A stretch of DNA of 64,000 nt, taken from Cytophagaceae bacterium (GTDB taxonomy: Bacteria; Bacteroidota; Bacteroidia; Cytophagales; Spirosomataceae). Location of the stretch: assembly GCA_027486845.1 (NCBI GenBank), contig JAIXOL010000018.1:1-64000 (forward strand). The letters are read 5' to 3'. Below, in pieces: positions 1 to 64,000 of the stretch. Under the pieces are notes generated by a model. The model searched no databases, had not been told where the DNA came from, and was given only the letters and a program-made list of their open reading frames with translations. How positions within the stretch are numbered: the stretch's first letter is position 1; each line of letters starts with the position of its first letter. The position numbers and the translations under genes are program-made.

Positions 1-191
1 AAGATGGTATTCATCCAATCGAAATTTATAGCGAGAAGTTTTTTAGACAAAAACTCGACTATATACATGAAAACCCTGTGGAGGCTGGTCTTGTTTGGGA
101 GGCTTGGCAATATCGTTATAGTTCAGCAATTGATTATTGGGGCAAAGGAAAAGGACTTTTAGAAACGGAGATAATGGGTTTGATTGTGTAA
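1..191 (+). CDS. REP-associated tyrosine transposase (RAYT), C-terminal part
   Basis: The gene enters from the left edge; only about 63 codons are visible, in the frame starting at base 3. The visible part contains YIHENPVEAG, the conserved tyrosine block of Y1/RAYT single-strand transposases (family knowledge: the Tyr attacks DNA next to REP hairpins), followed by YSSAIDYW, another RAYT signature. The HUH metal-binding motif must lie outside the window. It is followed at once by a two-hairpin REP-like sequence (197-246) unlike the REPs around the second RAYT at 1126, so the two transposases probably serve different repeat families. The family call is safe; the full length cannot be judged. 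Confidence 0.85.
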   Translation, partial: DGIHPIEIYSEKFFRQKLDYIHENPVEAGLVWEAWQYRYSSAIDYWGKGKGLLETEIMGLIV

Positions 192-196
192 GCACG

Positions 197-250
197 TGGA
201 TTACAAATCCACTACTCGGAGGTCGAAGATTATAAATCTCGACCAGCGGG
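197..250. repeat. REP-like double hairpin downstream of the first RAYT
   Basis: Two small hairpins lie in a row: GTGGATT-ACA-AATCCAC, then a stem GGTCGA...TCGACC around an AT-rich loop, ending in a G run. Paired short hairpins next to a RAYT gene are the usual form of a REP substrate. No second copy is visible in the window. Confidence 0.6.
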
Positions 251-252
251 GG

Positions 253-354
253 ACTTTAAAAATAAGATTTTATCCTGTATCAAATACAACAAGTGGACCC
301 ACCCTCTCTTTTAAAATTGGTTCAGCAGAATTTAAAATTAGATTTGATAATTAA
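253..354 (+). pseudogene. Possible C-terminal tail of a polymorphic toxin (truncated)
   Basis: Right after the REP-like sequence a frame without its own start encodes about 33 residues ending in a TAA at 352-354. The motif SGPTLSFKIGSAEFKIRFDN resembles the closing strands of RHS or polymorphic-toxin C-terminal domains. The stop lies 4 bases before the ATG of the next gene, the usual tight toxin-immunity spacing. Upstream the frame is lost in the REP, so everything N-terminal is missing. This is inference from a short stretch; it could be chance coding. Confidence 0.3.
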
Positions 355-358
355 TATT

Positions 359-1021
359 ATGGATTTTAAAGAAATAAGAGCTATTAGTGTACCCGTTACT
401 GATGTAAATCTAAGTGTATATTGGGGTGATATCTATGAGTCAGTATATTGTTATTTTAAACCTTTTTTTTTCACAAAAAATAAGGACTGGTTTGATTTTT
501 TGGATATTAAGAATTTAAATGATTTGAACGATTTTTATTCTGAAAATACAAAAACTACTTGGTCTGATATTGCAAAAATCTTGGAACTTAAAGATAATTA
601 TACTGTACTAAAAGAATTAAATAATAATGAAATATATAAAACCATATTATCTTCAAATAACTTAATAGAGCCTTTTTTTGATAGTTTTGCTCCTTATCAA
701 ATTGATGAAATTAGTAACTTTTTATTTGATTTGAATTATTTTGATTTATTTCTATTACAAGAGTTTTCTTATAAAAATGAGAAAATTAGTATAAAAAATA
801 ACTTGGAGGAGTTGAAACTAAATTTTAGAATGTTTAATCACATAATCACACCAGATTCTAAAATTTTTATTGGTAATGGCTTTGATTACTACAAATATTC
901 TTTTGTTTGTTCTGATAAAAGTATTATTAAAAATATTTCAAAAAAATGTGATGGATTTATTTGTGATATGAATTTATCTACTACTTGGAATCCTGTACCC
1001 AGTTCCCCCAGTTCGCCTTAA
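359..1021 (+). CDS. Hypothetical protein, possibly an orphan immunity protein
   Basis: About 220 residues, very rich in Asn, Asp, Phe, Lys and Ile, with clearly lower GC than neighbouring housekeeping genes. I recognise no family. I prefer the ATG at 359 (MDFKEIRAI) to an upstream GTG at 293, because that GTG lies inside the preceding toxin-like tail. The gene follows that tail by 4 bases, which suggests an immunity protein, but no motif proves it. The last residues (VPSSPSSP and stop) are encoded by a low-complexity stretch running into the REP at 1011, so the native C-terminus has probably been lost or replaced. It is flanked on both sides by REP/RAYT DNA, which is consistent with an accessory region. 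Confidence 0.5.
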   Translation: MDFKEIRAISVPVTDVNLSVYWGDIYESVYCYFKPFFFTKNKDWFDFLDIKNLNDLNDFYSENTKTTWSDIAKILELKDNYTVLKELNNNEIYKTILSSNNLIEPFFDSFAPYQIDEISNFLFDLNYFDLFLLQEFSYKNEKISIKNNLEELKLNFRMFNHIITPDSKIFIGNGFDYYKYSFVCSDKSIIKNISKKCDGFICDMNLSTTWNPVPSSPSSP

Positions 1022-1092
1022 TGTTGGCAAATGATAGTGTGCGTTAGGCTAAATTTTAATTTAGTCTTTGTGTTAGCCGTTCTTAGAACGGC
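1011..1092 (+). repeat. REP-2 copy A (direct orientation)
   Basis: The unit begins GTTCGCCTTA, then carries two hairpins: CTAAATT-TT-AATTTAG and CCGTTC-TTA-GAACGG. The same unit recurs inverted at 1722-1796 and directly at 2184-2264. Copies A and B bracket the RAYT at 1126-1707. Confidence 0.85.
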
Positions 1093-1125
1093 AGTAGAGA
1101 ATAAGCAATTAATAGAGCATGAAAG

Positions 1126-1707
1126 ATGAGTCAAGGTTATCAAATTATCAATCAATCGTCAATACACTACATGACTTTTCAAGTGGTGGACTGGGTAGAC
1201 GTATTTTCAAGGCAATGCTATCGAGATATTATACTTGATAGTTTTCGGTACAGCCAAAAAGAGAAAGGTTTATGGCTGTATTCTTACGTAATCATGTCAA
1301 ACCATATACATCTAATAGCAGCATCAAAAGATGGAAAATTGTCTGATTTAGTAAGAGATATAAAGAAGTTTACAGCATCAAAGATACTAAATACTATTAA
1401 AACAGAACCCGAAAGTAGACGTGAATGGATGTTGAAAAGGTTTGAATTTGCGGCTCGTAGTAAAACAAATATGACTACATCTCAATTTTGGACACATGAG
1501 AACCATGCTGTCGAGATTTACAGTGATAAGTTTTTCTTTCAAAAGTCTGAATATATTCATCAAAATCCAGTTCGTGCAGGAATAGTAGCTAAAGCAGAAG
1601 ACTATCTGTATTCTTCAGCAAGTAATTTTATGGATAAAGGAGGCCTGATTGATGTTGAGTATTATGGTACGAGGGTAATTGATACCTCAAAAAGTATAAT
1701 TTTTTAG
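1126..1707 (+). CDS. REP-associated tyrosine transposase (RAYT)
   Basis: 193 residues, normal length for an IS200/IS605-like RAYT. The HUH motif is in MSNHIHLI (His60-x-His62) and the nucleophilic Tyr is in YIHQNPVRAG (Tyr143); both are intact, so the enzyme could be active. By family knowledge RAYTs nick single-stranded DNA at REP hairpins and are thought to spread REPs. Here that fits the context: inverted REP-2 copies lie 33 bp upstream and 14 bp downstream, and a third copy cuts an IS256-type gene further on. The ATG at 1126 follows an A/G-rich stretch. It is not closely similar to the RAYT tail at 1-191 or to the RAYT at 59294. Confidence 0.92.
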   Translation: MSQGYQIINQSSIHYMTFQVVDWVDVFSRQCYRDIILDSFRYSQKEKGLWLYSYVIMSNHIHLIAASKDGKLSDLVRDIKKFTASKILNTIKTEPESRREWMLKRFEFAARSKTNMTTSQFWTHENHAVEIYSDKFFFQKSEYIHQNPVRAGIVAKAEDYLYSSASNFMDKGGLIDVEYYGTRVIDTSKSIIF

Positions 1708-1721
1708 CAGTTTTGACGAAT

Positions 1722-1796
1722 ACCGTTCTAAGAACGGTAAACACATAGACTGAATTAAAATTCAGCCTAACGACAACTAACAACATTAAGGCGAAC
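1722..1796 (-). repeat. REP-2 copy B (inverted relative to A and C)
   Basis: Read on the minus strand it starts GTTCGCCTTAATGTTG and carries the same two hairpins (CTGAATT/AATTCAG and CCGTTC/GAACGG) as copy A. With copy A it forms the inverted ends of a unit of about 786 bp containing the RAYT gene. Confidence 0.85.
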
Positions 1797-1800
1797 GGGG

Positions 1801-2186
1801 TAATAACACGTGCTATTTACAACATTTTAGGGGTGGATATAGAGGGAAAGAAGGATTTAATCGGTATGTACGTCTCTGAAAGTGAGGGGGCTAAGTTTTG
1901 GTTATCGGTCATTACAGACCTAAAAAACAGAGGGGTAGAAGATATCTTAATTGCCTGTATTGATGGTCTAAAAGGTTTTCCTGAAGCTATTGCTACGGTG
2001 TTTCCTTTAACTCAAATTCAGACTTGTGTGGTACATCAAATTCGCAATTCTTTACGCTATATTGCTGAAAAAGACAAAAAAGAATTTGTTGCCGATTTGA
2101 AACTGGTTTATCAAGCAGTCAACAAAGAACAGGGCTTTGAAAACTTGGTTGTATTAGACGAAAAGTGGAGTAAAAAATACCCTGTT
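1801..2186 (+). pseudogene. IS256-family transposase fragment
   Basis: About 125 residues in frame, reading RAIYNILGVDIEGKKDLIG near the start and containing GVEDILIACIDGLKGFPEAI and QTCVVHQIRNSLRY. These are hallmarks of the catalytic core of IS256 (mutator-type) transposases: the DG...GF block and the C..H.IRNS.. block. Family members are about 400 residues, so both ends are missing. The left break coincides with REP-2 copy B. The right break falls just after EKWSKKYP, exactly where REP-2 copy C begins; the frame then runs into the REP and stops at 2207. It is a dead remnant. Confidence 0.85.
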
Positions 2187-2264
2187 CGCCTTAGTGTTGG
2201 CAAATGATGCTGTGCGTTAGGCTAAATTTTAATTTAGTCTTTGTGTTGGCCGTTTTTAAAACGG
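2184..2264 (+). repeat. REP-2 copy C, interrupting the IS256 fragment
   Basis: Nearly identical to copy A: starts GTTCGCCTTA, includes TGCGTTAGGCTAAATTTTAA, and ends in a CCGTTTTTAAAACGG hairpin. Its first base marks the point where homology to the IS256 transposase ends. Confidence 0.85.
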
Positions 2265-2311
2265 TAGTAAAGAACAGGTTTTCATGTCTGATCCTAAACT
2301 AAGTTTACAAG

Positions 2312-3127
2312 ATGAATAAAATAAATATGCTATTAATTTCAATTTTAAGTCTATGCTTGGCTTGCCAGGATAGCGAAATAGATTTGCTTAATGAGCAAGC
2401 AAAAGAGCATCCGCTCAAAGGCAAAGTAAAATCATTGGCGGTATTCGCTGGTAATAATAATAAAACTACAACAGAGTGGGTCTATGATGCAACAACCAAA
2501 CAACTAACAGGCTCAAAAATCACAGATTCACTAGCCAAAACAAGCATTATAGAGTCATTAAAGCGAGATTCCGAAGGTAAAATGCAAAGTATTAGCATCG
2601 AAAAAACTAATGCTGATGGTAGCAAAATTCAATCAGAAAAAGTGTATGCCTATAACGAAAAGAACCAAGTTTTATCTATCAAAGAAACCGTAAAAGATGA
2701 AACACTCGTCGATGAGTTTGTCTATAATGTAGATAATCAGCTAATAAAATACAGCCGTAATTCGGTGAGAAATGGCCGTGCGTCTAATATCCAAATTATT
2801 CAATATACTTGGAAGCAAGGCAACGCCACCAACAAAACTGATAGAAGCCTTGCGGGTGGCTACGAAGAAGAAGATTATCAATACGGCACAAGTGAAAACC
2901 TATTGGCAAAATTCTACAAAGAAGAATTGAATTTATTTGGCGGTTATACCCCAGAGTTTATCAGCCAAAACTCACCTGCCACGAGTATTAAACTCTTTGA
3001 AGGTTCACGTTACAAATACGAATCTGAGGTAAATCAATCTAATAAACTGATTGCCTATAAAATCCTTATCAACAAAGACGGCAATTGGCAAGATTATAGC
3101 CAAATAAAGATTTTGTATTACGAATAA
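2312..3127 (+). CDS. Hypothetical lipoprotein
   Basis: 271 residues. The N-terminus MNKINMLLISILSLCLAC is a lipoprotein signal with its lipobox ending at Cys18, so the mature protein is probably membrane-anchored and exported. The rest is rich in short alternating strands such as EWVYDATTKQL, EKVYAYNEKNQV and DEFVYNVDNQL. These are loosely repeated and recall YD-repeat-like beta structure, but I cannot name a family. It is a single gene with its own terminator at 3149-3178; upstream lie the REP and IS remnants. Confidence 0.7.
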   Translation: MNKINMLLISILSLCLACQDSEIDLLNEQAKEHPLKGKVKSLAVFAGNNNKTTTEWVYDATTKQLTGSKITDSLAKTSIIESLKRDSEGKMQSISIEKTNADGSKIQSEKVYAYNEKNQVLSIKETVKDETLVDEFVYNVDNQLIKYSRNSVRNGRASNIQIIQYTWKQGNATNKTDRSLAGGYEEEDYQYGTSENLLAKFYKEELNLFGGYTPEFISQNSPATSIKLFEGSRYKYESEVNQSNKLIAYKILINKDGNWQDYSQIKILYYE

Positions 3128-3148
3128 ATAAAAGCCTTTACTCTATCT

Positions 3149-3178
3149 AAAAACCAGTTCGTGCACGAACTGGTTTTT
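3149..3178 (+). terminator. Rho-independent terminator after the lipoprotein gene
   Basis: A perfect palindrome with arms AAAAACCAGTTCGTG and CACGAACTGGTTTTT, ending in a T run. Confidence 0.85.
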
Positions 3179-3288
3179 GCTTTTATACATAAATTGTCGC
3201 TATTTTTGGCCATTTGGGCGTATAAGTAAGTAAAAAGTACAGAAAAAACGTAATTTTGTTCTAGAAAAAACTACATTCTAAATTTACA

Positions 3289-5481
3289 ATGCTCAAAAAC
3301 CTATTATTTGCCTTTCTTTTACTCAATTCTCTCTTCTCTTTTGCCCAAAGTAAAAACGAAAAAGTAGAATACCGCATCCGTCGTGCCACTTCTCCATTAA
3401 AAATTGATGGAATAGTCGATGAAAAAGCATGGGCTGATGCTCAATTGGCTACAAATTTTTATCAAGTTTTACCAATGGATACGAGCTACGCAAAAGTACG
3501 TACAGACGTAAAAATGACTTATGATGATAAGAATCTATATGTGGTTTTTATCAATTATGATAAACTACCTGGCCCGTATATGGTAGAATCTTTGAAACGA
3601 GATTTCAGTTTCGGCAAAAACGATAATGATTTATTATTTATTGATACTTTCGATGACCAAACGAATGGTTTTTCGTTTGGTGCAAATGCCATGGGAGCTC
3701 AGTGGGACGGACTCATGTTTAATGGAAGTAGTATTAGTCTTACATGGGAGAATAAATGGACTTCGGAAGTAAAATACGATGATGAAAAATGGGTTTGGGA
3801 ATGTGCTATTCCGTTTAAAACCCTCCGATATAAAAAGGGAATTAAGCGTTGGGGGATAAATTTCAGCCGTTTAGACCTTAAAACTACTGAAAAATCGGCT
3901 TGGGCTCCCGTTCCACGACAGTTTCCAACTGCTTCGTTGGCTTATGCGGCTTCATTGATTTGGGACGAAGAACCACCAACTGCCTCATCAAATATTTCGA
4001 TAATTCCATACATTTTGGGTGGTATTTCACGCAATCAAGAAAAGAAACTTCCGACAGATTACAGAGGAGATATTGGTTTTGATGCAAAGGTTGGATTGAC
4101 ATCGTCATTAAATCTTGATTTAACTGTAAACCCCGATTTTTCACAAGTCGAAGTTGACCAACAACAAACTAATCTCGACCGTTTTGAGTTATTTTTCCCA
4201 GAAAGAAGGCAGTTTTTCTTAGAAAATGGCGATTTATTTTCAAATTTTGGTTATCAAACGTTGAGACCATTTTTTTCTAGAAGAATCGGTTTGAATACGC
4301 CGATTAAATTTGGTGCAAGAGTAAGTGGGAAACTCAACAAAGATTGGCGAATTGGTTTGATGAATATGCAAACAGGAAAAAGTGATGCCGTCTCAAACGC
4401 CCAAAATTTCGGAGTAATTGCTTTACAACGCAGGGTTTTTGCTCGCTCAAATATTGCGGTCATGTTTGTTAATAAGCAATTGCTTGATTATCAGTCAGTT
4501 GTCGATAAAGTGAATGTGAAAGAATACAATCGAAATTTGGCAATTGAATATAATTTACTTTCACAAAATAATGCTTGGACGGGTAAATTGATGTACTTCA
4601 AGTCGTTTAGTCCAAATGCAAAAAAGGATGATGGCGTTTTGGCTGGAAATATTCTATATACAAACAAAAGACTAACGGCAGGAATTGAGTTTGAAAGTGT
4701 AGGAAGTAATTATACGGCTGAGGTCGGCTTTGTGCCACGTATCAACTACGGAAAGTTAAATCCGCAGTTAGGTTATTTATTCTTTCCAAAATCAAAGCAT
4801 ATTCTGAGTCATGGCCCAACAGCCATGTTTACACATTTTTTTACAAAAGATTTTTCAAAGGAAACCGAAAATGAGAAATTTTTGGCGTATCGCATTAATT
4901 TCCGCAAGACAAATACCCTAATGGCTTGGGTAGCTCATAATTACGTTTATTTGCTCAGGCCGTTTGACCCTACAAATTTTGCAGGTATTTTCTTAAAAGA
5001 AGGAAGCGAACACAAATGGAACTCTTTTGGCATAGATTACACCTCAAAACCACAAGCTTTACTCACTTATTTGGTTTCATCTCGATATGGCGGTTATTAT
5101 GCCAACGGAACAAGACTAAGATTAAATGGTGAAGTTGGTTATCGTTTTCAGCCTTATGTAGCCATTACGATGAGTGCCAATTATAATCAATTAAACTTTA
5201 AATCTGAACCTGCTGTACCAACCAATTTGGTCAATAAACAATTTAATTTTTGGTTGGTTGGTCCAAGAATCGATGTTACTTTTACTAATAAATTGTTTTT
5301 TACAAACTTTTTGCAGTTCAATAACCAAAACAAAAACGTAAACCTAAATACTCGTCTTCAATGGCGATATAGCCCAGCATCAGATTTATTTTTGGTTTAT
5401 ACCGATAATTATATTTCTGATACTTTTCAAGTACGAAATCGTGCATTGGTATTGAAGTTTACTTATTGGTGGAATGTTTAG
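3289..5481 (+). CDS. DUF5916 outer-membrane protein with N-terminal CBM9-like domain
   Basis: 730 residues. A Sec signal peptide (about residues 1-20, ending SFAQS) is followed by a CBM9-like beta-sandwich at about 25-220 (LKIDGIVDEKAWADAQ, then DTFDDQTNGFSFGANAMG, both typical). A long DUF5916 region at about 230-730 includes the family signature FPERRQFFLENGDLF and ends in alternating strands closing with an aromatic residue pattern (LKFTYWWNV), as in outer-membrane beta-barrels. The substrate is unknown; the CBM9-like domain suggests a carbohydrate or other surface ligand. It is a single gene, 160 bp after the lipoprotein; a TAATTTTG promoter -7 element lies at 3251-3258. Confidence 0.85.
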   Translation: MLKNLLFAFLLLNSLFSFAQSKNEKVEYRIRRATSPLKIDGIVDEKAWADAQLATNFYQVLPMDTSYAKVRTDVKMTYDDKNLYVVFINYDKLPGPYMVESLKRDFSFGKNDNDLLFIDTFDDQTNGFSFGANAMGAQWDGLMFNGSSISLTWENKWTSEVKYDDEKWVWECAIPFKTLRYKKGIKRWGINFSRLDLKTTEKSAWAPVPRQFPTASLAYAASLIWDEEPPTASSNISIIPYILGGISRNQEKKLPTDYRGDIGFDAKVGLTSSLNLDLTVNPDFSQVEVDQQQTNLDRFELFFPERRQFFLENGDLFSNFGYQTLRPFFSRRIGLNTPIKFGARVSGKLNKDWRIGLMNMQTGKSDAVSNAQNFGVIALQRRVFARSNIAVMFVNKQLLDYQSVVDKVNVKEYNRNLAIEYNLLSQNNAWTGKLMYFKSFSPNAKKDDGVLAGNILYTNKRLTAGIEFESVGSNYTAEVGFVPRINYGKLNPQLGYLFFPKSKHILSHGPTAMFTHFFTKDFSKETENEKFLAYRINFRKTNTLMAWVAHNYVYLLRPFDPTNFAGIFLKEGSEHKWNSFGIDYTSKPQALLTYLVSSRYGGYYANGTRLRLNGEVGYRFQPYVAITMSANYNQLNFKSEPAVPTNLVNKQFNFWLVGPRIDVTFTNKLFFTNFLQFNNQNKNVNLNTRLQWRYSPASDLFLVYTDNYISDTFQVRNRALVLKFTYWWNV

Positions 5482-5551
5482 GAAACAAATATATTAATTT
5501 TTAACTGCGAACAGGTTGCGTCAGTTGCTCGGTTTGTACCACAATAAAAAC

Positions 5552-6433
5552 ATGAAAATATTATTTTTTTTGATTTTTCCAATTTTAACTTTTGCTCAAA
5601 ACATGGAATTTGAGATACAAGGTCATCGTGGTAGTAGAGGGTTGATGCCCGAAAATACAATTCCTGCTTTCAAGAAAGCAATTGATTTAGGCGTGCATAC
5701 TTTAGAGTTGGATGTTATCATTTCAAAAGATAAGAAAGTAGTTGTTTCGCACGACCCTTTCTTTAATCCAAATTGCACCACAGATCCGAGTGGCAAATTT
5801 ATTACAAAGGAAAATAAAGGTAATTTATATCAGCTTACTTATGAAGAAATCAAAAAATATGATGTTGGGTTGAGAGGTAATAAAGATTATCCAGAACAGC
5901 AAAAAATGGCGATTTATAAGCCACTCCTCGAAGATATGATTCGTGAAAGTGAAAAGTACGCTAAAGCCAAAGGTGTAAAGCCTTTGAAGTATAATATTGA
6001 GATTAAAAGCGAAGAGAAAGAATATGATATTTCGCAGCCAAAAGTAGCGGAGTTTTCAGACTTGGTTTATCAAATTATTATCAAACAACTTCCGCCTGAA
6101 AGAGTAACTTTACAAAGTTTCGATTATAATGTCTTGAAATTTTGGCATCAACAAATAAAGCAGAAAAAATATAAGTCAATAGCACTTTCAGCTTTGATTG
6201 AGCCTATGGATAATAATGAGGTGCAATTTAATTTGGTTAAATTGGGTTTTAAACCCCAAATTTGGAGTCCATATTTTGTACAAGCTACCGAAATACGCGT
6301 TAAAGAATTACATGAATTAGGCATAAAAGTAATCCCGTGGACGGTAAATAAACGAGAAGATATGGAAAAAGTAAAAGCCGTTGGCTGTGATGGACTCATA
6401 ACCGACTATCCTGATAGAGCAAAAGGTTTGTGA
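5552..6433 (+). CDS. Glycerophosphodiester phosphodiesterase, exported
   Basis: 293 residues from the ATG at 5552, which gives a clean signal peptide (MKILFFLIFPILTFAQ); an upstream start at 5516 would put 12 extra residues in front of it. GDPD hallmarks: GHRGSRGLMPENTIPAF (His25, Glu34), LELDVIISKDKKVVVSHDP (Glu52, Asp54, His67), NIEIKSE, and the C-terminal PWTVN and DGLITDYPD blocks. By family knowledge it hydrolyses glycerophosphodiesters to glycerol 3-phosphate and an alcohol, probably in the periplasm. It follows the DUF5916 gene by 70 bp. Confidence 0.93.
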   Translation: MKILFFLIFPILTFAQNMEFEIQGHRGSRGLMPENTIPAFKKAIDLGVHTLELDVIISKDKKVVVSHDPFFNPNCTTDPSGKFITKENKGNLYQLTYEEIKKYDVGLRGNKDYPEQQKMAIYKPLLEDMIRESEKYAKAKGVKPLKYNIEIKSEEKEYDISQPKVAEFSDLVYQIIIKQLPPERVTLQSFDYNVLKFWHQQIKQKKYKSIALSALIEPMDNNEVQFNLVKLGFKPQIWSPYFVQATEIRVKELHELGIKVIPWTVNKREDMEKVKAVGCDGLITDYPDRAKGL

Positions 6434-6538
6434 GATTCAGAAAAAAAGCCTAATTTTCCAAAGAATTATGGAATCACAAACTACAAATCACAAACAAAAA
6501 TTGTGGTTTAAAAGAGTTTGGTGCTTTCAAGCCACCAA

Positions 6539-8065
6539 ATGAGCATGCTTAACGATATACTTAGTTTTTTTCTTAAACGTCGAATCGAACGCATTGAGCA
6601 ATTTTTGCGTACCCCGATAGACACTCAACATCGTATTTTCCACGAACTTATCGAAAATGCTCGATATACAGAGTGGGGTTTAAAATACGATTATAGTAGC
6701 ATTGATACTATTCAAGCCTTTCAGGAGCGAGTGCCAATCTCAACCTATGAAGAATTATTTCCATACATAGAACGTGTACTGAAAGGTGAACAGAATGTAC
6801 TTTGGGCATCCGAAATCAAGTGGTTTTCAAAATCTTCGGGCACAACCAACTCACGCAGTAAATTTATTCCGGTTTCAGAAGAATCGCTTGAAGATTGTCA
6901 TTATCGAGGAGGAAAAGATATGATGACGCTCTACCTCAATAACCGCCCTGATGCAAAACTTTATGATGGAAAAGGCTTGTCGATTGGTGGTACGCTTCAT
7001 CCAAATCCTTTCAATGCTTCTACACAAGCAGGTGATATTTCAGCGGTAATTACAAAAAACCTTCCTGCATGGGCTGATTTTGTGCGTACCCCACCAAGCG
7101 AAATAGCATTGCTTGATAATTGGGAACAAAAAATGGAGCAAATGATTCAGATTTGTACCCAAGAAAACGTGACAAGTATTTTGGGCGTACCTACTTGGAC
7201 GGTTGTTTTGCTTGAAAATATTCTTGAGCGTACGGGTAAAAAAAATATATTGGAGATTTGGCCGAATTTTGAAGTCTTCGTACATGGAGCAGTAGCTTTC
7301 CAGCCTTATAGAGACCTCTTCCGAACAAAACTTTTTCCATCTGACCAAGTAACTTATCTCGAAACCTACAACGCCTCAGAAGGTTTTTTTGCGATTCAAG
7401 ACGAACTCAGTAGGGTAGGAGAAATGCTACTTATGCTTGACTATGGTGTGTTCTATGAATTTATTCAGATGGAAGAATGGGACAAAGAACATCCAAAAAC
7501 ATTGACCCTCGAGGAGGTAGAATTAGATAAAAACTATGCTCTCGTAATTTCCACAAATGCAGGTCTTTGGCGATATAAAATTGGAGATACTATTAAATTT
7601 ACGTCAATTGACCCATTCAGAATAAAAGTTAGTGGCCGAACGAAGCACTTTATCAACGCTTTTGGCGAAGAAGTGGTAATCGAAAATGCCGATATGGCTA
7701 TTACCGAAGCTTGTGCCGTTGCGAGTGCCACGATAGCCGACTACACTGCCGGGCCTGTTTACATGGGAGATGGTAGCAAAGGTTGTCACGAATGGATTAT
7801 TGAATGTTCCAAAAAGCCAGAAAATGAAGCACTATTTATCGAAACGCTTGATAATTCACTCCGAAAGGTAAACTCAGACTACGATGCCAAACGTTATAAA
7901 AATATGGCATTGTTGCTCCCAAAAGTGCATTTTGTAGAAAATGGTACTTTCTATCAATGGATGTCGAAACGAGGCAAATTGGGCGGACAAAACAAAGTGC
8001 CTAGATTAAGCAATTCGAGAGAATATCTCGATGATATTTTGCTGATGGTAAGAGAGTTAGCATGA
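6539..8065 (+). CDS. GH3-family adenylate-forming protein
   Basis: 508 residues from the ATG at 6539 (MSMLNDILSFF); a TTG at 6518 is less likely. Hallmarks of the GH3 branch of the ANL superfamily: the P-loop-like KSSGTTNSRSKFIPVS at about 107-122, ETYNASEGFFAIQD with the AMP-binding Tyr-x-x-(S/T)-E, the YKIGD block, and a C-terminal lobe with SGRTKHFINAFGEEV. Plant GH3 proteins conjugate jasmonate or auxin to amino acids; the substrates of bacterial relatives are mostly unknown. It sits 29 bp upstream of an FAH-family hydrolase on the same strand, so the two may be co-transcribed. Confidence 0.88.
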   Translation: MSMLNDILSFFLKRRIERIEQFLRTPIDTQHRIFHELIENARYTEWGLKYDYSSIDTIQAFQERVPISTYEELFPYIERVLKGEQNVLWASEIKWFSKSSGTTNSRSKFIPVSEESLEDCHYRGGKDMMTLYLNNRPDAKLYDGKGLSIGGTLHPNPFNASTQAGDISAVITKNLPAWADFVRTPPSEIALLDNWEQKMEQMIQICTQENVTSILGVPTWTVVLLENILERTGKKNILEIWPNFEVFVHGAVAFQPYRDLFRTKLFPSDQVTYLETYNASEGFFAIQDELSRVGEMLLMLDYGVFYEFIQMEEWDKEHPKTLTLEEVELDKNYALVISTNAGLWRYKIGDTIKFTSIDPFRIKVSGRTKHFINAFGEEVVIENADMAITEACAVASATIADYTAGPVYMGDGSKGCHEWIIECSKKPENEALFIETLDNSLRKVNSDYDAKRYKNMALLLPKVHFVENGTFYQWMSKRGKLGGQNKVPRLSNSREYLDDILLMVRELA

Positions 8066-8094
8066 CATAAATATTCACTCATTCAAAATTATAC

Positions 8095-8949
8095 ATGAAA
8101 CTATTCCGCTTTGGTGAACCAACCAACGAAAAAACAGGAGTGATTCTCTCCGATAGTAAAAAAATTGATGTATCAGCTTTTGGCGAAGATTACAACGAAA
8201 ACTTTTTTGCCAATAATGGTATTGAAAGACTAAGTATTTGGCTAAGAACAAATGCTGATGATTGCCCATCAGTTGCTGACGATGTACGATTGGCTTCTTG
8301 TGTGGCACGGCCATCAAAAATCATTTGTATTGGACTTAATTACGCCAAGCATGCCTTGGAATCAAGTATGCCTAAGCCAACTGAACCAGTTGTGTTTTTT
8401 AAATCGACAACTGCTCTATGTGGACCAAACGATGATGTAATTATTCCTAAAAATTCAGTAAAAACTGACTGGGAAGTAGAGTTGGCGTTTGTAATTGGCA
8501 AAAAAGCGAGTTATATAGAAAAAGATGATGCAATGAGCTACATTGCGGGCTATTGCTTGCACAATGATTATAGCGAGCGAGAGTTTCAGTTGGAGCGTGG
8601 TGGACAATGGGTAAAGGGTAAAAGTTGCGATACATTTGCACCATTGGGGCCTTTTTTAGCAACCATTGATGAAGTTGGTGACCCTCAAAAACTTGATTTA
8701 TGGCTCAAACTCAATGGAGAATTACTGCAAGATTCAAATACGGATGATATGATTTTTGATATTCCAGTAATTGTGAGTTATTTAAGCCAATTTATGACGC
8801 TTCTTCCAGGTGATGTTATCTCAACAGGTACACCAGCGGGTGTTGGGCTTGGTTTTAAACCTCCAAGATACCTAAAAGCAGGTGATGTAGTGGAATTAGG
8901 CATCGAAAACCTTGGAACTCAAAAACAAACGGCTGTAGCCTATCAATAA
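8095..8949 (+). CDS. Fumarylacetoacetate hydrolase (FAH) family protein
   Basis: 284 residues. An N-terminal FAH-type arm is followed by the catalytic domain: ICIGLNYAKHALE, PVVFFKSTTALCGP, DWEVELAFVIGKKASY, AGYCLHNDYSEREFQLERGG, WVKGKSCDTFAPLGP and VISTGTPAGVGLGFKPPRYL. These carry the metal-binding acidic residues (E-x-E and the downstream Asp). Family members cleave acylpyruvates or act in homoprotocatechuate-like pathways; the exact substrate cannot be read. It follows the GH3-family gene by 29 bp and ends in a strong terminator. Confidence 0.9.
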   Translation: MKLFRFGEPTNEKTGVILSDSKKIDVSAFGEDYNENFFANNGIERLSIWLRTNADDCPSVADDVRLASCVARPSKIICIGLNYAKHALESSMPKPTEPVVFFKSTTALCGPNDDVIIPKNSVKTDWEVELAFVIGKKASYIEKDDAMSYIAGYCLHNDYSEREFQLERGGQWVKGKSCDTFAPLGPFLATIDEVGDPQKLDLWLKLNGELLQDSNTDDMIFDIPVIVSYLSQFMTLLPGDVISTGTPAGVGLGFKPPRYLKAGDVVELGIENLGTQKQTAVAYQ

Positions 8950-8963
8950 TTTTTCGAGAAAAA

Positions 8964-9003
8964 ACAAAAGAGCCATATCTTGAAATGGCTCTTTTGTTTT
9001 TTT
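8964..9003 (+). terminator. Terminator after the FAH-family gene
   Basis: Stem CAAAAGAGCCAT / ATGGCTCTTTTG with a 7-8 base loop, followed by a long T run. It could also serve porV in the opposite direction. Confidence 0.85.
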
Positions 9004-9074
9004 ATAAAAAAGATGGCTGAAGTTATGAAGTTTGATTATTTTTCGAGAAAACCTTTTAGGTTTCTACTACCAGA

Positions 9075-10268
9075 CTACTGATTCTCAACTGGAACCTCTG
9101 TTGGGCTACTTACTTTTTTCGCATCTAAATCGAATATCAAAGAAATTCTCCAAGTATTTGCCAATGGACTACCTTGCGACGTTGGCACTAAATAAGCCAA
9201 ATCTAGGTTATAATTATTAATCTTAAAGCCTAAACCAGTTGTTACGTATTTGTTACCACCTTTGGCATTGCTTTCGATGAAATAACCTCCACGAAGTGCA
9301 AAGAAATTATTATACCAGTACTCAACGCCTGCTGATAATGTAACTTCTCTAATCTCTTCTTTAAATCCATCTGGTGCATCTGAGAACGAACCAAAAATAC
9401 CAGCTATTACGCCTGTTGTTTCTGGGTCTCTTCCTTTAATAATTGCTCCTTTATTATCTCTCAATGGTGGTGTTGGTATCAACAATTTGTTGGCGTCTAA
9501 TAAAAAGTTAAATTGATTGTGTGCATCAATTTTAAGGTTTATAGCACCACCAACTTTAAGGTTGGTTGGAATGTAAAAAGCCCCACGGCCATAATTGATT
9601 TTGCCGCCAATATTTGAGATAACAGCTCCTGCCGAATATCTCGTGCCACGGTCTTTATTTTTAGCACTTGGTTTTTCGTTGGTATAGAAAACTGATATAT
9701 CACCCGCAACATTACTTGCTGGTTTACTTGCAATACCGTTTACTACTTGAGCTCCAATTAGATTAGAGTGAATATATTTTAAGTTGATACCGGTAGAAAA
9801 ATCTCTACTAATTTTGCGAGAATAACCTGCCGTAATATTCAAATCTCTTGATTGGAATGTGCCATTTGGCTGACCTGTTGCAGTTGTAAACTGAATCTCT
9901 CCTTGATTAAAATAGGTTAATGACGCTCCGAAAGCAGAATTTTTATCAATTTTTTTGAACATACCCGCATTAAGTAAACCCATGTCATCAACTAAATCAC
10001 GTAGCCAAGGAGTGTAAGAAACTGTAGTACCAAGATTTTTATCAATAAAAGCTAATTTGGCAGTGTTCCAATAAATAGAATTGGCATCTGGCGAAGATGC
10101 AACCCCAGCATCACCCAATGCTGCTCCTCTCGAATCTGGAGAGATAAGAAGAAATGGTACAGATGGAGAAAGAGTTCTTTGGATAGATTTATTATTTACT
10201 TGTGCTTGACTTGTCAAAGCATTCATTAAAGCTACACTTGCCAAAGCGGCTACTAATTTGCGTTTCAT
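9075..10268 (-). CDS. porV: Type IX secretion outer-membrane protein PorV
   Basis: 397 residues with a Sec signal peptide (about 1-22, ending TSQAQ). Mature N-terminal block PFLLISPDSRGAALGDAGVA followed by SPDANSIYWNTAKLAF is the PorV/LptO signature; the rest is a FadL-like beta-barrel. By family knowledge PorV shuttles cargo from the SprA translocon to the PorU sortase complex. It lies 101 bp downstream of porU on the same strand, the conserved pairing. This implies the organism exports proteins with type IX C-terminal signals. Confidence 0.94.
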   Translation of the reverse strand: MKRKLVAALASVALMNALTSQAQVNNKSIQRTLSPSVPFLLISPDSRGAALGDAGVASSPDANSIYWNTAKLAFIDKNLGTTVSYTPWLRDLVDDMGLLNAGMFKKIDKNSAFGASLTYFNQGEIQFTTATGQPNGTFQSRDLNITAGYSRKISRDFSTGINLKYIHSNLIGAQVVNGIASKPASNVAGDISVFYTNEKPSAKNKDRGTRYSAGAVISNIGGKINYGRGAFYIPTNLKVGGAINLKIDAHNQFNFLLDANKLLIPTPPLRDNKGAIIKGRDPETTGVIAGIFGSFSDAPDGFKEEIREVTLSAGVEYWYNNFFALRGGYFIESNAKGGNKYVTTGLGFKINNYNLDLAYLVPTSQGSPLANTWRISLIFDLDAKKVSSPTEVPVENQ

Positions 10269-10369
10269 GTGAGATTTTTTAATATTCTACCCTATTGACG
10301 GGTACTTATCGGTTTAGAATATGTTTTGGTCTTTAGTTTTACGAGTTCAAATATAACTTATTTTCTTGA

Positions 10370-13300
10370 TTACTTCCAAAAAACCATTTTACCAGAAAAT
10401 GATGAGGTGTTATTTTCAGAGATAGAATCAATAGAAATTTGATAGAAATAGGTGCCAGATTTCCAATTTTTAGGTTCAATTTTCATGCCAAGATTCAGAG
10501 ACTTATTGCAAAGGTAACACGTTTCGGTTTGATTAAAAACTTGCTTTCCCGCACTATCAAAAATTACTAAAGTAAAGGTCAAATCTTGATTTTCAGCATT
10601 ATGTTCAATATAAAAATTGGTACTACTTTCAACAGGATTTGGGTAATTATACGCCTTTAAAATCTTCAATCCCACATTTTCCACTATAAACTTTAACGTT
10701 TCTTCAGCTGAATTATTATGGGTGTCCCAAACTTTTAGTTTAACTGCATATTGCCCCGCAGCTAGTTTGCCAAAATTATATTTTAAGATACCTTTTGTAT
10801 AATCATCGGTACTAGTAAAGTATTGATTTACAACGATTTGAAGCGTATCATTCAATACTAAAACCATTTCATGACCGACTCCAGCTTGCGAAATATTAAT
10901 GCCATTTTCATCCGAAATCTGGGCTTCAAGCTGATTGTCTTTATCAATCGAAAGTATGATTTCTGGAGCTTTAGTATCACTCAAAATATTGGTTTCGCTA
11001 CCACCAATCATTAGGTCATTATAGCTTCCAGAAGCATCAAGCGTGCTATCGGTCGAAATAGCATAGAAATTTACACGTCCAGCACCAATCTGATAATTTA
11101 TGTCTTTCGGAACAATGAAATTTACTTTAAATGCTCCATTTTTTACTTCAACTAAGCCTTCAAAAATCTGATTTCGATAAGTTTTGTAACGAAATTTTTC
11201 AGTTTTTTGTCCGAGTGTGCTTACTTCAAAAGGCTTATCAAAAACAGAGACGAGAATTTTGCCATTGAAGTTGTTTTTCTTTAAACCATCAGTCGAATTT
11301 ACAATTTCTCCTTCCAGACTTACTTTCGATAAAGCTTTGATAACTTGTTTGTGGAGAGAAGTACCATTGATTTTACTTAAGATGATTTTTTCAGTAGGAT
11401 AAGCGAGCTGCATTGAGGGGTCGCCCAAGAGTGAAAAATTTCTATTGAAAACGCCACTTAAAGAATTGTTTTTGGTGTTTCTGAAAATATCTCCAAGTCG
11501 TAGATTTGGATTCGTGTTTTTTTGTGCAAATGCTTGATAAAAAGCGTTATTCAACAAGAAATTAGTGTTTGAATAAACAGGCCGTGTGGTAGTGAGCAAG
11601 CCAATTGCTGCTCCTTTTGGACTTAACATGGCCATTTCAGCTCCAGAAACATTGCTTGGGTCGTCGAAACGTCCGAATGAGCAAGTGGCGGTTAGAAACA
11701 GCGGCATATTATTGAGATTTCGCCAACTTTGTATTTGTTCACGTGTCAACACCTTTTCTTCCGTCCAACCATCAGTGCCACCATGACCACTGTAATTGAT
11801 TATCAATGCACCATCATTCACACTTTTATTCAAAGCCTTGTTTACTTCGGGTGAAATTGCCCCGTTTGCAGTAGCAATTTGTGGAAAAGCATCTAAGTAT
11901 ATTTTATTAATAATCAGGTCCTTGGTTGTTTTTAAGGTCACTTCAGAAATGTCTTCAGCATCTCGTTGGTGAATATTAAAATCACCATCATCGGCTACGA
12001 AACTAATTTTTCTTCGCCAACCGCCTGCGGTTCGTTGTGTTCGTGCATAGTAAATAAGCTTATCGACCACATTTTTTGCTTCTTCTAAACTTTTGACTGG
12101 CAAACGCCCAACTCCAATTTCCATAGAATGATTTCCAGCGTTGTTTTCTAACCAATCGCCTTCGTTATCTTCAAAAAATCCAAAATAATCATCTGATGCG
12201 TAGCTGTTTACAGGGTTCAAAGATTCTCGACTTTCGTAAGTTGGAATTTGTAGTTTAGTATCAATCGAAGCGTATTGTATAATATTTTTATAATCAAAAC
12301 TAGCATCTGCAAAGAGTAGTAAATACTTTAATTTTGCAGGATTTTTTTGCCATAAAAAACGCCCGAAATCTCTGATAGCGGTAGGGTCGGGACTACCCGA
12401 AGAAAACTCATTATAAACTTGTTCAATATCAACTACTGCCACCGATAAACCATCATTTTTACGACGAAATTCGGCCAAACGCTCTGCTTGTTCATGCCAG
12501 TTTTTGATGGTAAGTATCAGTAAATCAGGAGTTTGTATTTGATGAATATTCTGATTGCCTACTTTCTGAATGGAGTTTGGTTCGAGACAATTATTGTCTG
12601 AAAAAAGCACGAAAGTTTTGAGTTTATTCTGTGTTTCTGTTCCAAAACTGGCTTCAGTATTATTGATTTTAAAAGGAATGTTTTCGGGTAAAAGAGTGTT
12701 CGTTACATCCCAAATTTTTTGCGTATTGTTGGCTTGACTAATGATAAAGTTAGAGGTTTTATTTTCTAAACTTTCAATCGAACGAACTAGTGTTTGTTGC
12801 TCAAAAAACTGTAATTTTCGTTTGGTTTGTAACTCAAAATAATTTAAATAGGCATTCGATGTACTTTGGCTGTTTTTATTGAAACTGAAAGTGAGTTTTT
12901 GCGTATTTTTTCCATTAGAAATAGCCGTGAAAGTTTGGATATTTTCGTTGCCCTTAATGTCGTAAGTGCCTGTGCCAATCGCTCGAAGGTTTTGTTCGCC
13001 AACGAGCGAATCGATATTGAGTTTTACACTAATTTTTGTTGTGGTGAAAGATGCTCCCAAGATTGCGGAAGTAAGCTTGATGCTCGAATTCAGTACGATT
13101 CCTTCAGTTTTTAAATCAAAGCTTATATCTGGACTTACACCAAATGATTCGCCGTACCATTCACGCCCCGAACCGCCTAAATCTCGTCCACCTAAACTCA
13201 CGATATTTTTTTGGTCGAATTCGTGGAAACTAAAATCATCATAGGTGCTAATGTTGTTTGTTGAGTTCACCAAAGTTTGATTTTTGATGCGTAAGCCTTT

Positions 13301-13810
13301 TATATCGGAGATATTCAGAAAAACAAAAGTGGTGTCGGAGTATGGGTTGTTTTGGTGGGTAAATTGTTGGTTATTAGTGTTATATGATATTCTGTGAGGA
13401 CTTTCAGTATAAAAAAGTATATAATCTGAAGCGTCGAATTTGCCATCGTTTTCGCCTATAATTTCAATTAGATTTTCGATTAAATCTTTTGCACGAGGAG
13501 TATTATTAGCCTGTGGTAAAAGTCCGCCACCGTTTCCGAAAATTCGTATATTTTGAGGATTTAGTTTGGTAACGTCGATTCCAACATCTTTTAAAAATGA
13601 AGCATCAATTTTATGCACACCAGTGCGAGTTGTAGCAATTTTATACCACTCGCCAGAGGCTAAAACGGATGATTGGGAGTAAGAAGAGATAGAGATAAGA
13701 AGTAAGCAATTGATGGTCCATAAAATAACACCAGTTTTTTTCGCCCTTCGACTTCGCTCAGGGAACTGGAAGATTGGAAATGATTTTATATGTTTTTTTA
13801 TTTTTAGCAT
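10370..13810 (-). CDS. porU: Type IX secretion sortase PorU (C25 gingipain-like)
   Basis: 1146 residues. A hydrophobic leader (about 28-45) precedes an N-terminal region starting SGEWYKIATTRTGVHKID. The C25 peptidase domain has the catalytic His in NYSGHGGTDGW (about 673) and Cys in FLTATCSFGRFDDP (about 708). A type A C-terminal signal-like domain (about 1060-1146) starts NYPNPVESSTNFYIEHN and contains SGTYFYQI. PorU removes cargo signals and attaches the cargo to lipopolysaccharide. The n-region before the hydrophobic leader contains FPERSRRAKK, encoded by a REP-like palindrome (13744-13763); a GTG codon just before the hydrophobic segment is an alternative start that would skip it. It follows the SprT-like gene by 16 bp. 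Confidence 0.93.
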   Translation of the reverse strand: MLKIKKHIKSFPIFQFPERSRRAKKTGVILWTINCLLLISISSYSQSSVLASGEWYKIATTRTGVHKIDASFLKDVGIDVTKLNPQNIRIFGNGGGLLPQANNTPRAKDLIENLIEIIGENDGKFDASDYILFYTESPHRISYNTNNQQFTHQNNPYSDTTFVFLNISDIKGLRIKNQTLVNSTNNISTYDDFSFHEFDQKNIVSLGGRDLGGSGREWYGESFGVSPDISFDLKTEGIVLNSSIKLTSAILGASFTTTKISVKLNIDSLVGEQNLRAIGTGTYDIKGNENIQTFTAISNGKNTQKLTFSFNKNSQSTSNAYLNYFELQTKRKLQFFEQQTLVRSIESLENKTSNFIISQANNTQKIWDVTNTLLPENIPFKINNTEASFGTETQNKLKTFVLFSDNNCLEPNSIQKVGNQNIHQIQTPDLLILTIKNWHEQAERLAEFRRKNDGLSVAVVDIEQVYNEFSSGSPDPTAIRDFGRFLWQKNPAKLKYLLLFADASFDYKNIIQYASIDTKLQIPTYESRESLNPVNSYASDDYFGFFEDNEGDWLENNAGNHSMEIGVGRLPVKSLEEAKNVVDKLIYYARTQRTAGGWRRKISFVADDGDFNIHQRDAEDISEVTLKTTKDLIINKIYLDAFPQIATANGAISPEVNKALNKSVNDGALIINYSGHGGTDGWTEEKVLTREQIQSWRNLNNMPLFLTATCSFGRFDDPSNVSGAEMAMLSPKGAAIGLLTTTRPVYSNTNFLLNNAFYQAFAQKNTNPNLRLGDIFRNTKNNSLSGVFNRNFSLLGDPSMQLAYPTEKIILSKINGTSLHKQVIKALSKVSLEGEIVNSTDGLKKNNFNGKILVSVFDKPFEVSTLGQKTEKFRYKTYRNQIFEGLVEVKNGAFKVNFIVPKDINYQIGAGRVNFYAISTDSTLDASGSYNDLMIGGSETNILSDTKAPEIILSIDKDNQLEAQISDENGINISQAGVGHEMVLVLNDTLQIVVNQYFTSTDDYTKGILKYNFGKLAAGQYAVKLKVWDTHNNSAEETLKFIVENVGLKILKAYNYPNPVESSTNFYIEHNAENQDLTFTLVIFDSAGKQVFNQTETCYLCNKSLNLGMKIEPKNWKSGTYFYQISIDSISENNTSSFSGKMVFWK
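13744..13763. repeat. REP-like CCCTGAGCGAAGTCGAAGGG sequence inside the porU leader
   Basis: Plus strand CCCTTCGACTTCGCTCAGGG, an imperfect palindrome that from general knowledge recurs widely in intergenic DNA of Bacteroidota and other bacteria. Here it is read in frame as part of FPERSRRAKK in the PorU N-terminus. I found no second copy in this window. Confidence 0.6.
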
Positions 13811-13826
13811 GATTTATTTGAAAAAT

Positions 13827-14516
13827 TCACAGCGGATTGACAAGTGCCGACGCCAAAATTGTATATCGACGTTTCGATTGCTTCTCCAAACACAATACTC
13901 TTGTTCGGCGTTTTTCAATTTTCTGAAAAACTGTTCCCCGAAATTCAAACCATTGATTATCAGTCAAGTTTACCAAAGAAATGCCAATTTGTTCACCTGC
14001 ATCAAAACTTCTTAGTGCCTCAGCCAATGGTGCATAACTCACCGACGATGCCGCAGGATTTTGCATGTAGGCACTCAAAGGTAAAAGTAGGTTTTGTGGC
14101 AAATGCTCTTCGTTGAGCAACGGTAGCATTAAATCTTGAAAACTTCTTTTCCATTCTTTTCCATGTGGTTCTATTCTTTTTCGGCCTTTATTGAGCCATG
14201 CTCGTTGGTGAGCAATTTCGTGAATGTATGTCACCAAAAAAGCATAAGAATTAAGGTCGTGATTGATGGTAATTTTGTGTTGACCATCACGAAAAATATA
14301 ATTTCCAAAACAACTGCTTCGGGTGCGTGAAATCTTAAACGAAAAAGGTTGTTCTTGCCATAACTCCATGCAATATGCGACAGTAGTTGCAGGAAGATGT
14401 TTGAGTAAAATTTCCCCCATCTTCTTTGCAGTAATCGCATCGGGCTTATTTATTGTGGATAAAATTGGATTTTTATCCACAACTTTGTTTATTTTTCTAA
14501 ATAATTGTTGAAACAT
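13827..14516 (-). CDS. SprT-like zinc metalloprotease-domain protein
   Basis: 229 residues. The zinc motif HEIAHQRAW (His99, Glu100, His103) and a downstream PHGKEWK with a third ligand His118 are characteristic of SprT/Spartan-type domains. The C-terminal part, about 190-229, has the short strands found in SprT relatives (FEFRGTVFQK, RRYTILASALV). The cellular target in Bacteroidota is unknown; eukaryotic relatives degrade DNA-protein crosslinks. It lies between ruvX (17 bp upstream) and porU (16 bp downstream), so it is probably part of one transcript. Confidence 0.88.
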   Translation of the reverse strand: MFQQLFRKINKVVDKNPILSTINKPDAITAKKMGEILLKHLPATTVAYCMELWQEQPFSFKISRTRSSCFGNYIFRDGQHKITINHDLNSYAFLVTYIHEIAHQRAWLNKGRKRIEPHGKEWKRSFQDLMLPLLNEEHLPQNLLLPLSAYMQNPAASSVSYAPLAEALRSFDAGEQIGISLVNLTDNQWFEFRGTVFQKIEKRRTRVLCLEKQSKRRYTILASALVNPL

Positions 14517-14533
14517 GTTTTAATGAGTCAATT

Positions 14534-14941
14534 TTAACTTTCCATAAAACTCTGCAAAATAATTACAGCACTAATTTTGTCAATATTTCCCTTGATTTGT
14601 CGATTTTTTTTCTTCATTCCACCCGCAATCATGGTTTGCATTGCCATTTTTGAAGTAAAACGTTCATCGTGCAAGTGAATGGCTGTTTCGGGGAAAATAT
14701 TTTTTAATTCAATTACAAAACGTTCGACATAAGCTGTTCCATCAGTAGTCGTTCCATCAAGATTTTTGGGCATTCCGACCACAAAAGCTTCTACTGCTTC
14801 GGTTTGGGTATATTTTTTTAAATATTCTAACAACTTGTCGGTCGGAACGGTTTCGAGTGCCGAAGCAATAATTTTTGATGGGTCAGTTACGGCCAAACCT
14901 GTTCGTTTAGCACCGTAGTCAATAGCGAGTATTCTTGGCAT
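14534..14941 (-). CDS. ruvX: Holliday junction resolvase RuvX / pre-16S rRNA nuclease YqgF
   Basis: 135 residues, normal length. RNase H-like fold markers: ILAIDYGAKRTGLAVTD (Asp8), VVGMPKNLDGT, and HLHDERFTSKMA with the second acidic cluster. It acts on 16S rRNA 5' processing and was earlier proposed to resolve Holliday junctions. It is preceded by a hairpin repeat (14951-15004) and mazG, and followed by the SprT-like gene. Confidence 0.95.
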   Translation of the reverse strand: MPRILAIDYGAKRTGLAVTDPSKIIASALETVPTDKLLEYLKKYTQTEAVEAFVVGMPKNLDGTTTDGTAYVERFVIELKNIFPETAIHLHDERFTSKMAMQTMIAGGMKKKNRQIKGNIDKISAVIILQSFMES

Positions 14942-14950
14942 AAATGGTAG

Positions 14951-15004
14951 ACCAGGTTTGTAGCCTGACAGTTAGTGGCTATTTGACAGGTTACAAATCT
15001 GTCA
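14951..15004. repeat. Inverted repeat of the CCTGACAG type between mazG and ruvX
   Basis: Left part ACCAGGTTTGTAGCCTGACA and right part TGACAGGTTACAAATCTGTC can pair with each other, and the right part is itself palindromic. A related hairpin lies at 30421-30453. Confidence 0.6.
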
Positions 15005-15014
15005 AACTTAAATT

Positions 15015-15830
15015 TTATAACTTCTTTGCTTCTTCCCAAAAAATATCCATTTCGGCAAGGGTCATATCTTTCAGGTTTTTATTAGCTTCTTTTGCTTTTT
15101 CTTCAAGATATTGAAAACGCTTTATAAATTTCTTATTGGTGCGTTCGAGAGCTGTTTCAGGGTTAATATCAATAAAACGAGCATAATTTACTAACGAGAA
15201 AAGTAAATCGCCAAATTCGCCTTCGGCTTTTTCTTTATCAATGGCTTGGTCGGTTTCTACATCAAACATTTCCTTAAACTCGCCCATTTCTTCTTCTACT
15301 TTTGCCCAAACTTGGCTTTTCTCTTCCCAATCGAAACCTACGCCACGAGCTTTTTCTTGAATCCTCATTGATTTTACTAATGCTGGTAAAGACTGCGGAA
15401 CTCCACCTAAAACCGATTTATTTCCTTCTTTTAGTTTCAATTGTTCCCAATTTCGCTTTACATCCTCTTCAGTTTCGGCAATAACATCACCATAAATATG
15501 TGGGTGGCGAGAAACCAATTTATCACAAATTCCGTGAAGTACGTCTGCCACATCAAAGTCACCAGTTTCGGAAGCAATTTTTGAATAAAATACCAAATGC
15601 AGCATTATATCGCCCAATTCTTTCTTGATTTCGTGTAAATCTTTCTCCAAAATAGCGTCTGAAAGTTCATAAGTTTCTTCAATAGTCAAATGGCGAAGTG
15701 TATCGATGGTTTGCTTTTTATCCCACGGACATTGCTCACGTAGTTCGTCCATTATGGTTAAAAGTCTGTCAAAAGCCATGAGTTTCTCCATTCGTTGCGG
15801 AGGAAATATTGGGGGAAGTTTGTTGCTCAT
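15015..15830 (-). CDS. mazG: Nucleoside triphosphate pyrophosphohydrolase MazG
   Basis: 271 residues with two MazG domains. The first carries CPWDKKQTIDTLRHLTIEE (about 35-53) and ELGDIMLHLVFYSKIA (EExxE...ExxD metal-binding helices); the second carries EFGDLLFSLVNYARF (about 205-220). The enzyme removes damaged or non-canonical NTPs. It is first in the mazG-ruvX-sprT-porU-porV run, separated from ruvX by 73 bp containing an inverted repeat. Confidence 0.95.
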   Translation of the reverse strand: MSNKLPPIFPPQRMEKLMAFDRLLTIMDELREQCPWDKKQTIDTLRHLTIEETYELSDAILEKDLHEIKKELGDIMLHLVFYSKIASETGDFDVADVLHGICDKLVSRHPHIYGDVIAETEEDVKRNWEQLKLKEGNKSVLGGVPQSLPALVKSMRIQEKARGVGFDWEEKSQVWAKVEEEMGEFKEMFDVETDQAIDKEKAEGEFGDLLFSLVNYARFIDINPETALERTNKKFIKRFQYLEEKAKEANKNLKDMTLAEMDIFWEEAKKL

Positions 15831-15918
15831 AAGTGGTTAATGGTAATTTATTGCTGGAAAACTGGCAATTCTATCGCTCAGAATCTCGTTTTTTCGATAA
15901 ATACAAAGTTCGACAATA

Positions 15919-15951
15919 AAAAAGAAAAAGCCACCTGTTTTTACAGATGGC
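15919..15951 (-). terminator. Minus-strand terminator after the redoxin gene
   Basis: On the minus strand GCCATCTGT-AAAA-ACAGGTGGC is followed by TTTTTCTTTTTT. It lies downstream of the gene at 16022-16675. Confidence 0.75.
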
Positions 15952-16021
15952 AGATATATTTTTTGTAGTCAGCGGTCGATAATCCACAAATCAAAATTGT
16001 TTTTTATTCAACGTAGTCAAT

Positions 16022-16675
16022 TCAACTTTTCCATTTAATAGCACAACCAACGGCTTTTGTGCTTGCTGTCACAACTGGCTTTCCAGCCAAAAGGTTATTT
16101 ACAGCATCTTCGACGTAATGTTTTGTCACGCCTGAAGGGTCTTGAGCGTTATCGTCTATGGCACCAAGATAACTTACAATTATTTTCCCACCTTCTTTTT
16201 TTAAAACATAGGCCTGTGGTGTACGCATCGCACCAAATGCCTTTGAAACTAGCTGAGTTTCATCAGTCAAGTACGGAAACGGATAGCCTTTTTCTCTGGC
16301 ACGCTTTTGCATATTAGAAAATGAATCTTCTTCGTAAGCCTCAGGATCATTAGGATTTATAGTAATCATTGGGAAGCCCTGCGAAGTATATTTACGGTCG
16401 AGAGCAATTACTCGGTCTTCGTAGGATTTTGAAAATGGACAATGATTTGATGTAAAAACAATGATAAAACCTTTGGCTGATTGAAAATCAGCCAAAGAAA
16501 TCATTTTACCATCAATATTTTTAAGTTTAAAATCCGATACGGCATCGCCTAAAGCATAGATAATAGGTGCAGTACTTTCGGTTAAATCTGTCAATGGCTT
16601 AGCCATAACCATTTGTGCTGCCCCGAAGATGCAGTTCAAAAATACTGCCACGATGATTAAAAACTGCTTTTTCAT
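16022..16675 (-). CDS. Exported redoxin-domain (AhpC/TSA-like) thioredoxin-fold protein
   Basis: 217 residues with a signal peptide (about 1-25, ending MVMA). The thioredoxin fold includes FTSNHCPFSKSYEDR; the active site holds Cys79 in an NHCPFS motif, lacking the second Cys of a CxxC. A conserved late Cys occurs in the final VGCAIKWKS. This pattern is typical of an extracytoplasmic thioredoxin-like family resembling one-Cys peroxiredoxins; its substrate is not known. It is followed by its own terminator; the TlpA-like gene at 16746 lies 70 bp upstream on the same strand, so they may be co-transcribed. Confidence 0.85.
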   Translation of the reverse strand: MKKQFLIIVAVFLNCIFGAAQMVMAKPLTDLTESTAPIIYALGDAVSDFKLKNIDGKMISLADFQSAKGFIIVFTSNHCPFSKSYEDRVIALDRKYTSQGFPMITINPNDPEAYEEDSFSNMQKRAREKGYPFPYLTDETQLVSKAFGAMRTPQAYVLKKEGGKIIVSYLGAIDDNAQDPSGVTKHYVEDAVNNLLAGKPVVTASTKAVGCAIKWKS

Positions 16676-16745
16676 TTGATTAAAAATTAAAAAATTTGTT
16701 GTGCCAAGCTTTGTTGTTCACTAACGCTATTAAAACAAAAGTATT

Positions 16746-17222
16746 TTAAAAAAAGTGCCGAATCCTTTCGCTAAGACTTTGATAGTCAAAAGATTGTTCG
16801 TAAAATTCATGTCGAATGCCGTTGCTTATAAGCGTTGCTGGAATCATCCCTGACCATTGAGAACTTACTTTATCAATCCAACTGTTATAATCGGGTTCGT
16901 CAATCAGATAAATTTTTGATTTAATCTGATGGTCGGTCACAAATTTTTCTACTATTTTCAAATCTCGCTTAAAATCAAGGCTTATAAAAATAACTGATAC
17001 TTTATTAAGAAGAAAGTTATTTGCCAAGGTTTCAAAAGCTGGAATTTCGGTCACACAGGGCTTGCACCAGGATGCCCAAAAGTTGAAAACATAAATCCTA
17101 TCATCTTTTTGCATTAACTTTTCTAATTCTTGAAATTTGATGATTTCAATTGGTTTTTGTGCAAAAACAGCAAGATTTATCGATAAACAGACTAAAAATA
17201 CATATATCTTAAATATTTTCAC
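16746..17222 (-). CDS. TlpA-like disulfide reductase, exported
   Basis: 158 residues with a signal peptide (about 1-22, ending AVFAQ). The active site NFWASWCKPCVTEI (Cys53, Cys56) is the WCxPC motif of TlpA/ResA-like reductases, and the cis-Pro block is GMIPATLI. It probably keeps periplasmic cysteines reduced, for example in cytochrome maturation or repair. It lies directly upstream of the redoxin gene. Confidence 0.9.
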   Translation of the reverse strand: MKIFKIYVFLVCLSINLAVFAQKPIEIIKFQELEKLMQKDDRIYVFNFWASWCKPCVTEIPAFETLANNFLLNKVSVIFISLDFKRDLKIVEKFVTDHQIKSKIYLIDEPDYNSWIDKVSSQWSGMIPATLISNGIRHEFYEQSFDYQSLSERIRHFF

Positions 17223-17379
17223 AATTCTTTCCTAAAGTAGTTCGTAAATTTATTTTAAAATTCGTAATTCGCAATCTTAAACTTTGATTAATGTGATTGT
17301 ATAATTTCTTTTTTCAAATACTAAAATTCGTTTTTGTAAGTTTTATCAATTAAAAAAATCTTTAAAATCGAGCTAAATA

Positions 17380-18234
17380 ATGGCAAAACATATTCTTTTG
17401 ATGGATGGCCCCGATGCCAAAGGTTTGATTTTTCATGTAACAAGCGTGCTTTATCGCAACGAGTGTAATATTATTTCACAAGATGAATACGTTAGCCCCT
17501 ACACAGAGGGCGTCGATGGACAGTTTTTTATGCGAACCGAGTTCGAGTCGCCCGATAAACTTAACCCTCAAAAAGTGTTGAAAGATTTACGTGAAACAAT
17601 CGTGACACCTAAAATTAATTTAAGAATAAGCCCTAAAAAGAAAAAAGATGTAGTGATTTTGGCCACAAAAGAGCATCATTGCCTTTCTGATTTGTTGATT
17701 CGCTATAATTTTGATGAATTCGATGCTAATATTTTGGCCGTAGTTAGTAATTACAATACGCTTCAGCCCTTTGTAAGCAAATTCGGGATACCGTTTCATT
17801 ATATCACACACGAGCATAAGACCCGTGAAGAGCACGAAGAAGCAATTTTAAGAACTTTGAAGATTTATCAACCAGAATATTTGGTATTGGCAAAATACAT
17901 GCGAATCTTATCTGCGGCGTTTGTATCGCATTATTCCAATAAGATTGTCAATATTCATCACTCGTTTTTACCAGCTTTTATTGGAGCAAATCCTTACAGA
18001 CAGGCTTATGAACGAGGTGTGAAAATCATTGGAGCAACAGCTCATTTTGTAAATGATAATCTTGACGAAGGGCCAATCATTGCTCAAAACGTTAAAGACG
18101 TTGACCATAGGTATTCCGCATCTGATATGGCTCGTGAAGGAAAAGAAGTAGAAAAGTCTGTGCTTACTCAGGCACTAAAACTCGTTTTCAACGACCGAGT
18201 ATTCATTTTCGGAAATCGGACGGTGATTCTTTAA
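17380..18234 (+). CDS. purU: Formyltetrahydrofolate deformylase
   Basis: 284 residues. An N-terminal ACT domain (about 5-80, LLMDGPDAKGLIFHVTSVLY) is followed by a formyltransferase-like domain with SNYNTLQPF, NIHHSFLPAFIGANPYRQAY (His193) and DEGPII (Asp229), the catalytic triad region. It converts 10-formyl-THF to THF and formate, balancing one-carbon units and feeding purine synthesis. It is a single gene, ending convergently with the OmpA-like gene; an inverted repeat lies between them. Confidence 0.95.
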   Translation: MAKHILLMDGPDAKGLIFHVTSVLYRNECNIISQDEYVSPYTEGVDGQFFMRTEFESPDKLNPQKVLKDLRETIVTPKINLRISPKKKKDVVILATKEHHCLSDLLIRYNFDEFDANILAVVSNYNTLQPFVSKFGIPFHYITHEHKTREEHEEAILRTLKIYQPEYLVLAKYMRILSAAFVSHYSNKIVNIHHSFLPAFIGANPYRQAYERGVKIIGATAHFVNDNLDEGPIIAQNVKDVDHRYSASDMAREGKEVEKSVLTQALKLVFNDRVFIFGNRTVIL

Positions 18235-18299
18235 GTCGGTAGTTTTTGGTTCATAGTTGGCAATTTTTTTGACTGCCTACTGTGAACTAAAGACTGCAA
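18235..18299. repeat. Imperfect inverted repeat between convergent purU and the OmpA-like gene
   Basis: The left arm begins GTCGGTAGTTTTTGGTTCAT; the right arm read in reverse begins GCAGTCTTTAGTTCACAGTA. The arms match imperfectly around a T-rich centre. It may work as a two-way terminator. Confidence 0.6.
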
Positions 18300-18306
18300 G
18301 GCTTCT

Positions 18307-19953
18307 TTACTTCTTCACAATCACAAACTCTACGCGGCGGTTTTGTGATTTGCCTTCTTCAGTATCGTTACTTGCAATTGGGCGGGTTTCACCAAAACCT
18401 ACACTCGTAACTCGATTCGCAGGAAGTTTCTTCGATAACAAATAGGTACGAACAGATTCGGCACGATCTTGTGATAGTTTTAAGTTACTTTCGTTTGAGC
18501 CGACATTATCTGTATGTCCTTGAATCTCGATTGTTAGGTTTAAGTTCGATTTCAAAGTTTCAGCAATACGATCTAATTCAGGGAATGACTCCGAACGAAG
18601 CGTAGCTTTGGCGTATTCAAAGAAAATGTTGTTGAGCGGCACTTTTTCTCCTTCTTTGATGGTAACCAATTTTAGGTCATCACCATTAATTTCCTTAAAT
18701 TCTTTTATTTCAGTAAGGTCAATGTTTTTGCCAATCGCAATAAAATCTTTCGCAATAGCGTGATAAGAGTATTTCTTACCGTAAGGCAAGACAATTTTGT
18801 ATTCGCCAGTAGCTGGGTTTGTGTAGGCTTCGCCGAGCTCTTCACCATCAGCTAAGTCTTGATAAACAATTTTTGCTTCAATCGGGCGACCAGTTTTTTG
18901 GTCGACTACCTTACCACTAATCATTACAACAGGCGTTGGGGTGGTTGTTCCCGTATTTACAGGGCTTTTTCCTTCATTTAAACTTGTTTGTTCTTCAACT
19001 CTACTATTTGAATTTTGAACTCCTGCGACTGTTGGCTCAATTTTCTTGTCTTCACGCAGCTTGAAACGCACTAAATCGCCTTTTCCGACTGAGTTTTTCT
19101 TGGTACTCATATACGCATATTCGCCCGAAGCTGAAATCGTGTACGAAAGCTCGTTGGCATCGCTGTTTACTTTAACGCCCATATTGATTGGCTTCGACCA
19201 TTTTCTCCAGCTTCTATCCAAGCGTTTCGAAACCCAAATGTCAGTGCCACCCAAGCCAGCTTTACGGTCGGTCGCAAAATAAAGCGTATAATTATCTGAA
19301 GCCAAAAAAGGCGTAGTTTCGGTATCACTCGTATTAATGTCTTCTCCGAGACCTTCGGGTTTTGTCCATTTGCCATCTTTTCCTAGAAAACTCACATACA
19401 AGTCATCTTGTTTGCTATTGCGTTTTTCGCTAAAAGCCAAAATTAACGTTTTCCCATCATTTGATAAACAAGCAGTGAGAAACTGACCTTTACACATATC
19501 ATCAAATTTCGGGATTATCACTTTTTGAGGTTCTCCCCAACCCGTTTTTGTTTTTTTGCAAGTCGAAAGTCCCGCTTCGTTTTCACGACGACCACCATTA
19601 TAAACACCCGAAATTAGAATTGTATTGCCATCGGGCGTAATACTGAAAAGGTCGTTGTACTGATCTTTGTTGATGCTATTTGGCATTCGGCGGGCAATTG
19701 CCCATGATTCATCTCTATTATCCGAATACCACACATCTTGGCTGCCTTTTTCTCCATAATTATTCGATGGGTGACTCACCCGCACAAAATAGAGTGTCTT
19801 GCCATCAGGCGAAATCACTGGATTTAGTTCATTAAATTCAGTATTAACTGCCGAACCGAGTTGCTCAATTGACTGAGCAAAAAGTCCTCCGTTTTTGAAA
19901 GGGGCAGAAAAGAATAAGCAAAAGGATAGTAAGAATAGGAAAGCCTTACGCAT
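18307..19953 (-). CDS. OmpA-family protein with PD40 repeats and a carboxypeptidase-regulatory-like domain
   Basis: 548 residues from the ATG at 19953 (MRKAFLFLLSFCLFFSAPF...LFAQS signal peptide); the frame is open further upstream but that part has no leader character. Order: WD40/PD40 beta-propeller repeats (about 35-285; NPVISPDGKTLYFVR, LFSITPDGNTILISG, TYTISA...), a linker, a carboxypeptidase-regulatory-like fold (about 348-430; ISGKVVDQKTGRPIEAKIVY), and the OmpA peptidoglycan-binding domain (about 435-548; IEIQGHTDNVGSNESNLKLS, RVTSVGFGETRP, NRRVEFVIVKK). This architecture is common in Bacteroidota, where some members (PorE-like) anchor type IX machinery to peptidoglycan; whether this one does is unknown. 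Confidence 0.9.
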   Translation of the reverse strand: MRKAFLFLLSFCLFFSAPFKNGGLFAQSIEQLGSAVNTEFNELNPVISPDGKTLYFVRVSHPSNNYGEKGSQDVWYSDNRDESWAIARRMPNSINKDQYNDLFSITPDGNTILISGVYNGGRRENEAGLSTCKKTKTGWGEPQKVIIPKFDDMCKGQFLTACLSNDGKTLILAFSEKRNSKQDDLYVSFLGKDGKWTKPEGLGEDINTSDTETTPFLASDNYTLYFATDRKAGLGGTDIWVSKRLDRSWRKWSKPINMGVKVNSDANELSYTISASGEYAYMSTKKNSVGKGDLVRFKLREDKKIEPTVAGVQNSNSRVEEQTSLNEGKSPVNTGTTTPTPVVMISGKVVDQKTGRPIEAKIVYQDLADGEELGEAYTNPATGEYKIVLPYGKKYSYHAIAKDFIAIGKNIDLTEIKEFKEINGDDLKLVTIKEGEKVPLNNIFFEYAKATLRSESFPELDRIAETLKSNLNLTIEIQGHTDNVGSNESNLKLSQDRAESVRTYLLSKKLPANRVTSVGFGETRPIASNDTEEGKSQNRRVEFVIVKK

Positions 19954-20195
19954 AAAATCTATTTTATATTTAATAATAATCATTAAAGTCGCTTTACAAA
20001 TAACGCAATCTCCGAGCCAAAATGTATTAATTCCTAAAAAAATCATTCTAAAATATGTAGTTTTGTAATTGGGATTATGGAAAAAGTTCATTTAAAACAA
20101 ATAAAATCGATTTTAATTGGGTTTCAAAGAAGTATTCCGTGCGATGGTCGCCTTTGTAACCGCTTTATATTGAAAGTTTATAATTGAATATATTA

Positions 20196-21173
20196 ATGCA
20201 AGCAAACCAGATTTTTGATGGCTTCGCTCAACTCCGAGTATTGATTGTTGGCGATGTGATGATAGATTCTTATATTTTTGGAAAAGTTGAGCGTATTTCG
20301 CCTGAAGCACCTATTCCTGTAGTAAATGTAAAACGTAAGGAAATTCGTTTAGGAGGAGCAGGAAACGTGGCGATGAATATAAAATCGTTGGGCGGAACTG
20401 CTATTTTATGCACAGTCGTAGGCAATGATTCTGATGCAAATGATTTGGTTAAAATGCTGATAGATAATGATTTGCCAACTGAAGGCATCATTAAGAGTGA
20501 TGACCGAATTACTACTGTGAAACAACGAGTTTTGGCTGGGTCACAGCATGTAGTGCGGATTGACTCTGAAATGGATGGCCTCATCAATGCCGATGAGCGT
20601 TTGCAACTTATTGAAAAAGCTAAACTTTTGGCCGAATCGTGCGATGTAATTATTTTTGAAGACTACGACAAAGGTGTTTTAGATGTCGAAAGTATCAAAG
20701 CAATTGTAAGTTTTGCGAAATCGAAAGGTATTCCAACGATTGTTGACCCCAAAAAGCGAAATTTCTTACATTATCAAGGCACGGATATTTTTAAACCAAA
20801 TCTGAAAGAGTTAAAAGAGGGCTTAAAAATTGATTTTGATGCCAAAAATTTAGACGAAATCAGAGCGTCTGTGGCAATCGCCAAACAAACTTTGGGTGTG
20901 AATGGCATATTTCTAACATTATCCGAAAATGGCGTTTTTATAGATTTTGCTGGCGAAACGCATCATATTGCAGCACATTTACGTAGCATTACCGATGTTT
21001 CGGGTGCTGGCGATACCGTAGTGAGTATAGCGGCCATGTGTTTAGCTCTACAACTTACGCCGAAAGCAATTGCCGAATTGTCGAATTTGGGTGGCGGACT
21101 TGTTTGTGAATATGTGGGTGTTGTACCGATTGAAAAAGAGAAGCTAAAGGCGGAGTATCAGAAGAATTCGTAG
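20196..21173 (+). CDS. rfaE1: D-glycero-beta-D-manno-heptose-7-phosphate kinase (PfkB family)
   Basis: 325 residues from the ATG at 20196 (MQANQIFDGFAQ); a TTG 12 bp upstream is less likely. The sequence has VLIVGDVMIDSYIFGKVERI, SPEAPIPVV, LGGAGNVAMNIKSLGG, and the PfkB ATP/catalytic block DVSGAGDTVVSIAA, all matching the kinase half of HldE. The adenylyltransferase half is absent, so the organism should have a separate one. It makes heptose 1,7-bisphosphate for lipopolysaccharide core or S-layer heptose. It is convergent with the small ORF at 21320; the hairpin at 21219-21260 separates them. Confidence 0.9.
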   Translation: MQANQIFDGFAQLRVLIVGDVMIDSYIFGKVERISPEAPIPVVNVKRKEIRLGGAGNVAMNIKSLGGTAILCTVVGNDSDANDLVKMLIDNDLPTEGIIKSDDRITTVKQRVLAGSQHVVRIDSEMDGLINADERLQLIEKAKLLAESCDVIIFEDYDKGVLDVESIKAIVSFAKSKGIPTIVDPKKRNFLHYQGTDIFKPNLKELKEGLKIDFDAKNLDEIRASVAIAKQTLGVNGIFLTLSENGVFIDFAGETHHIAAHLRSITDVSGAGDTVVSIAAMCLALQLTPKAIAELSNLGGGLVCEYVGVVPIEKEKLKAEYQKNS

Positions 21174-21218
21174 GAACGTGCAAATTGGACGTCTTATAAC
21201 CAGATTGTAGCACAAAAA

Positions 21219-21260
21219 AGCACCTGACATTTTCAATATTCAATAGAAATGCTAGGTGCT
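21219..21260 (-). terminator. Hairpin terminator between rfaE1 and the small ORF
   Basis: Arms AGCACCTGACATTT and AAATGCTAGGTGCT; on the minus strand the stem is followed by TTTTTTGTGC, so it mainly serves the small minus-strand gene. Confidence 0.7.
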
Positions 21261-21319
21261 ATAAATTCAGAATGTCGGTAAATTGGTGGCTTTGATAGCT
21301 ACAATTCATTATTGCTGAA

Positions 21320-21430
21320 TTATTTTGTAGTTGGCTTGAATGGTATTGTTAGTTTTCCTTTTTTGTTTAAAGAATAAACTACAACGCCAACAGCAACAGC
21401 TGCTAATCCGAATAATACTCCCTTTTTCAT
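21320..21430 (-). CDS. Small membrane protein, 36 residues
   Basis: The frame reads MKKGVLFGLAAVAVGVVVYS, then LNKKGKLTIPFKPTTK and stop. A positively charged start, one hydrophobic segment of about 16 residues (4-20) and a basic tail describe a typical single-span small protein. It is followed on its strand by a hairpin with a T run, which supports a real transcript. I know no family name. No clear ribosome binding site is visible upstream, as is common in this phylum. Only conservation can prove it. Confidence 0.55.
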   Translation of the reverse strand: MKKGVLFGLAAVAVGVVVYSLNKKGKLTIPFKPTTK

Positions 21431-21729
21431 TATGATATTTGTTTAAAGTGTGTCTTTTAAGTGTATTTGAATAAGCAAATAACGGAAAAATACCAGTATT
21501 TATTGCAACAATTACTTAAAAATTGCTTAAAAAATTATTTTACGGTAAATATTCTTGTTTTTGTCTATCAAGTTTATAATGAATGAAAGAAATTTCTAAT
21601 TTTTCGTGCCAAACTATTATTTTCATTGGAATAAATGTAAGTATTCAAATGAATGATTTTTAATAAAAAACCATTCTTTAAGTCTATTTTAAGATTATTA
21701 ATTTTTACTCATTTAAATAAAATCAAATT
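21431..21729. other. AT-rich spacer upstream of rsgA and the small ORF
   Basis: The 299 bp lie between the divergent small ORF and rsgA. It is strongly AT-rich, has no open frame of note and no convincing hairpin. Presumably it holds both promoters, which I cannot place. Confidence 0.5.
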
Positions 21730-22662
21730 TTGAGCCAAAACATTGGATTAGTTATGCGTTCGACGGGTTCTTGGTACGATGTTCGTTCCAATGAAGGAAC
21801 TATTATGCAATGTCGCCTCAAAGGTAAGTTCAAAATCAAGGGTTTTAAAGTAACAAACCCCATTGCAGTTGGCGATAAAGTTGTCTATGAATTAGAAGAC
21901 GAGGTTCGTAATGCGGGCATTATCAGTGATATTCTTCCTCGTGAAAATTACATTATTCGACAATCAGTGCATAAAACCGCTCATGGGCATTTATTGGCCA
22001 CTAATCTCGACCAAGCTGTGCTAATTGCTACGCTCGATTTTCCACGAACGTCATTGGGTTTTATTGACCGTTTTTTGGTGGCAGCTGAGTCGTTTCGTAT
22101 TCCTACGGTGCTGGTTTTCAATAAACTCGACTTACTCAATGAAGAACAAATTGTCTATCAGAACGAACTAACCGAGCTTTATGAAAGCCTTAATTATAAA
22201 TGTATTTTCACTTCGGCCGTTGATGGTACGGGAGTTGATGATTTTTTTAATATCTTGCAAGGAAAAGTTTCGCTAATTTCGGGGCATTCGGGCGTCGGAA
22301 AATCTACTTTGGTCAATGTGATTGCTCCTGATTTAGATTTACGTACTTCGGAGGTTTCTACATTTGCAAATAAAGGCGTACATACCACTACTTTTGCCGA
22401 AATGTTTGAAATCGCCCCTGAAACCTTCATCATAGATTCGCCAGGAATTAAAGAATTGGGACTTGCCGATATGCAAAAAGAAGAAATTGGGCATTATTTT
22501 CCCGAAATTTTGGAAATAATGGGCCAATGCCGTTTTCATAATTGTATGCATCTTGACGAGCCAAATTGTGCTGTAAAAGAAGCCGTCATGGAGGAGCGAA
22601 TTGCACAAAGTCGATATTTTAGCTACTTGAGCATGATGGATGGCGGCGATAATAGGAAATGA
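21730..22662 (+). CDS. rsgA: Ribosome small subunit-dependent GTPase A
   Basis: 310 residues. An N-terminal OB fold (GLVMRSTGSWYDVRSNEG) is followed by a circularly permuted GTPase domain with G4 NKLDLL, G5 TSAVDG, G1 SGHSGVGKSTLVN (about 183-195) and G3 DSPG, then the zinc domain CRFHNCMHLDEPNC (about 267-280). It assists late 30S maturation. The start is unusual: an in-frame TAA stands 9 bases upstream of a TTG at 21730, and the first ATG (21754) would cut into the OB fold, so the TTG start is preferred. Confidence 0.95.
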   Translation: MSQNIGLVMRSTGSWYDVRSNEGTIMQCRLKGKFKIKGFKVTNPIAVGDKVVYELEDEVRNAGIISDILPRENYIIRQSVHKTAHGHLLATNLDQAVLIATLDFPRTSLGFIDRFLVAAESFRIPTVLVFNKLDLLNEEQIVYQNELTELYESLNYKCIFTSAVDGTGVDDFFNILQGKVSLISGHSGVGKSTLVNVIAPDLDLRTSEVSTFANKGVHTTTFAEMFEIAPETFIIDSPGIKELGLADMQKEEIGHYFPEILEIMGQCRFHNCMHLDEPNCAVKEAVMEERIAQSRYFSYLSMMDGGDNRK

Positions 22663-22972
22663 GAAAAGTCTATAGTTTTCGGTCTTCAGTCGACAGAAAC
22701 AAAGTGAAATTTATTGTATTAAAAGACCGTTGACCAAAACCATCCATTTATACTCAAAATAAGTCGTTTCGAATAAAAAACATTTTCATGTCAAAGCTAT
22801 TCTTGTTTTCTTTGTCAGAAATGCATAATAATATGATTCCTTTCTCCAAGGTTTGTTTCAAGATTAGTAAAGAGTTTTTATAGAAACTTAATATTTCAAT
22901 CTTGGTATTCTTACAAATCATTTTAATCTTGTTGTAAAAATTGTAATTTTGCTTGACTATAAAGTAAAGTCT
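22663..22972. other. Spacer between rsgA and the ECF sigma gene
   Basis: 310 bp. The first part (22667-22742) is an imperfect inverted repeat of the same style as 18235-18299 (AGTCTATAGTTTTCGGTC versus GGTTTTGGTCAACGGTC). The remainder is AT-rich with no supported gene; TAATTTTG at 22944-22951 is a candidate promoter -7 element for the sigma gene. Confidence 0.5.
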
Positions 22973-23602
22973 ATGGAAGAAGAAGAAGAAATCGTAGAAG
23001 TAGTAGCACGATACTCCGAAAAAGAAAAATATGCTGTTTTTGATAAAGAGTTTATGCCACACATAGACTCCATGTATAACTTTGCCTTTCGCCTCACAAA
23101 TGATGAAGATGATGCCAATGATTTGGTACAAGATACCTACCTAAAGGCGTTTCGATTTATCAATTCATTTGAGCGAGGAACTAATGCAAAAGCGTGGTTG
23201 TTCAGAATTTTGAAAAATAGCTTTATCAACGATTATCGTAAGAAAAGTAAAGAACCTTCAAAGGTCGATTACCAAGACGTTGAAACAACCTATAATTCGA
23301 CAGAGGATGCCGAAATGGATGCCACAACCGACTTGCGTACCGAAACCGTGCAAGACATGATTGGCGATGAAGTTGCTAATGCACTCAATAGTTTGCCTGT
23401 TGATTTCAGAACCGTAATAATCTTGTGTGATATTGAAGGTTTTACTTATGAGGAAATGGCCAAAATTTTGGATATTCCGATTGGAACTGTTCGCTCAAGA
23501 TTACATCGTGCTAGAAATCTCTTGAAAGAAAAATTGAAATCTTATGCTTTATCGATGGGTTACAAAACCAACGAATTAGAAGGCCATGAAGAAGAAATTT
23601 AG
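22973..23602 (+). CDS. ECF-type RNA polymerase sigma factor
   Basis: 209 residues from the ATG at 22973, a start rich in Glu (MEEEEEIVEVV). Region 2 carries YNFAFRLTNDEDDANDLVQDTYLKAFRF and AWLFRILKNSFINDYR; region 4 carries LPVDFRTVIILCDIEGFTYEEMAKILDIP followed by GTVRSRLHRAR. Both are canonical for sigma-70 family ECF factors. The next gene encodes a small Cys-rich anti-sigma-like protein, the usual partner. The regulon cannot be inferred. Confidence 0.93.
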   Translation: MEEEEEIVEVVARYSEKEKYAVFDKEFMPHIDSMYNFAFRLTNDEDDANDLVQDTYLKAFRFINSFERGTNAKAWLFRILKNSFINDYRKKSKEPSKVDYQDVETTYNSTEDAEMDATTDLRTETVQDMIGDEVANALNSLPVDFRTVIILCDIEGFTYEEMAKILDIPIGTVRSRLHRARNLLKEKLKSYALSMGYKTNELEGHEEEI

Positions 23603-23784
23603 TAGTTTAGGTGTCAAATTGAACAAATTTTGAAAGATTGCTGTTATTTATTTGTTCAAACGTATGTGTTAGCAAATTATTTATCGAAATAATTTGTATC
23701 GAATAAATCGAAATATCAGATAGAAAATACCTTAAAACCACAAGGTGAACAAATATTATTACTGTTCCAATAATTATTAAATCA

Positions 23785-24084
23785 ATGAAGCAAAAGTGTG
23801 ATAATCAGCAGAAATGTATGAAAATGATACAGGCCGTTTTGGATGGTTCTGCATCTGCTGAAGAAGTTGAACACTTCAAACTAAACATGGATGCTTGTAT
23901 GCCGTGTATTGAGACATATAAGCTAGAAAAAAGCGTGAAGGAAGCGATGCAGGGAAAAGTAGAAAAAAAATGTTGTCCACAGTCGATAATCGTAGATATT
24001 AGAGCAAAAATTGGTTTAGCACTTTTGTTGTTAGGGTTTATATTTATCGAAGTAAAACTCTATCATATCTTATTTAGCTGTTGA
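23785..24084 (+). CDS. Small anti-sigma-like protein with Cys motifs
   Basis: 99 residues. The N-terminal half has CDNQQKCMKMIQAVLDGSAS, then CMPCIETYKLEKSV and KKCCP, the Cys/His pattern of zinc-binding anti-sigma domains found next to Bacteroidota ECF sigma genes. Its C-terminal third contains a hydrophobic stretch (about 76-95), possibly a membrane segment. It starts 182 bp after the sigma gene. The call rests on context plus the Cys pattern. Confidence 0.75.
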   Translation: MKQKCDNQQKCMKMIQAVLDGSASAEEVEHFKLNMDACMPCIETYKLEKSVKEAMQGKVEKKCCPQSIIVDIRAKIGLALLLLGFIFIEVKLYHILFSC

Positions 24085-24121
24085 TTAGCCAAAATCGATA
24101 AGAAAGGAGCATAAATTATAT

Positions 24122-24160
24122 CAAAAAAGCCATCAAATTTAATATTTGATGGCTTTTTTG
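24122..24160. terminator. Two-way terminator between convergent genes
   Basis: Long stem CAAAAAAGCCATCAAAT / ATTTGATGGCTTTTTTG, T-rich on both strands. It serves the anti-sigma gene and, in reverse, the kinase/ParB-like gene ending at 24166. Confidence 0.9.
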
Positions 24161-24165
24161 CGTAA

Positions 24166-25074
24166 TTACAAAGTTGGAGTGTTATAAAACTCAAATTTAT
24201 TTGCCTTTTCCCAGTCATACAGTGACGCTGCATTGATAGTATCACCAAAATACTCATTGGCTGAAATATTATTGGGTAGAAGTTCTTCGTTTTTTGCTAT
24301 AAGTTTTACTGGAACTAATGAAACTCCATTTTGAATCGCAATGCTCGTGCGTTTGTGTCCATCAAGGATAGCCCACTTGCCATTTTTTTCAATAACTGAA
24401 ATCGGATATTCTGATGAAGGTGACGTAGTATTAATTTGTTCTTTCAAATCATCGAAATCATCATTGAAAGTTTCTCTGATATTTTGAGTAGGAAATAAAA
24501 TCTTAGGATTGCACCAAATAACGCCTCGTTGAAAATCTTTTTGATTGATTATCTTGGTGATAAACCTTGCAATCGTCATCGTTTTCAATTCAGTTGTATT
24601 GATAGTCAAATCGAAATTGCTGAAATCAGCACAATCAGCTCCGTATTCCTTCAAAAATCTATTATTTTCGCTACCTTTTCTTAATGTTATTGATTTGACA
24701 GTTTCCTGAATTGTTGCATAAGTGGTTTCATTAATTCTGGTCGAATCGCTCATAATTCGTTTGGCGGCAACTTCAATATCAATTAAAAAATACAATTTTA
24801 TTGATGAAGGAATAAAAAACCAACCTAAACGAGAATCTACGACAAAGTTTTTATCTAAAGTATTTAAGGCTCGTAGGTTATCATCAATTTCCTTATCAAT
24901 TTCTTTATTTGTGTCGGCCAGGTTATTTAGTTCTAGAGTTGTCATGCCATATCGGTGAGCAATTTCTCTCTGAATCGCACCTGTTGAAAGGTATTTAAGA
25001 TTAAGTTCTTCAGATAAAATCTTGGCAATTGTACTTTTCCCACTCCCTAAATCTCCTGTAATAGTAATTTTCAT
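24166..25074 (-). CDS. Cytidylate-kinase-like P-loop protein fused to a ParB-like domain
   Basis: 302 residues from the ATG at 25074 (MKITITGDLGSGKSTIAK); the frame is open upstream but that part is not protein-like. Part 1 (about 1-185) is like cytidylate kinase: Walker A GDLGSGKST, YLSTGAIQREIAHRYGMTTLE, a DSRLGWFF block and a lid region with Arg. Part 2 (about 195-302) resembles the ParB/sulfiredoxin fold: NPKILFPTQNIRE, then VIEKNGKWAILDGHKRTSIA and VSLVPVKLIA, with the Gly-His-x-Arg core. I know no standard family with this order. It may be a small-molecule or nucleotide kinase with a nucleotide-binding accessory domain. It is divergent from nadD. Confidence 0.75.
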   Translation of the reverse strand: MKITITGDLGSGKSTIAKILSEELNLKYLSTGAIQREIAHRYGMTTLELNNLADTNKEIDKEIDDNLRALNTLDKNFVVDSRLGWFFIPSSIKLYFLIDIEVAAKRIMSDSTRINETTYATIQETVKSITLRKGSENNRFLKEYGADCADFSNFDLTINTTELKTMTIARFITKIINQKDFQRGVIWCNPKILFPTQNIRETFNDDFDDLKEQINTTSPSSEYPISVIEKNGKWAILDGHKRTSIAIQNGVSLVPVKLIAKNEELLPNNISANEYFGDTINAASLYDWEKANKFEFYNTPTL

Positions 25075-25179
25075 ATAGATTGCTAAATTTTTTAAAATTT
25101 GACAAAAATATTCTTTTATTCCCAATTTTACCCAATCAAATTGTAATATTTGGTATTTTTGGGGTAGATAAATTAAATT

Positions 25180-25752
25180 ATGAAAATAGGTTTGTTTTTT
25201 GGTTCGTTCAACCCCATTCATGTTGGTCATTTGATTATTGCAAACACAATGGCCAATTGCACCGATTTGGAGCAGGTTTGGTTTATTGTTTCGCCGCAAA
25301 ATCCGTTCAAGAAAAATAAAAGTTTATTGCACGAATTCGACCGACTTACGATGGTCGAAAAAGCGATTTCGGATAATTATAAGCTAAAAGCTAGTGACAT
25401 TGAGTTTCAGATGCCGAAGCCAAGTTATACAATTGATACATTAACGAAGTTATCAGAACGTCATCCCAATCACGAATTTAAGCTCATCATGGGCGAGGAT
25501 AATTTAGTACAATTTGAAAACTGGAAAAACCACGATAAAATTCTTGAATATTACGAACTGTACGTTTATCCAAGACCTAACACGGCCAAACATAATTTTA
25601 AGACTCACCCAAAAGTAAAATTTGTAGAAGCACCATTGCTTGATATTTCGGCAACATTTATCCGAAATTCAATCAAGGAAGGAAAATCCATCCGTTACAT
25701 GGTTTCGGATGTGGTTGATGAATATATCGGCTGGAAAAAGTTTTATTTGTAG
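25180..25752 (+). CDS. nadD: Nicotinate-nucleotide adenylyltransferase
   Basis: 190 residues, normal length. The nucleotidyltransferase motif is GLFFGSFNPIHVGHL (with the HxGH His residues), followed by VWFIVSPQNPFKK, IMGEDNLVQFENWKN and the C-terminal ISATFIRNSIKEGKSI (ISxTxIR). It adenylates nicotinate mononucleotide in NAD synthesis. A TATTTTTG promoter -7 element lies at 25154-25161. It is followed by the minus-strand rfbD-like gene. Confidence 0.95.
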   Translation: MKIGLFFGSFNPIHVGHLIIANTMANCTDLEQVWFIVSPQNPFKKNKSLLHEFDRLTMVEKAISDNYKLKASDIEFQMPKPSYTIDTLTKLSERHPNHEFKLIMGEDNLVQFENWKNHDKILEYYELYVYPRPNTAKHNFKTHPKVKFVEAPLLDISATFIRNSIKEGKSIRYMVSDVVDEYIGWKKFYL

Positions 25753-25877
25753 AAAGTAAATATGGCCCACCTCAATAGGTGTAACATATTTATTTATCAC
25801 ATTTACTATAATCCTGATAAGTTTCTTTTCTATTTTTCTTCAATTTATGATGCAAAAAGCATTTTTGGCTCACAGGT

Positions 25878-26780
25878 TTATTTATTAATCTGCTCCGCTA
25901 AAACCTCAATCCCTTCGGTAAAGCTAACTGGCTCATAACCAAGTACCTGCTGGGATTTTGACAAGTCAAAACCCGTTCTCGGTGGGCGTTTGGCTGGTTG
26001 TGAAAATGTCGTAGAATCGGCTTGCGAAATCAGTGATTTATCGAGTTTGAAATAATCAGCAGTCATAATTGCCATTTCGTAAGGAGTCAAAAAATCCTTA
26101 CCAGAAATATTAAAAATGCCTTCGGCTTCTTGTTCGGCAATTAAAGCACAACCTTTTGCCAAATCTTCGGCCAAAGTAGGCGTTCGCCATTGGTCAGTTA
26201 CAACCTTAATATTTTTACCATCTTCCAACGACTTTTTCACCCACAAAATAATATTCGTACGGCTCATATCGTGGGCAATTCCATAAACCAAAACTGTTCG
26301 AGCAATTCCCCAGCGGATATTACTGTTTGTAACCTGTTTTTCGGCAGCGTATTTACTCCAACCATAAAAACTTATCGGATTGGCTTCGGCATCTTCTTTG
26401 TAAGGGCCAGATTTTCCATCAAAAATAAAATCGGTCGAAACGTGGAGAAGAAAACAATCAATTTTTGAGCAAGCCTCAATCAGATATTCGACTGAACTTA
26501 CGTTTTGAGACCAACAGGCGTCTTTTTCGCTCTCGCACTGGTCAACATTTGTCATGGCGGCCGTGTGAATAATCACGTTTGGCTTTACATTTGCCACCAC
26601 ATTATGCACTTGATCACGGCTTGTAATATCCATTGATTGGTAATCGTAGCCTTCAGTAAAAGGCAAACGATTTTCACCACGAGCAGTAGCAATTACTTGA
26701 ATATCTTTAGCATTTATCAATAACTCAACAAGTTTTTGACCAAGTAAGCCATTTGAGCCTGTAATTAAAATTTTTTTCAT
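25878..26780 (-). CDS. SDR-family sugar-nucleotide reductase (dTDP-4-dehydrorhamnose reductase type)
   Basis: 300 residues from the ATG at 26780 (MKKILITGSNGLLGQKLVEL); an upstream ATG at 26819 adds 13 residues before the Rossmann strand. Rossmann motif GSNGLLG, then AAMTNVDQCE, STDFIFDGKSGPYKED and the catalytic YGWSKYAAEK (Tyr-x-x-x-Lys). This matches RfbD/RmlD, last step of dTDP-rhamnose synthesis, but no rmlABC genes are nearby and single RmlD-like proteins often have other substrates, so no symbol is given. Confidence 0.82.
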   Translation of the reverse strand: MKKILITGSNGLLGQKLVELLINAKDIQVIATARGENRLPFTEGYDYQSMDITSRDQVHNVVANVKPNVIIHTAAMTNVDQCESEKDACWSQNVSSVEYLIEACSKIDCFLLHVSTDFIFDGKSGPYKEDAEANPISFYGWSKYAAEKQVTNSNIRWGIARTVLVYGIAHDMSRTNIILWVKKSLEDGKNIKVVTDQWRTPTLAEDLAKGCALIAEQEAEGIFNISGKDFLTPYEMAIMTADYFKLDKSLISQADSTTFSQPAKRPPRTGFDLSKSQQVLGYEPVSFTEGIEVLAEQINK

Positions 26781-26837
26781 TGTTTTATAAAACTCTTCGT
26801 TTCCAAAGTAAAGCCACAATGGAATTGTCGAAGGGGG

Positions 26838-27536
26838 TTAATATTTATATCCGAATTTCTTAGTGATTTTCTTTTTACGCATTTTCTTAACCGTCATACT
26901 CATTTTTATATCTTCTTTCGGACGGTCGGCGGAGTCTTTTGGTTGTTTGGCAATTGTATCAATCAAATCAAGATTATCAATGGCTTCGCCAAAAACTGTA
27001 TATCCATTATCAAGTCGAGGAGTTCCGCCCAAAATCATGTATTCGGCACGTTGCTGGGTTGTATAATCCATTCCATTTCGTTGGGCAACGAGCGTTATTT
27101 CATCATCAGTCATTTTTTTACCTTGCACAATATAAAACTGGCATGCACTCGATTTTTTTTCGGGATTATTATCGCGAGCAGCCGCTAATGCACCTTTTTT
27201 ATGAACGTGATTAGTTTTAAATTCATACGGAATACGTTCTAAATTTCCGCCACCACCGCCGAGGCGTTGATTTGGTTGAGCCATTTTAGATTCAGGGTCA
27301 CCGCCTTGAATCATAAAACTATCAATAATGCGGTGAAAAAGTAAACTATCGTAGAATTTTTTCTGAACTAATTTAATAAAATTGGCCTTGTGAAGTGGAG
27401 TATCATCATAAAGTACTAAATGCGTTGAACCATATTTAGTCTTTAAAGTAACTAGATAATCTTTCCTTGATTTCTTCTGAGCGAAAGATATAGTGCTGAA
27501 TAGCAGTAAAGTACAAACAAAAAAGTGCTTTTTCAT
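26838..27536 (-). CDS. Exported peptidyl-prolyl cis-trans isomerase (cyclophilin)
   Basis: 232 residues from the ATG at 27536, which places a signal peptide first (MKKHFFVCTLLLFSTISFAQ). The cyclophilin core follows: TPLHKANFIKLVQKKFYDSL, LFHRIIDSFMIQGGDPESK, SSACQFYIVQG and NGYTVFGEAIDNLDLIDTI. The catalytic Arg is in the FHRII block. The C-terminus is a basic tail (KKMRKKKITKKFGYKY). It probably assists folding of exported proteins. It lies 57 bp upstream of the rfbD-like gene. Confidence 0.92.
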   Translation of the reverse strand: MKKHFFVCTLLLFSTISFAQKKSRKDYLVTLKTKYGSTHLVLYDDTPLHKANFIKLVQKKFYDSLLFHRIIDSFMIQGGDPESKMAQPNQRLGGGGGNLERIPYEFKTNHVHKKGALAAARDNNPEKKSSACQFYIVQGKKMTDDEITLVAQRNGMDYTTQQRAEYMILGGTPRLDNGYTVFGEAIDNLDLIDTIAKQPKDSADRPKEDIKMSMTVKKMRKKKITKKFGYKY

Positions 27537-27640
27537 GCAAATAAAGGCTATGGATAAAGCACAAAAATACAATAAAAATTTGAAGAGACTTCTCCGAAAG
27601 AAAATCTTTTGATTATACTATAAAAAAGGTATTGCTTATA

Positions 27641-27646
27641 TAAATA
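27641..27646. repeat. Target-site duplication, left copy (TAAATA)
   Basis: TAAATA directly precedes the left inverted repeat of the IS982-type element; the matching copy is at 28567-28572. Confidence 0.75.
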
Positions 27647-28566
27647 ATGTAAGTTGCGTAGTATCAAAAAAGTAAAATCCTTCAGAATCTGGTAATTTTG
27701 GTTTCCAAACTTAAATTTCCTTTCAAATGAAAGATTTTACAATCGCAATTTACTGTTTTTTAGACGACTTATTGTTAAAAGTTGACAAGCAAGCAATAGA
27801 TAAACGACGAAAACTAACAAATTCTCAAGTTATAACAACCGTTATCGTGTCAGCTAAATACTTTTATGGTAATCAAGTATCAGCTTGTGCCTATTTAGAA
27901 GCACATTATGGTTTTGAAATTCCAGATAAGAGCAATTTTAACAGAATTTTGCATAGTTTGACTGATTTAATGGCTGATTTGTTCTTTTACTTAGGTTTAA
28001 TTTTCAAAGAATTAAATTTACAAAGTGTTTACATCATTGATTCTTTTCCTGTTGCTGTTTGCAAAAATATCCGAATTTGTCGGTCTAAACTTCTCAAAGG
28101 AGAAGAATTTAGAGGGTATAACGCCTCAAAAAGAGAATATTTTTATGGGTTTAAAGTACACGTTATAACAACTGGCGATGGTATTCCTATTGAATTTATG
28201 GTTACTGCTGGTATCGTTCATGATAATACAACTTTTCAAAGCATGGATATAAACCTGCCTAAAAACAGTCATTTATATGGGGATGCTGCTTATATTAACA
28301 AAGAACACAAAGAGTTCCATGAAAAATTTAATGGAATTTGGCTCAAAGCCGCCACAAAGAAAAACTCATTAGAGAAAAATACTTGGGCGGAAGAACTCGA
28401 AAATAGGTACTATAGAAAAACTATTGAAAACACTTTTGCCGAGATTACAGCAAAATTTCCTAAAAAAATCCATGCCGTAACCGCAAAAGGTTTTTTACTC
28501 AAAATATTGATTTTTATTATCATGTATTGCCTTGATAAACAATTTTAGGCTTTACGCAACTTACAT
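27647..28566 (+). mobile_element. IS982-family insertion sequence, complete (920 bp)
   Basis: The ends are ATGTAAGTTGCGTA on the left and its complement TACGCAACTTACAT on the right, a 14-bp perfect inverted repeat, flanked by TAAATA on both sides. It contains one transposase gene. It sits in the 3' end of idi: joining the flanks after removing one TAAATA restores an idi frame that ends immediately (see findings). Confidence 0.9.
27727..28548 (+). CDS. IS982-family transposase
   Basis: 273 residues, typical for the family. DDE residues can be placed: Asp105 in YIIDSFPVAVC, Asp186 in HLYGDAAYIN, and the Glu in the YRKTIENTFAEI helix (Glu234 or Glu239). The helix before the catalytic core (SNFNRILHSL) and the C-terminal TAKGFLLKILIFIIMYCLDK are also family features. 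The frame is intact and the element ends are preserved, so recent insertion is likely. Confidence 0.93.
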   Translation: MKDFTIAIYCFLDDLLLKVDKQAIDKRRKLTNSQVITTVIVSAKYFYGNQVSACAYLEAHYGFEIPDKSNFNRILHSLTDLMADLFFYLGLIFKELNLQSVYIIDSFPVAVCKNIRICRSKLLKGEEFRGYNASKREYFYGFKVHVITTGDGIPIEFMVTAGIVHDNTTFQSMDINLPKNSHLYGDAAYINKEHKEFHEKFNGIWLKAATKKNSLEKNTWAEELENRYYRKTIENTFAEITAKFPKKIHAVTAKGFLLKILIFIIMYCLDKQF

Positions 28567-29095
28567 TAAATACTAAATTAGCAGCAACGAATGTGGTGAA
28601 TTTGTCGCTTTTCAATATTTCTTTAAACCAAAATGTATAATTCTCCGGGTTTTTCGATACATTTTCAAGTAAATTTTCAATCGTAATCCATTTATAATCA
28701 GCTACTTCTTCTGGGTTTACAATGAATGAATCATTGTATGTTCCAACAAAAACATTATCAATTTCATTTTCTATCAAGCCATTTTCAAACTCTGTACGGT
28801 ACTGAAACTTATAAAGAAACTCTAGAGGTGTATCAAATCCCATTTCTTCACTCAAACGGCGATGGGCAGCGTCCCCGATTTCTTCGTTGGCATTAGGGTG
28901 TCCACAACAAGTATTTGTCCACAAATCGCCTGAGTGGTATTTGTGTGAAGTTCGCTGATGCATCAACAATTCATTATTTTCGTTGAATACCAAAATCGAA
29001 AAAGCACGGTGAAGTAAGCCTTGTTGATGTACCAATAGCTTTTCACCAGTTCCGATTTCTTCGTCGTGTTCGTTTACTACAATAATTTCAGTCAT
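28520..29095 (-). CDS. idi: Isopentenyl-diphosphate delta-isomerase, C-terminus altered by IS982
   Basis: 191 residues from the ATG at 29095. Type I IDI features: LMHQRTSHKYHSGDLWTNTC (catalytic Cys in the TNTCCGHP block, Cys63/64), Nudix-type AHRRLSEEMGF and the late Glu-rich EVADYKWI block. It interconverts IPP and DMAPP, needed for isoprenoids. The last 15 residues after NLVF are encoded by the inserted IS982 end. Before insertion the frame would have read NLVFI and stopped, so the fold and active site are probably unaffected. The gene overlaps the 3' end of the transposase gene by 29 bp. Confidence 0.92.
   Translation of the reverse strand: MTEIIVVNEHDEEIGTGEKLLVHQQGLLHRAFSILVFNENNELLMHQRTSHKYHSGDLWTNTCCGHPNANEEIGDAAHRRLSEEMGFDTPLEFLYKFQYRTEFENGLIENEIDNVFVGTYNDSFIVNPEEVADYKWITIENLLENVSKNPENYTFWFKEILKSDKFTTFVAANLVFNVSCVKPKIVYQGNT
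28567..28572. repeat. Target-site duplication, right copy (TAAATA)
   Basis: TAAATA directly follows the right inverted repeat of the IS982-type element; it is part of the idi coding sequence on the minus strand. Confidence 0.75.
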
Positions 29096-29167
29096 AAAGA
29101 ACCCCAACTCCCTAAAGGAGGATTTTTTTATTAATATTTTTATAACCCCTCACAAAACAAAATTGTT

Positions 29168-30400
29168 TCATTCGGCAGCTAATTTATCGACCAAGCGATT
29201 GAAATCACCTACGAAATCATCATAATATTGGCCTGTTCCTGGACCAGAAAATCCTGTGTGGATTTCACGTACCTGTCCTTTTTTATCAATGAAAATCGTA
29301 GTCGGAAAGCCCAAAACGTGGTTGAGCATTGGTAGTGTTTTTGAGGCTTCGGTTTTATCATTTATTCCTGCCAAAAGTACTTCGTAATCAATGCCGAAGC
29401 GTTCTTTCAAGCGTTTTATTTTTGGATAAGCAAAAGCGGGGGCAGTGCTTTTTTCGTAGGCCAAACCAATAATTTCAACATTTTTTTGCTTGTTTTTGGC
29501 ATACCATGGAGCTAAAAACTTACTTTCGTCCATACAATTCGGACACCACGAACCCATGATTTGAACCACCACAACTTTCCCTTTATAACGCTCGTCAGTC
29601 AATGAGATTTTCTTGCCTTGTTCGTTCGAGAATGCAAAATCAATCGTTTTGAAGCCATCTTTCAAGTAAGTCAAAGTTTTTTCATCGGGTAGCTTTGCGT
29701 TATCATCTTTTACTGCTTCCCACGATTCAAAACTATTCAAACTCGACCAAAAACTTCCACCTATGAGTTTACCACCGTCAATTTTTGCTTTGAACAAAAA
29801 TAAGTGTGTGCCATCGAAACATGAAAGTTTCAATGAGTCGCCGATGATATTGCCCGAAAGATAGCGATAATCGCCAGTTGTGGTTAAGAATGTTCCGCTT
29901 ACTTCATTGCCTTTCGTTGAAAATAAACCAACCGCAACCGTAGAATCTTTTTTGTCTTCTGAGCGGAAAAGTACCTTATATTTTGGTGCTAAAAGTGTTT
30001 TTGGTTTATCAGTTTTGTCAGTAAAACGATAAGTTTTGCCGAATTCTGCTCTAAAATCTCCTTGTAAAAAACTAAAATCTGAACGCATTTTTTTCCAGTA
30101 GCCCTTCATTTTTTCATCTTCAACTTTTGCTACTATTTCAGCATCGAACAATTCGATTGGAATATGCAGCGAGTCATTTTTGATAAATGATTTATCCATT
30201 TTTAATTTTTCTTCGCCATTTAAAATCGTCACAGTGTAAGCATCACCTTCTTTTTGAATGTCAAAATTGAAGGGTAATTCACCGCCTTTTGTCGGAATCA
30301 CCGCTCGCCATGTGCCAATATTAGGCTCGTTAGAGGTTTTGCAGGCACTAAGAGTGAAAATTAAAAGTGAGAGGAAGAGTAATTTTGTATGTGTTTTCAT
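29168..30400 (-). CDS. Lipoprotein with TlpA-like thioredoxin domain
   Basis: 410 residues. The signal MKTHTKLLFLSLLIFTLSAC gives a lipobox at Cys20. An N-terminal region rich in strands (about 25-240) is followed by a redoxin/TlpA domain (about 250-410) with QIMGSWCPNCMDESKF (CPNC active site at about 283-286) and GFPTTIFIDKKG (cis-Pro block). It is likely an outer or inner membrane-anchored periplasmic thiol reductase. It is divergent from rsmH; a strong hairpin repeat sits in the spacer. Confidence 0.88.
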   Translation of the reverse strand: MKTHTKLLFLSLLIFTLSACKTSNEPNIGTWRAVIPTKGGELPFNFDIQKEGDAYTVTILNGEEKLKMDKSFIKNDSLHIPIELFDAEIVAKVEDEKMKGYWKKMRSDFSFLQGDFRAEFGKTYRFTDKTDKPKTLLAPKYKVLFRSEDKKDSTVAVGLFSTKGNEVSGTFLTTTGDYRYLSGNIIGDSLKLSCFDGTHLFLFKAKIDGGKLIGGSFWSSLNSFESWEAVKDDNAKLPDEKTLTYLKDGFKTIDFAFSNEQGKKISLTDERYKGKVVVVQIMGSWCPNCMDESKFLAPWYAKNKQKNVEIIGLAYEKSTAPAFAYPKIKRLKERFGIDYEVLLAGINDKTEASKTLPMLNHVLGFPTTIFIDKKGQVREIHTGFSGPGTGQYYDDFVGDFNRLVDKLAAE

Positions 30401-30420
30401 AAGATTTTCTTTTTTTCAAA

Positions 30421-30453
30421 AACGCTGACTGGGTTTTGTACCCTGCCAGCGTT
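30421..30453. repeat. Hairpin repeat in a divergent promoter region
   Basis: Arms AACGCTGACTGGGT and ACCCTGCCAGCGTT form a stem of about 14 bp. It lies between genes that point away from each other, so it is not a normal terminator; it resembles the CCTGACAG-type repeat at 14951-15004. Confidence 0.65.
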
Positions 30454-30464
30454 GATTTTTTTAG

Positions 30465-30472
30465 TACTTTTG
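30465..30472 (+). promoter_or_regulatory. Candidate -7 element upstream of rsmH
   Basis: TACTTTTG matches the Bacteroidota -7 consensus TAnnTTTG, 31 bp before the start codon; no good -33 TTG at the usual distance. Confidence 0.4.
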
Positions 30473-30503
30473 TATTTCAACATTGTAAATATACAAAAAG
30501 TTT

Positions 30504-31418
30504 ATGTCAGTCTATCACACGCCCGTTATGCTCAAAGAATGTCTCAAAGGTCTGAATATCAAACCTGATGGCATATATGTAGATGTTACTTTCGGTGGAG
30601 GCGGACATTCACGAGCTATTTTGGAACAACTTACAACTGGTAAATTGTATGCTTTCGACCAAGATGCTGACGCAAAAGAACAAGCTAGGCAGATTGATGA
30701 TAAAAATTTGATTTTTATAGAAGCTAATTTTCGAAGTATTAAGCAATATCTTCGTTTGTACGGTGTGAAAAAAGTCGATGGAATTTTGGCTGATTTAGGT
30801 ATTTCATCACATCAAATAGATACGCCCGAACGTGGTTTTTCGACTCGCTACGATGCCGATTTGGACATGCGTATGAATCAAAATTCACCAATTTCGGCTA
30901 AAAATATTGTCAACGAATATTCGATTGATGACCTTCATAAGATTTTGGGAATGTATGGTGAAATAAAAAATGCCAAAACTGCTGCTCAAACGATTTATAC
31001 GGCGAGGCTCAACCGAAAAATCGAAACCATCAATGATTTGAAAGGAATTTTGCAGAAACTCGCTCCTCGTGGTAAAGAAAATAAATATTTCGCCCAAGTT
31101 TTTCAAGCTTTACGTATTGTTGTGAATGAAGAGATGGCAGTTTTGGAAGATTTCTTGAAACAAACTCCCGAAGTGCTTGCTCCCAAAGGACGTTTGGTAG
31201 TGATGTCCTATCATTCGCTTGAAGACCGTTTGGTAAAAAACTTTATTCGTAGCGGAAAATTTAGCGGAGAAGTTGAAAAAGACCTTTTTGGAAACGACAT
31301 AAAACCTTTGGAATCGGTCATTAGAAAAGCTTTAGAAGCTACACCTGAAGAAGTTGAGCAAAATCCTCGTGCCAGAAGTGCCAAATTGAGAATTGCCGAG
31401 CCAACGTCTGTAAAATAA
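30504..31418 (+). CDS. rsmH: 16S rRNA (cytosine(1402)-N(4))-methyltransferase
   Basis: 304 residues. SAM-binding VDVTFGGGGHSRAIL (about 26-40), then GILADLGISSHQIDTPERGF and the C-terminal MSYHSLEDRLVKNF and RARSAKLRIAE blocks are diagnostic for RsmH/MraW. It normally opens the dcw division cluster; here it is followed by ftsL-like and ftsI genes, but mraZ is not upstream. Confidence 0.97.
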   Translation: MSVYHTPVMLKECLKGLNIKPDGIYVDVTFGGGGHSRAILEQLTTGKLYAFDQDADAKEQARQIDDKNLIFIEANFRSIKQYLRLYGVKKVDGILADLGISSHQIDTPERGFSTRYDADLDMRMNQNSPISAKNIVNEYSIDDLHKILGMYGEIKNAKTAAQTIYTARLNRKIETINDLKGILQKLAPRGKENKYFAQVFQALRIVVNEEMAVLEDFLKQTPEVLAPKGRLVVMSYHSLEDRLVKNFIRSGKFSGEVEKDLFGNDIKPLESVIRKALEATPEEVEQNPRARSAKLRIAEPTSVK

Positions 31419-31475
31419 ATTTCATTAAAAAGTCGCTTTTATTTCCACCTAATTTATAAATTTGTCTTGTTATTG

Positions 31476-31555
31476 AGCGATAAGCAATACTATTTATGCT
31501 TCGTGCTATTTTTTTATAGCCTAAAGTATACTGCATACAGCCTAAAGCTACATAA
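31476..31555. repeat. GCTTTATGC-family inverted repeat, between rsmH and ftsL-like
   Basis: Left part AAGCAATACTATTTATGCTT and right part containing AGCCTAAAGTATACTGCATA with ACAGCCTAAAGC pair imperfectly around a T run. The same words fill 37741-37845, 61402-61590, 61965-62075 and 62680-62772. Confidence 0.7.
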
Positions 31556-31592
31556 ACGTGCTTTATAAACAAACCTATAATTCATTACTGGA

Positions 31593-31985
31593 ATGGCAAC
31601 GAATACTTTTCGGGACCGTCCTGAGCCTGCTACACCTGCCACTGCCGTACCAAAACGGTCACGCAAAGCTGGTATCTTTGACCGCCTCAATACTTGGCTA
31701 ACCAATCGCTTAGAACTCGGTGACGAACTTCCGACTGAAACCCTTCGACGAATCATTTGGATGGGAATTTTAGGTATTTTCTACATTTACGTGCAGCATA
31801 GCTACGAAGGTTTTATCAAAAAAATCGATAAGGCTCGTAACGAAATGGAAGAAAAACGTGCAGCTTATATCTCACAAAAATCAAAGTATATGTTTGCCAG
31901 CAAACAATCCGAAATAGCTAAAAAGCTAATTGATGAAGGCTTGGAAGAAAACATTACTCCACCCACAAAAATTGTTATAAAATAA
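31593..31985 (+). CDS. FtsL-like cell division protein
   Basis: 130 residues: a Pro/Arg-rich cytoplasmic N-terminus, one membrane segment (about 53-69, IIWMGILGIFYIYVQ), then a charged helical stretch (about 70-115) like the short coiled coil of FtsL. FtsL diverges fast and is recognised mainly by size, topology and place: here between rsmH and ftsI, as in other Bacteroidota. It would bridge FtsB/FtsQ-type proteins and activate septal synthesis. Confidence 0.8.
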   Translation: MATNTFRDRPEPATPATAVPKRSRKAGIFDRLNTWLTNRLELGDELPTETLRRIIWMGILGIFYIYVQHSYEGFIKKIDKARNEMEEKRAAYISQKSKYMFASKQSEIAKKLIDEGLEENITPPTKIVIK

Positions 31986-32025
31986 TTAAAAGAGTTTTGA
32001 TGGGTCCGCCCGTCCGGTTTAAATT

Positions 32026-32082
32026 GCTGAGTTCTGAGTTACGTACTTTAGAACTCAGCACTCTAAACTCAGAACTCAGAAC
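32026..32082. repeat. CTGAGTTCTGAG inverted repeat in front of ftsI
   Basis: Left part CTGAGTTCTGAGTTACGTAC and right part CAGCACTCTAAACTCAGAAC are imperfect inverted copies of a reiterated word. The ftsI frame stays open through this sequence up to an ATG at 31997, but the protein it would add is repeat-derived. Confidence 0.65.
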
Positions 32083-32092
32083 CAATAAAGTT

Positions 32093-34198
32093 ATGTCACC
32101 AAAACGCTCTATACGTGATGAAATCCAGTGGCGTGCTAAAGTCACTTTTGGAATAGTTTTTTTGATTGGCTCGTTGGTGGCCGCTCAGATATTTGTGATT
32201 CAGGTTTTTCAGAAGAAAAAGTGGTTAGGCAAAGTCGAGAAAGTTCAACGCAAACCAATGGAAATCAAAGCTCAACGAGGAAATATCTTCGCTGCCGATG
32301 GTCGTAGTCTATTGGCTACTTCTGTACCACGCTACCGGGTGGGTATTGATGTAACTCGTGCAAAACCTGATTATTTTAAGGCAAAAATCGACTCATTGAG
32401 TATGTCTTTGTCGAATTTCTTTCAAGACCGTTCGATTGAAGAATATAAAGAACTGATTACCAATGCTCGCAATGAAAAGAAATTGATTTTTGTTGCATTG
32501 GGTAATCGTTTGGTTGATTATCAAGAACGCCAGATGATTTTAAAATTTCCTTTTTTCAAGGAAGGGTCAATGAAAGGTGGTGGAAAATTTGAGCAATTAG
32601 AACGTCGGGTGATGCCTTTTGATGACATGGCTTTGCGTTCTATTGGTAAACTCGACCGCAACACCCAAACCAAAGGAGATTTTGGGATTGAGTTTAGTTT
32701 CAATAATTATTTAGCTGGAAGAAACGGAGTTGGATTTTTTCAGCGTTTGGCTGGGGGTGTTTGGAAACCAGTAAGTGACTCTCCCGAAGTTCGCCCTGAG
32801 GCTGGTTTAGATATCGTTACTACGATTGACGTAAACTTTCAGGATATTGTGGAAAGTGCCTTGCATAATCAAGTTATCAGTACTAACGCCAAATATGGTT
32901 CGGCTATCGTGATGGAAATTGCAACCGGCGAAATCAAGGCAATCACTAATCTTTCTCGTCGTGGTGGTTTAGATTCGACCAAGAAGTTTTATTTAGAAGA
33001 CTTCAATTATGCCGTTCGTGGCGGAACTGACCCAGGCTCTACTTTCAAATTGGCAACAATGGTAGCTTTACTCGAAAAAGCAAAAATTGATTTAGATGAT
33101 AATGCGGGTTTTTGTGGTGGAAGCGTCATGCACAACAAAACCGAAATGACTTGTTCGGAAGAGCATGGTAATCAGACCGTTAGACAAGTATTTGAGCATT
33201 CTTGCAATATTGGTATCTATAATTTGGTCAAAACCCACTTTGGATTTAATAATGTCGATAATTTTGTTTCGTATCTGACTCGTTTTAAACTTGATCAACC
33301 TGTTGGGTTTCAATTAAAAGGAGAAACTGAGCCAATTATCAAAAATCGGAAAAGCTCTTCTTTCAGTAATACAACCATTCCGTGGATGTCGATTGGCTAC
33401 GAAACTCGTCTTACGCCTTTACAAATGCTTACTTTCTATAATGCTATTGCTAATAATGGTCATTGGATACAGCCGTTGATAGTAAAAGAAGTACGAGAAG
33501 CTGACCGCACAATCGAAAAGTTTGAGGCAAACCAAGATCCTACACCAATTTGCTCGGAGCGTACTGCAAAACTTTCCCGAGAAATGATGAAAGGTGTGGT
33601 AGAAAATGGTACGGCTCAGAACATAAATACAGGTTTTTGTAAAGTAGCGGGAAAAACGGGTACCTCTCGCAAACGTGAAAATGGTTATGTAAAAAATCAA
33701 TATTATACTGCCTTTATTGGCTATTTTCCCGCTGATAATCCAAAATATAGTTGTGCAGTAATTATTGATGAGCCGCAAGGAATAAATCTTTATGCCCGTG
33801 ATGTGGCTGCTCCTGTTTTCAGAACCATTGCTGATAAGATTTTTGCGTATGATGTGGCGTTGCACCCTGCCAAAAATAAACCGTCGAATATTCAAAAAAT
33901 CGAAATGCAAGAACAAGCTGGTTATGCTGAAGATTTTCGTACTATCGGCGAAGAATTGGGCTTACAAAACGCTCCAAGTAGTGCAGGTTGGGTAAAAGCA
34001 TCTAAAAATGGCAACTCGATTGTTTGGAAAAAAGTCAAAGATGAGAGCAAAGATTTGCCAAATGTTGGTGGAATGACTTTGCGAGATGCTATGCATATTC
34101 TAGAAAATAAAGGTTTTAGAGTTCGCTATTCTGGACTTGGAAAAGTAGCTGAATTTGCGATTATACAGCCAAAAGTAGTAGCTTTGGTTATGAAATAA
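32093..34198 (+). CDS. ftsI: Septal peptidoglycan transpeptidase FtsI/PBP3 with PASTA domain
   Basis: 701 residues from the ATG at 32093 (MSPKRSIRDEIQWRAKV), chosen because the open frame further up runs through an intergenic-type repeat. A single membrane segment (about 20-40) is followed by a dimerisation domain and the transpeptidase domain: SxxK in GTDPGSTFKLAT (Ser about 317), SxN in EHSCNIG, and KTG in VAGKTGTSRK (about 519). A PASTA domain (about 640-701) follows with LPNVGGMTLRDAMHILENKG. It makes septal peptidoglycan and is a target of beta-lactams. It is last in the short division cluster. Confidence 0.94.
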   Translation: MSPKRSIRDEIQWRAKVTFGIVFLIGSLVAAQIFVIQVFQKKKWLGKVEKVQRKPMEIKAQRGNIFAADGRSLLATSVPRYRVGIDVTRAKPDYFKAKIDSLSMSLSNFFQDRSIEEYKELITNARNEKKLIFVALGNRLVDYQERQMILKFPFFKEGSMKGGGKFEQLERRVMPFDDMALRSIGKLDRNTQTKGDFGIEFSFNNYLAGRNGVGFFQRLAGGVWKPVSDSPEVRPEAGLDIVTTIDVNFQDIVESALHNQVISTNAKYGSAIVMEIATGEIKAITNLSRRGGLDSTKKFYLEDFNYAVRGGTDPGSTFKLATMVALLEKAKIDLDDNAGFCGGSVMHNKTEMTCSEEHGNQTVRQVFEHSCNIGIYNLVKTHFGFNNVDNFVSYLTRFKLDQPVGFQLKGETEPIIKNRKSSSFSNTTIPWMSIGYETRLTPLQMLTFYNAIANNGHWIQPLIVKEVREADRTIEKFEANQDPTPICSERTAKLSREMMKGVVENGTAQNINTGFCKVAGKTGTSRKRENGYVKNQYYTAFIGYFPADNPKYSCAVIIDEPQGINLYARDVAAPVFRTIADKIFAYDVALHPAKNKPSNIQKIEMQEQAGYAEDFRTIGEELGLQNAPSSAGWVKASKNGNSIVWKKVKDESKDLPNVGGMTLRDAMHILENKGFRVRYSGLGKVAEFAIIQPKVVALVMK

Positions 34199-34240
34199 GT
34201 TTTACGACAATTTTTCAAATTGACATTGTGTTGATAATAA

Positions 34241-35521
34241 GTGATAAAGAAAACATCATTAGTCTTAACTTTTTCATGCCTTATAATTTGGCTCGGATAT
34301 TTCACGCCACGCCAATCGTTTGGGCAACTAATTAGCTTATATTCAGCACTTTTTGTTATTTATTTTTTCTTGGCAAAAACATTCAAGAATGCTCGCGAAG
34401 TAATCTTCATGGGCGTTTTTTTTCGTTTGCTTTTGTTGTTTGCTATGCCTGCCTTATCGGATGATTTTTACCGTTTTGTTTGGGATGGCCGATTATTGGC
34501 CAATGGCATAAATCCTTACACAATTTTACCTGCTAATTTCATAAACTCAATTGATTATCAGAATAGTATTGAATATAATTTAATTTTTAGTAAACTCAAT
34601 TCTCCAAATTATTATACAGTTTATCCGCCGCTCAACCAGCTTATTTTTGCCGCGTCGGCTACTTTATCTAAAGGAAGCTTATTTGGAAATGTGATTGCCT
34701 TGAGAATATTTATTCTTTTGGCGGAAATAAGCCTATTATTCATGTTGATTAAGAATAAATACAGTGACAAATTCAACCTTTACTCCTTCAACCCCTTGAT
34801 AATCATAGAATTAAATGGCAATTTGCACTTTGAAGGTGTTGTGATGTGCTTTTTAGTTTTGGCTTTATCTATGGGAGTAAAAGATCGAAAATCATTAGTG
34901 TTCAGTAGTTTTTTATTTGCTTGTGCGGTATGCGTAAAGATGTTGCCCCTGATTTTTATTCCTTTGATTATCAAACAGCTTGGTTGGAAAAAAGGAATAT
35001 TTTATACTTCAATGGTTGGTGTTTTTACAGTACTATTTTTTCTGCCATTTCTTGACCAAATGCTTATCGAGAAGCTTTTTTCGAGTATAAATCTTTACTT
35101 TCAAAAATTTGAGTTCAATGCGAGTATTTATTATTTGATTCGTGCCGTTGGTTTTAAAATTTTTGGCTATAACATCATCGGAATGGCAGGTAAAATTATG
35201 GCATTTTTGACTTTTTCGGGAGTACTTTTTATTTCATGGAAAAGCAAAAATCTATTTGTAGGATCGTTGGCAATTCTGACGCTTTATTTTGCAATGGCAA
35301 CCACCGTTCATCCGTGGTATGTAACCAATCTTTTAGTGATTGCTGTTTTTACGAGTTTTCGTTATCCAATTGTGTGGTCATATACTATTTTTCTCAGCTA
35401 TGCCACTTATCAGACCAATCTTTATCAAGAAAATCTTTGGTTGGTTACGCTTGAATATTTATTGGTTCTCGGAATGATGATTTATGAATTAAGAAATAAC
35501 TTCGGTATAAATCAAAAATGA
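34241..35521 (+). CDS. GT-C fold glycosyltransferase (GT87/mannosyltransferase-like)
   Basis: 426 residues with about ten membrane segments. The N-terminal loop SDDFYRFVWDGRLLANGINP carries the DD and WDGR motif of polyprenol-phosphate-dependent GT-C enzymes, and TVYPPLNQLIF is the next conserved loop. The start is GTG at 34241, with an in-frame TAA directly before it. The donor and acceptor are unknown. It takes the place of murE, which often follows ftsI in dcw clusters. Confidence 0.82.
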   Translation: MIKKTSLVLTFSCLIIWLGYFTPRQSFGQLISLYSALFVIYFFLAKTFKNAREVIFMGVFFRLLLLFAMPALSDDFYRFVWDGRLLANGINPYTILPANFINSIDYQNSIEYNLIFSKLNSPNYYTVYPPLNQLIFAASATLSKGSLFGNVIALRIFILLAEISLLFMLIKNKYSDKFNLYSFNPLIIIELNGNLHFEGVVMCFLVLALSMGVKDRKSLVFSSFLFACAVCVKMLPLIFIPLIIKQLGWKKGIFYTSMVGVFTVLFFLPFLDQMLIEKLFSSINLYFQKFEFNASIYYLIRAVGFKIFGYNIIGMAGKIMAFLTFSGVLFISWKSKNLFVGSLAILTLYFAMATTVHPWYVTNLLVIAVFTSFRYPIVWSYTIFLSYATYQTNLYQENLWLVTLEYLLVLGMMIYELRNNFGINQK

Positions 35522-35542
35522 TATTTTTATTCAATCAATCAT

Positions 35543-36520
35543 TCATTCAAAATTAGCTTTTATCTTCTCAATAATTCTTTCGGCATGAACTCTCGAATTT
35601 TCAATAAATAAACTATGGGTGTTCATTCCGCCACAAATCACCCCTGCGAGATAAATATTTGGCAGATTTGTCTCCATGCTATTTTCGTCGTATTGTGGTT
35701 TCATAATTTCGTCGGCCGAAAGATGAATGCCAATTTTCTTCAAAAAATCAAGATTTGGCTGGTAGCCAGTCATCGAAATCACCCAGTCGTTTTCTACTTT
35801 TATTAAACCTTCTGGAGTTTTTACGATAATCAAATCTTCTGTAATTTCTTCTACTTCCGAATTGAAATAAGCCTTTATCGAACCTTCTTTAATTCTGTTT
35901 TCAATGTCTGGTTTTGCCCAATATTTCACTCTCTCACCTATGCTTTCACCTCTAATAACCATTGTTACATCGGCACCTTTTCGCCAAGTTTCTAAAGCCG
36001 CATCAACGGCCGAATTATTCGCACCAACCACCAAAACCTTCTGAAAAGCATAAAAATGCGGTTCTTTATAATAATGAGTAACTTTCGTCAAATCTTCACC
36101 TTTTACACCTAGTTTATGTGGAATATCATAAAAACCCGAAGCAATCACCACGTTTGTGGTTTCATATGTTCGTTTTTTTGTGAGGATTTCATAAGTGTCT
36201 TTTTCTGAGGATTTTACTTCCAATACCGCTTCGAAAAGTCGGATGTTTAACTTTTTATGAATCGCAACTCTGCGATAATATTCGAGGGCTTCACTACGAG
36301 TAGGTTTGGCATTATTCGATACAAAAGGCACATCGCCAATTTCCAACCGCTCCGATGTACTGAAAAAAGTCATATTTGCGGGATAATTATAAAGCGAATT
36401 AACCAAACAGCCTTTTTCTAAAATCAAATAGCTTAAACCTGCTTTTTGGGATTCAAGTCCACATGCAAGGCCAATTGGTCCGCCTCCAATTATAATTATG
36501 TCGTATTTTTCAGTATTCAT
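35543..36520 (-). CDS. ypdA: YpdA-family FAD-dependent thiol-disulfide reductase
   Basis: 325 residues. FAD-binding IIIIGGGPIGLACGLES (about 9-25) and an NADPH-binding VLVVGANNSAVDAALE (about 165-180) frame the body; SLYNYPANMTFFSTSERLEIGD is diagnostic for YpdA. In Firmicutes YpdA reduces bacillithiol disulfide; bacillithiol also occurs in some Bacteroidota, but no bshABC gene is in this window. Confidence 0.88.
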   Translation of the reverse strand: MNTEKYDIIIIGGGPIGLACGLESQKAGLSYLILEKGCLVNSLYNYPANMTFFSTSERLEIGDVPFVSNNAKPTRSEALEYYRRVAIHKKLNIRLFEAVLEVKSSEKDTYEILTKKRTYETTNVVIASGFYDIPHKLGVKGEDLTKVTHYYKEPHFYAFQKVLVVGANNSAVDAALETWRKGADVTMVIRGESIGERVKYWAKPDIENRIKEGSIKAYFNSEVEEITEDLIIVKTPEGLIKVENDWVISMTGYQPNLDFLKKIGIHLSADEIMKPQYDENSMETNLPNIYLAGVICGGMNTHSLFIENSRVHAERIIEKIKANFE

Positions 36521-36689
36521 TAGTCAAAATTAGTATCTATTGTCTCTTATCTCACATCTTTTCTACATTAATAAACAACAAAGTTTTCACTAAAATTCGT
36601 TCTTTTTGCTAAAACTATGCTAATTTTGAAGGTAGTTTCGTTATGAAAGATATTAAGAAGCAATATTTTTGAATCAATTACTTATTTCT

Positions 36690-37733
36690 ATGAGGTTATT
36701 TTTTGTCTTGTTATTCAGTTTGGGAGTTAGGCTTGCTGTTGCACAAGATGTAAATTTCGTAAAAGTTTATCATCCTTTTATTAATAAGGCGGAGTTATTG
36801 GTAGTTGATGCCAATTACAAAGATGCTCTCGAAAATTATCAAAAAGCCTTTTCTGTAGTGCCTCGTGGTTTTATGAAAGATTATTTCAATGCTGCAGTTT
36901 GTGCTACATATTTGGGCGATGCCACCAATACCTATAAATATTTGCTCGAAGTAGCAGGAAAGGGCATTAGTCTTGATTTTATTAAAGATGAAACAGCTTT
37001 TATGGGTATTCAGCAAGACCCAAATTGGCGTAATTTTGAGAAAGAATATCTGGTAAAAAAGCGTGAATTTGACCTAAAAATAAATAAAGGTCTGAAAGAT
37101 AAATTAGCAAAAGTTGTTGAGCGTGATCAATGGTTTAGGGTGCGAGGGGCAGAGGCTTTTGCCGATACTATTGTGAAAGTTGACCGCCGAAATGCAACCG
37201 AACTTGATTATGTTTTTGATAGGTATGGCTTTCCGGGAGAAGACCAAATAGGCTGTGGGGATGGTGGAATGCCTATTATTCAATATCCGTTCTACACAGT
37301 TATTCGTCGTCAAACCCCAGAAAATCAGACAATTAATTTTTCAAACTATTTAATTACAGCCATTCGGAATGGTCGTATCACACCGCATTCGGCCACACAT
37401 ATTATGGCTACTATCAATGGCAACGATTTGTTTTTTGCTCGACACGTGTTTAAGATTATGACCGATGAATCGCTCGCAATGCAGGGAAAACCCTTTGCTA
37501 CAAAGCTGAATAAGTGGGTTTTTAGACAAATAGATGCTGCTGATGAACAAAGAATCAACGAAATGCGTTTGCAGAATGGGATGGAGACACTGGCCGAGTA
37601 TCGTAAAAAAATCATTTTTGCGTTAAATGATAATCGTTTTTTGTTTCCGTATCGTTCGTATGTTGCTATGTGGTCGGTCAATGACCCAAACATTGCTTCC
37701 GATTATTTAGAGGGAACAGTAGTTTTAGAGTGA
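36690..37733 (+). CDS. Exported hypothetical protein, DUF6624-like
   Basis: 347 residues from the ATG at 36690, which starts a signal peptide (MRLFFVLLFSLGVRLAVAQ). A TPR-like segment (about 20-100) is followed by a region with ERDQWFR...VDRRNATELDYVFDRYGFPG, which loosely recalls DUF6624 proteins (the DQ-R start and GFP motif). Function unknown. It is a single gene followed by a GCTTTATGC-family repeat. Confidence 0.65.
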   Translation: MRLFFVLLFSLGVRLAVAQDVNFVKVYHPFINKAELLVVDANYKDALENYQKAFSVVPRGFMKDYFNAAVCATYLGDATNTYKYLLEVAGKGISLDFIKDETAFMGIQQDPNWRNFEKEYLVKKREFDLKINKGLKDKLAKVVERDQWFRVRGAEAFADTIVKVDRRNATELDYVFDRYGFPGEDQIGCGDGGMPIIQYPFYTVIRRQTPENQTINFSNYLITAIRNGRITPHSATHIMATINGNDLFFARHVFKIMTDESLAMQGKPFATKLNKWVFRQIDAADEQRINEMRLQNGMETLAEYRKKIIFALNDNRFLFPYRSYVAMWSVNDPNIASDYLEGTVVLE

Positions 37734-37740
37734 GTTTTTT

Positions 37741-37845
37741 GCAATAGGCTTTAAGCAATACGCTGTATGCTTTTTACCAATTTAAAATTTCAAGTCAAAT
37801 ATTTTTTTATAGCTTAAAGCCTACCGCATAAAGCATAAGGCAAAA
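37741..37845. repeat. GCTTTATGC-family inverted repeat upstream of rseP
   Basis: Left arm GCAATAGGCTTTAAGCAATA with CGCTGTATGC; right arm AGCTTAAAGCCTACCGCATA with AAGCATAAGGC; about 40 bp of AT-rich DNA lies between. The arms are imperfect inverted copies. Confidence 0.75.
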
Positions 37846-37868
37846 CATCAAAACAAATCAGTTTACTA

Positions 37869-39203
37869 ATGGCAATTTTAACAATGATTGGTCAGCTTTT
37901 GCTGGCATTGACTATTTTGGTCGGATTACACGAATTTGGACACTTTATTTTTGCTCGTATTTTCGGTATTAGGGTTAATAAATTTTATATTTTCTTCGAC
38001 TTCCTTTTTCCATTGCCCAATGTATTAAATTTTGCCTTATGGAAAAAGAAAAGCGGTGATACTGAATATGGTTTAGGTTGGTTTCCGCTTGGTGGGTATG
38101 TGGATATTGCGGGAATGATTGACGAAACCAAAGATGCTTCTCAGCTTTCTTCAACGCCCGAACCACACGAATTTCGCTCAAAACCAGCTTGGCAACGCCT
38201 TTTTGTGATGCTTGGCGGAATTATTGTAAACGTAATTCTCGGAATTTTGATTTTCTGGGGCGTGAAATTCTATTGGGGTGAAGAATATTACTCAAAAGCA
38301 GAAGTAAACAAATTGGGTTATTATGCACATCCATTGGCACAAGAAATTGGTATAAAAACAGGTGATAAAGTTATCAAAGTAAATGGTGAAGATTATGAGT
38401 CTGCGGGCGAAGTTCGTGCCGCTTTGATGCAAGAAAATACCAATTTTACAATTGAGCGTAATGGCGAACAAAAAGAAATACCGGTACCAAACGATTTGAT
38501 TGATAAAGTAGCGAGCAAAGTTCCTTTTATGGAGCCAATTTATCCATTTAAAGTTGGTGAAATTGCTAAAGGAATGCCAGCCGAAACAGCAGGTTTGAAA
38601 GCAGGTGATAAAATCGTTAAAATTGATAGTATGCCAATTGTTTGTTTTCAAGACTTTCAAGCAGCGATAAAAAAACAAGCAGGTAAGAAAGTTGATTTAT
38701 TGGTTGAAAGAGGCGGTCAAACTGTCAAAGTGAGTCCAACCGTAACAGAAGAAGGAACAATCGGTTTTACTTCCGACATGACTCTTACTTCGAGTAAACG
38801 CTCACTTTCTTTTGGCGAATCATTCATTACAGGAGCGAAAGATGCACTTTCGGTGATTCCGAATCAAATTCAAGGATTTGGAAGAATTTTCAAAGGACAT
38901 ATTTCGGCAGGAAATGCTGTAAGTGGCCCAGTTGGCTTGGCTCAAATGTACGGTAAATCATGGGATTGGGAAAGGTTCTGGGGCTTAACAGGTTTATTAT
39001 CAATGGGTTTGGCTTTTATGAACGCACTTCCGATTCCAGCCCTCGATGGTGGTCACGTTTTGGTTTTATTATACGAAATGATTACACGCCGCAAGCCATC
39101 AGAAAAATTCATGGAACGTACACAACAAGTAGGTACATTCATTTTATTGACTTTGATGGTGCTTGTGTTGTTTAATGATACTTTTAAGGCTTTGTTTAAA
39201 TAG
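37869..39203 (+). CDS. rseP: Site-2 zinc protease RseP
   Basis: 444 residues. The metalloprotease motif HEFGH (21-25) lies in the first membrane helix; two PDZ domains follow (about 130-210 and 215-300; GKAGDK-like GLKAGDKIVKIDSM). The last helices carry LDGG in MNALPIPALDGGHV (about 383-397). It cleaves membrane anti-sigma and signal-peptide remnants. The gene is preceded by a GCTTTATGC repeat and followed by a DUF6702 gene. Confidence 0.94.
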   Translation: MAILTMIGQLLLALTILVGLHEFGHFIFARIFGIRVNKFYIFFDFLFPLPNVLNFALWKKKSGDTEYGLGWFPLGGYVDIAGMIDETKDASQLSSTPEPHEFRSKPAWQRLFVMLGGIIVNVILGILIFWGVKFYWGEEYYSKAEVNKLGYYAHPLAQEIGIKTGDKVIKVNGEDYESAGEVRAALMQENTNFTIERNGEQKEIPVPNDLIDKVASKVPFMEPIYPFKVGEIAKGMPAETAGLKAGDKIVKIDSMPIVCFQDFQAAIKKQAGKKVDLLVERGGQTVKVSPTVTEEGTIGFTSDMTLTSSKRSLSFGESFITGAKDALSVIPNQIQGFGRIFKGHISAGNAVSGPVGLAQMYGKSWDWERFWGLTGLLSMGLAFMNALPIPALDGGHVLVLLYEMITRRKPSEKFMERTQQVGTFILLTLMVLVLFNDTFKALFK

Positions 39204-39237
39204 TCTAACCCCCAAAGTGGGATTTTTATACCACAAA

Positions 39238-39768
39238 ATGATAAAAGTACTTGTAATATTTTTTTCTTTAATGAATATGTTTCCTAATAGGGAAGTCGTA
39301 AAAATTTCCCCTCTTGGGGTAAGGGGGTTGCACGCCTTCCATACTTCCTTGACTGAAATTCAGTACAACGCTAAAGAAAAATCGTTAGAGATAAGTATCC
39401 GAATGTTTACTGATGATTTGGAAACCGCTTTGACGAAAGCCAATAACGGTCAGAAAATCATGATAGGAGGGAAGAATGATAATAGCAATGCTGTTTTGAA
39501 TAAATATATTCAGCAACATTTTACGATTCTTACGCCACAAAAACAAAAAAAAGCCTTGACAGTTTTGGGCAAAGAATTAGAAGGCGATGCCACTTGGGTA
39601 TATGTCGAAATTCCTAATAGTCAAGATTTTAAAGGACATATTCTTTATAATAGCTTGATGCAAGAAATGTTTGACGACCAAACCAATTTGGTAAATTTTA
39701 TATATTTGGGTAATAAAAAAACATACCTTTTCAATGCCAAAACTCGTGCAATTGAAATAGATTTATAA
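39238..39768 (+). CDS. DUF6702-family exported protein with repeat-derived insert
   Basis: 176 residues from the ATG at 39238; upstream the frame is open but overlaps rseP. The hydrophobic start (MIKVLVIFFSLMNMF) is followed by PNREVVKISPLGVRG, then LHAFHTSLTEIQYN, the DUF6702 signature (family members read HAFHxSLTEI soon after the leader). SPLGVRG is encoded by TCCCCTCTTGGGGTAAGGG, a sequence type that looks like intergenic repeat DNA. The rest (FTDDLETALT, ILYNSLMQEMFDDQTNLVN) fits the family. Function unknown. Confidence 0.78.
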   Translation: MIKVLVIFFSLMNMFPNREVVKISPLGVRGLHAFHTSLTEIQYNAKEKSLEISIRMFTDDLETALTKANNGQKIMIGGKNDNSNAVLNKYIQQHFTILTPQKQKKALTVLGKELEGDATWVYVEIPNSQDFKGHILYNSLMQEMFDDQTNLVNFIYLGNKKTYLFNAKTRAIEIDL

Positions 39769-39819
39769 GTTTTTTAACCACATTTACTGAAAAATACCTA
39801 CATTTTGAAAATTTTCTTT

Positions 39820-39843
39820 AAACAGTATGCCTGCATACTGTTT
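39820..39843. promoter_or_regulatory. Palindromic operator or hairpin in front of the marR-type gene
   Basis: Arms AAACAGTATGC and GCATACTGTTT (11 bp, perfect) surround CT; a T run follows, then TACTTTTG (39850-39857), a Bacteroidota -7 element. The palindrome overlaps the region where the -33 box should be. It fits a binding site for the MarR-type protein encoded next, or alternatively a terminator for the DUF6702 gene. Confidence 0.6.
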
Positions 39844-39884
39844 TTTTTATACTTTTGCGTAGAGTCGAAAAGTAAAATACACCA

Positions 39885-40355
39885 ATGAAAAAGGAAAAAA
39901 CGATAGATTTTTATATAAAATGGGCATGGCATTCTATTTCAAGAATGTATAATGCTTATGCCAATCCGAATGATATGACGATGGCTATTGGCTACGTTTT
40001 GCTTAATATTGACTCAGAAAAAGGTACTCCTGCAACCAAAATCGGCCCTTCGATTGGAATGGAGCCTCGAAGCCTAACCAGAATGCTGAAAACGCTTGAA
40101 GAAAAAGGCTGGATTTATCGTGAGATTGACCCCGACGATAAGCGTTTTGTACGAGTTTTCTTGACCGAAGAGGGTAGAAAGAAAAGAAGTTTTTCTCGTG
40201 AAGGTGTAATCATTTTTAATAAGATGATTCAGGAGCAAATTCCAGCCGAGAAATTGGCGGTTTTTTTTGAAGTAATCAAAGAAATAAACCGCTTAGTTGA
40301 TGAGCAAAACAGTAAAGCCAAAGAAACGCTCGTTTTAGAAAACGAAATAATTTAA
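39885..40355 (+). CDS. MarR-family transcriptional regulator
   Basis: 156 residues, normal for MarR. The winged helix has IGPSIGMEPRSLTRMLKTLE (recognition helix), EEKGWIYREIDPDDKRFVRVFLTEEG (wing), flanked by dimerisation helices. The ATG is close to a perfect palindrome (39820-39843) in its own promoter, so autoregulation is likely. Ligand and targets unknown; some Bacteroidota relatives control fatty-acid degradation genes, none of which is adjacent here. Confidence 0.92.
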   Translation: MKKEKTIDFYIKWAWHSISRMYNAYANPNDMTMAIGYVLLNIDSEKGTPATKIGPSIGMEPRSLTRMLKTLEEKGWIYREIDPDDKRFVRVFLTEEGRKKRSFSREGVIIFNKMIQEQIPAEKLAVFFEVIKEINRLVDEQNSKAKETLVLENEII

Positions 40356-40416
40356 TCAAATTGCTGAGACTAAAAATCTATTTCTTGTAGTTTTGTAGCG
40401 AAAACATCAACCCAAT

Positions 40417-40878
40417 ATGCACAAAAAACTACTTTTGATTGTAGCTTTCGTATCAATCGCTCAACTTTCGCAGGCACAAGCATTTACATATTATCCTTTC
40501 AATTCGATATTTTCGATTGCCACAAATCCAAATAAAGCTGTTTGGGCTGATTTTAGATTCCAGATGAATTCTTACTTTTCATCATTAAGCACAGAGGTTT
40601 CTCCAATGATTAATTTGAATAAATCAGAACGAGCTAAATTTTATGTGGGAGCGGGCATAAAGGCCAATTTCTTGAATGCTTTAAATCCAGATGCTTCCAA
40701 ACAATCACCTTTAGAAGGATTCTGTTTGAATGCTGGTGTCAGAACTTCTCCAATTGATAAATTGCCAAGATTTCAAATTGTTTTTGAACTTTCTCCTTAT
40801 GCTAATAAAAACTTTGATTTAGGGGTTTTTAGAGCCAATCTAGGCTTGGGATATGTTTTAGGTAAGAAAAAACAATAA
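40417..40878 (+). CDS. Small outer-membrane beta-barrel-like protein
   Basis: 153 residues. A signal peptide (about 1-21, ending LSQAQ) is followed by alternating strands (FRFQMNSYFSSLSTEVSPM, KFYVGAGIKANFLNAL, FRANLGLGYVLGKKKQ) ending in a short C-terminal strand, as in small outer-membrane proteins. No named family. A TAGTTTTG -7 element lies at 40388-40395. Confidence 0.65.
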   Translation: MHKKLLLIVAFVSIAQLSQAQAFTYYPFNSIFSIATNPNKAVWADFRFQMNSYFSSLSTEVSPMINLNKSERAKFYVGAGIKANFLNALNPDASKQSPLEGFCLNAGVRTSPIDKLPRFQIVFELSPYANKNFDLGVFRANLGLGYVLGKKKQ

Positions 40879-41099
40879 ACTTTTTTGCTGACATTTTAGA
40901 TTATTGAAGTTGCTCTTATCCGAAATGCTAAAAGTAGCGAGTTTGATACTTATAGAATTATAAGGAAGCCTTACACCATTCAAATAGCTGATTTTAGCAG
41001 GAGATAAATGTCAGCTAGCTGAAAAAGGAATAAAACTTCTGCACGAAGATGCTGATTTTAGGGGATGCTATTATAGATTATGGTTTTGAATAATACTCG
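40879..41099. other. Spacer with broken coding-like sequence
   Basis: Short frames such as EVALIRNAKSSEFDTYRIIR and LAEKGIKLLHEDADFRG look protein-like but are out of frame with each other and interrupted by stops. They may be remnants of a decayed gene; I cannot name it. Confidence 0.35.
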
Positions 41100-41135
41100 A
41101 AAAAGGGTTTTGAAAATATTTTCAAAACCCTTTTT
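41100..41135. terminator. Strong two-way terminator
   Basis: A perfect 36-bp palindrome with arms of 18 bp (AAAAAGGGTTTTGAAAAT and its complement), lying between the small outer-membrane protein gene and the 3' end of the convergent ctpA gene. Confidence 0.85.
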
Positions 41136-41191
41136 GTGTATGAACCAAATTCTAAGCACGGGTTTAGGTTTATGCAATAAACCCGTGCAAA

Positions 41192-42859
41192 TTATAACTT
41201 CTTCTCTTTTTCCAGCTTTTCGGCTTTATTGAATTGTTTGATGGCCGTCGTAACGATAGGGTCTTGACTAAAAACAATTTGATAAAACTCATTATTCAAA
41301 CCATTTTTCATGTTTCGTTGCCAAATATGGCGGGCAATGTTTGCCTTGATTTGTAGTTTGATAAACTCCTTTGAGCGAGTAAACTCATTAGTATTAAACT
41401 TGATTTTAGAGCTACCTGCGAGTATTTTAATTTCTTCGAGCATTGCATCGCTTATCACAAAATTGTTCAAAAAGGCACTAAAAGGCTGTTTTTCAATCGT
41501 TTTACGATTCGTATTTGCGTAAGTGAGAGCATATTCACGCAGAATATTTTTGCCGTAAAGTTCGAGTAAATATTTAGTAATATGGCTTGTATCTCTCGGT
41601 ACAAAAATATCTGGCGTTACGCCACCACCACCGTAAACGAGTCGACCACCTTTAGTTTTGAACCGCATTTTGGGGTTATTTTTGATGCTATCAGCAATGA
41701 AAAACTCTCCCGATTTTCCACGTTCGTCCAGTTCATTTTCGTAATTTTCTAAATGCCCTTTTTGATAAGGTTTCTGAATGCTACGTCCACTCGGAATATA
41801 ATAGCGAGAAATTGTCAGGCGAAGTTCTGAGCCATCAGAAAGCTGAATTGGCTGCTGAACTAAGCCTTTACCAAATGTACGACGGCCAACAATCAAGGCA
41901 CGGTCATAATCTTGTAAAGACCCTGAAACGATTTCCGAAGCTGATGCACTTCCTTCATCAACCATCACCACGATTGCACCTTTTTCAAACATCCCGTCGT
42001 TTCCTGCATAGGTTTTGCGGTTATTGCGAGCATCTTTGCCATCGGTATAAACAATTACGTCTTTTCCGCCAACGAGTTCATCAACAATATCAGTCGCCCT
42101 GTCCATGTAGCCGCCCGGATTTCCACGAAGGTCGAGCAATAGTTGTTTCATACCTTGTTTTTTGAGGTCAGAAAGGTGCTGTTTAAATTCATCGTAGGTG
42201 GTTTCTGTAAAACGATTAATTTTGATATAAGCCGTTTTTTTATCTTCCATCAGATAGGCGGCATCAATCGAATATTGAGCGATTTTATCGCGGACGACAG
42301 AAAACTTAAGTAAATCCTTAAACCCTCGGCGTTTAATTTCGAGTTTTACTTCCGTTCCGCGTTTTCCACGCAGATTCGCAAAAATATTATTGCTGTTGGC
42401 ATCTTTTCCTGTCAATTTATTATTATTTGCCTTAATAATGGCATCACCGCTTTGTACGCCAACCGTTTCGGAAGGTCCTCCAGCTAAAGGTGTAACTACA
42501 TAAAGTGTATCATTAAAGACATTAAATTCAATACCGATACCATCAAAACCACTTTCAAGTTGCGAACGAGCAATATCTGCCTCTTGTGGCGGAAAATAAT
42601 AAGTATGCGGGTCGAGTTTTTCGAGCATTTTTGTGATCGAATAGTCGGCCAACGAATCGGTATTTACACTATCAACGTAGCTACGATTAATGTAGGTCAG
42701 AATCTCCTTAAATTTATTTGAACTTCGAGACACATCTCCTCCAACTCTTCGTCCACCAAAAAAAGTTGCTCCAATCAGTATTCCAACCACGAGTGTTGTT
42801 GCAATCACAATAGGCGTGCGAATTGTCGTTTGACTATTTTGAATTTTATTTTCTTCCAC
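41192..42859 (-). CDS. C-terminal-processing peptidase, S41 family
   Basis: 555 residues. A membrane anchor near the N-terminus (about 17-37, PIVIATTLVVGILIGATFFGG) is followed by a PDZ domain (about 95-190, GIGIEFNVFNDTLYVVTPLAGG) and the S41 core: LLLDLRGNPGGYMDRATDI, VDEGSASASEIVSG with the catalytic Ser (about 306) and RRTFGKGLVQ with the catalytic Lys (about 334). It trims exported proteins at their C-termini. It is convergent with the small outer-membrane gene and divergent from the oxidoreductase gene. Confidence 0.93.
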   Translation of the reverse strand: MEENKIQNSQTTIRTPIVIATTLVVGILIGATFFGGRRVGGDVSRSSNKFKEILTYINRSYVDSVNTDSLADYSITKMLEKLDPHTYYFPPQEADIARSQLESGFDGIGIEFNVFNDTLYVVTPLAGGPSETVGVQSGDAIIKANNNKLTGKDANSNNIFANLRGKRGTEVKLEIKRRGFKDLLKFSVVRDKIAQYSIDAAYLMEDKKTAYIKINRFTETTYDEFKQHLSDLKKQGMKQLLLDLRGNPGGYMDRATDIVDELVGGKDVIVYTDGKDARNNRKTYAGNDGMFEKGAIVVMVDEGSASASEIVSGSLQDYDRALIVGRRTFGKGLVQQPIQLSDGSELRLTISRYYIPSGRSIQKPYQKGHLENYENELDERGKSGEFFIADSIKNNPKMRFKTKGGRLVYGGGGVTPDIFVPRDTSHITKYLLELYGKNILREYALTYANTNRKTIEKQPFSAFLNNFVISDAMLEEIKILAGSSKIKFNTNEFTRSKEFIKLQIKANIARHIWQRNMKNGLNNEFYQIVFSQDPIVTTAIKQFNKAEKLEKEKKL

Positions 42860-43093
42860 TTTTTAATTTAGTTTAAAAATTATTTTCTTGGTTAAATATC
42901 GTTTCATGTTGTTTTTGAAGTCAATATCATTTGAAAAATTAATACCGCTACAATTTGCAACATTTTCAATAAATTGTAACAAATTTACGCAAACACTTAA
43001 AAATTAGTTCGTACTTTTAGAAACAGATTCCTGTAATAATAAATTACATTAAACTGCATAAATTTCTATTCTCAACCCCAATTTACTAAAGAA

Positions 43094-44218
43094 ATGTCTG
43101 AAAATCAATCACGTCGCTCGTTTCTACAAAACCTCGGTGTTGGTCTTGGCACCACTGCGACTGCATTTGCCGTGCCATCTGTAATGGCCGTGTCAGAAGC
43201 CGTTCCACCCAAAGATGAAAAAAAGCTTGGTATTGCACTCGTTGGTTTGGGTAGCTACGCCAAAAATCAGTTGGCGGTTGCCTTAGAAAATGCCAAAAAC
43301 TGTTATTTGGCTGCTATCGTAACAGGTTCACCTGGAAAAGCTGAAGAGTGGACAAAAAAATATAATTTACCCAAAGAAAGTGTTTATAACTATCAAAATT
43401 TCGATGAAATAGCCAAAAATAAAGCCGTTGATATTATTTACGTGGTTTTGCCAAATTCGATGCACCCTGAGTTTGTGATTCGTGCGGCAAAGGCTGGCAA
43501 GCACGTCATGTGCGAAAAACCAATGGCGAATTCGGTAGCCGAATGCGATGCCATGATAAAAGCCTGCAAAGATTCAGGTGTGCAGTTGGGTGTGGGTTAT
43601 CGTCTTCATTTTGAGCCATTTACGCAAGAAATTATGCGAATAGGGCAGAAAAAAGAGAAAGGTAATGTGAGATTTATGCAAACTAATTTTGGTTTTACAA
43701 TCGGCGACCCAACACAGTGGCGTTTGAAAAAAGCAATGGCAGGTGGTGGCCCTCTGATGGACGTGGGCATTTATTGCGTACAGGCATCTCGCTACGTAAC
43801 GGGCGAAGAACCGCTTTGGGTAACGGCTCAGTTTGGGCCAATTACTGATAAAGAACGTTTCAAAGATGTAGAGGAGAGCGTTTCGTGGCAAATGGAGTTT
43901 CCAGGCGGAGCGATGGTGAATGGTTTTAGTTCGTACAAGTCAAATATTGAGCAACTTTATGTGTCAGCCGATAAAGGTTGGATGCAACTAAGTCCGGCAT
44001 ATAGCTATGGGCCAATTAAAGGTCGAAGTAACGATGGAGAATTGAAATTGCCAGTAGTGCATCATCAAACCGTTATGATGGAAGCCATCTGCAAAGAATT
44101 TATGGAAACAGGAAAATTTCCGAAACACATCGATGGTGACGAAGGTAAGCGTGATATGAAAATCTTGATGGCCATCTACGAAGCCGCTCAGACTGGAAAA
44201 CGTATTAGTTTGGTGTAG
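43094..44218 (+). CDS. Gfo/Idh/MocA-family oxidoreductase, Tat-exported
   Basis: 374 residues. The N-terminus SENQSRRSFLQNLGVGLGTT is a twin-arginine signal. The Rossmann domain has LGIALVGLGSYAKNQLA, and HVMCEKPMANSVAECDAMI carries the EKP motif; GPLMDVGIYCVQASRYVTG is the downstream conserved block. The protein resembles periplasmic glucose-fructose oxidoreductase relatives and needs NADP bound before export. Substrate unknown. A long inverted repeat lies 3 bp after its stop. Confidence 0.9.
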   Translation: MSENQSRRSFLQNLGVGLGTTATAFAVPSVMAVSEAVPPKDEKKLGIALVGLGSYAKNQLAVALENAKNCYLAAIVTGSPGKAEEWTKKYNLPKESVYNYQNFDEIAKNKAVDIIYVVLPNSMHPEFVIRAAKAGKHVMCEKPMANSVAECDAMIKACKDSGVQLGVGYRLHFEPFTQEIMRIGQKKEKGNVRFMQTNFGFTIGDPTQWRLKKAMAGGGPLMDVGIYCVQASRYVTGEEPLWVTAQFGPITDKERFKDVEESVSWQMEFPGGAMVNGFSSYKSNIEQLYVSADKGWMQLSPAYSYGPIKGRSNDGELKLPVVHHQTVMMEAICKEFMETGKFPKHIDGDEGKRDMKILMAIYEAAQTGKRISLV

Positions 44219-44223
44219 ATTTT

Positions 44224-44325
44224 GAGATATGAGATAGGGGATTCGAGATTTTAAACACAGGTTTTTGGGAAAATTAAATTTGCTTTAATTTTTTTCTCGA
44301 ATCTCATATCCCCAATCTCATATCT
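44224..44325. repeat. GAGATATGAGAT inverted repeat
   Basis: Left arm GAGATATGAGATAGGGGATT with CGAGATTTT; right arm CTCGAATCTCATATCCCCAA with TCTCATATCT. The two are about 80% inverted copies around 40 bp of AT-rich sequence. It may act as a terminator. Confidence 0.75.
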
Positions 44326-44388
44326 ACAAATAAACCATTTTTCAAGTTTTATCGTTATACGTATTCAAACAAAATCTATCAAACAAAA

Positions 44389-45219
44389 ATGAAAAAAATC
44401 GTTTTACTATTCTCTCTTTTTGTATCAATGGGAGCAATGGCACAAGGTATCAAAACGCCAGCCCCAAGTCCAACCCAAATCATTAAGCAAGATTTTGCTC
44501 TTTCATCAATCGAAGTAAACTATTCTCGTCCATTGGCTAAAGGTCGTAAGATTTTTGGTGATTTAGTGCCTTTTGGTGCTATGTGGAGAACCGGAGCTAA
44601 TGGTGCAACCAAAGTAACTTTCGGTGAAGATGTGAAAGTTGGCGGTGTTGCGGTAAAAGCTGGTTCGTATGCACTTTACTCAATTCCGAATGCAGGTGAG
44701 TGGGAAATTATTTTGAACAAAGGCGTAAATAATGGAGGATTGAGTGGCTATAAAAAAGAAGAAGACGTAGCTCGTTTCAAAGTAAAATCAATGACTTTGC
44801 CAATGAATATTGAGTCGTTTACGATTATCATCGGTGATGTATTGGCGGCATCGGCAAATATTCAAATTTTGTGGGAAAACACAGCCGTAAGTATTCCAGT
44901 TGAAGCTGATATTGATAGCAAAATCATGAAATCAATTGATGGTGCAATGAATGTTGATAGCCGTCCGTACTTTGCAGCAGCGGGTTACTATTATGATAAT
45001 GGCAAAGATTTATCAAAAGCATTGGAATGGGTAAACAAAGCAATTGATGCTCAGCCAAGTGCTTATTGGATGGTGCATTTAAAAGCAAAAATCCAAGCCA
45101 AAATGGGTGATAAAGTAGCTGCAAAAGCAACAGCTACGAAAGGAATTGAGTTAGCAAAAGCAGGTGGAAATCCTGATTATGTAGCTTTAAACGAAAAATT
45201 GATTGCTACTTTGAAGTAA
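44389..45219 (+). CDS. DUF2911 protein with C-terminal TPR-like helices
   Basis: 276 residues. A signal peptide (about 1-19, ending AMAQ) is followed by the DUF2911 domain (about 30-165): SIEVNYSRPLAKGRKIFGDL, VPFGAMWRTGANGATKVTFG and YALYSIPNAGEWEIILNK, the known family blocks. The last 100 residues form TPR-like helices (DLSKALEWVNKAIDAQPSAY, MGDKVAAKATATKGIELAK). Function unknown. It ends in a terminator (45248-45278). Confidence 0.88.
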   Translation: MKKIVLLFSLFVSMGAMAQGIKTPAPSPTQIIKQDFALSSIEVNYSRPLAKGRKIFGDLVPFGAMWRTGANGATKVTFGEDVKVGGVAVKAGSYALYSIPNAGEWEIILNKGVNNGGLSGYKKEEDVARFKVKSMTLPMNIESFTIIIGDVLAASANIQILWENTAVSIPVEADIDSKIMKSIDGAMNVDSRPYFAAAGYYYDNGKDLSKALEWVNKAIDAQPSAYWMVHLKAKIQAKMGDKVAAKATATKGIELAKAGGNPDYVALNEKLIATLK

Positions 45220-45247
45220 GAATATTCCAAATTGACTTATATAAAGG

Positions 45248-45278
45248 AGCTCTCTTGCATCAGGAAGAGGGCTTTTTT
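45248..45278 (+). terminator. Terminator after the DUF2911 gene
   Basis: Stem AGC-T-CTCTT / AAGAG-G-GCT with a T run; one mismatch. Confidence 0.65.
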
Positions 45279-45334
45279 GATGCTTTTTTTCTTGGTAAAA
45301 CAAAATCTTCTAAATAAAAATTATCCAAAAAAAA

Positions 45335-45365
45335 TTGATTTGGCAAATAATTTATCCTAATTTTG
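45335..45365 (+). promoter_or_regulatory. Bacteroidota promoter of ahcY
   Basis: TTG (45335-45337), 20-bp spacer, TAATTTTG (45358-45365), the Bacteroidota housekeeping consensus, about 65 bp before the ahcY start. Confidence 0.6.
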
Positions 45366-45429
45366 TCTAATATTTAGAAAAACCAACTAAATAAAGAATT
45401 TTAAAAGGATAATTTAACTTATATCAATA

Positions 45430-46746
45430 ATGTCAGCAGCAACAAAAACTTATCTCCCTTACAAGGTAAAAGACATCACTCTTGCCGATTGGGGTCGCAA
45501 AGAAATTAAATTAGCAGAAGCCGAAATGCCAGGTTTGATGGCAATCCGTGCTGAATATGGCCCGTCGAAACCATTGGCAGGTGCAAGAGTAGCAGGATGT
45601 TTACACATGACAATCCAAACTGCGGTTTTGATTGAAACCCTTGTAGAGTTAGGTGCTGAAGTAACTTGGTCTTCTTGTAATATTTTCTCAACTCAAGACC
45701 ACGCTGCTGCTGCTATCGCTGCTGCTGGTATTCAGGTTTATGCTTGGAAAGGTCAAACAGCCGAAGAATTCGACTGGTGTATTGAGCAGACTTTGCTTTT
45801 TGGCGAAGAACAAAATCCATTGAACATGATTTTGGATGATGGTGGTGACTTGACAAATATGGTTTTTGATTTATATCCAGAATACATCGCTGGTATCAAA
45901 GGCTTATCTGAAGAAACTACAACTGGTGTTCACCGTTTGTACGAGCGAATGAAAAATGGCACATTATTCTTACCAGCTATCAACGTAAACGACTCAGTAA
46001 CAAAATCGAAATTTGATAATAAATACGGTTGTAAGGAATCATTAGTTGATGCGATTCGTCGTGCAACTGATATTATGATGGCAGGTAAAGTTGCTGCTGT
46101 TGCAGGTTATGGAGATGTAGGTAAAGGTTCGGCAGAATCGCTTCGTGGAGCTGGTTGCCGTGTATTAGTTACTGAAATTGACCCAATCTGTGCTTTACAA
46201 GCAGCAATGGATGGCTACGAGGTTGTTACGATGAACGAGGCAGTAACTCGTGCGAATATCTTCGTAACGGCTACTGGTAACGTTAATATCATCCGTGACC
46301 GTCACTTCAAAGTAATGCGTGACAAGGCTATCGTTTGTAACATCGGTCACTTCGATAATGAAATCGATATGGCTTGGTTGAACCAAAACTATGGTCACAC
46401 AAAATCTACTATCAAGCCACAAGTTGATATGTACGAAATTGATGGCAAAGAAATTATCATCTTGGCTGAAGGGCGTTTAGTAAATTTAGGTTGTGCAATG
46501 GGTCACCCTTCATTCGTGATGTCATGCTCATTCTCAAATCAAGTTTTGGCTCAATTAGAATTGTGGAATAACCCAGAGAAATACGAGAAAAAAGTTTATG
46601 TTCTTCCTAAGCAATTAGATGAGAAAGTAGCTTCTTTCCACTTAGCTCACGTTGGTGCTAAATTAGATACTTTAGATTCAGAACAAGCTGCTTATATCGG
46701 TGTTTCGACAGATGGACCATTCAAGTCTGAAATGTATCGTTACTAA
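45430..46746 (+). CDS. ahcY: Adenosylhomocysteinase (SAH hydrolase)
   Basis: 438 residues. N-terminal [57 protein letters not shown]-binding [20 protein letters not shown]; and the C-terminal [11 protein letters not shown], the family's invariant Lys-Tyr end. It hydrolyses S-adenosylhomocysteine to adenosine and homocysteine, keeping the methyl cycle running. It is a single gene with its own promoter and terminator. No SAH riboswitch is visible upstream. Confidence 0.97.
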
Positions 46747-46768
46747 GATTCAGTGAAGTTTTTATATC

Positions 46769-46805
46769 AAAACGCCCATTTATTGAAAAATAGTTGGGCG
46801 TTTTT
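46769..46805 (+). terminator. Terminator after ahcY
   Basis: Stem AAAACGCCCA / TGGGCGTTTT with an AT-rich loop and T run. Confidence 0.85.
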
Positions 46806-46935
46806 GCTTTTTATTTGTCTCTTGATTTAGTTTTACGCTCACAAGTTTTTCAAAAGTATAGCCTCCTTAAATGTGGATATTTACCTGTGAACTTTCCTCC
46901 AATATTACAAAAAAAATTAAATTTTTCGCATAAAA

Positions 46936-46966
46936 TTGTCGTTTTCAAATATTTGCCGTAATTTTG
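46936..46966 (+). promoter_or_regulatory. Bacteroidota promoter of guaB
   Basis: TTG (46936-46938), 20-bp spacer, TAATTTTG (46959-46966), 31 bp before the ATG chosen for guaB; an upstream TTG start at 46968 would sit inside the transcription start region. Confidence 0.65.
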
Positions 46967-46997
46967 CTTGGCAAATAGAGAAACGAAATTATTTGCT

Positions 46998-48464
46998 ATG
47001 TTAGATTCTTCAAAGTTGCTTTACGAAGCACTCACCTACGACGACGTTCTGCTCGTTCCTGCATACTCCGAGGTACTTCCACGTGATACGCAAACGAAAA
47101 CATTTTTAACAAAAAATATTCAATTAAACATTCCACTTATTTCGGCGGCAATGGATACCGTTACCGAATACGAAATGGCTGTGGCAATGGCACAAGAGGG
47201 CGGAATTGGTTTTATTCACAAAAACATGACCATTCAGCAGCAAGCCGAGCAAGTTCGTAAGGTAAAACGCTCAGAAAGTGGTATGATTATCGACCCAATT
47301 ACATTGCACGAAACAGCAACTGTTGGCGATGCTCTCCGTATAATGAAAGAATTCCGTATAGGTGGTATTCCGATTGTTGACGAAAACCAAAAACTTAAAG
47401 GAATTATCACCAACCGTGATTTACGTTTTCAGTTAGATGCTTCTAAAGCAATCACTGATATTATGACCAAAGATAACCTAATCGTTGGACATGAAGGAGC
47501 AGGATTGGCAGAAGCAGAAGACATTTTACGTAATTATAAAATCGAGAAACTTCCAATTGTTGATAAAGACTATAAAATCATCGGTTTGATTACCTATCGA
47601 GATATTTTGAAGAAAAAAGATCGTCCGAATGCTGCTAAAGACAGGTTAGGTCGTCTGATTGCAGGTGCAGCCGTTGGTGTAACACCTGACATCGAAGAAC
47701 GTGTAGCAGCCCTCATCAAAGCAGGGGTTGACGTAGTAAGTATAGACACCGCTCACGGACATTCGAAAGGTGTAATTGACAGCCTCAAACGCATCAAAGG
47801 TGCATTTCCGAACATCGATGTAATTGTAGGAAATATAGCTACCGAAGAAGCCGCCGAAGCTCTTGCCAAAGCAGGTGCTGATGCCATCAAAGTTGGTGTA
47901 GGTCCAGGAAGTATCTGCACGACCCGTATCATTGCAGGTATTGGAATGCCACAACTTTCGGCCGTTGCTGATTCGGCAAGAGCAGCCGCAAAATATGGTG
48001 TTCCAGTAATTGCTGATGGTGGGATTCGTTTTTCGGGTGATATTGTAAAAGCAATCGCTGGTGGTGCAAGTACTGTTATGATTGGTTCGCTTTTGGCAGG
48101 AACAGAAGAAGCCCCAGGCGAAATGGTGATTTATGAAGGACGCAAGTTTAAAACATACCGTGGAATGGGTTCGGTAGAAGCAATGGAAGACGGCTCGAAA
48201 GATCGTTATTTCCAAGATGCCGAAGATGATATTAAGAAACTCGTTCCCGAGGGAATCGTGGGACGTGTGCCATTTAAAGGTCGTGCTGCCGAAATTATCT
48301 ATCAAATGGTAGGAGGCTTAAAAGCAGGTATGGGCTATTGTGGTGCCGGCGATATTGCTACTTTACAAAAAGCAAAATTTGTAAAAATCACAGCATCGGG
48401 TATTAAAGAAAGCCACCCACATGATATTCAGATTACAAGAGAAGCCCCGAATTATTCGAGATAA
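46998..48464 (+). CDS. guaB: IMP dehydrogenase
   Basis: 488 residues from the ATG at 46998 ([20 protein letters not shown]). The TIM barrel is interrupted by two CBS domains (about 90-205). The catalytic loop [17 protein letters not shown] holds the Cys at about 306; [17 protein letters not shown] and the flap ([10 protein letters not shown]...) follow. It makes XMP for guanine nucleotides. It has its own promoter and terminator. Confidence 0.97.
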
Positions 48465-48485
48465 TTTTCAAAATAAATAGATTTA

Positions 48486-48525
48486 AAACACCGATAGTCA
48501 ACTTTATATTGGCTATCGGTGTTTC
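48486..48525 (+). terminator. Terminator after guaB
   Basis: Stem AAACACCGATAG / CTATCGGTGTTT with a loop of about 15 bases. Confidence 0.85.
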
Positions 48526-48631
48526 TATAAAAAGAAATAAACTTTGAGTAAAAGCCGATTATTAATAACATAAAGCTATTTACTTATTCCGAACGGGCGG
48601 TAAACTGCTTCACTCATTTACTCATTATTCT

Positions 48632-49624
48632 ATGAATCGAGTACTAATTACAGGTGCAAATGGTTTAGTTGGCAGTGCCACCGCTCGTAGGTTTGCAGAA
48701 GCGGGCTATGAGGTTTCGGCAATGTGCCGTGCTTGTAGCGATTTGTCTTTATTGAACGATATTAAATCAAAAATCAAAATCATCGAAGGTGATGTTTTAG
48801 ATATACATTCACTAGAAAATGCACTCGAAAATCAAGATTTTGTAGTTCATACAGCCGCCTTAGTGTCTTTCGCTCCCAAAGATCGCAACCAAATGTTTAA
48901 GGTAAACGTAGAAGGGACGGCCAACTTGGTGAATATTTGTTTGGAAAGAAACATAAAAAAACTCTGTCATGTAAGTTCGATTGCCGCATTGGGTCGTCCA
49001 ACGTCGGCATCAGAAAATGTTCATGGAGGAATCATTGACGAAAATCAAAAATGGGAAGATTCTCCGCTCAACTCAAATTACGCAAAATCGAAGTACGAAG
49101 GCGAACTTGAAGTATGGCGTGGCGAAGCAGAAGGACTGAATGTAGTGGTAGTTAATCCTTCAATTATTTTGGGCGAAGGAGATTGGCACAAAAGTAGTAC
49201 ACAGCTCTTTAAGTACGTTTATGACCAGCACAAATATTATACCAACGGCAATTTAAATTATGTTGATGTAAACGACCTCGTAACGGCTATTTTTATACTT
49301 ACTACATCAAAAGTCAAAAGCGAACGCTTCATTTTGAATGGTGGTACTACGACATACAAGATATTTTTCGAGAAAATAGCGGCAGTTTTTGGCAAAAAAG
49401 CCCCTTTTAAGACTTTATCACCTTTCGCCATCGACATCTTGTGGCGACTAGAAGCCTTGCGGGCTTTCTTCACAAAAAAAGCCCCATTAATTACAAAAGA
49501 AACCGCTCATAACTCTAGCACAAAATTTACTTATAAAAACCAAAAAATTCAAAAAGCAATTAATTTTCAATTTACTGACTTAGATGAAACGATTAACCGA
49601 GTTGGAAATTTTCTTTTGAAATAG
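48632..49624 (+). CDS. NAD-dependent epimerase/dehydratase (extended SDR)
   Basis: 330 residues. The Rossmann motif VLITGANGLVGSATARRFAE is at the start; AALVSFAPKDRNQMFKVNVEGTANL, SSIAALGR and the catalytic YAKSKYEGE (Tyr-x-x-x-Lys) follow, as in dihydroflavonol-reductase-like SDRs. Substrate unknown. It stands alone. Confidence 0.88.
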   Translation: MNRVLITGANGLVGSATARRFAEAGYEVSAMCRACSDLSLLNDIKSKIKIIEGDVLDIHSLENALENQDFVVHTAALVSFAPKDRNQMFKVNVEGTANLVNICLERNIKKLCHVSSIAALGRPTSASENVHGGIIDENQKWEDSPLNSNYAKSKYEGELEVWRGEAEGLNVVVVNPSIILGEGDWHKSSTQLFKYVYDQHKYYTNGNLNYVDVNDLVTAIFILTTSKVKSERFILNGGTTTYKIFFEKIAAVFGKKAPFKTLSPFAIDILWRLEALRAFFTKKAPLITKETAHNSSTKFTYKNQKIQKAINFQFTDLDETINRVGNFLLK

Positions 49625-50046
49625 TTACTGAGCAATTTTTTATTGGAAAACTGGTTACTTGTTAAGTACTCCGCGGTCAATAGCCTAAAGTCTACACTAA
49701 CATAAAATGCTGTCTATCAGTTTTTTATGAAAAACAAATTTGTCGACAAAATATACCCAACTACCTATTAGTTGATTAGAAAATAAACGAATAATAATTA
49801 ACGAATAACAAATCACCGACTTAGGAACTTTTATTTCTGGAAAACCATTGAGATTTAATAAATAATTTTTACATTTATTAATCGTTTTATTGGTGCAAAT
49901 AATCTTTTATGTTATTTCATTGATTATCAGCAGATAATATTATAATGTAAAGAAAATACAAGAGTATTTTTATAACTATAAAATTAATTTTAAGCACAAT
50001 GTGCAGCCCTATGGTTGGGCTGTTTAACCTTTGAGTGGAATTCTAC
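49625..50046. other. Long spacer and leader of the TPR gene
   Basis: 422 bp without a supported gene. The first 90 bp contain scattered words of the repeat families (CAATAGCCTAAAGTCTACAC). The last part has a hairpin CAGCCC-(7)-GGGCTG (50004-50022) just before the start codon, which could be a leader structure. Confidence 0.5.
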
Positions 50047-51459
50047 ATGCAACACGAATTTAGTGACAGATTCGATGGTTTCGATGACGCTGATGTGAAA
50101 GCATCGGCCGAACGCTTTGAGGAAATGCTCAAAAGTAAAGAAACGATTTTCTTCGACGAAGAAACATACGAACAATTATCCGAATACTATTTGCTCAAAA
50201 GCAAGTGGGATATGGCAATGAAAGCATGCCGAATTGGCCTTCAGCAATACCCTTATTCGCTCGAATTATTGCTCGACAAAGTGCAGCTACATGCCAATTA
50301 TGAGCAATTCGACGAAGCAATGGAGGTTTTGGATACTGCTGCCATTTATAATCCAGCCGATAACGAAATTACTTACATGAGAGGCGTAATTTGCAATCTC
50401 ATGGGCAATCACGAAGAGGCCGTTGAGTATCTGCGTGAGGCACTATTGTTATCAGACGAAAAAGAAACAGTATATTTTCAGCTTGCTCAAACCTACCAAA
50501 ACTGGCAGAAGTTTGAAGAAGCTGCTCATTTCTATAAAAAAGCTATCCGCAATAAATTTCAAGAGGAAATTGCTTTTTATGAACTAGTATTTTGCTTAGA
50601 ACAAGCCGATAAATTAGAAGAAAACCTTAGTTATTTTCAAGAATTAGTTGATAATGACCCCTACTCGCATTTTGCATGGTTTGCCTTGGGTATGACTCAT
50701 AGTCGCCTCGGAAAGCACAAAGATGCTGCTTTTGCGTATGATTATGCGGTTACGGTAAAGGAAGATTTTGCTTCGGGTTGGTTTAATTTGGCTCATGCTT
50801 ACATGAACCTCAATAATTTTATTGATGCCAAAGAATGCTATGCCAATGTGCTAAAACATGAAGCCCCAACTGCTGAGGTTTATACACATTTAGGTGCTGC
50901 TTGTGAGAAATTGGAACAATACGACGAAGCCTACAAAAACTACAGAGAAGCCACGGTTTTGGACGAAAATTGGGACGATGCATGGTTTGGAATGGGTTCG
51001 GCTTTATATGAGCAAGAACGTTGGTTTGAGAGTGTTCATTTTACACAAAAGGCTATCAAACTCAACGAAGAAAACGCTGATTATTGGTTGCTTTTGGGTG
51101 ATACTGAATCTAAATTAGGAAATTTTTTGTCGAGTAATGAGGCTTATACGCAAGCCGTTGCACTTGACTCGAATAATCCAGATATTTGGCTAAATTGGTC
51201 GTTACTTTTCTTTGAGCAAAGTCAATATAGTAAAGCCTTCGAGATTGTGTATGATGGAATCAGCGAAATGCCTGACGATTCAGATTTATTCTATCGTGCA
51301 GCAGCTTATTTGATTTTCGATGGAAGCTACAACGAAGCTTACAAATATCTCGAAACAGGCTTGATTCTCAACTATGATGCCCACGCCCAAATCTATGATT
51401 TCTTCCCGAATCTTGATACGCAAAAGGCTCTTTTTAGAATTATTGAGCAGTATAAATGA
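50047..51459 (+). CDS. Tetratricopeptide repeat protein
   Basis: 470 residues from the ATG at 50047 (MQHEFSDRFDGFDDADVKAS); a GTG 12 bp upstream is possible. No signal peptide, so it is likely cytoplasmic. About ten TPR units can be seen, for example WDMAMKACRIGLQQYPYSLE, YMRGVICNLMGNHEEAVEYL, WFALGMTHSRLGKHKDAAFA and WFGMGSALYEQERWFESVHF. It is probably a scaffold; no partner is evident. It ends at a strong two-way terminator. Confidence 0.88.
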   Translation: MQHEFSDRFDGFDDADVKASAERFEEMLKSKETIFFDEETYEQLSEYYLLKSKWDMAMKACRIGLQQYPYSLELLLDKVQLHANYEQFDEAMEVLDTAAIYNPADNEITYMRGVICNLMGNHEEAVEYLREALLLSDEKETVYFQLAQTYQNWQKFEEAAHFYKKAIRNKFQEEIAFYELVFCLEQADKLEENLSYFQELVDNDPYSHFAWFALGMTHSRLGKHKDAAFAYDYAVTVKEDFASGWFNLAHAYMNLNNFIDAKECYANVLKHEAPTAEVYTHLGAACEKLEQYDEAYKNYREATVLDENWDDAWFGMGSALYEQERWFESVHFTQKAIKLNEENADYWLLLGDTESKLGNFLSSNEAYTQAVALDSNNPDIWLNWSLLFFEQSQYSKAFEIVYDGISEMPDDSDLFYRAAAYLIFDGSYNEAYKYLETGLILNYDAHAQIYDFFPNLDTQKALFRIIEQYK

Positions 51460-51474
51460 GGAGGATTTAGATAG

Positions 51475-51514
51475 AAATTGAGGCTTGGAAAAATAGATTT
51501 CCAAGCCTCAATTT
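51475..51514. terminator. Two-way terminator between convergent genes
   Basis: Stem AAATTGAGGCTTGGAAA / TTTCCAAGCCTCAATTT (17 bp, perfect) with a 6-base loop. Confidence 0.9.
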
Positions 51515-51587
51515 GTTATACCTCGCTGTGCATGTCTCTGACTTCATACGAGTTTTTAATCATCACCTGATGGTTTTGCTTTGTATC

Positions 51588-52667
51588 TCACATCATCTTT
51601 CCACTTTCAACCGACTTCATACCTTTTTTAGAAAGTGCTTTCACGCCAAAAATCAAATCTGCAAAGCGTGGGTCGGTGGTTAGTCCTTTTTTGTATCGGC
51701 TATAAATTTGCTGAATAACTACTGAGTTTTTGAATAAACCAAAAACATAGAAATACAGAATATTTGATAAATCTCGACCGCTTTTTTCTGCATAACGCTC
51801 AGCAAATTCTTGGCGAGTTAAGTTTCCTTCCACCCAAGAAAGGTTAAATGTTTTTTCAAAAGCTCCATCATTGGCTTCTGCCCAATACGAAAGACTTGTA
51901 CCTACATCCATGAGTGGGTCGCCGACGGTGGTCATTTCCCAGTCTAAAACCGCAATGATTTCTGATAAATTATTGGCGTTCAGCACTACATTATCATACT
52001 TATAATCGTTATGTATGAGCGTGGGTTTTCCTTCGTCAGGAAGATTCTCTTTGAGCCAAGCAGCCAAAATATCCATTGCAGCAATTTCATCAGTTTGTGA
52101 GGCGACATAACGTTTATGCCATCCTTCTACTTGTCGCTGAATATAGCCTTTGGGTTTTCCAATATGCACTAAACCAGTGTTTTCAATGTCAATGGCGTGT
52201 AAAGCTGCCAAATTATCACACAATGCTTCTGAGAGTTTTCGTATTTCGGCAGGAGCAATGGTTTGTATAAGTTTCAGGGCATCTTTTGCTCGTAAAATAA
52301 TGCCTTGCACTCGATCCATGATATAAAATGGATAACCCATGACGGCCTCATCATCAGTAAAAATAATCGGATTTGGTATTTTCTCATACCCAATCGACTT
52401 GATGGCCGTTAGAATCTTGTATTCACGAGCCATATCATGCCCACCTTTGATGTCTTTCGCTCCCACAGGCGGGCGACGTAAAACATATTCACTGTTAGAC
52501 GTTTTTAAGAAATACGTCAGATTGGAGTATCCTCCGGGAAACTGCGAAACTTCGGTAATTTGTTCAAAATTAGGCAATTGAGATTTGATAAAGTCATTCA
52601 ACTTTATCAAATCCAACTCTTCTCCTTGCCTAACTGCCGATGGCGTATCTATTTTTAATGATGTCAT
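51588..52667 (-). CDS. Phosphotransferase (APH/ACAD10-like kinase) family protein
   Basis: 359 residues. Kinase-like fold: QFPGGYSNLTYFLKTSNSEY and VLRRPPVG in the N-lobe, then HAIDIEN, the catalytic LIHNDYKYDNVVLN (HxDxxxxN) and VLDWEMTTVGDPLMDVGTSL (the DFG-equivalent). This matches aminoglycoside-phosphotransferase-like proteins often tied to acyl-CoA dehydrogenase or hydroxy-acid metabolism; the substrate is unknown. A small hairpin element lies upstream (52707-52743). Confidence 0.88.
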   Translation of the reverse strand: MTSLKIDTPSAVRQGEELDLIKLNDFIKSQLPNFEQITEVSQFPGGYSNLTYFLKTSNSEYVLRRPPVGAKDIKGGHDMAREYKILTAIKSIGYEKIPNPIIFTDDEAVMGYPFYIMDRVQGIILRAKDALKLIQTIAPAEIRKLSEALCDNLAALHAIDIENTGLVHIGKPKGYIQRQVEGWHKRYVASQTDEIAAMDILAAWLKENLPDEGKPTLIHNDYKYDNVVLNANNLSEIIAVLDWEMTTVGDPLMDVGTSLSYWAEANDGAFEKTFNLSWVEGNLTRQEFAERYAEKSGRDLSNILYFYVFGLFKNSVVIQQIYSRYKKGLTTDPRFADLIFGVKALSKKGMKSVESGKMM

Positions 52668-52706
52668 TTTTTAGTCAATTGCGGGCTGCGTTCCGCACCA
52701 TGGTTG

Positions 52707-52743
52707 GTAGAATTTTGTTGTTGAATTTTATTCTCAATTCTAC
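52707..52743. repeat. Short inverted repeat upstream of the phosphotransferase gene
   Basis: GTAGAATT and AATTCTAC about 20 bp apart; next to it TGCGG/CCGCA also pairs. A minor intergenic hairpin of unknown role. Confidence 0.45.
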
Positions 52744-52754
52744 ATTTTCAATTA

Positions 52755-54233
52755 TTACTGGTGTTCTGGTCTTAACAAATCATTCACCGTTTTTACGGGG
52801 TTGAACGTAATCAACGGTACTTCTACGAATAATGTGTTCCAGTTTGCCATTGCTCCATTCCATAAACCGGGTAATTCTTGGGCTTTTAGGTCACGACCGC
52901 TTTGCGATTTTTGTGTGTTGAAGCCAGTTTTAGGGTCACGGAACTTCAAAAGATTGAATTTGTTTCCTTGATAGTCTTTCATCGTACAAATCAAATCAAC
53001 AGGGTTGAAGTGCGTTGCTTCATCAAAAATCTCTTTTTGTTCGGGGTCTTTCAAATCAATTTGAGCAGATTCTACTACCTGAAGTGAAATTGAGCCATCG
53101 GCATTTTCTGCCCAGAATGGCCCACCGCCTGGTTCGCCAACGTTTTTTACCATTCCACAAATACGCAATGGACGATTGAGTTTCGTGCGGCAATAAGTTT
53201 TGCGTTCTTCAAAAGATAAATCATCATAACTTTCGGGAAATTCTACACAAAGGTCAAACTCAATAAAGTCTTCAATTTCTTCTACATCTTCTTCTTTCAA
53301 GTCTGCTCCATCCATCATTTTCAGATAAGCAAAAACCGCTTGTTGGTAGCTTAAAACCAAACTCGCTAAAGCTTTTTTGTAGATGATTGTTTGCTCTTTT
53401 AGGCTATCTGGAACAACGTTGTCGATATTTTTAATAAATACGACATCAGCATCTTGGTCATTCAGGTTTTCGAGCAATGCACCGTGACCTGCTGGGCGGA
53501 AAAGTAAATCTCCACCCGCCGTGCGGAAAGGTGTATTATCAAGATTTACAGCAATCGTATCTGTTGAAGGCTTTTGTTCCGAGAAGCTGATGTCATATTT
53601 TACACCATATTTTGCTTCGTAATCAGCCAAAACTGCATCAATCAAGGCTGTAAACTTGCTTCTATGCTCAGGCGAAACCGTAAAATGAAGGTTCACTTTG
53701 CCACCTGAACTGGCGTATTTTGCACCTTCAACCAGGTGTTCTTCGGCTGGTGTGCGAGTTAAATCGCCATATTTATGAAACTCCAACAAACCTTTAGGTA
53801 AAGCACCATAATCAAGCCCTTCGGCCGTGAGGAGATGTTTGAGTATAGTTTTGTGGTCGGCCGACTCGCTACCGACTGATTTTATCAAACTTTTATAGAA
53901 TGCAAAATCTTGTAGGTGTTCTAAAACCTCATTAACCGATTTGTCGAATTTATTTTCTTCTAAAGCCGCAAAAAGTGATTTGAACATGCGTGAAGCCGCA
54001 CCCGAAGCAGGTACAAACTTTAGCAGTTTTTTGCCAAAAATTTGGTCGTCGAAATCCTTCGATAGTTCTTTGGCTTTTTCGTCGCCAAGTTGAATCATTC
54101 CATCGTCGATGGTTGCCGCTCGAATGACATTTAAGTATGGAAATCCTACTTTAAAATTCTCAATTTGCTCAAGAATCGTTTCCATTTTTGCCCCACGGGC
54201 TTCGATTAGGTTAAGGTCTTTTTCGCTAAACAT
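52755..54233 (-). CDS. DUF4301 family protein
   Basis: 492 residues. Family features: FVPASGAASRMFKSLFAALE near the start (about 95-115), LLFRPAGHGALLENLNDQDADVVFIKNIDN, and RPLRICGMVKNVGEPGGGPFW. The domain resembles a nucleotidyltransferase-like fold (the GAASRM and GHGALL blocks recall sugar-nucleotide pyrophosphorylases), but its reaction is not known. It is a single gene. Confidence 0.88.
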   Translation of the reverse strand: MFSEKDLNLIEARGAKMETILEQIENFKVGFPYLNVIRAATIDDGMIQLGDEKAKELSKDFDDQIFGKKLLKFVPASGAASRMFKSLFAALEENKFDKSVNEVLEHLQDFAFYKSLIKSVGSESADHKTILKHLLTAEGLDYGALPKGLLEFHKYGDLTRTPAEEHLVEGAKYASSGGKVNLHFTVSPEHRSKFTALIDAVLADYEAKYGVKYDISFSEQKPSTDTIAVNLDNTPFRTAGGDLLFRPAGHGALLENLNDQDADVVFIKNIDNVVPDSLKEQTIIYKKALASLVLSYQQAVFAYLKMMDGADLKEEDVEEIEDFIEFDLCVEFPESYDDLSFEERKTYCRTKLNRPLRICGMVKNVGEPGGGPFWAENADGSISLQVVESAQIDLKDPEQKEIFDEATHFNPVDLICTMKDYQGNKFNLLKFRDPKTGFNTQKSQSGRDLKAQELPGLWNGAMANWNTLFVEVPLITFNPVKTVNDLLRPEHQ

Positions 54234-54523
54234 ATTAATAAGGTTGAGTTAATTAGTCCACAGTCAATAGTTGGTTTCTGAAGAACATTAAACTATTGAT
54301 AAGGAGGCTTTTGGTGAAAATGGTCGTTGTTTGGTTTTAATCAGCTACTTTATTGTGCGATTGTTTAGTTAAAAATGTAATTTTACGAAAAAATAAAGTC
54401 AAGGCAATGTTTTTGCTCGGGATTAATTAAAGTTATTCAAGTCAACGGTAAATAGACGGCGGTGTTCCGTTTCACAAATTGCTATCGACTGTTGTTCGTG
54501 AACAGTTGACTTTCAAAAAAATC
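54234..54523. other. Spacer between DUF4301 gene and proA
   Basis: 290 bp, divergent promoter region. It holds short inverted words (AGTCAATAGTTGG, CTATTGATAAGG, CTATCGACTGTTGTTCGTGA) like the repeats at 18235 and 22667, but no gene. Confidence 0.45.
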
Positions 54524-55774
54524 ATGAATTCAATACTTCCTCTTTTACAGAAAACCCAGCAAGCTTCGGCGGCCGTTCGTCGTTTGTCCGATGCACAACG
54601 GAGCGATTTATTAAATCAATTAGCCATTATCATTGAGCAATCAAAGGTACTGATTATGTTAGAAAATCAGAAAGATTTAGACCTGATGGACAAAGCTGAC
54701 CCCAAATACGACCGTTTGTTATTGACCGAAAGTCGTATTCAAGGTTTGGCAGATTCGTTGAGAGAAGTTGCCCTTTTACCCGATCCGACAGGAGAAGTAT
54801 TGATTGAAAGAAATCTTGAAAATGGACTAAATATTAAGAAAATAGCCGTTCCGATGGGAGTTGTTGGCGTAATTTATGAATCTCGCCCCAACGTAACGAT
54901 TGATGTAGCTTCGTTGTGCTTACGCTCGGGGAATGCCTGCGTACTGAAAGGTGGAAAAGAAGCTATTTTCTCGAATACTTGTTTAATTGGTTTGATTCAT
55001 GAAATTTTAGCAAAATATGGCGTTGCGGATGAAGCAGTTTTGCTTTTACCAAGCGACCGAAAATTTACTGAAGAATTACTTAAAGCCATTCGCTATGTGG
55101 ATATTATAATTCCTCGTGGTTCTGATTCGCTTATTCAATATGTGCGTCAAAATTCACTGATTCCAACCATTGAAACTGGTGCGGGTGTGGTGCATACTTA
55201 TGTTGAAACAAGTGCCGATTTAGCCAAAGCTAAGGAAATAATTGTTAATGCAAGAGTTTCTCGCCCATCGGTTTGTAATTCGCTCGACTGTGCTATTATT
55301 GATGAAGCTATTATTGAAAAATTCTTGCCAATGTTGGTAGAGGATTTCAAAAAATGGAATGTAGAAGTTTATGCCGATGAAGCTTCATTCGCTGTTTTGG
55401 AGAAAATTGGCTATGAGAAACTGCAAAAAGCCAAAGAAGAAGATTTTGGAAAAGAATGGCTCGACTATAAAATTACAATCAAAACTGTGGGTGGCTTTGA
55501 CGAAGCATTGGCTCATGTACAAGCCTTTTCTTCTCGACATTCTGAAGCTATTTTGACACAAAATCAAGGCTTTGCTGAAAGATTTTTGGCAGAAGTAGAT
55601 GCCGCAGCCGTTTATCATAATGCCTCCACTCGCTTTACTGATGGCGGACAGTTTGGTTTAGGTGCTGAAATTGGTATTTCGACCCAAAAACTTCATGCTC
55701 GTGGGCCTTTTGCTCTCGAAAAACTAGTCACCGAAAAATGGGTTGTGTTGGGCGATGGGCAGGTGAGATGGTGA
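54524..55774 (+). CDS. proA: Glutamate-5-semialdehyde dehydrogenase (gamma-glutamyl phosphate reductase)
   Basis: 416 residues from the ATG at 54524 (MNSILPLLQKTQQAS); the 15 residues further up are encoded by spacer DNA. ALDH-like: PMGVVGVIYESRPNVTIDVA, CLRSGNACVLKGGKEA, and VNARVSRPSVCNSLDCAIID with the catalytic Cys at about 252. Late block STRFTDGGQFGLGAEIGIST. Second step of proline synthesis; proB is not adjacent in this window. Confidence 0.95.
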   Translation: MNSILPLLQKTQQASAAVRRLSDAQRSDLLNQLAIIIEQSKVLIMLENQKDLDLMDKADPKYDRLLLTESRIQGLADSLREVALLPDPTGEVLIERNLENGLNIKKIAVPMGVVGVIYESRPNVTIDVASLCLRSGNACVLKGGKEAIFSNTCLIGLIHEILAKYGVADEAVLLLPSDRKFTEELLKAIRYVDIIIPRGSDSLIQYVRQNSLIPTIETGAGVVHTYVETSADLAKAKEIIVNARVSRPSVCNSLDCAIIDEAIIEKFLPMLVEDFKKWNVEVYADEASFAVLEKIGYEKLQKAKEEDFGKEWLDYKITIKTVGGFDEALAHVQAFSSRHSEAILTQNQGFAERFLAEVDAAAVYHNASTRFTDGGQFGLGAEIGISTQKLHARGPFALEKLVTEKWVVLGDGQVRW

Positions 55775-55818
55775 TTTGAAAAGTATGTTTGTATTTTCTA
55801 GTGCTTATCCACAAAAAA

Positions 55819-56208
55819 TTAGTATTCTAAAGCATTTTTAATTCTAATCTTAATCGCAGTATTAGTCCATTCAGCAATAATCATGAAAGGAGTTTCTAAG
55901 TGAGGGTTGGCATCTATAATCGCTTGAAATGTTTGGATATGAATCTTTGAATCAAAATGTCCAGGTTTTAGGAAAACTACTCCCAAGAAACTTGATTTGT
56001 CTTTGTGTACCAACGTGCCGAAATCGCTATCAAGTGTGATAAAGATTCGATTCTTTTTGGTGGCTAATTCTAATAAAAAAGTATCTGAAGAGCCATTTAG
56101 ATTGTTTTCTTTGACATCGAAAACATCAAAACCTATTTCTCGAAGAAAAACCACTAAGAATGGGTCTATATTTTCATCAGTAAATAATGAAAAATCAGAA
56201 AGATTCAT
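55819..56208 (-). CDS. DUF5615 PIN-like toxin
   Basis: 129 residues. The start FSLFTDENIDPFLVVFLREI contains the acidic FTDEN motif, and ITLDSDFGTLVHKDKSSFLG carries the DxDF block of DUF5615 PIN-like proteins, presumed RNases. The start overlaps the stop of the DUF433 gene by one base (TAATG arrangement), so the pair is translated as a coupled unit. Confidence 0.85.
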   Translation of the reverse strand: MNLSDFSLFTDENIDPFLVVFLREIGFDVFDVKENNLNGSSDTFLLELATKKNRIFITLDSDFGTLVHKDKSSFLGVVFLKPGHFDSKIHIQTFQAIIDANPHLETPFMIIAEWTNTAIKIRIKNALEY

Positions 56209-56447
56209 TAAGCAGCATTTGAATGTTGAACCTCAATGACGATTTCGTTTTTCATCGCATCAGAAGCATACAAAATGGCTTGTTGTATTGCCTCAATTGA
56301 AATGTGGGGATGCTTTATAACAATGTCTTGAATAGTAGCCCCCGTAGCAATCCATTCCAAGATTAGTTGCACGCTTATTCTGGTTCCTTTTATACAAGGT
56401 TTTCCTCCCAAAATAGCTATATCTGATACAATAAGTGGATATTTCAT
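56208..56447 (-). CDS. DUF433 antitoxin-like protein
   Basis: 79 residues from the ATG at 56447 (MKYPLIVSDIAILGGKPCIK). The sequence GGKPCIKGTRISVQLILEWI followed by ATIQDIVIKHPHIS is the DUF433 helix-turn-helix signature. It is the first gene of a pair with the DUF5615 toxin-like gene and probably neutralises it and represses the pair. Confidence 0.87.
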   Translation of the reverse strand: MKYPLIVSDIAILGGKPCIKGTRISVQLILEWIATGATIQDIVIKHPHISIEAIQQAILYASDAMKNEIVIEVQHSNAA

Positions 56448-56565
56448 AGTGTTATGAACATAAAATCTAAACAAATTTACACTAACTTGGGAACAAACAA
56501 AATTTCAGCATACTATTTTTCATTCCTAAATTGTGATTCGTAACTCGTAAATTCAGAAAAATCTC

Positions 56566-56573
56566 TACATTTG
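56566..56573 (+). promoter_or_regulatory. Candidate -7 element for the glucan phosphorylase homologue
   Basis: TACATTTG matches TAnnTTTG and lies 16 bp before the start codon; no good -33 box. Confidence 0.35.
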
Positions 56574-56589
56574 TCATAGAAAATAACCT

Positions 56590-58260
56590 ATGATAAAAAT
56601 GAAAAATCTTCCTGAGCAATTTGCTCATCCGTATTCTTTTGCCCCAAAGTTTAAGAAATCAGCCGTTTATTTTTCGATGGAATTTGCCATCGACCAAGCT
56701 CTGAAAACCTATTCGGGTGGACTTGGTTTTTTGGCTGGATCGCATATGCGAAGTGCCTATCAAACCAAACAAAACCTTGTCGGAATCGGTATGCTTTGGA
56801 AATTTGGTTATTATGACCAAGTTCGCAAGACCGATAATAGCATGGACGTACAATTTCGTGAGAAAATGTATAGTTTTTTGCAAGATACTGGCGTTCGTTT
56901 CCAAATGAATATTCAAAATCGAGCAGTTTGGGTAGCTGCATATTTCTTACCTCCGACAACTTTTGGCACTGTTCCGATGTTTTTTCTGACCACCGACACC
57001 GATGGAAATGATACTTGGGCAAGGTCGATTTCATATCATCTGTACGATGCCGATGCTTCGATAAAAGTTGCACAATGTATGGTTTTGGGTATTGGTGGAA
57101 CGACTTTTTTGGATAAAATCAATTACGAACCCGAAGTTTATCATTTCAATGAAGCACATGCTCTTTCGGGAGCTTTTCATCTATATAAAAAGTTTGGAAA
57201 AGCCGCTGATTTGAAAAAACGTTTGGTTTTCACGACGCATACTCCTGAAGAGGCTGGCAACGAAAAACATGATATCAATATGCTCGAAAACATGAATTTC
57301 TTTGATGGCGTGCCGATGAATGAAGTTCGTAAGATTTGCGGAATGCTACCGACTGGAACTACAGATAATGTGTTCAATCACTCGTTAGTTGCTTTACGTT
57401 TGAGTCGAAAAGCTAATGCTGTATCAAAACTTCATGGAGATGTTTCTCGAAAAATGTGGGGCAATTATAAAGGAATTTGTGAAATTACGCACATCACCAA
57501 CGCCCAAAATAATCTTTACTGGGCTGATGATATTATGGAAAAAGCCCGCAAAAAAGGTGATGTAAAAACGATTACTTCTCGCAAAAAGGAATTGAAAGAA
57601 GTGCTTTTCAAAACCGTTGCCGACCAAGCAGGAAAACTTTTCAAACCTGAAGTTCTAACAATTATTTGGGCAAGAAGATTTGCAGCTTACAAACGTCCCG
57701 ATTTGCTCACTCGTGACCGTGAACGCTTCGATAAATTGATGAAAAATACCAAATATCCGATTCAGTTTATTTGGGCAGGAAAACCTTATCCGTTTGATGG
57801 TGGAGCAATCAATAATTTCAACCAGCTCTATTATTTGAGTCACCTTTACCCAAATATGGCGGTGCTGACCGGGCATGAACTGAACCTATCAAAACTTATA
57901 AAGGATGGTTCTGATGTGTGGCTTAATACGCCAATCGTAACTCGCGAGGCTTCGGGAACAAGTGGAATGACGGCAGCGATGAATGCTTCGCTCAATTTCT
58001 CGACATTTGATGGTTGGGTTTGTGAATTTGCGAACGAACAAAACTCATTCGTTGTGCCTGTTGCTCCACAATCTCCCGATTGGGAACGAGATAGAGTTGA
58101 CATTCATAATATGCTTGATATGCTCGAAAATAATATATTGCCAATGTATTATGACCGCACTGAAGAATGGCAAAAAATGGTTTTGCAGAGTATGAATGAT
58201 GTAAATGCGTTCTTCGATTCTGACCGCATGGCGGCTGAGTATTATGAGAAGGTTTATTGA
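56590..58260 (+). CDS. Alpha-glucan phosphorylase homologue (GT35-like) without the usual PLP lysine
   Basis: 556 residues, the length of short bacterial glucan phosphorylases. Matching blocks: YFSMEFAIDQALKTYSGGLG, LAGSHMRSA, VYHFNEAHALSGAFHLYKKF, FTTHTPEEAGNEKH, IIWARRFAAYKRPDLL, FIWAGKPYPFDGGAINNFNQ. In the PLP site, canonical GT35 enzymes read GTSxMK; here REASGTSGMTAAMNASLNFS has Thr461 in place of Lys. PLP attachment is thus doubtful; it may be a glucan transferase or regulator. A well-formed terminator follows. Confidence 0.85.
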   Translation: MIKMKNLPEQFAHPYSFAPKFKKSAVYFSMEFAIDQALKTYSGGLGFLAGSHMRSAYQTKQNLVGIGMLWKFGYYDQVRKTDNSMDVQFREKMYSFLQDTGVRFQMNIQNRAVWVAAYFLPPTTFGTVPMFFLTTDTDGNDTWARSISYHLYDADASIKVAQCMVLGIGGTTFLDKINYEPEVYHFNEAHALSGAFHLYKKFGKAADLKKRLVFTTHTPEEAGNEKHDINMLENMNFFDGVPMNEVRKICGMLPTGTTDNVFNHSLVALRLSRKANAVSKLHGDVSRKMWGNYKGICEITHITNAQNNLYWADDIMEKARKKGDVKTITSRKKELKEVLFKTVADQAGKLFKPEVLTIIWARRFAAYKRPDLLTRDRERFDKLMKNTKYPIQFIWAGKPYPFDGGAINNFNQLYYLSHLYPNMAVLTGHELNLSKLIKDGSDVWLNTPIVTREASGTSGMTAAMNASLNFSTFDGWVCEFANEQNSFVVPVAPQSPDWERDRVDIHNMLDMLENNILPMYYDRTEEWQKMVLQSMNDVNAFFDSDRMAAEYYEKVY

Positions 58261-58275
58261 TTTTATCTAATAGAT

Positions 58276-58330
58276 AAAACCTCTGCGATTCTTTGGAAAC
58301 CATATCAATCGCAGAGGTTTTATTTTTTTC
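58276..58330 (+). terminator. Terminator after the glucan phosphorylase homologue
   Basis: Stem AAAACCTCTGCGATT / AATCGCAGAGGTTTT, then a T run. Confidence 0.88.
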
Positions 58331-58363
58331 CTGTATATTTGGTCGAAATAAAGGTTTTCAGTC

Positions 58364-59206
58364 ATGCTTCGTGTTCCCTCTTCGATAAATTCTAATGAAT
58401 TTGAGTCTCTGAAGATTCAAGACATGACTTTTGTTGCCTATCGAAACAATATTTATCCATCAAGAAATGAGATTTTTTTCGAGGAACACGCCATCATTTA
58501 TGTCCTTGAAGGCGAAAAAAGATTTGTTTCTCCTATGCAAGATGTTCACGTAAAAAAAGGCCAAATTTTGTTTTTTCAGCGTGGTTGCTATTCGATGAAT
58601 GAGTCGATTGACGTCAATTATCGCAGCCTTGTTTTTTTCTTTCCTGAAAAATTATTGAAAGAGTTTGTGGCACAAAACCTCTCGCTTTTTGAAGATTATA
58701 CCCAAAGTTCGTTTGAGCAAATATTGAGTTTGGAAAGTAATAGTGGTTTTGATATTTTCGTTGATTCGCTCATTCCATTTTTTAGTACAAGAACCAACCT
58801 TTTGAATCAATTTTTGAAACTAAAATTTGATGAATTGATGTTGCACTTGCTTGACCTCGACCAAAGTAATCAATTTCGAATCACGCTTTTTAATATTTAT
58901 CAAGGGCAAAAGGTTGACTTGTCTTTTTTTCTTGAAAATTACTATCTTAAGCCACTGTCTATCAATGAATTAGCACGTATTTCTGGGCGTAGTCTCTCGG
59001 CTTTTAAACGTGATTTCGAACTACAATTTAATACTTCTCCTGCCGTTTGGATAAAAAATAAACGCCTCGAATATGCCTTTTTTCTTCTACAAAATTCTCA
59101 AAAAAACGTTTCCGAAATAAGCCTCGAAATCGGCTACGAAAGCGTATCTCACTTTATCAAAGCCTTCAAAGAAAAATACGGTTTTACGCCCAATAAAATT
59201 AATTAA
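58364..59206 (+). CDS. AraC-family transcriptional regulator
   Basis: 280 residues. An N-terminal cupin-like sensor domain (about 25-110, HAIIYVLEGEKRFVSPMQDV) is followed by a C-terminal double helix-turn-helix (about 200-280): LSINELARISGRSLSAFKRD, AFFLLQNSQKNVSEISLEIG and SHFIKAFKEKYGFTPNKI. A TATATTTG -7 element is at 58334-58341. The ligand and targets are unknown. Confidence 0.92.
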   Translation: MLRVPSSINSNEFESLKIQDMTFVAYRNNIYPSRNEIFFEEHAIIYVLEGEKRFVSPMQDVHVKKGQILFFQRGCYSMNESIDVNYRSLVFFFPEKLLKEFVAQNLSLFEDYTQSSFEQILSLESNSGFDIFVDSLIPFFSTRTNLLNQFLKLKFDELMLHLLDLDQSNQFRITLFNIYQGQKVDLSFFLENYYLKPLSINELARISGRSLSAFKRDFELQFNTSPAVWIKNKRLEYAFFLLQNSQKNVSEISLEIGYESVSHFIKAFKEKYGFTPNKIN

Positions 59207-59293
59207 ACCAAAAACGCTATTTTTTGGTCGTATTTCGTTAATCGTTATTAGGTTATTATACTCAATTTTGCACCGCCTATTCCACAAAACCCT

Positions 59294-59938
59294 ATGGCGG
59301 ACAAATTCCAAAATAAATATCGCATTCCTTCGGCAAGACATCCCAACTGGGATTATGGCACAAATGGGGCATATTTCATAACGATTTGTACAAAAAACCG
59401 ACAATATTTTTTGGGAGAATGCGAAAAAGGCAAAATGAAATTATCGACTTTAGGGGCAATTACACAAGGTTTTTGGTACGAAATTCCAAAACATTTTCCT
59501 TTTGTTGAATTGGGTGAATTTGTGGTTATGCCTAATCATATTCATGGTGTTTTGATTTTGAATAAAAATGGTTTTGATGAAAATATTGAAACTATAGACA
59601 TAATAGAACCCATCGACCCCGTAGAGACAGGGCATTGCCCTGTCTCTACCACCGAACACGTTTCTACCAATAATAATGATAAAACCATTGGTCAAAAACG
59701 ATTTCGGAACCAAGGAAAAAATACGGTTTCGTCAATTATTGGTTCATACAAATCAATTTGTACAAAACATATTCATACCGCATTTCCAACAATGAATTTT
59801 GAATGGCAATCACGTTTTTGGGATAATATTGTTCGTGATGATGAGGCATTTAACACCATTAGCCAATATATTGTCAATAATCCTATGAATTGGGAAGATG
59901 ATAAATTTTTTGGAGAAGAAACAGATAATCCAATGTAG
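59294..59938 (+). CDS. REP-associated tyrosine transposase (RAYT) with a REP inside its frame
   Basis: 214 residues. HUH motif in VVMPNHIHGVLIL (His82-x-His84) and the nucleophilic Tyr192 in ISQYIVNNPMNW. The REP at 59621-59649 is read in frame as residues 110-119 (VETGHCPVST), between the HUH motif and the Tyr. A second REP copy (59935-59963) overlaps the 3' end; its TAG is the gene's stop codon. Both catalytic motifs are intact. It is a different RAYT branch from those at 1 and 1126. Confidence 0.92.
   Translation: MADKFQNKYRIPSARHPNWDYGTNGAYFITICTKNRQYFLGECEKGKMKLSTLGAITQGFWYEIPKHFPFVELGEFVVMPNHIHGVLILNKNGFDENIETIDIIEPIDPVETGHCPVSTTEHVSTNNNDKTIGQKRFRNQGKNTVSSIIGSYKSICTKHIHTAFPTMNFEWQSRFWDNIVRDDEAFNTISQYIVNNPMNWEDDKFFGEETDNPM
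59621..59649. repeat. REP-3 copy 1, inside the RAYT reading frame
   Basis: Palindrome with arms GTAGAGACAGGGCA and TGCCCTGTCTCTAC around a single T. Read in frame it adds about 10 residues to the transposase. Confidence 0.9.
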
Positions 59939-59963
59939 AGACAAGGCAATGCCTTGTCTCTAC
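59935..59963. repeat. REP-3 copy 2, at the RAYT stop codon
   Basis: Palindrome with arms GTAGAGACAAGGCA and TGCCTTGTCTCTAC around a single A; matches REP-3 copy 1 with compensatory changes in both arms (GG/CC to AG/CT). Confidence 0.9.
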
Positions 59964-60000
59964 GGTACAAAAAACAACGCATTAAAACAATTAAAAAAAT

Positions 60001-61401
60001 ATGTCAGCACCAAAATCATTATTTGACAAAGTATGGGATGCCCACGTCGTTCGTAAAATCGAAGACGGCCCCGATGTTTTTCTTATTGACCGCCACTTCA
60101 TTCACGAAGTAACGAGTCCAGTTGCCTTTTTAGGTCTTGAAAGCCGTGATTTAGGCGTACTTTTCCCTAATCGTACTTTCGCAACTGCCGACCATAATAC
60201 ACCAACAATTAACCAACATTTACCAGTTCAAGACCCACTTTCGGCCAATCAGCTGAAAGCTTTGGAAACAAATTCGGCTAAATATGGCATTTCTCACTGG
60301 GGATTAGGTCACGCAAAAAATGGTATCGTTCACGTAGTTGGACCAGAAAATGGTATTACTCTCCCAGGAATGACCATCGTTTGTGGTGATTCTCATACTT
60401 CTACACACGGTGCTTTTGGTGCAATTGCCTTCGGAATTGGTACTTCTGAGGTAGAAATGGTACTTTCTTCGCAATGTATCATGCAGCCAAAACCAAAAAA
60501 AATGCGTGTAACAATTAATGGTAAATTGGGTAAAGCTGTTACTCCAAAAGACGTTACTCTTTTTATTATTTCAAAACTTTCGGCGGCAGGTGCAACTGGC
60601 TATTTCTGCGAATATGCGGGCGATGTTTTTGAAAACATGAGCATGGAAGGACGTATGACGGTTTGTAATATGTCAATCGAAATGGGTGCGAGAGGTGGTA
60701 TGATTGCTCCTGACGAAACTACTTTCGCTTACTTAAAAGGCAGAGAGCAAACACCAAAAGGTGAGGCTTGGGAAAGAGCTTTGGCTTACTGGAAATCCCT
60801 CAAAACTGACGAAGGAACAGTTTTTGATATTGAATATAGCTATGATGCGGCCGAAATTGAGCCACAAATCACTTATGGAACAAACCCAGGCTTGGGTACA
60901 GGTATTTCACAAAATATTCCTCAAGCTGCAAATGTACTTGATGGTGCTGCTTCTTATGCAAAATCATTAAACTACATGGGCTTTGCCGAAAACGAGCAAA
61001 TAATCGGCAAACCAATTGATTATGTTTTCTTGGGAAGTTGTACAAATGGTCGTATAGAAGATTTTCGTGCTTTTGCTTCAATCGTAAAAGGACGTAAAAA
61101 AGCTGATAACGTAACTGCTTGGTTAGTACCAGGTTCGCATATCGTAGAATCTCAAATCAAAGAAGAAGGTATCTTAGATATTTTGACTGAAGCAGGATTT
61201 GCTTTGCGTCAACCAGGTTGTTCGGCGTGTTTGGCAATGAATGATGATAAAATCCCTGCTGGAAAATATGCAGTTTCAACATCAAACAGAAACTTTGAAG
61301 GTCGTCAAGGACCGGGTGCAAGAACACTTTTGGCTTCTCCATTAGTTGCAGCAGCAGCGGCGGTGACTGGAAAAGTTACTGATCCTCGTACAATGCTCTA
61401 G
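60001..61401 (+). CDS. leuC: 3-Isopropylmalate dehydratase, large subunit
   Basis: 466 residues. Aconitase-like features: [57 protein letters not shown], and the three 4Fe-4S cysteines in FLGSCTNGR (about 346) and [11 protein letters not shown] (about 406-409). It works with LeuD on 2- and 3-isopropylmalate in leucine synthesis. The RAYT and its REP lie 38 bp upstream. leuD, usually adjacent, is 681 bp away. Confidence 0.97.
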
Positions 61402-61590
61402 GCTTTATGCTTTACGCTTTATGCTTTCGCATTTTTTAGAAACAAAATAAAAAAACAAAAGCATATTGCTTACAGCAGTAAAAGACAAGAGATTTTAGAA
61501 AATATGCTTTATGCTTTATGCTTTACGCGTTTTTTAGAAACAAAATAAAAAAATAAAAGCATATCGCCTAAAGCCTACAGCCTAAAGCAT
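61402..61590. repeat. GCTTTATGC-family repeats with a tandem duplication, between leuC and the four-helix-bundle gene
   Basis: The spacer reads GCTTTATGCTTTACGCTTTA, then TTAGAAACAAAATAAAAAAA, then AGCATAT; these recur about 98 bp later, and GAGATTTTAGAAAATA, the start of the next gene, occurs at 61489 and again at 61601. This is a tandem duplication (98-112 bp with an internal indel) that copied the first codons of the four-helix-bundle gene. Confidence 0.75.
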
Positions 61591-61596
61591 TAAAAT

Positions 61597-61953
61597 ATGA
61601 GAGATTTTAGAAAATACGAAGTTTGGCAGTTATCACATTCTTTAGCTTTAGAAGTTTATTCACAAACAATAAACTTTCCTAAAGTCGAGCAGTATGGAAT
61701 TACAAGTCAGTTAAATAGAGCAGTAGTTTCTATCCCTACAAATATTAGTGAGGGGTGTGGTAGAAATTCAGATGCCGAATTCCATCGTTTTATTCAAATA
61801 TCTCTTGGTTCTGCACATGAGGTTGAATATCTTTTGCAATTATCTCTTGATTTAAAATTTATTGATTTAGAAAAGTACAAATTATTAGACGCACAAGTGA
61901 ATTTAGTAAAGCAAAAACTATATCATTTAGCACAAAAGCTAAATAGCAAATAA
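61597..61953 (+). CDS. Four-helix-bundle protein (23S rRNA intervening-sequence type)
   Basis: 118 residues. MRDFRKYEVWQLSHSLALEV, IPTNISEGCGRNSDAEFHRF and SAHEVEYLLQLSLDLKF are the signature of this family (TIGR02436-like), which includes proteins encoded in 23S rRNA intervening sequences and the Avd proteins of diversity-generating retroelements. Its role is unknown. It stands alone in the leuC-leuD gap, with GCTTTATGC-family repeats on both sides, and was probably inserted as a mobile unit. Confidence 0.92.
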   Translation: MRDFRKYEVWQLSHSLALEVYSQTINFPKVEQYGITSQLNRAVVSIPTNISEGCGRNSDAEFHRFIQISLGSAHEVEYLLQLSLDLKFIDLEKYKLLDAQVNLVKQKLYHLAQKLNSK

Positions 61954-61964
61954 TTTTTTCAGAT

Positions 61965-62075
61965 GTAAGCATTAAGCTATACGCTTTATGCTTTTAAAGC
62001 AAAACAACCTATAGCATCGGCTTAGGTTAAAAATAATAAAAACAGCCTATAGCATAAAGCCTATAGCGTAAAGCA
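61965..62075. repeat. GCTTTATGC-family inverted repeat upstream of leuD
   Basis: Left arm TAAGCATTAAGCTATACGCT with TTATGCTTTT; right arm AGCCTATAGCATAAAGCCTA with TAGCGTAAAGC. The arms are inverted copies about 50 bp apart, with another CCTATAGC/GGCTTAGG pair between. Confidence 0.75.
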
Positions 62076-62082
62076 AAAAAAA

Positions 62083-62679
62083 ATGGCATACGATAAATTT
62101 ATAGTACTCAAAAGCACCGCAGTTCCGATGCCAATCGAAAATGTGGATACTGACCAAATCATTCCTGCACGTTTCTTGAAAGCAACAAGCAGAGTAGATT
62201 TCGACAAAAACTTATTCAGAGACTGGCGTTATAATAATGATGATTCTCCGAAAGCAGACTTCGTTTTAAATAACCCTATCTACTCAGGTAAAATATTAGT
62301 TGGAGGTAGAAACTTCGGTAGCGGTTCTTCTCGTGAACACGCTGCTTGGGCGATTTATGATTACGGTTTCCGTTGCGTAGTTTCGAGTTTCTTTGCTGAT
62401 ATTTTCAAAGGAAACGCTTTAAATATTGGTATTTTGCCAGTACAAGTAAGTGAAGATTTTTTACACAAAATTTTCACGGCTATTGAAGCAGACCCAAAAG
62501 CTGAACTTGAAATCAATCTTCCTGCTCAAACGGTTACTATTTTAGCAACTGGCGAATTGGAAAGTTTTGCAATCAACGGCTACAAAAAGAACAACATGAT
62601 TAATGGCTACGATGATATTGATTATCTCCAGTCAATGAAAGCCGAAATTGCGGATTTTGCTGATAAGAGTTTATACTAA
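62083..62679 (+). CDS. leuD: 3-Isopropylmalate dehydratase, small subunit
   Basis: 198 residues. Swivelling-domain motifs: [38 protein letters not shown] and [20 protein letters not shown]. Partner of LeuC. It starts 7 bp after a GCTTTATGC repeat and is followed by another. Confidence 0.97.
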
Positions 62680-62772
62680 AAAGCCTTAAGCTATAGGCTA
62701 TATGCTTTATGCATTTTAAAACGATGCTTTTAGTCTAATACCTATTGCTTACAGCCTAAAGCTTAAAGCATA
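62680..62772. repeat. GCTTTATGC-family inverted repeat between leuD and the leuA-like gene
   Basis: Left arm AAGCCTTAAGCTATAGGCTA with TATGCTTTATGCAT; right arm CCTATTGCTTACAGCCTAAA with GCTTAAAGCATA. It ends 2 bp before the leuA-like start codon. Confidence 0.75.
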
Positions 62773-62774
62773 AT

Positions 62775-64000
62775 ATGCGACACATTGAAATAATGGATAC
62801 AACACTCCGTGATGGTGAACAAACCAGCGGAGTATCTTTTTCGGCTACCGAGAAATTGGCAATTGCCCAGATGTTGCTCACTGAAGTAAAAGTCGATAGA
62901 ATCGAAGTTGCTTCGGCAAGGGTTTCGGATGGAGAGTTGCTGGCTGTTCAAAAAATAACCAATTGGGCAAAAGAACATGATTTGCTTGATAAAGTAGAGG
63001 TTTTGACATTTGTTGATGGTGATTCTTCCATAAAATGGATGCTTGAAGCCGGTGCAAAAGTGATGAATTTATTGACAAAAGGTTCGCTGAATCATCTTAA
63101 GCACCAGTTGAAAAAAACGCCCGAACAACATTTTAGCGAAATCTCGAATGTGATTGCTTTGGCTCAGTCGAAAGGTATAAAAACCAATGTTTATCTCGAA
63201 GATTGGAGTAACGGAATGCGAAATTCGCAGGACTATGTATTTCATTTTCTTGATTTTCTTGAAACGCAACCCATCGAACGAGTTTTATTACCAGATACAT
63301 TGGGTGTGCTTACTCCGCAGGAAACTTATAGCTTTCTGCATTCGATTGTGGAGCGATACCCAAATCAGCACTTTGATTTTCATGCACACAATGATTACGA
63401 TTTAAGCGTAGCCAACGTCATGGAAGCCATTCGTGCGGGCGTACAAGGCTTGCATTTGACAGTAAATGGTATGGGAGAACGAACTGGAAATGCTCCACTT
63501 TCTAGTACAATTGCTGTTATCAATGATTTCATGCCAGGCGTAACGACTTCGGTTGTCGAGCAATCACTTTATACGGTAAGTAAGATTGTTGAGTCATTTT
63601 CTGGCTTTGGTATTCCTGTTAATAAACCTGTTATTGGTGAAAACGTTTTCACTCAAACAGCAGGCATTCATGCTGATGGAGATAACAAAAATAATCTATA
63701 TTTCAATGATTTGATGCCCGAACGTTTCGGCAGAACTCGAAAATATGCACTCGGAAAAACTTCTGGAAAAGCCAATATTGAGAAGAACCTGCAAGAAATG
63801 GGTATCACGCTTACGCAAGAAGAAATAAAGAAAGTAACACAAAGAATCATCGAACTTGGCGACAAAAAGGAAGTCATTACGAAAGAAGATTTACCATATA
63901 TTATTGCCGATATACTTGATAGTGAGGCAATTGTAGAGCGTGTACAGGTGATCAACTATGTGATGACCCACTCAAAAAACCTTCGTCCATCAGTAACTTT
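62775..64000 (+). CDS. Alpha-isopropylmalate synthase-like protein (or citramalate synthase), 5' part
   Basis: The open frame starts at ATG 62775 and runs off the window (about 408 codons). The DRE-TIM metallolyase core shows MDTTLRDGEQTSGVSFSATE, EVASARVS, VLLPDTLGVLTP, FHAHNDYDLSVANVMEAIRA and TVNGMGERTGNAPL, followed by the start of an LeuA-type regulatory region (GKTSGKANIEKNLQEMGI). The HAHND metal-binding block is intact. Whether it makes isopropylmalate or citramalate cannot be read from the visible part; the leuC-leuD context favours leucine or isoleucine synthesis. Confidence 0.9.
   Translation, partial: MRHIEIMDTTLRDGEQTSGVSFSATEKLAIAQMLLTEVKVDRIEVASARVSDGELLAVQKITNWAKEHDLLDKVEVLTFVDGDSSIKWMLEAGAKVMNLLTKGSLNHLKHQLKKTPEQHFSEISNVIALAQSKGIKTNVYLEDWSNGMRNSQDYVFHFLDFLETQPIERVLLPDTLGVLTPQETYSFLHSIVERYPNQHFDFHAHNDYDLSVANVMEAIRAGVQGLHLTVNGMGERTGNAPLSSTIAVINDFMPGVTTSVVEQSLYTVSKIVESFSGFGIPVNKPVIGENVFTQTAGIHADGDNKNNLYFNDLMPERFGRTRKYALGKTSGKANIEKNLQEMGITLTQEEIKKVTQRIIELGDKKEVITKEDLPYIIADILDSEAIVERVQVINYVMTHSKNLRPSVT

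Follow-up and report, generated by a model that had tools for sequence, protein, structure and literature searches.

That a REP can lie in frame inside a RAYT gene is already known, this being a published trait of TnpAREP subclass 2.4. The subclass was defined by Quentin et al. 2018 and, according to the main text of that work, is abundant in Cyanobacteria and Bacteroidetes and is accompanied by double-foot REPs, with an in-frame REP between HUH and Y described as predominant within the subclass and unique to it (PMC6006769); a further mark of the subclass is an insertion of 8 aa where helix alpha-B ends. The region of the insert was modelled there as a peripheral extension which probably has little impact, and the entry '(4)' in a table of the same paper we have taken to be RAYT group 4. 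In-frame palindromes have also been described in coding regions elsewhere, namely the intragenic GTAG/CGTC REPs and the RPEs of Rickettsia (Di Nocera et al. 2013, PMC3733652); in the cited passages these lie in other genes, many of them for replication and repair, whereas the host gene considered here is the probable cognate transposase itself.

With regard to recognition, the REP bulge is contacted in the E. coli TnpAREP by one residue of alpha-3, the conserved DNA-binding helix, and the cited passages suggest that in the other enzyme group, too, REP stems may be bound by alpha-3 and the part that follows it (PMC8266576). Corneloup et al. 2021 proposed that the two enzyme groups have co-evolved with their REPs, and for the enzymes of perfect-palindrome REPs (group 3) the same passages present no structural data (PMC8266576). 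In the present work we describe a RAYT gene with a perfect palindrome in its reading frame, together with relatives from two genome samples. The main text of PMC6006769 (sections 12-14 and 23, and passages) contains no relation between REP core and protein segment, no block exchange and no REP-to-REP deletion, and it is these three features that, judging from the sequences, would go beyond the published in-gene REPs, within a limited literature search.

The RAYT gene and its two REPs

The gene lies in the window, by which we mean the whole 64,000-nucleotide stretch of contig JAIXOL010000018.1 (Cytophagaceae bacterium) that was analysed. The features referred to below are as follows.

59294..59938, + strand: RAYT / TnpAREP gene, open frame of 214 aa (ORF, PF01797, NF047646, dN/dS)
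59447..59518, + strand: residues 52-75, end of the helix before the HUH strands; first segment covarying with the REP core (partial r)
59537..59545, + strand: HUH motif H82-I83-H84, from the sequence; H82 and H84 invariant in alignment A1
59567..59713, + strand: variable loop, approximately residues 92-140, host of the REP (AlphaFold2 pLDDT below 50)
59621..59649, no strand: in-gene double-foot REP, in frame as VETGHCPVST (palindrome in sequence)
59629..59743, + strand: block differing as a unit between Emticicia alleles, from the REP core to the first half of helix C
59681..59776, + strand: residues 130-161, the motif before helix C (RFRNQGKNTVS) and helix C; main segment covarying with the REP core
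59867..59869, + strand: predicted nucleophile Tyr192 in YIVNNP, invariant in alignment A1
59935..59963, no strand: downstream REP, with bases 2-4 as the TAG stop (palindrome in sequence)

The encoded protein is Y1 transposase-like and contains NHIH at residues 81-84, WQ at 171-172 (W171-Q172) and YIVNNP with Tyr192. The NH[IFV]H, WQ and YIxNNP motifs are shared with subclass 2.4, as are a variable insert between beta-3 and helix C (here residues 92-140), double-foot REPs near the gene, and a REP in frame between HUH and Y (PMC6006769, main text); the placement of the window RAYT in the subclass rests on these motifs and this architecture. Against PF01797 (Y1 transposase, Pfam) the protein scores 25.4 bits, above the cut-off of 23, and against the NCBIfam model NF047646 (REP_Tyr_transpos) it reaches 57.3 bits, below the cut-off of 80 (E 1.6e-15), in two stretches, presumably divided by the loop insert. 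Comparison with the allele L045 gave a dN/dS of 0.07 (145 codons outside the loop). In the structure model (mean pLDDT 67.6, nine sequences), a helix occupies residues 145-163, while residues 92-140 have no confident structure and are predicted to be disordered. By Foldseek, the fold matches that of the E. coli TnpAREP (PDB 4ER8, E 4e-5), which also shares HUH and Tyr. The E. coli system differs in having a bulged REP and a C-terminal tail, whereas in the window the palindromes are perfect and footed at either end, and the REP is carried in a long loop.

The fold is likewise shared with TnpA of IS608 and ISDra2 (IS200/IS605), enzymes that also carry HUH and Tyr. Unlike the IS200/IS605 elements, the window RAYT shows no sign of an insertion sequence, with one copy and a locus that is fixed across the Emticicia loci seen; a mobile insertion sequence was ruled out by the one match in the genome and by an AraC-RAYT-leuC neighbourhood common to those loci. 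No second match to the protein was found at E 0.001 in the 82 contigs of the genome, in which PF01797 has eight matches. We consider it probable that the protein is an HUH/Y1 nuclease of TnpAREP subclass 2.4, present as a single copy in this genome, whose own ORF contains its cognate REP and whose reader and substrate are jointly exchangeable. Elsewhere in the window, a second RAYT-like ORF (1126-1707, + strand; NHIH...YIHQNPVRAG) has no internal palindrome and is flanked by 95-nt direct repeats at 1007-1101 and 2180-2274 (91%), with a partial inverted copy at 1723-1782. Between leuC and leuD, a TATGCTTTATGC-like repeat family (61395-62067) surrounds an ORF at 61597-61953, the 5' end of which is partially duplicated at 61458-61504.

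The in-gene REP, GTAGAGACAGGGCATTGCCCTGTCTCTAC, is a perfect 29-nt palindrome encoding residues 110-119, between the HUH motif and Tyr192, and the downstream REP, GTAGAGACAAGGCAATGCCTTGTCTCTAC, is a palindrome that overlaps the RAYT stop codon; both bear the double foot GTAG...CTAC. The earlier note had reported the two as copies of one repeat, REP-3, the first read in frame between HUH and Tyr and the second supplying the TAG stop, and both palindromes lie exactly where it placed them. It had also described the copies as differing by compensatory changes. The palindrome is indeed kept, but only one pair has changed (G-C to A-T), in addition to the unpaired central base. The earlier note had made its reading depend on REP-3 being found elsewhere in the genome, and it is: there are five copies with exact 8-nt arms, and one more with three mismatches. 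Two of the five are the REPs of the window RAYT, a third begins 19 nt past an apparent gene stop (judged from sequence), and the remaining two are 81 and 60 nt past the 3' ends of ORFs. Genomes contain few REPs that have the same outer arm as the window's: they were present in 28 of the 36 genomes searched, at 1 to 28 copies each; the sole exact copy is inside the RAYT gene in two of these genomes (G062 and G339), and in another (G206) the single exact copy sits elsewhere.

In-gene REPs in the wider family

The first sample consisted of 392 genomes from across the phylum together with earlier searches, with loci taken from the top of the match list; 125 distinct full-length ORFs were found among the matches listed, and 124 of them, the window's included, were parsed. 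Full length here denotes an uninterrupted frame across nearly the whole profile, and includes the allele L046, which is frameshifted near its start. A second, fresh sample of 396 genomes gave 86 loci and 76 new ORFs. A palindrome with a stem of 10 or more was present in the loop in 88/124 members of the first sample and 57/76 of the fresh one, against 0/124 and 0/76 in one base shuffle, and a chance palindrome is ruled out by these counts. For both samples together this gives 145 of 200 distinct full-length members (shuffled, 0/200), with 55 of 200 having no such palindrome in the loop. Palindromes outside the loop numbered 10 in the N-part (shuffled, 1) and 4 in the C-part (shuffled, 4) of the first sample (124 members), and 5 and 1, respectively, in the fresh sample (76 members). 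The other Y1 transposases of the window's genome form a weak control, as the motif filter gave an ORF in one of the eight loci, which was palindrome-free.

Frame was scored for 69 in-gene REPs: 58 are read in the GTA-frame, 11 in the one after it and none in the TAG-frame, as expected if stop-free frames alone survive. The peptide as the conserved feature is ruled out, given that the REP occurs in two frames and with other residues in orthologues. The earlier note would have been refuted by orthologues that encode the same ten residues with no REP; this does not hold, L045, an orthologue with another REP core, reading VETLQCNVST at this site. Furthermore, the window and the allele L009 are identical at 29/29 REP bases, in contrast to 98/192 third positions outside the REP, which argues that what is maintained or renewed is apparently the DNA rather than the peptide. 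Among 43 downstream REPs whose core matches the in-gene one, the foot's TAG is the gene stop in 4 (that of the window, and L144, L219 and L252 from other genomes), and a degenerate foot provides a TAA stop in L052 and L053. A REP-derived stop as a device special to the window gene is unsupported, since it recurs at separate loci; such a TAG stop is what the GTAG foot yields in one frame of three, uncommon but recurrent. In L046, the transposase frame stops 15 nt before the downstream REP.

The core of the in-gene REP was compared with that of flanking palindromes at loci having both, a match being agreement of the inner ten arm bases at 0.9 or more. Matches were obtained at 27/47 loci in the first sample (1000 permutations: mean 2.8, maximum 8) and at 19/34 in the fresh sample (1000 permutations: mean 1.8, maximum 7); the flanking palindromes were counted without a REP screen, so some non-matches are other hairpins. 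Matching REPs lay within 100 nt of the gene in 18 of 31 cases upstream and 29 of 43 downstream, and 19 of the 43 downstream were within 26 nt of the stop, at or after it. This last position, and the strong RNA hairpins predicted for the window (-25.1 kcal/mol, z -6.9, for the in-gene REP; -22.6 kcal/mol, z -7.2, for the downstream one), are what might be anticipated of an mRNA or expression device, in which the transcript's hairpin would slow translation by ribosomes, or be bound by the enzyme in autoregulation, and the 3' hairpin would act at the message end. A plain hairpin, however, need not match the flanking REPs or the reading segments described below, and we regard a device of this kind as very improbable.

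The proximity of matching REPs to the gene also bears on why a REP is present in the loop at all, for which the main rival is passive insertion: REPs would hop locally, the disordered loop would tolerate them, and their repeated arrival would be functionless. The predicted disorder of the loop (median length 44.5 aa in 124 members) is in keeping with this, as is the presence of more than one loop palindrome in 26 of 145 members. At the Labilibaculum-type loci L053 and L052, near 3300, two and one in-gene REPs, respectively, occupy one and the same site, as though an entire REP unit had been gained or lost. Nonetheless, a passive landing site alone leaves unexplained the tracking of the core by residues 130-161, and more weakly by 52-75, as against the rest of the protein; furthermore, Emticicia alleles with different cores share one site, and the switch between them reaches coding sequence past the REP. 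We hold passive insertion to be unlikely as the whole account, with the proviso that the rival explanations weighed here are not mutually exclusive. As a separate observation, in L012 six near-identical truncated REPs lie in a row, 33-38 nt apart, downstream of a RAYT whose in-gene copy is perfect.

Covariation of the REP core with two protein segments

For the covariation scan, REP-encoded residues were masked and the identity of the remaining protein was held constant; both segments were picked on the first sample, and the partial correlations are modest overall (0.2-0.4). In the first sample (73/88 loci usable), core similarity correlated with residues 52-75 and 130-158, with partial r up to 0.34 each, whereas scan windows clear of both segments did not exceed 0.122 and shuffled arms did not exceed 0.126 (20 shuffles). 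This signal holds when each 70% or 60% cluster is represented by a single locus, and with 50% clusters treated likewise (16 loci) the first segment alone stands out. The fresh sample (40/57 usable) gave a peak of 0.41 for the second segment, 0.21 for the first and 0.27 for the scan window at residue 88, and in the combined samples residues 52-75 had a partial r of 0.28.

A comparable picture was obtained from trees, which were restricted to loci whose REP belongs to one of five core classes (37/73 loci in the first sample and 24/40 in the fresh). Class changes numbered 16 on the tree of the rest of the protein and 5 on that of the two segments in the first sample, 11 and 5 in the fresh sample alone, and 24 and 4 in the pooled 61 loci (segments 52-75 and 130-161), 4 being the minimum. 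Among pooled trees of single segments, residues 130-161 alone required 7 changes, 52-75 alone 18 and 1-51 26; a pooled tree of residues 76-88 with 162-207 required 23, and shuffling gave approximately 34. Motif patterns, which were drawn up after both samples were in view, paired with core class without exception at the loci where both were recognised (33 loci of the first sample and 23 of the fresh). A recognised motif with an unclassed core was seen at 5 and 6 loci, respectively, a classed core without a motif at 4 and 1, and neither at 31 and 10.

It is reasonable to postulate from these comparisons that residues 130-161, helped by 52-75, contact and read the core of the REP stem. If helix C here is the counterpart of alpha-3 of the E. 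coli TnpAREP, a reader at 130-161 would fit the alpha-3 contact with the REP in that enzyme. The suggestion of the earlier note that the enzyme's likely substrate is part of its own gene is strengthened by an in-gene core that matches the flanking REPs and tracks probable DNA-reading segments.

From the in-gene REP to the helix-C anchor that follows it the median distance is 24 residues, and this closeness, along with the Emticicia block that spans both REP and segment, allows for mere hitchhiking, whereby the REP and residues 130-161 would be inherited together and the segment would not be a reader. A scan using flanking REPs only (63 loci) nevertheless recovers the main signal, with peaks of 0.32 at residue 145 (145-153) and 0.20 at residue 61 and lesser rises at residues 4 (0.17) and 168 (0.23), and class changes by flanking REPs only (29 loci) were 14 for the rest of the protein versus 7 for the two segments. 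Moreover, the non-adjacent residues 52-75 contribute, whereas the HUH strand, which is nearer the REP, gave little signal in the first sample, a contrast that is weaker in the fresh one. On balance, hitchhiking alone appears quite unlikely, and we retain the two segments as the probable readers.

Probable exchange at the Emticicia locus

The window probably belongs to the genus Emticicia, named records of which have the RAYT and the same neighbours, an AraC-type gene and leuC, as far as the contigs reach. At the same alignment site, the window, L046, L009 and L010 have the core AGGGC, and L045, L054 and L049 the core GTTGC, of which L047 has half. At 32 informative sites in succession, spanning gene nt 336 (in the REP) to 450 (in helix C), the window and L046 stand against L045 and L054, while the flanking informative sites (8 before the block and 8 coding sites after it) group the alleles otherwise; beyond the stop, 2 of 5 informative sites are again of the block pattern. 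L045 and L054 agree at 77/79 positions after the REP versus 166/195 before it, and the window and L054 at 47/79 after versus 188/202 before. The grouping of sites and these agreement counts together argue that the REP core and the reading segment moved as one block, in a mosaic that is a single case of four alleles (window, L046, L045 and L054), two of which, L046 and L054, are frameshifted. Outside the Emticicia alleles no donor of the GTTGC block was found, the best matches being of approximately 80% across a 50-nt stretch or 93% across one of 29 nt. Downstream of L054, beside its GTTGC-type in-gene block, is a decayed REP that resembles the window's AAGGC type, as if orphaned by the switch.

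The best reading of these sequences is that a single gene links the substrate to its reader, and that the two may be exchanged together. The loop, predicted to be disordered, seems to accept any stop-free peptide, and with such tolerance the feature that is kept would be the palindrome in the DNA and not its translation. By analogy with the E. coli enzyme, the protein may bind a single-stranded hairpin through the GTAG foot and helix C, with residues 130-161, assisted by 52-75, reading the stem core. With the REP so shortly before the helix-C anchor, one short tract holds both the substrate core and the main reader, and recombination could switch the two at once, for which the Emticicia mosaic is the candidate example. 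Flanking REPs would then follow the new core or decay, the enzyme would cut its own REP, and linkage within one ORF would favour the arrangement.

A stronger version, which we put forward tentatively and at somewhat less than even confidence, is that the REP and the next coding segment form an exchangeable lock-and-key cassette, in which the 12-residue motif and helix C (with 52-75) are a code for the stem core and specificity may be switched in one step. The pairs proposed with equal reserve for this code are ISPKxGSxS with GTTGC, RFxNxGKNxxS with RGGCA, FGPQSKNLA with GCNATG or GCAAAA, and NPMxxxNxS with GCGATT. If true, the cassette would show how enzyme and substrate change together, otherwise a chicken-and-egg problem in the evolution of REPs. 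As to how transposases distinguish perfect-palindrome REPs, two short segments emerge from the covariation as the probable readers, and a natural pair with 82% identity is on offer for a segment swap.

Apparent deletions between REPs

In L010 and L049 the gene ends shortly past the in-gene REP, the far side of which is joined to the sequence that, in the window and L046, follows the downstream REP. Apparently, a deletion between the in-gene and downstream REPs has left one REP and removed the Tyr half. Of 17 N-half fragments listed, six were kept once duplicates, contig ends and two weak fragments (L027 and L029) had been set aside: L010, L049, two in L172, L173 and L126. Five of the six end at a REP or REP remnant (by eye), the exception being L126, and the weak fragment L029 also breaks without a REP; the palindrome filter alone flagged only L049 and its copies among the N-half fragments. 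Such fragments suggest that paired in-gene and 3' REPs are a liability to the gene that carries them. L047 ends inside a REP near a contig end. In L172 (251-1090, reverse complement), two RAYT N-terminal halves stand in tandem, each ending at a REP or remnant.
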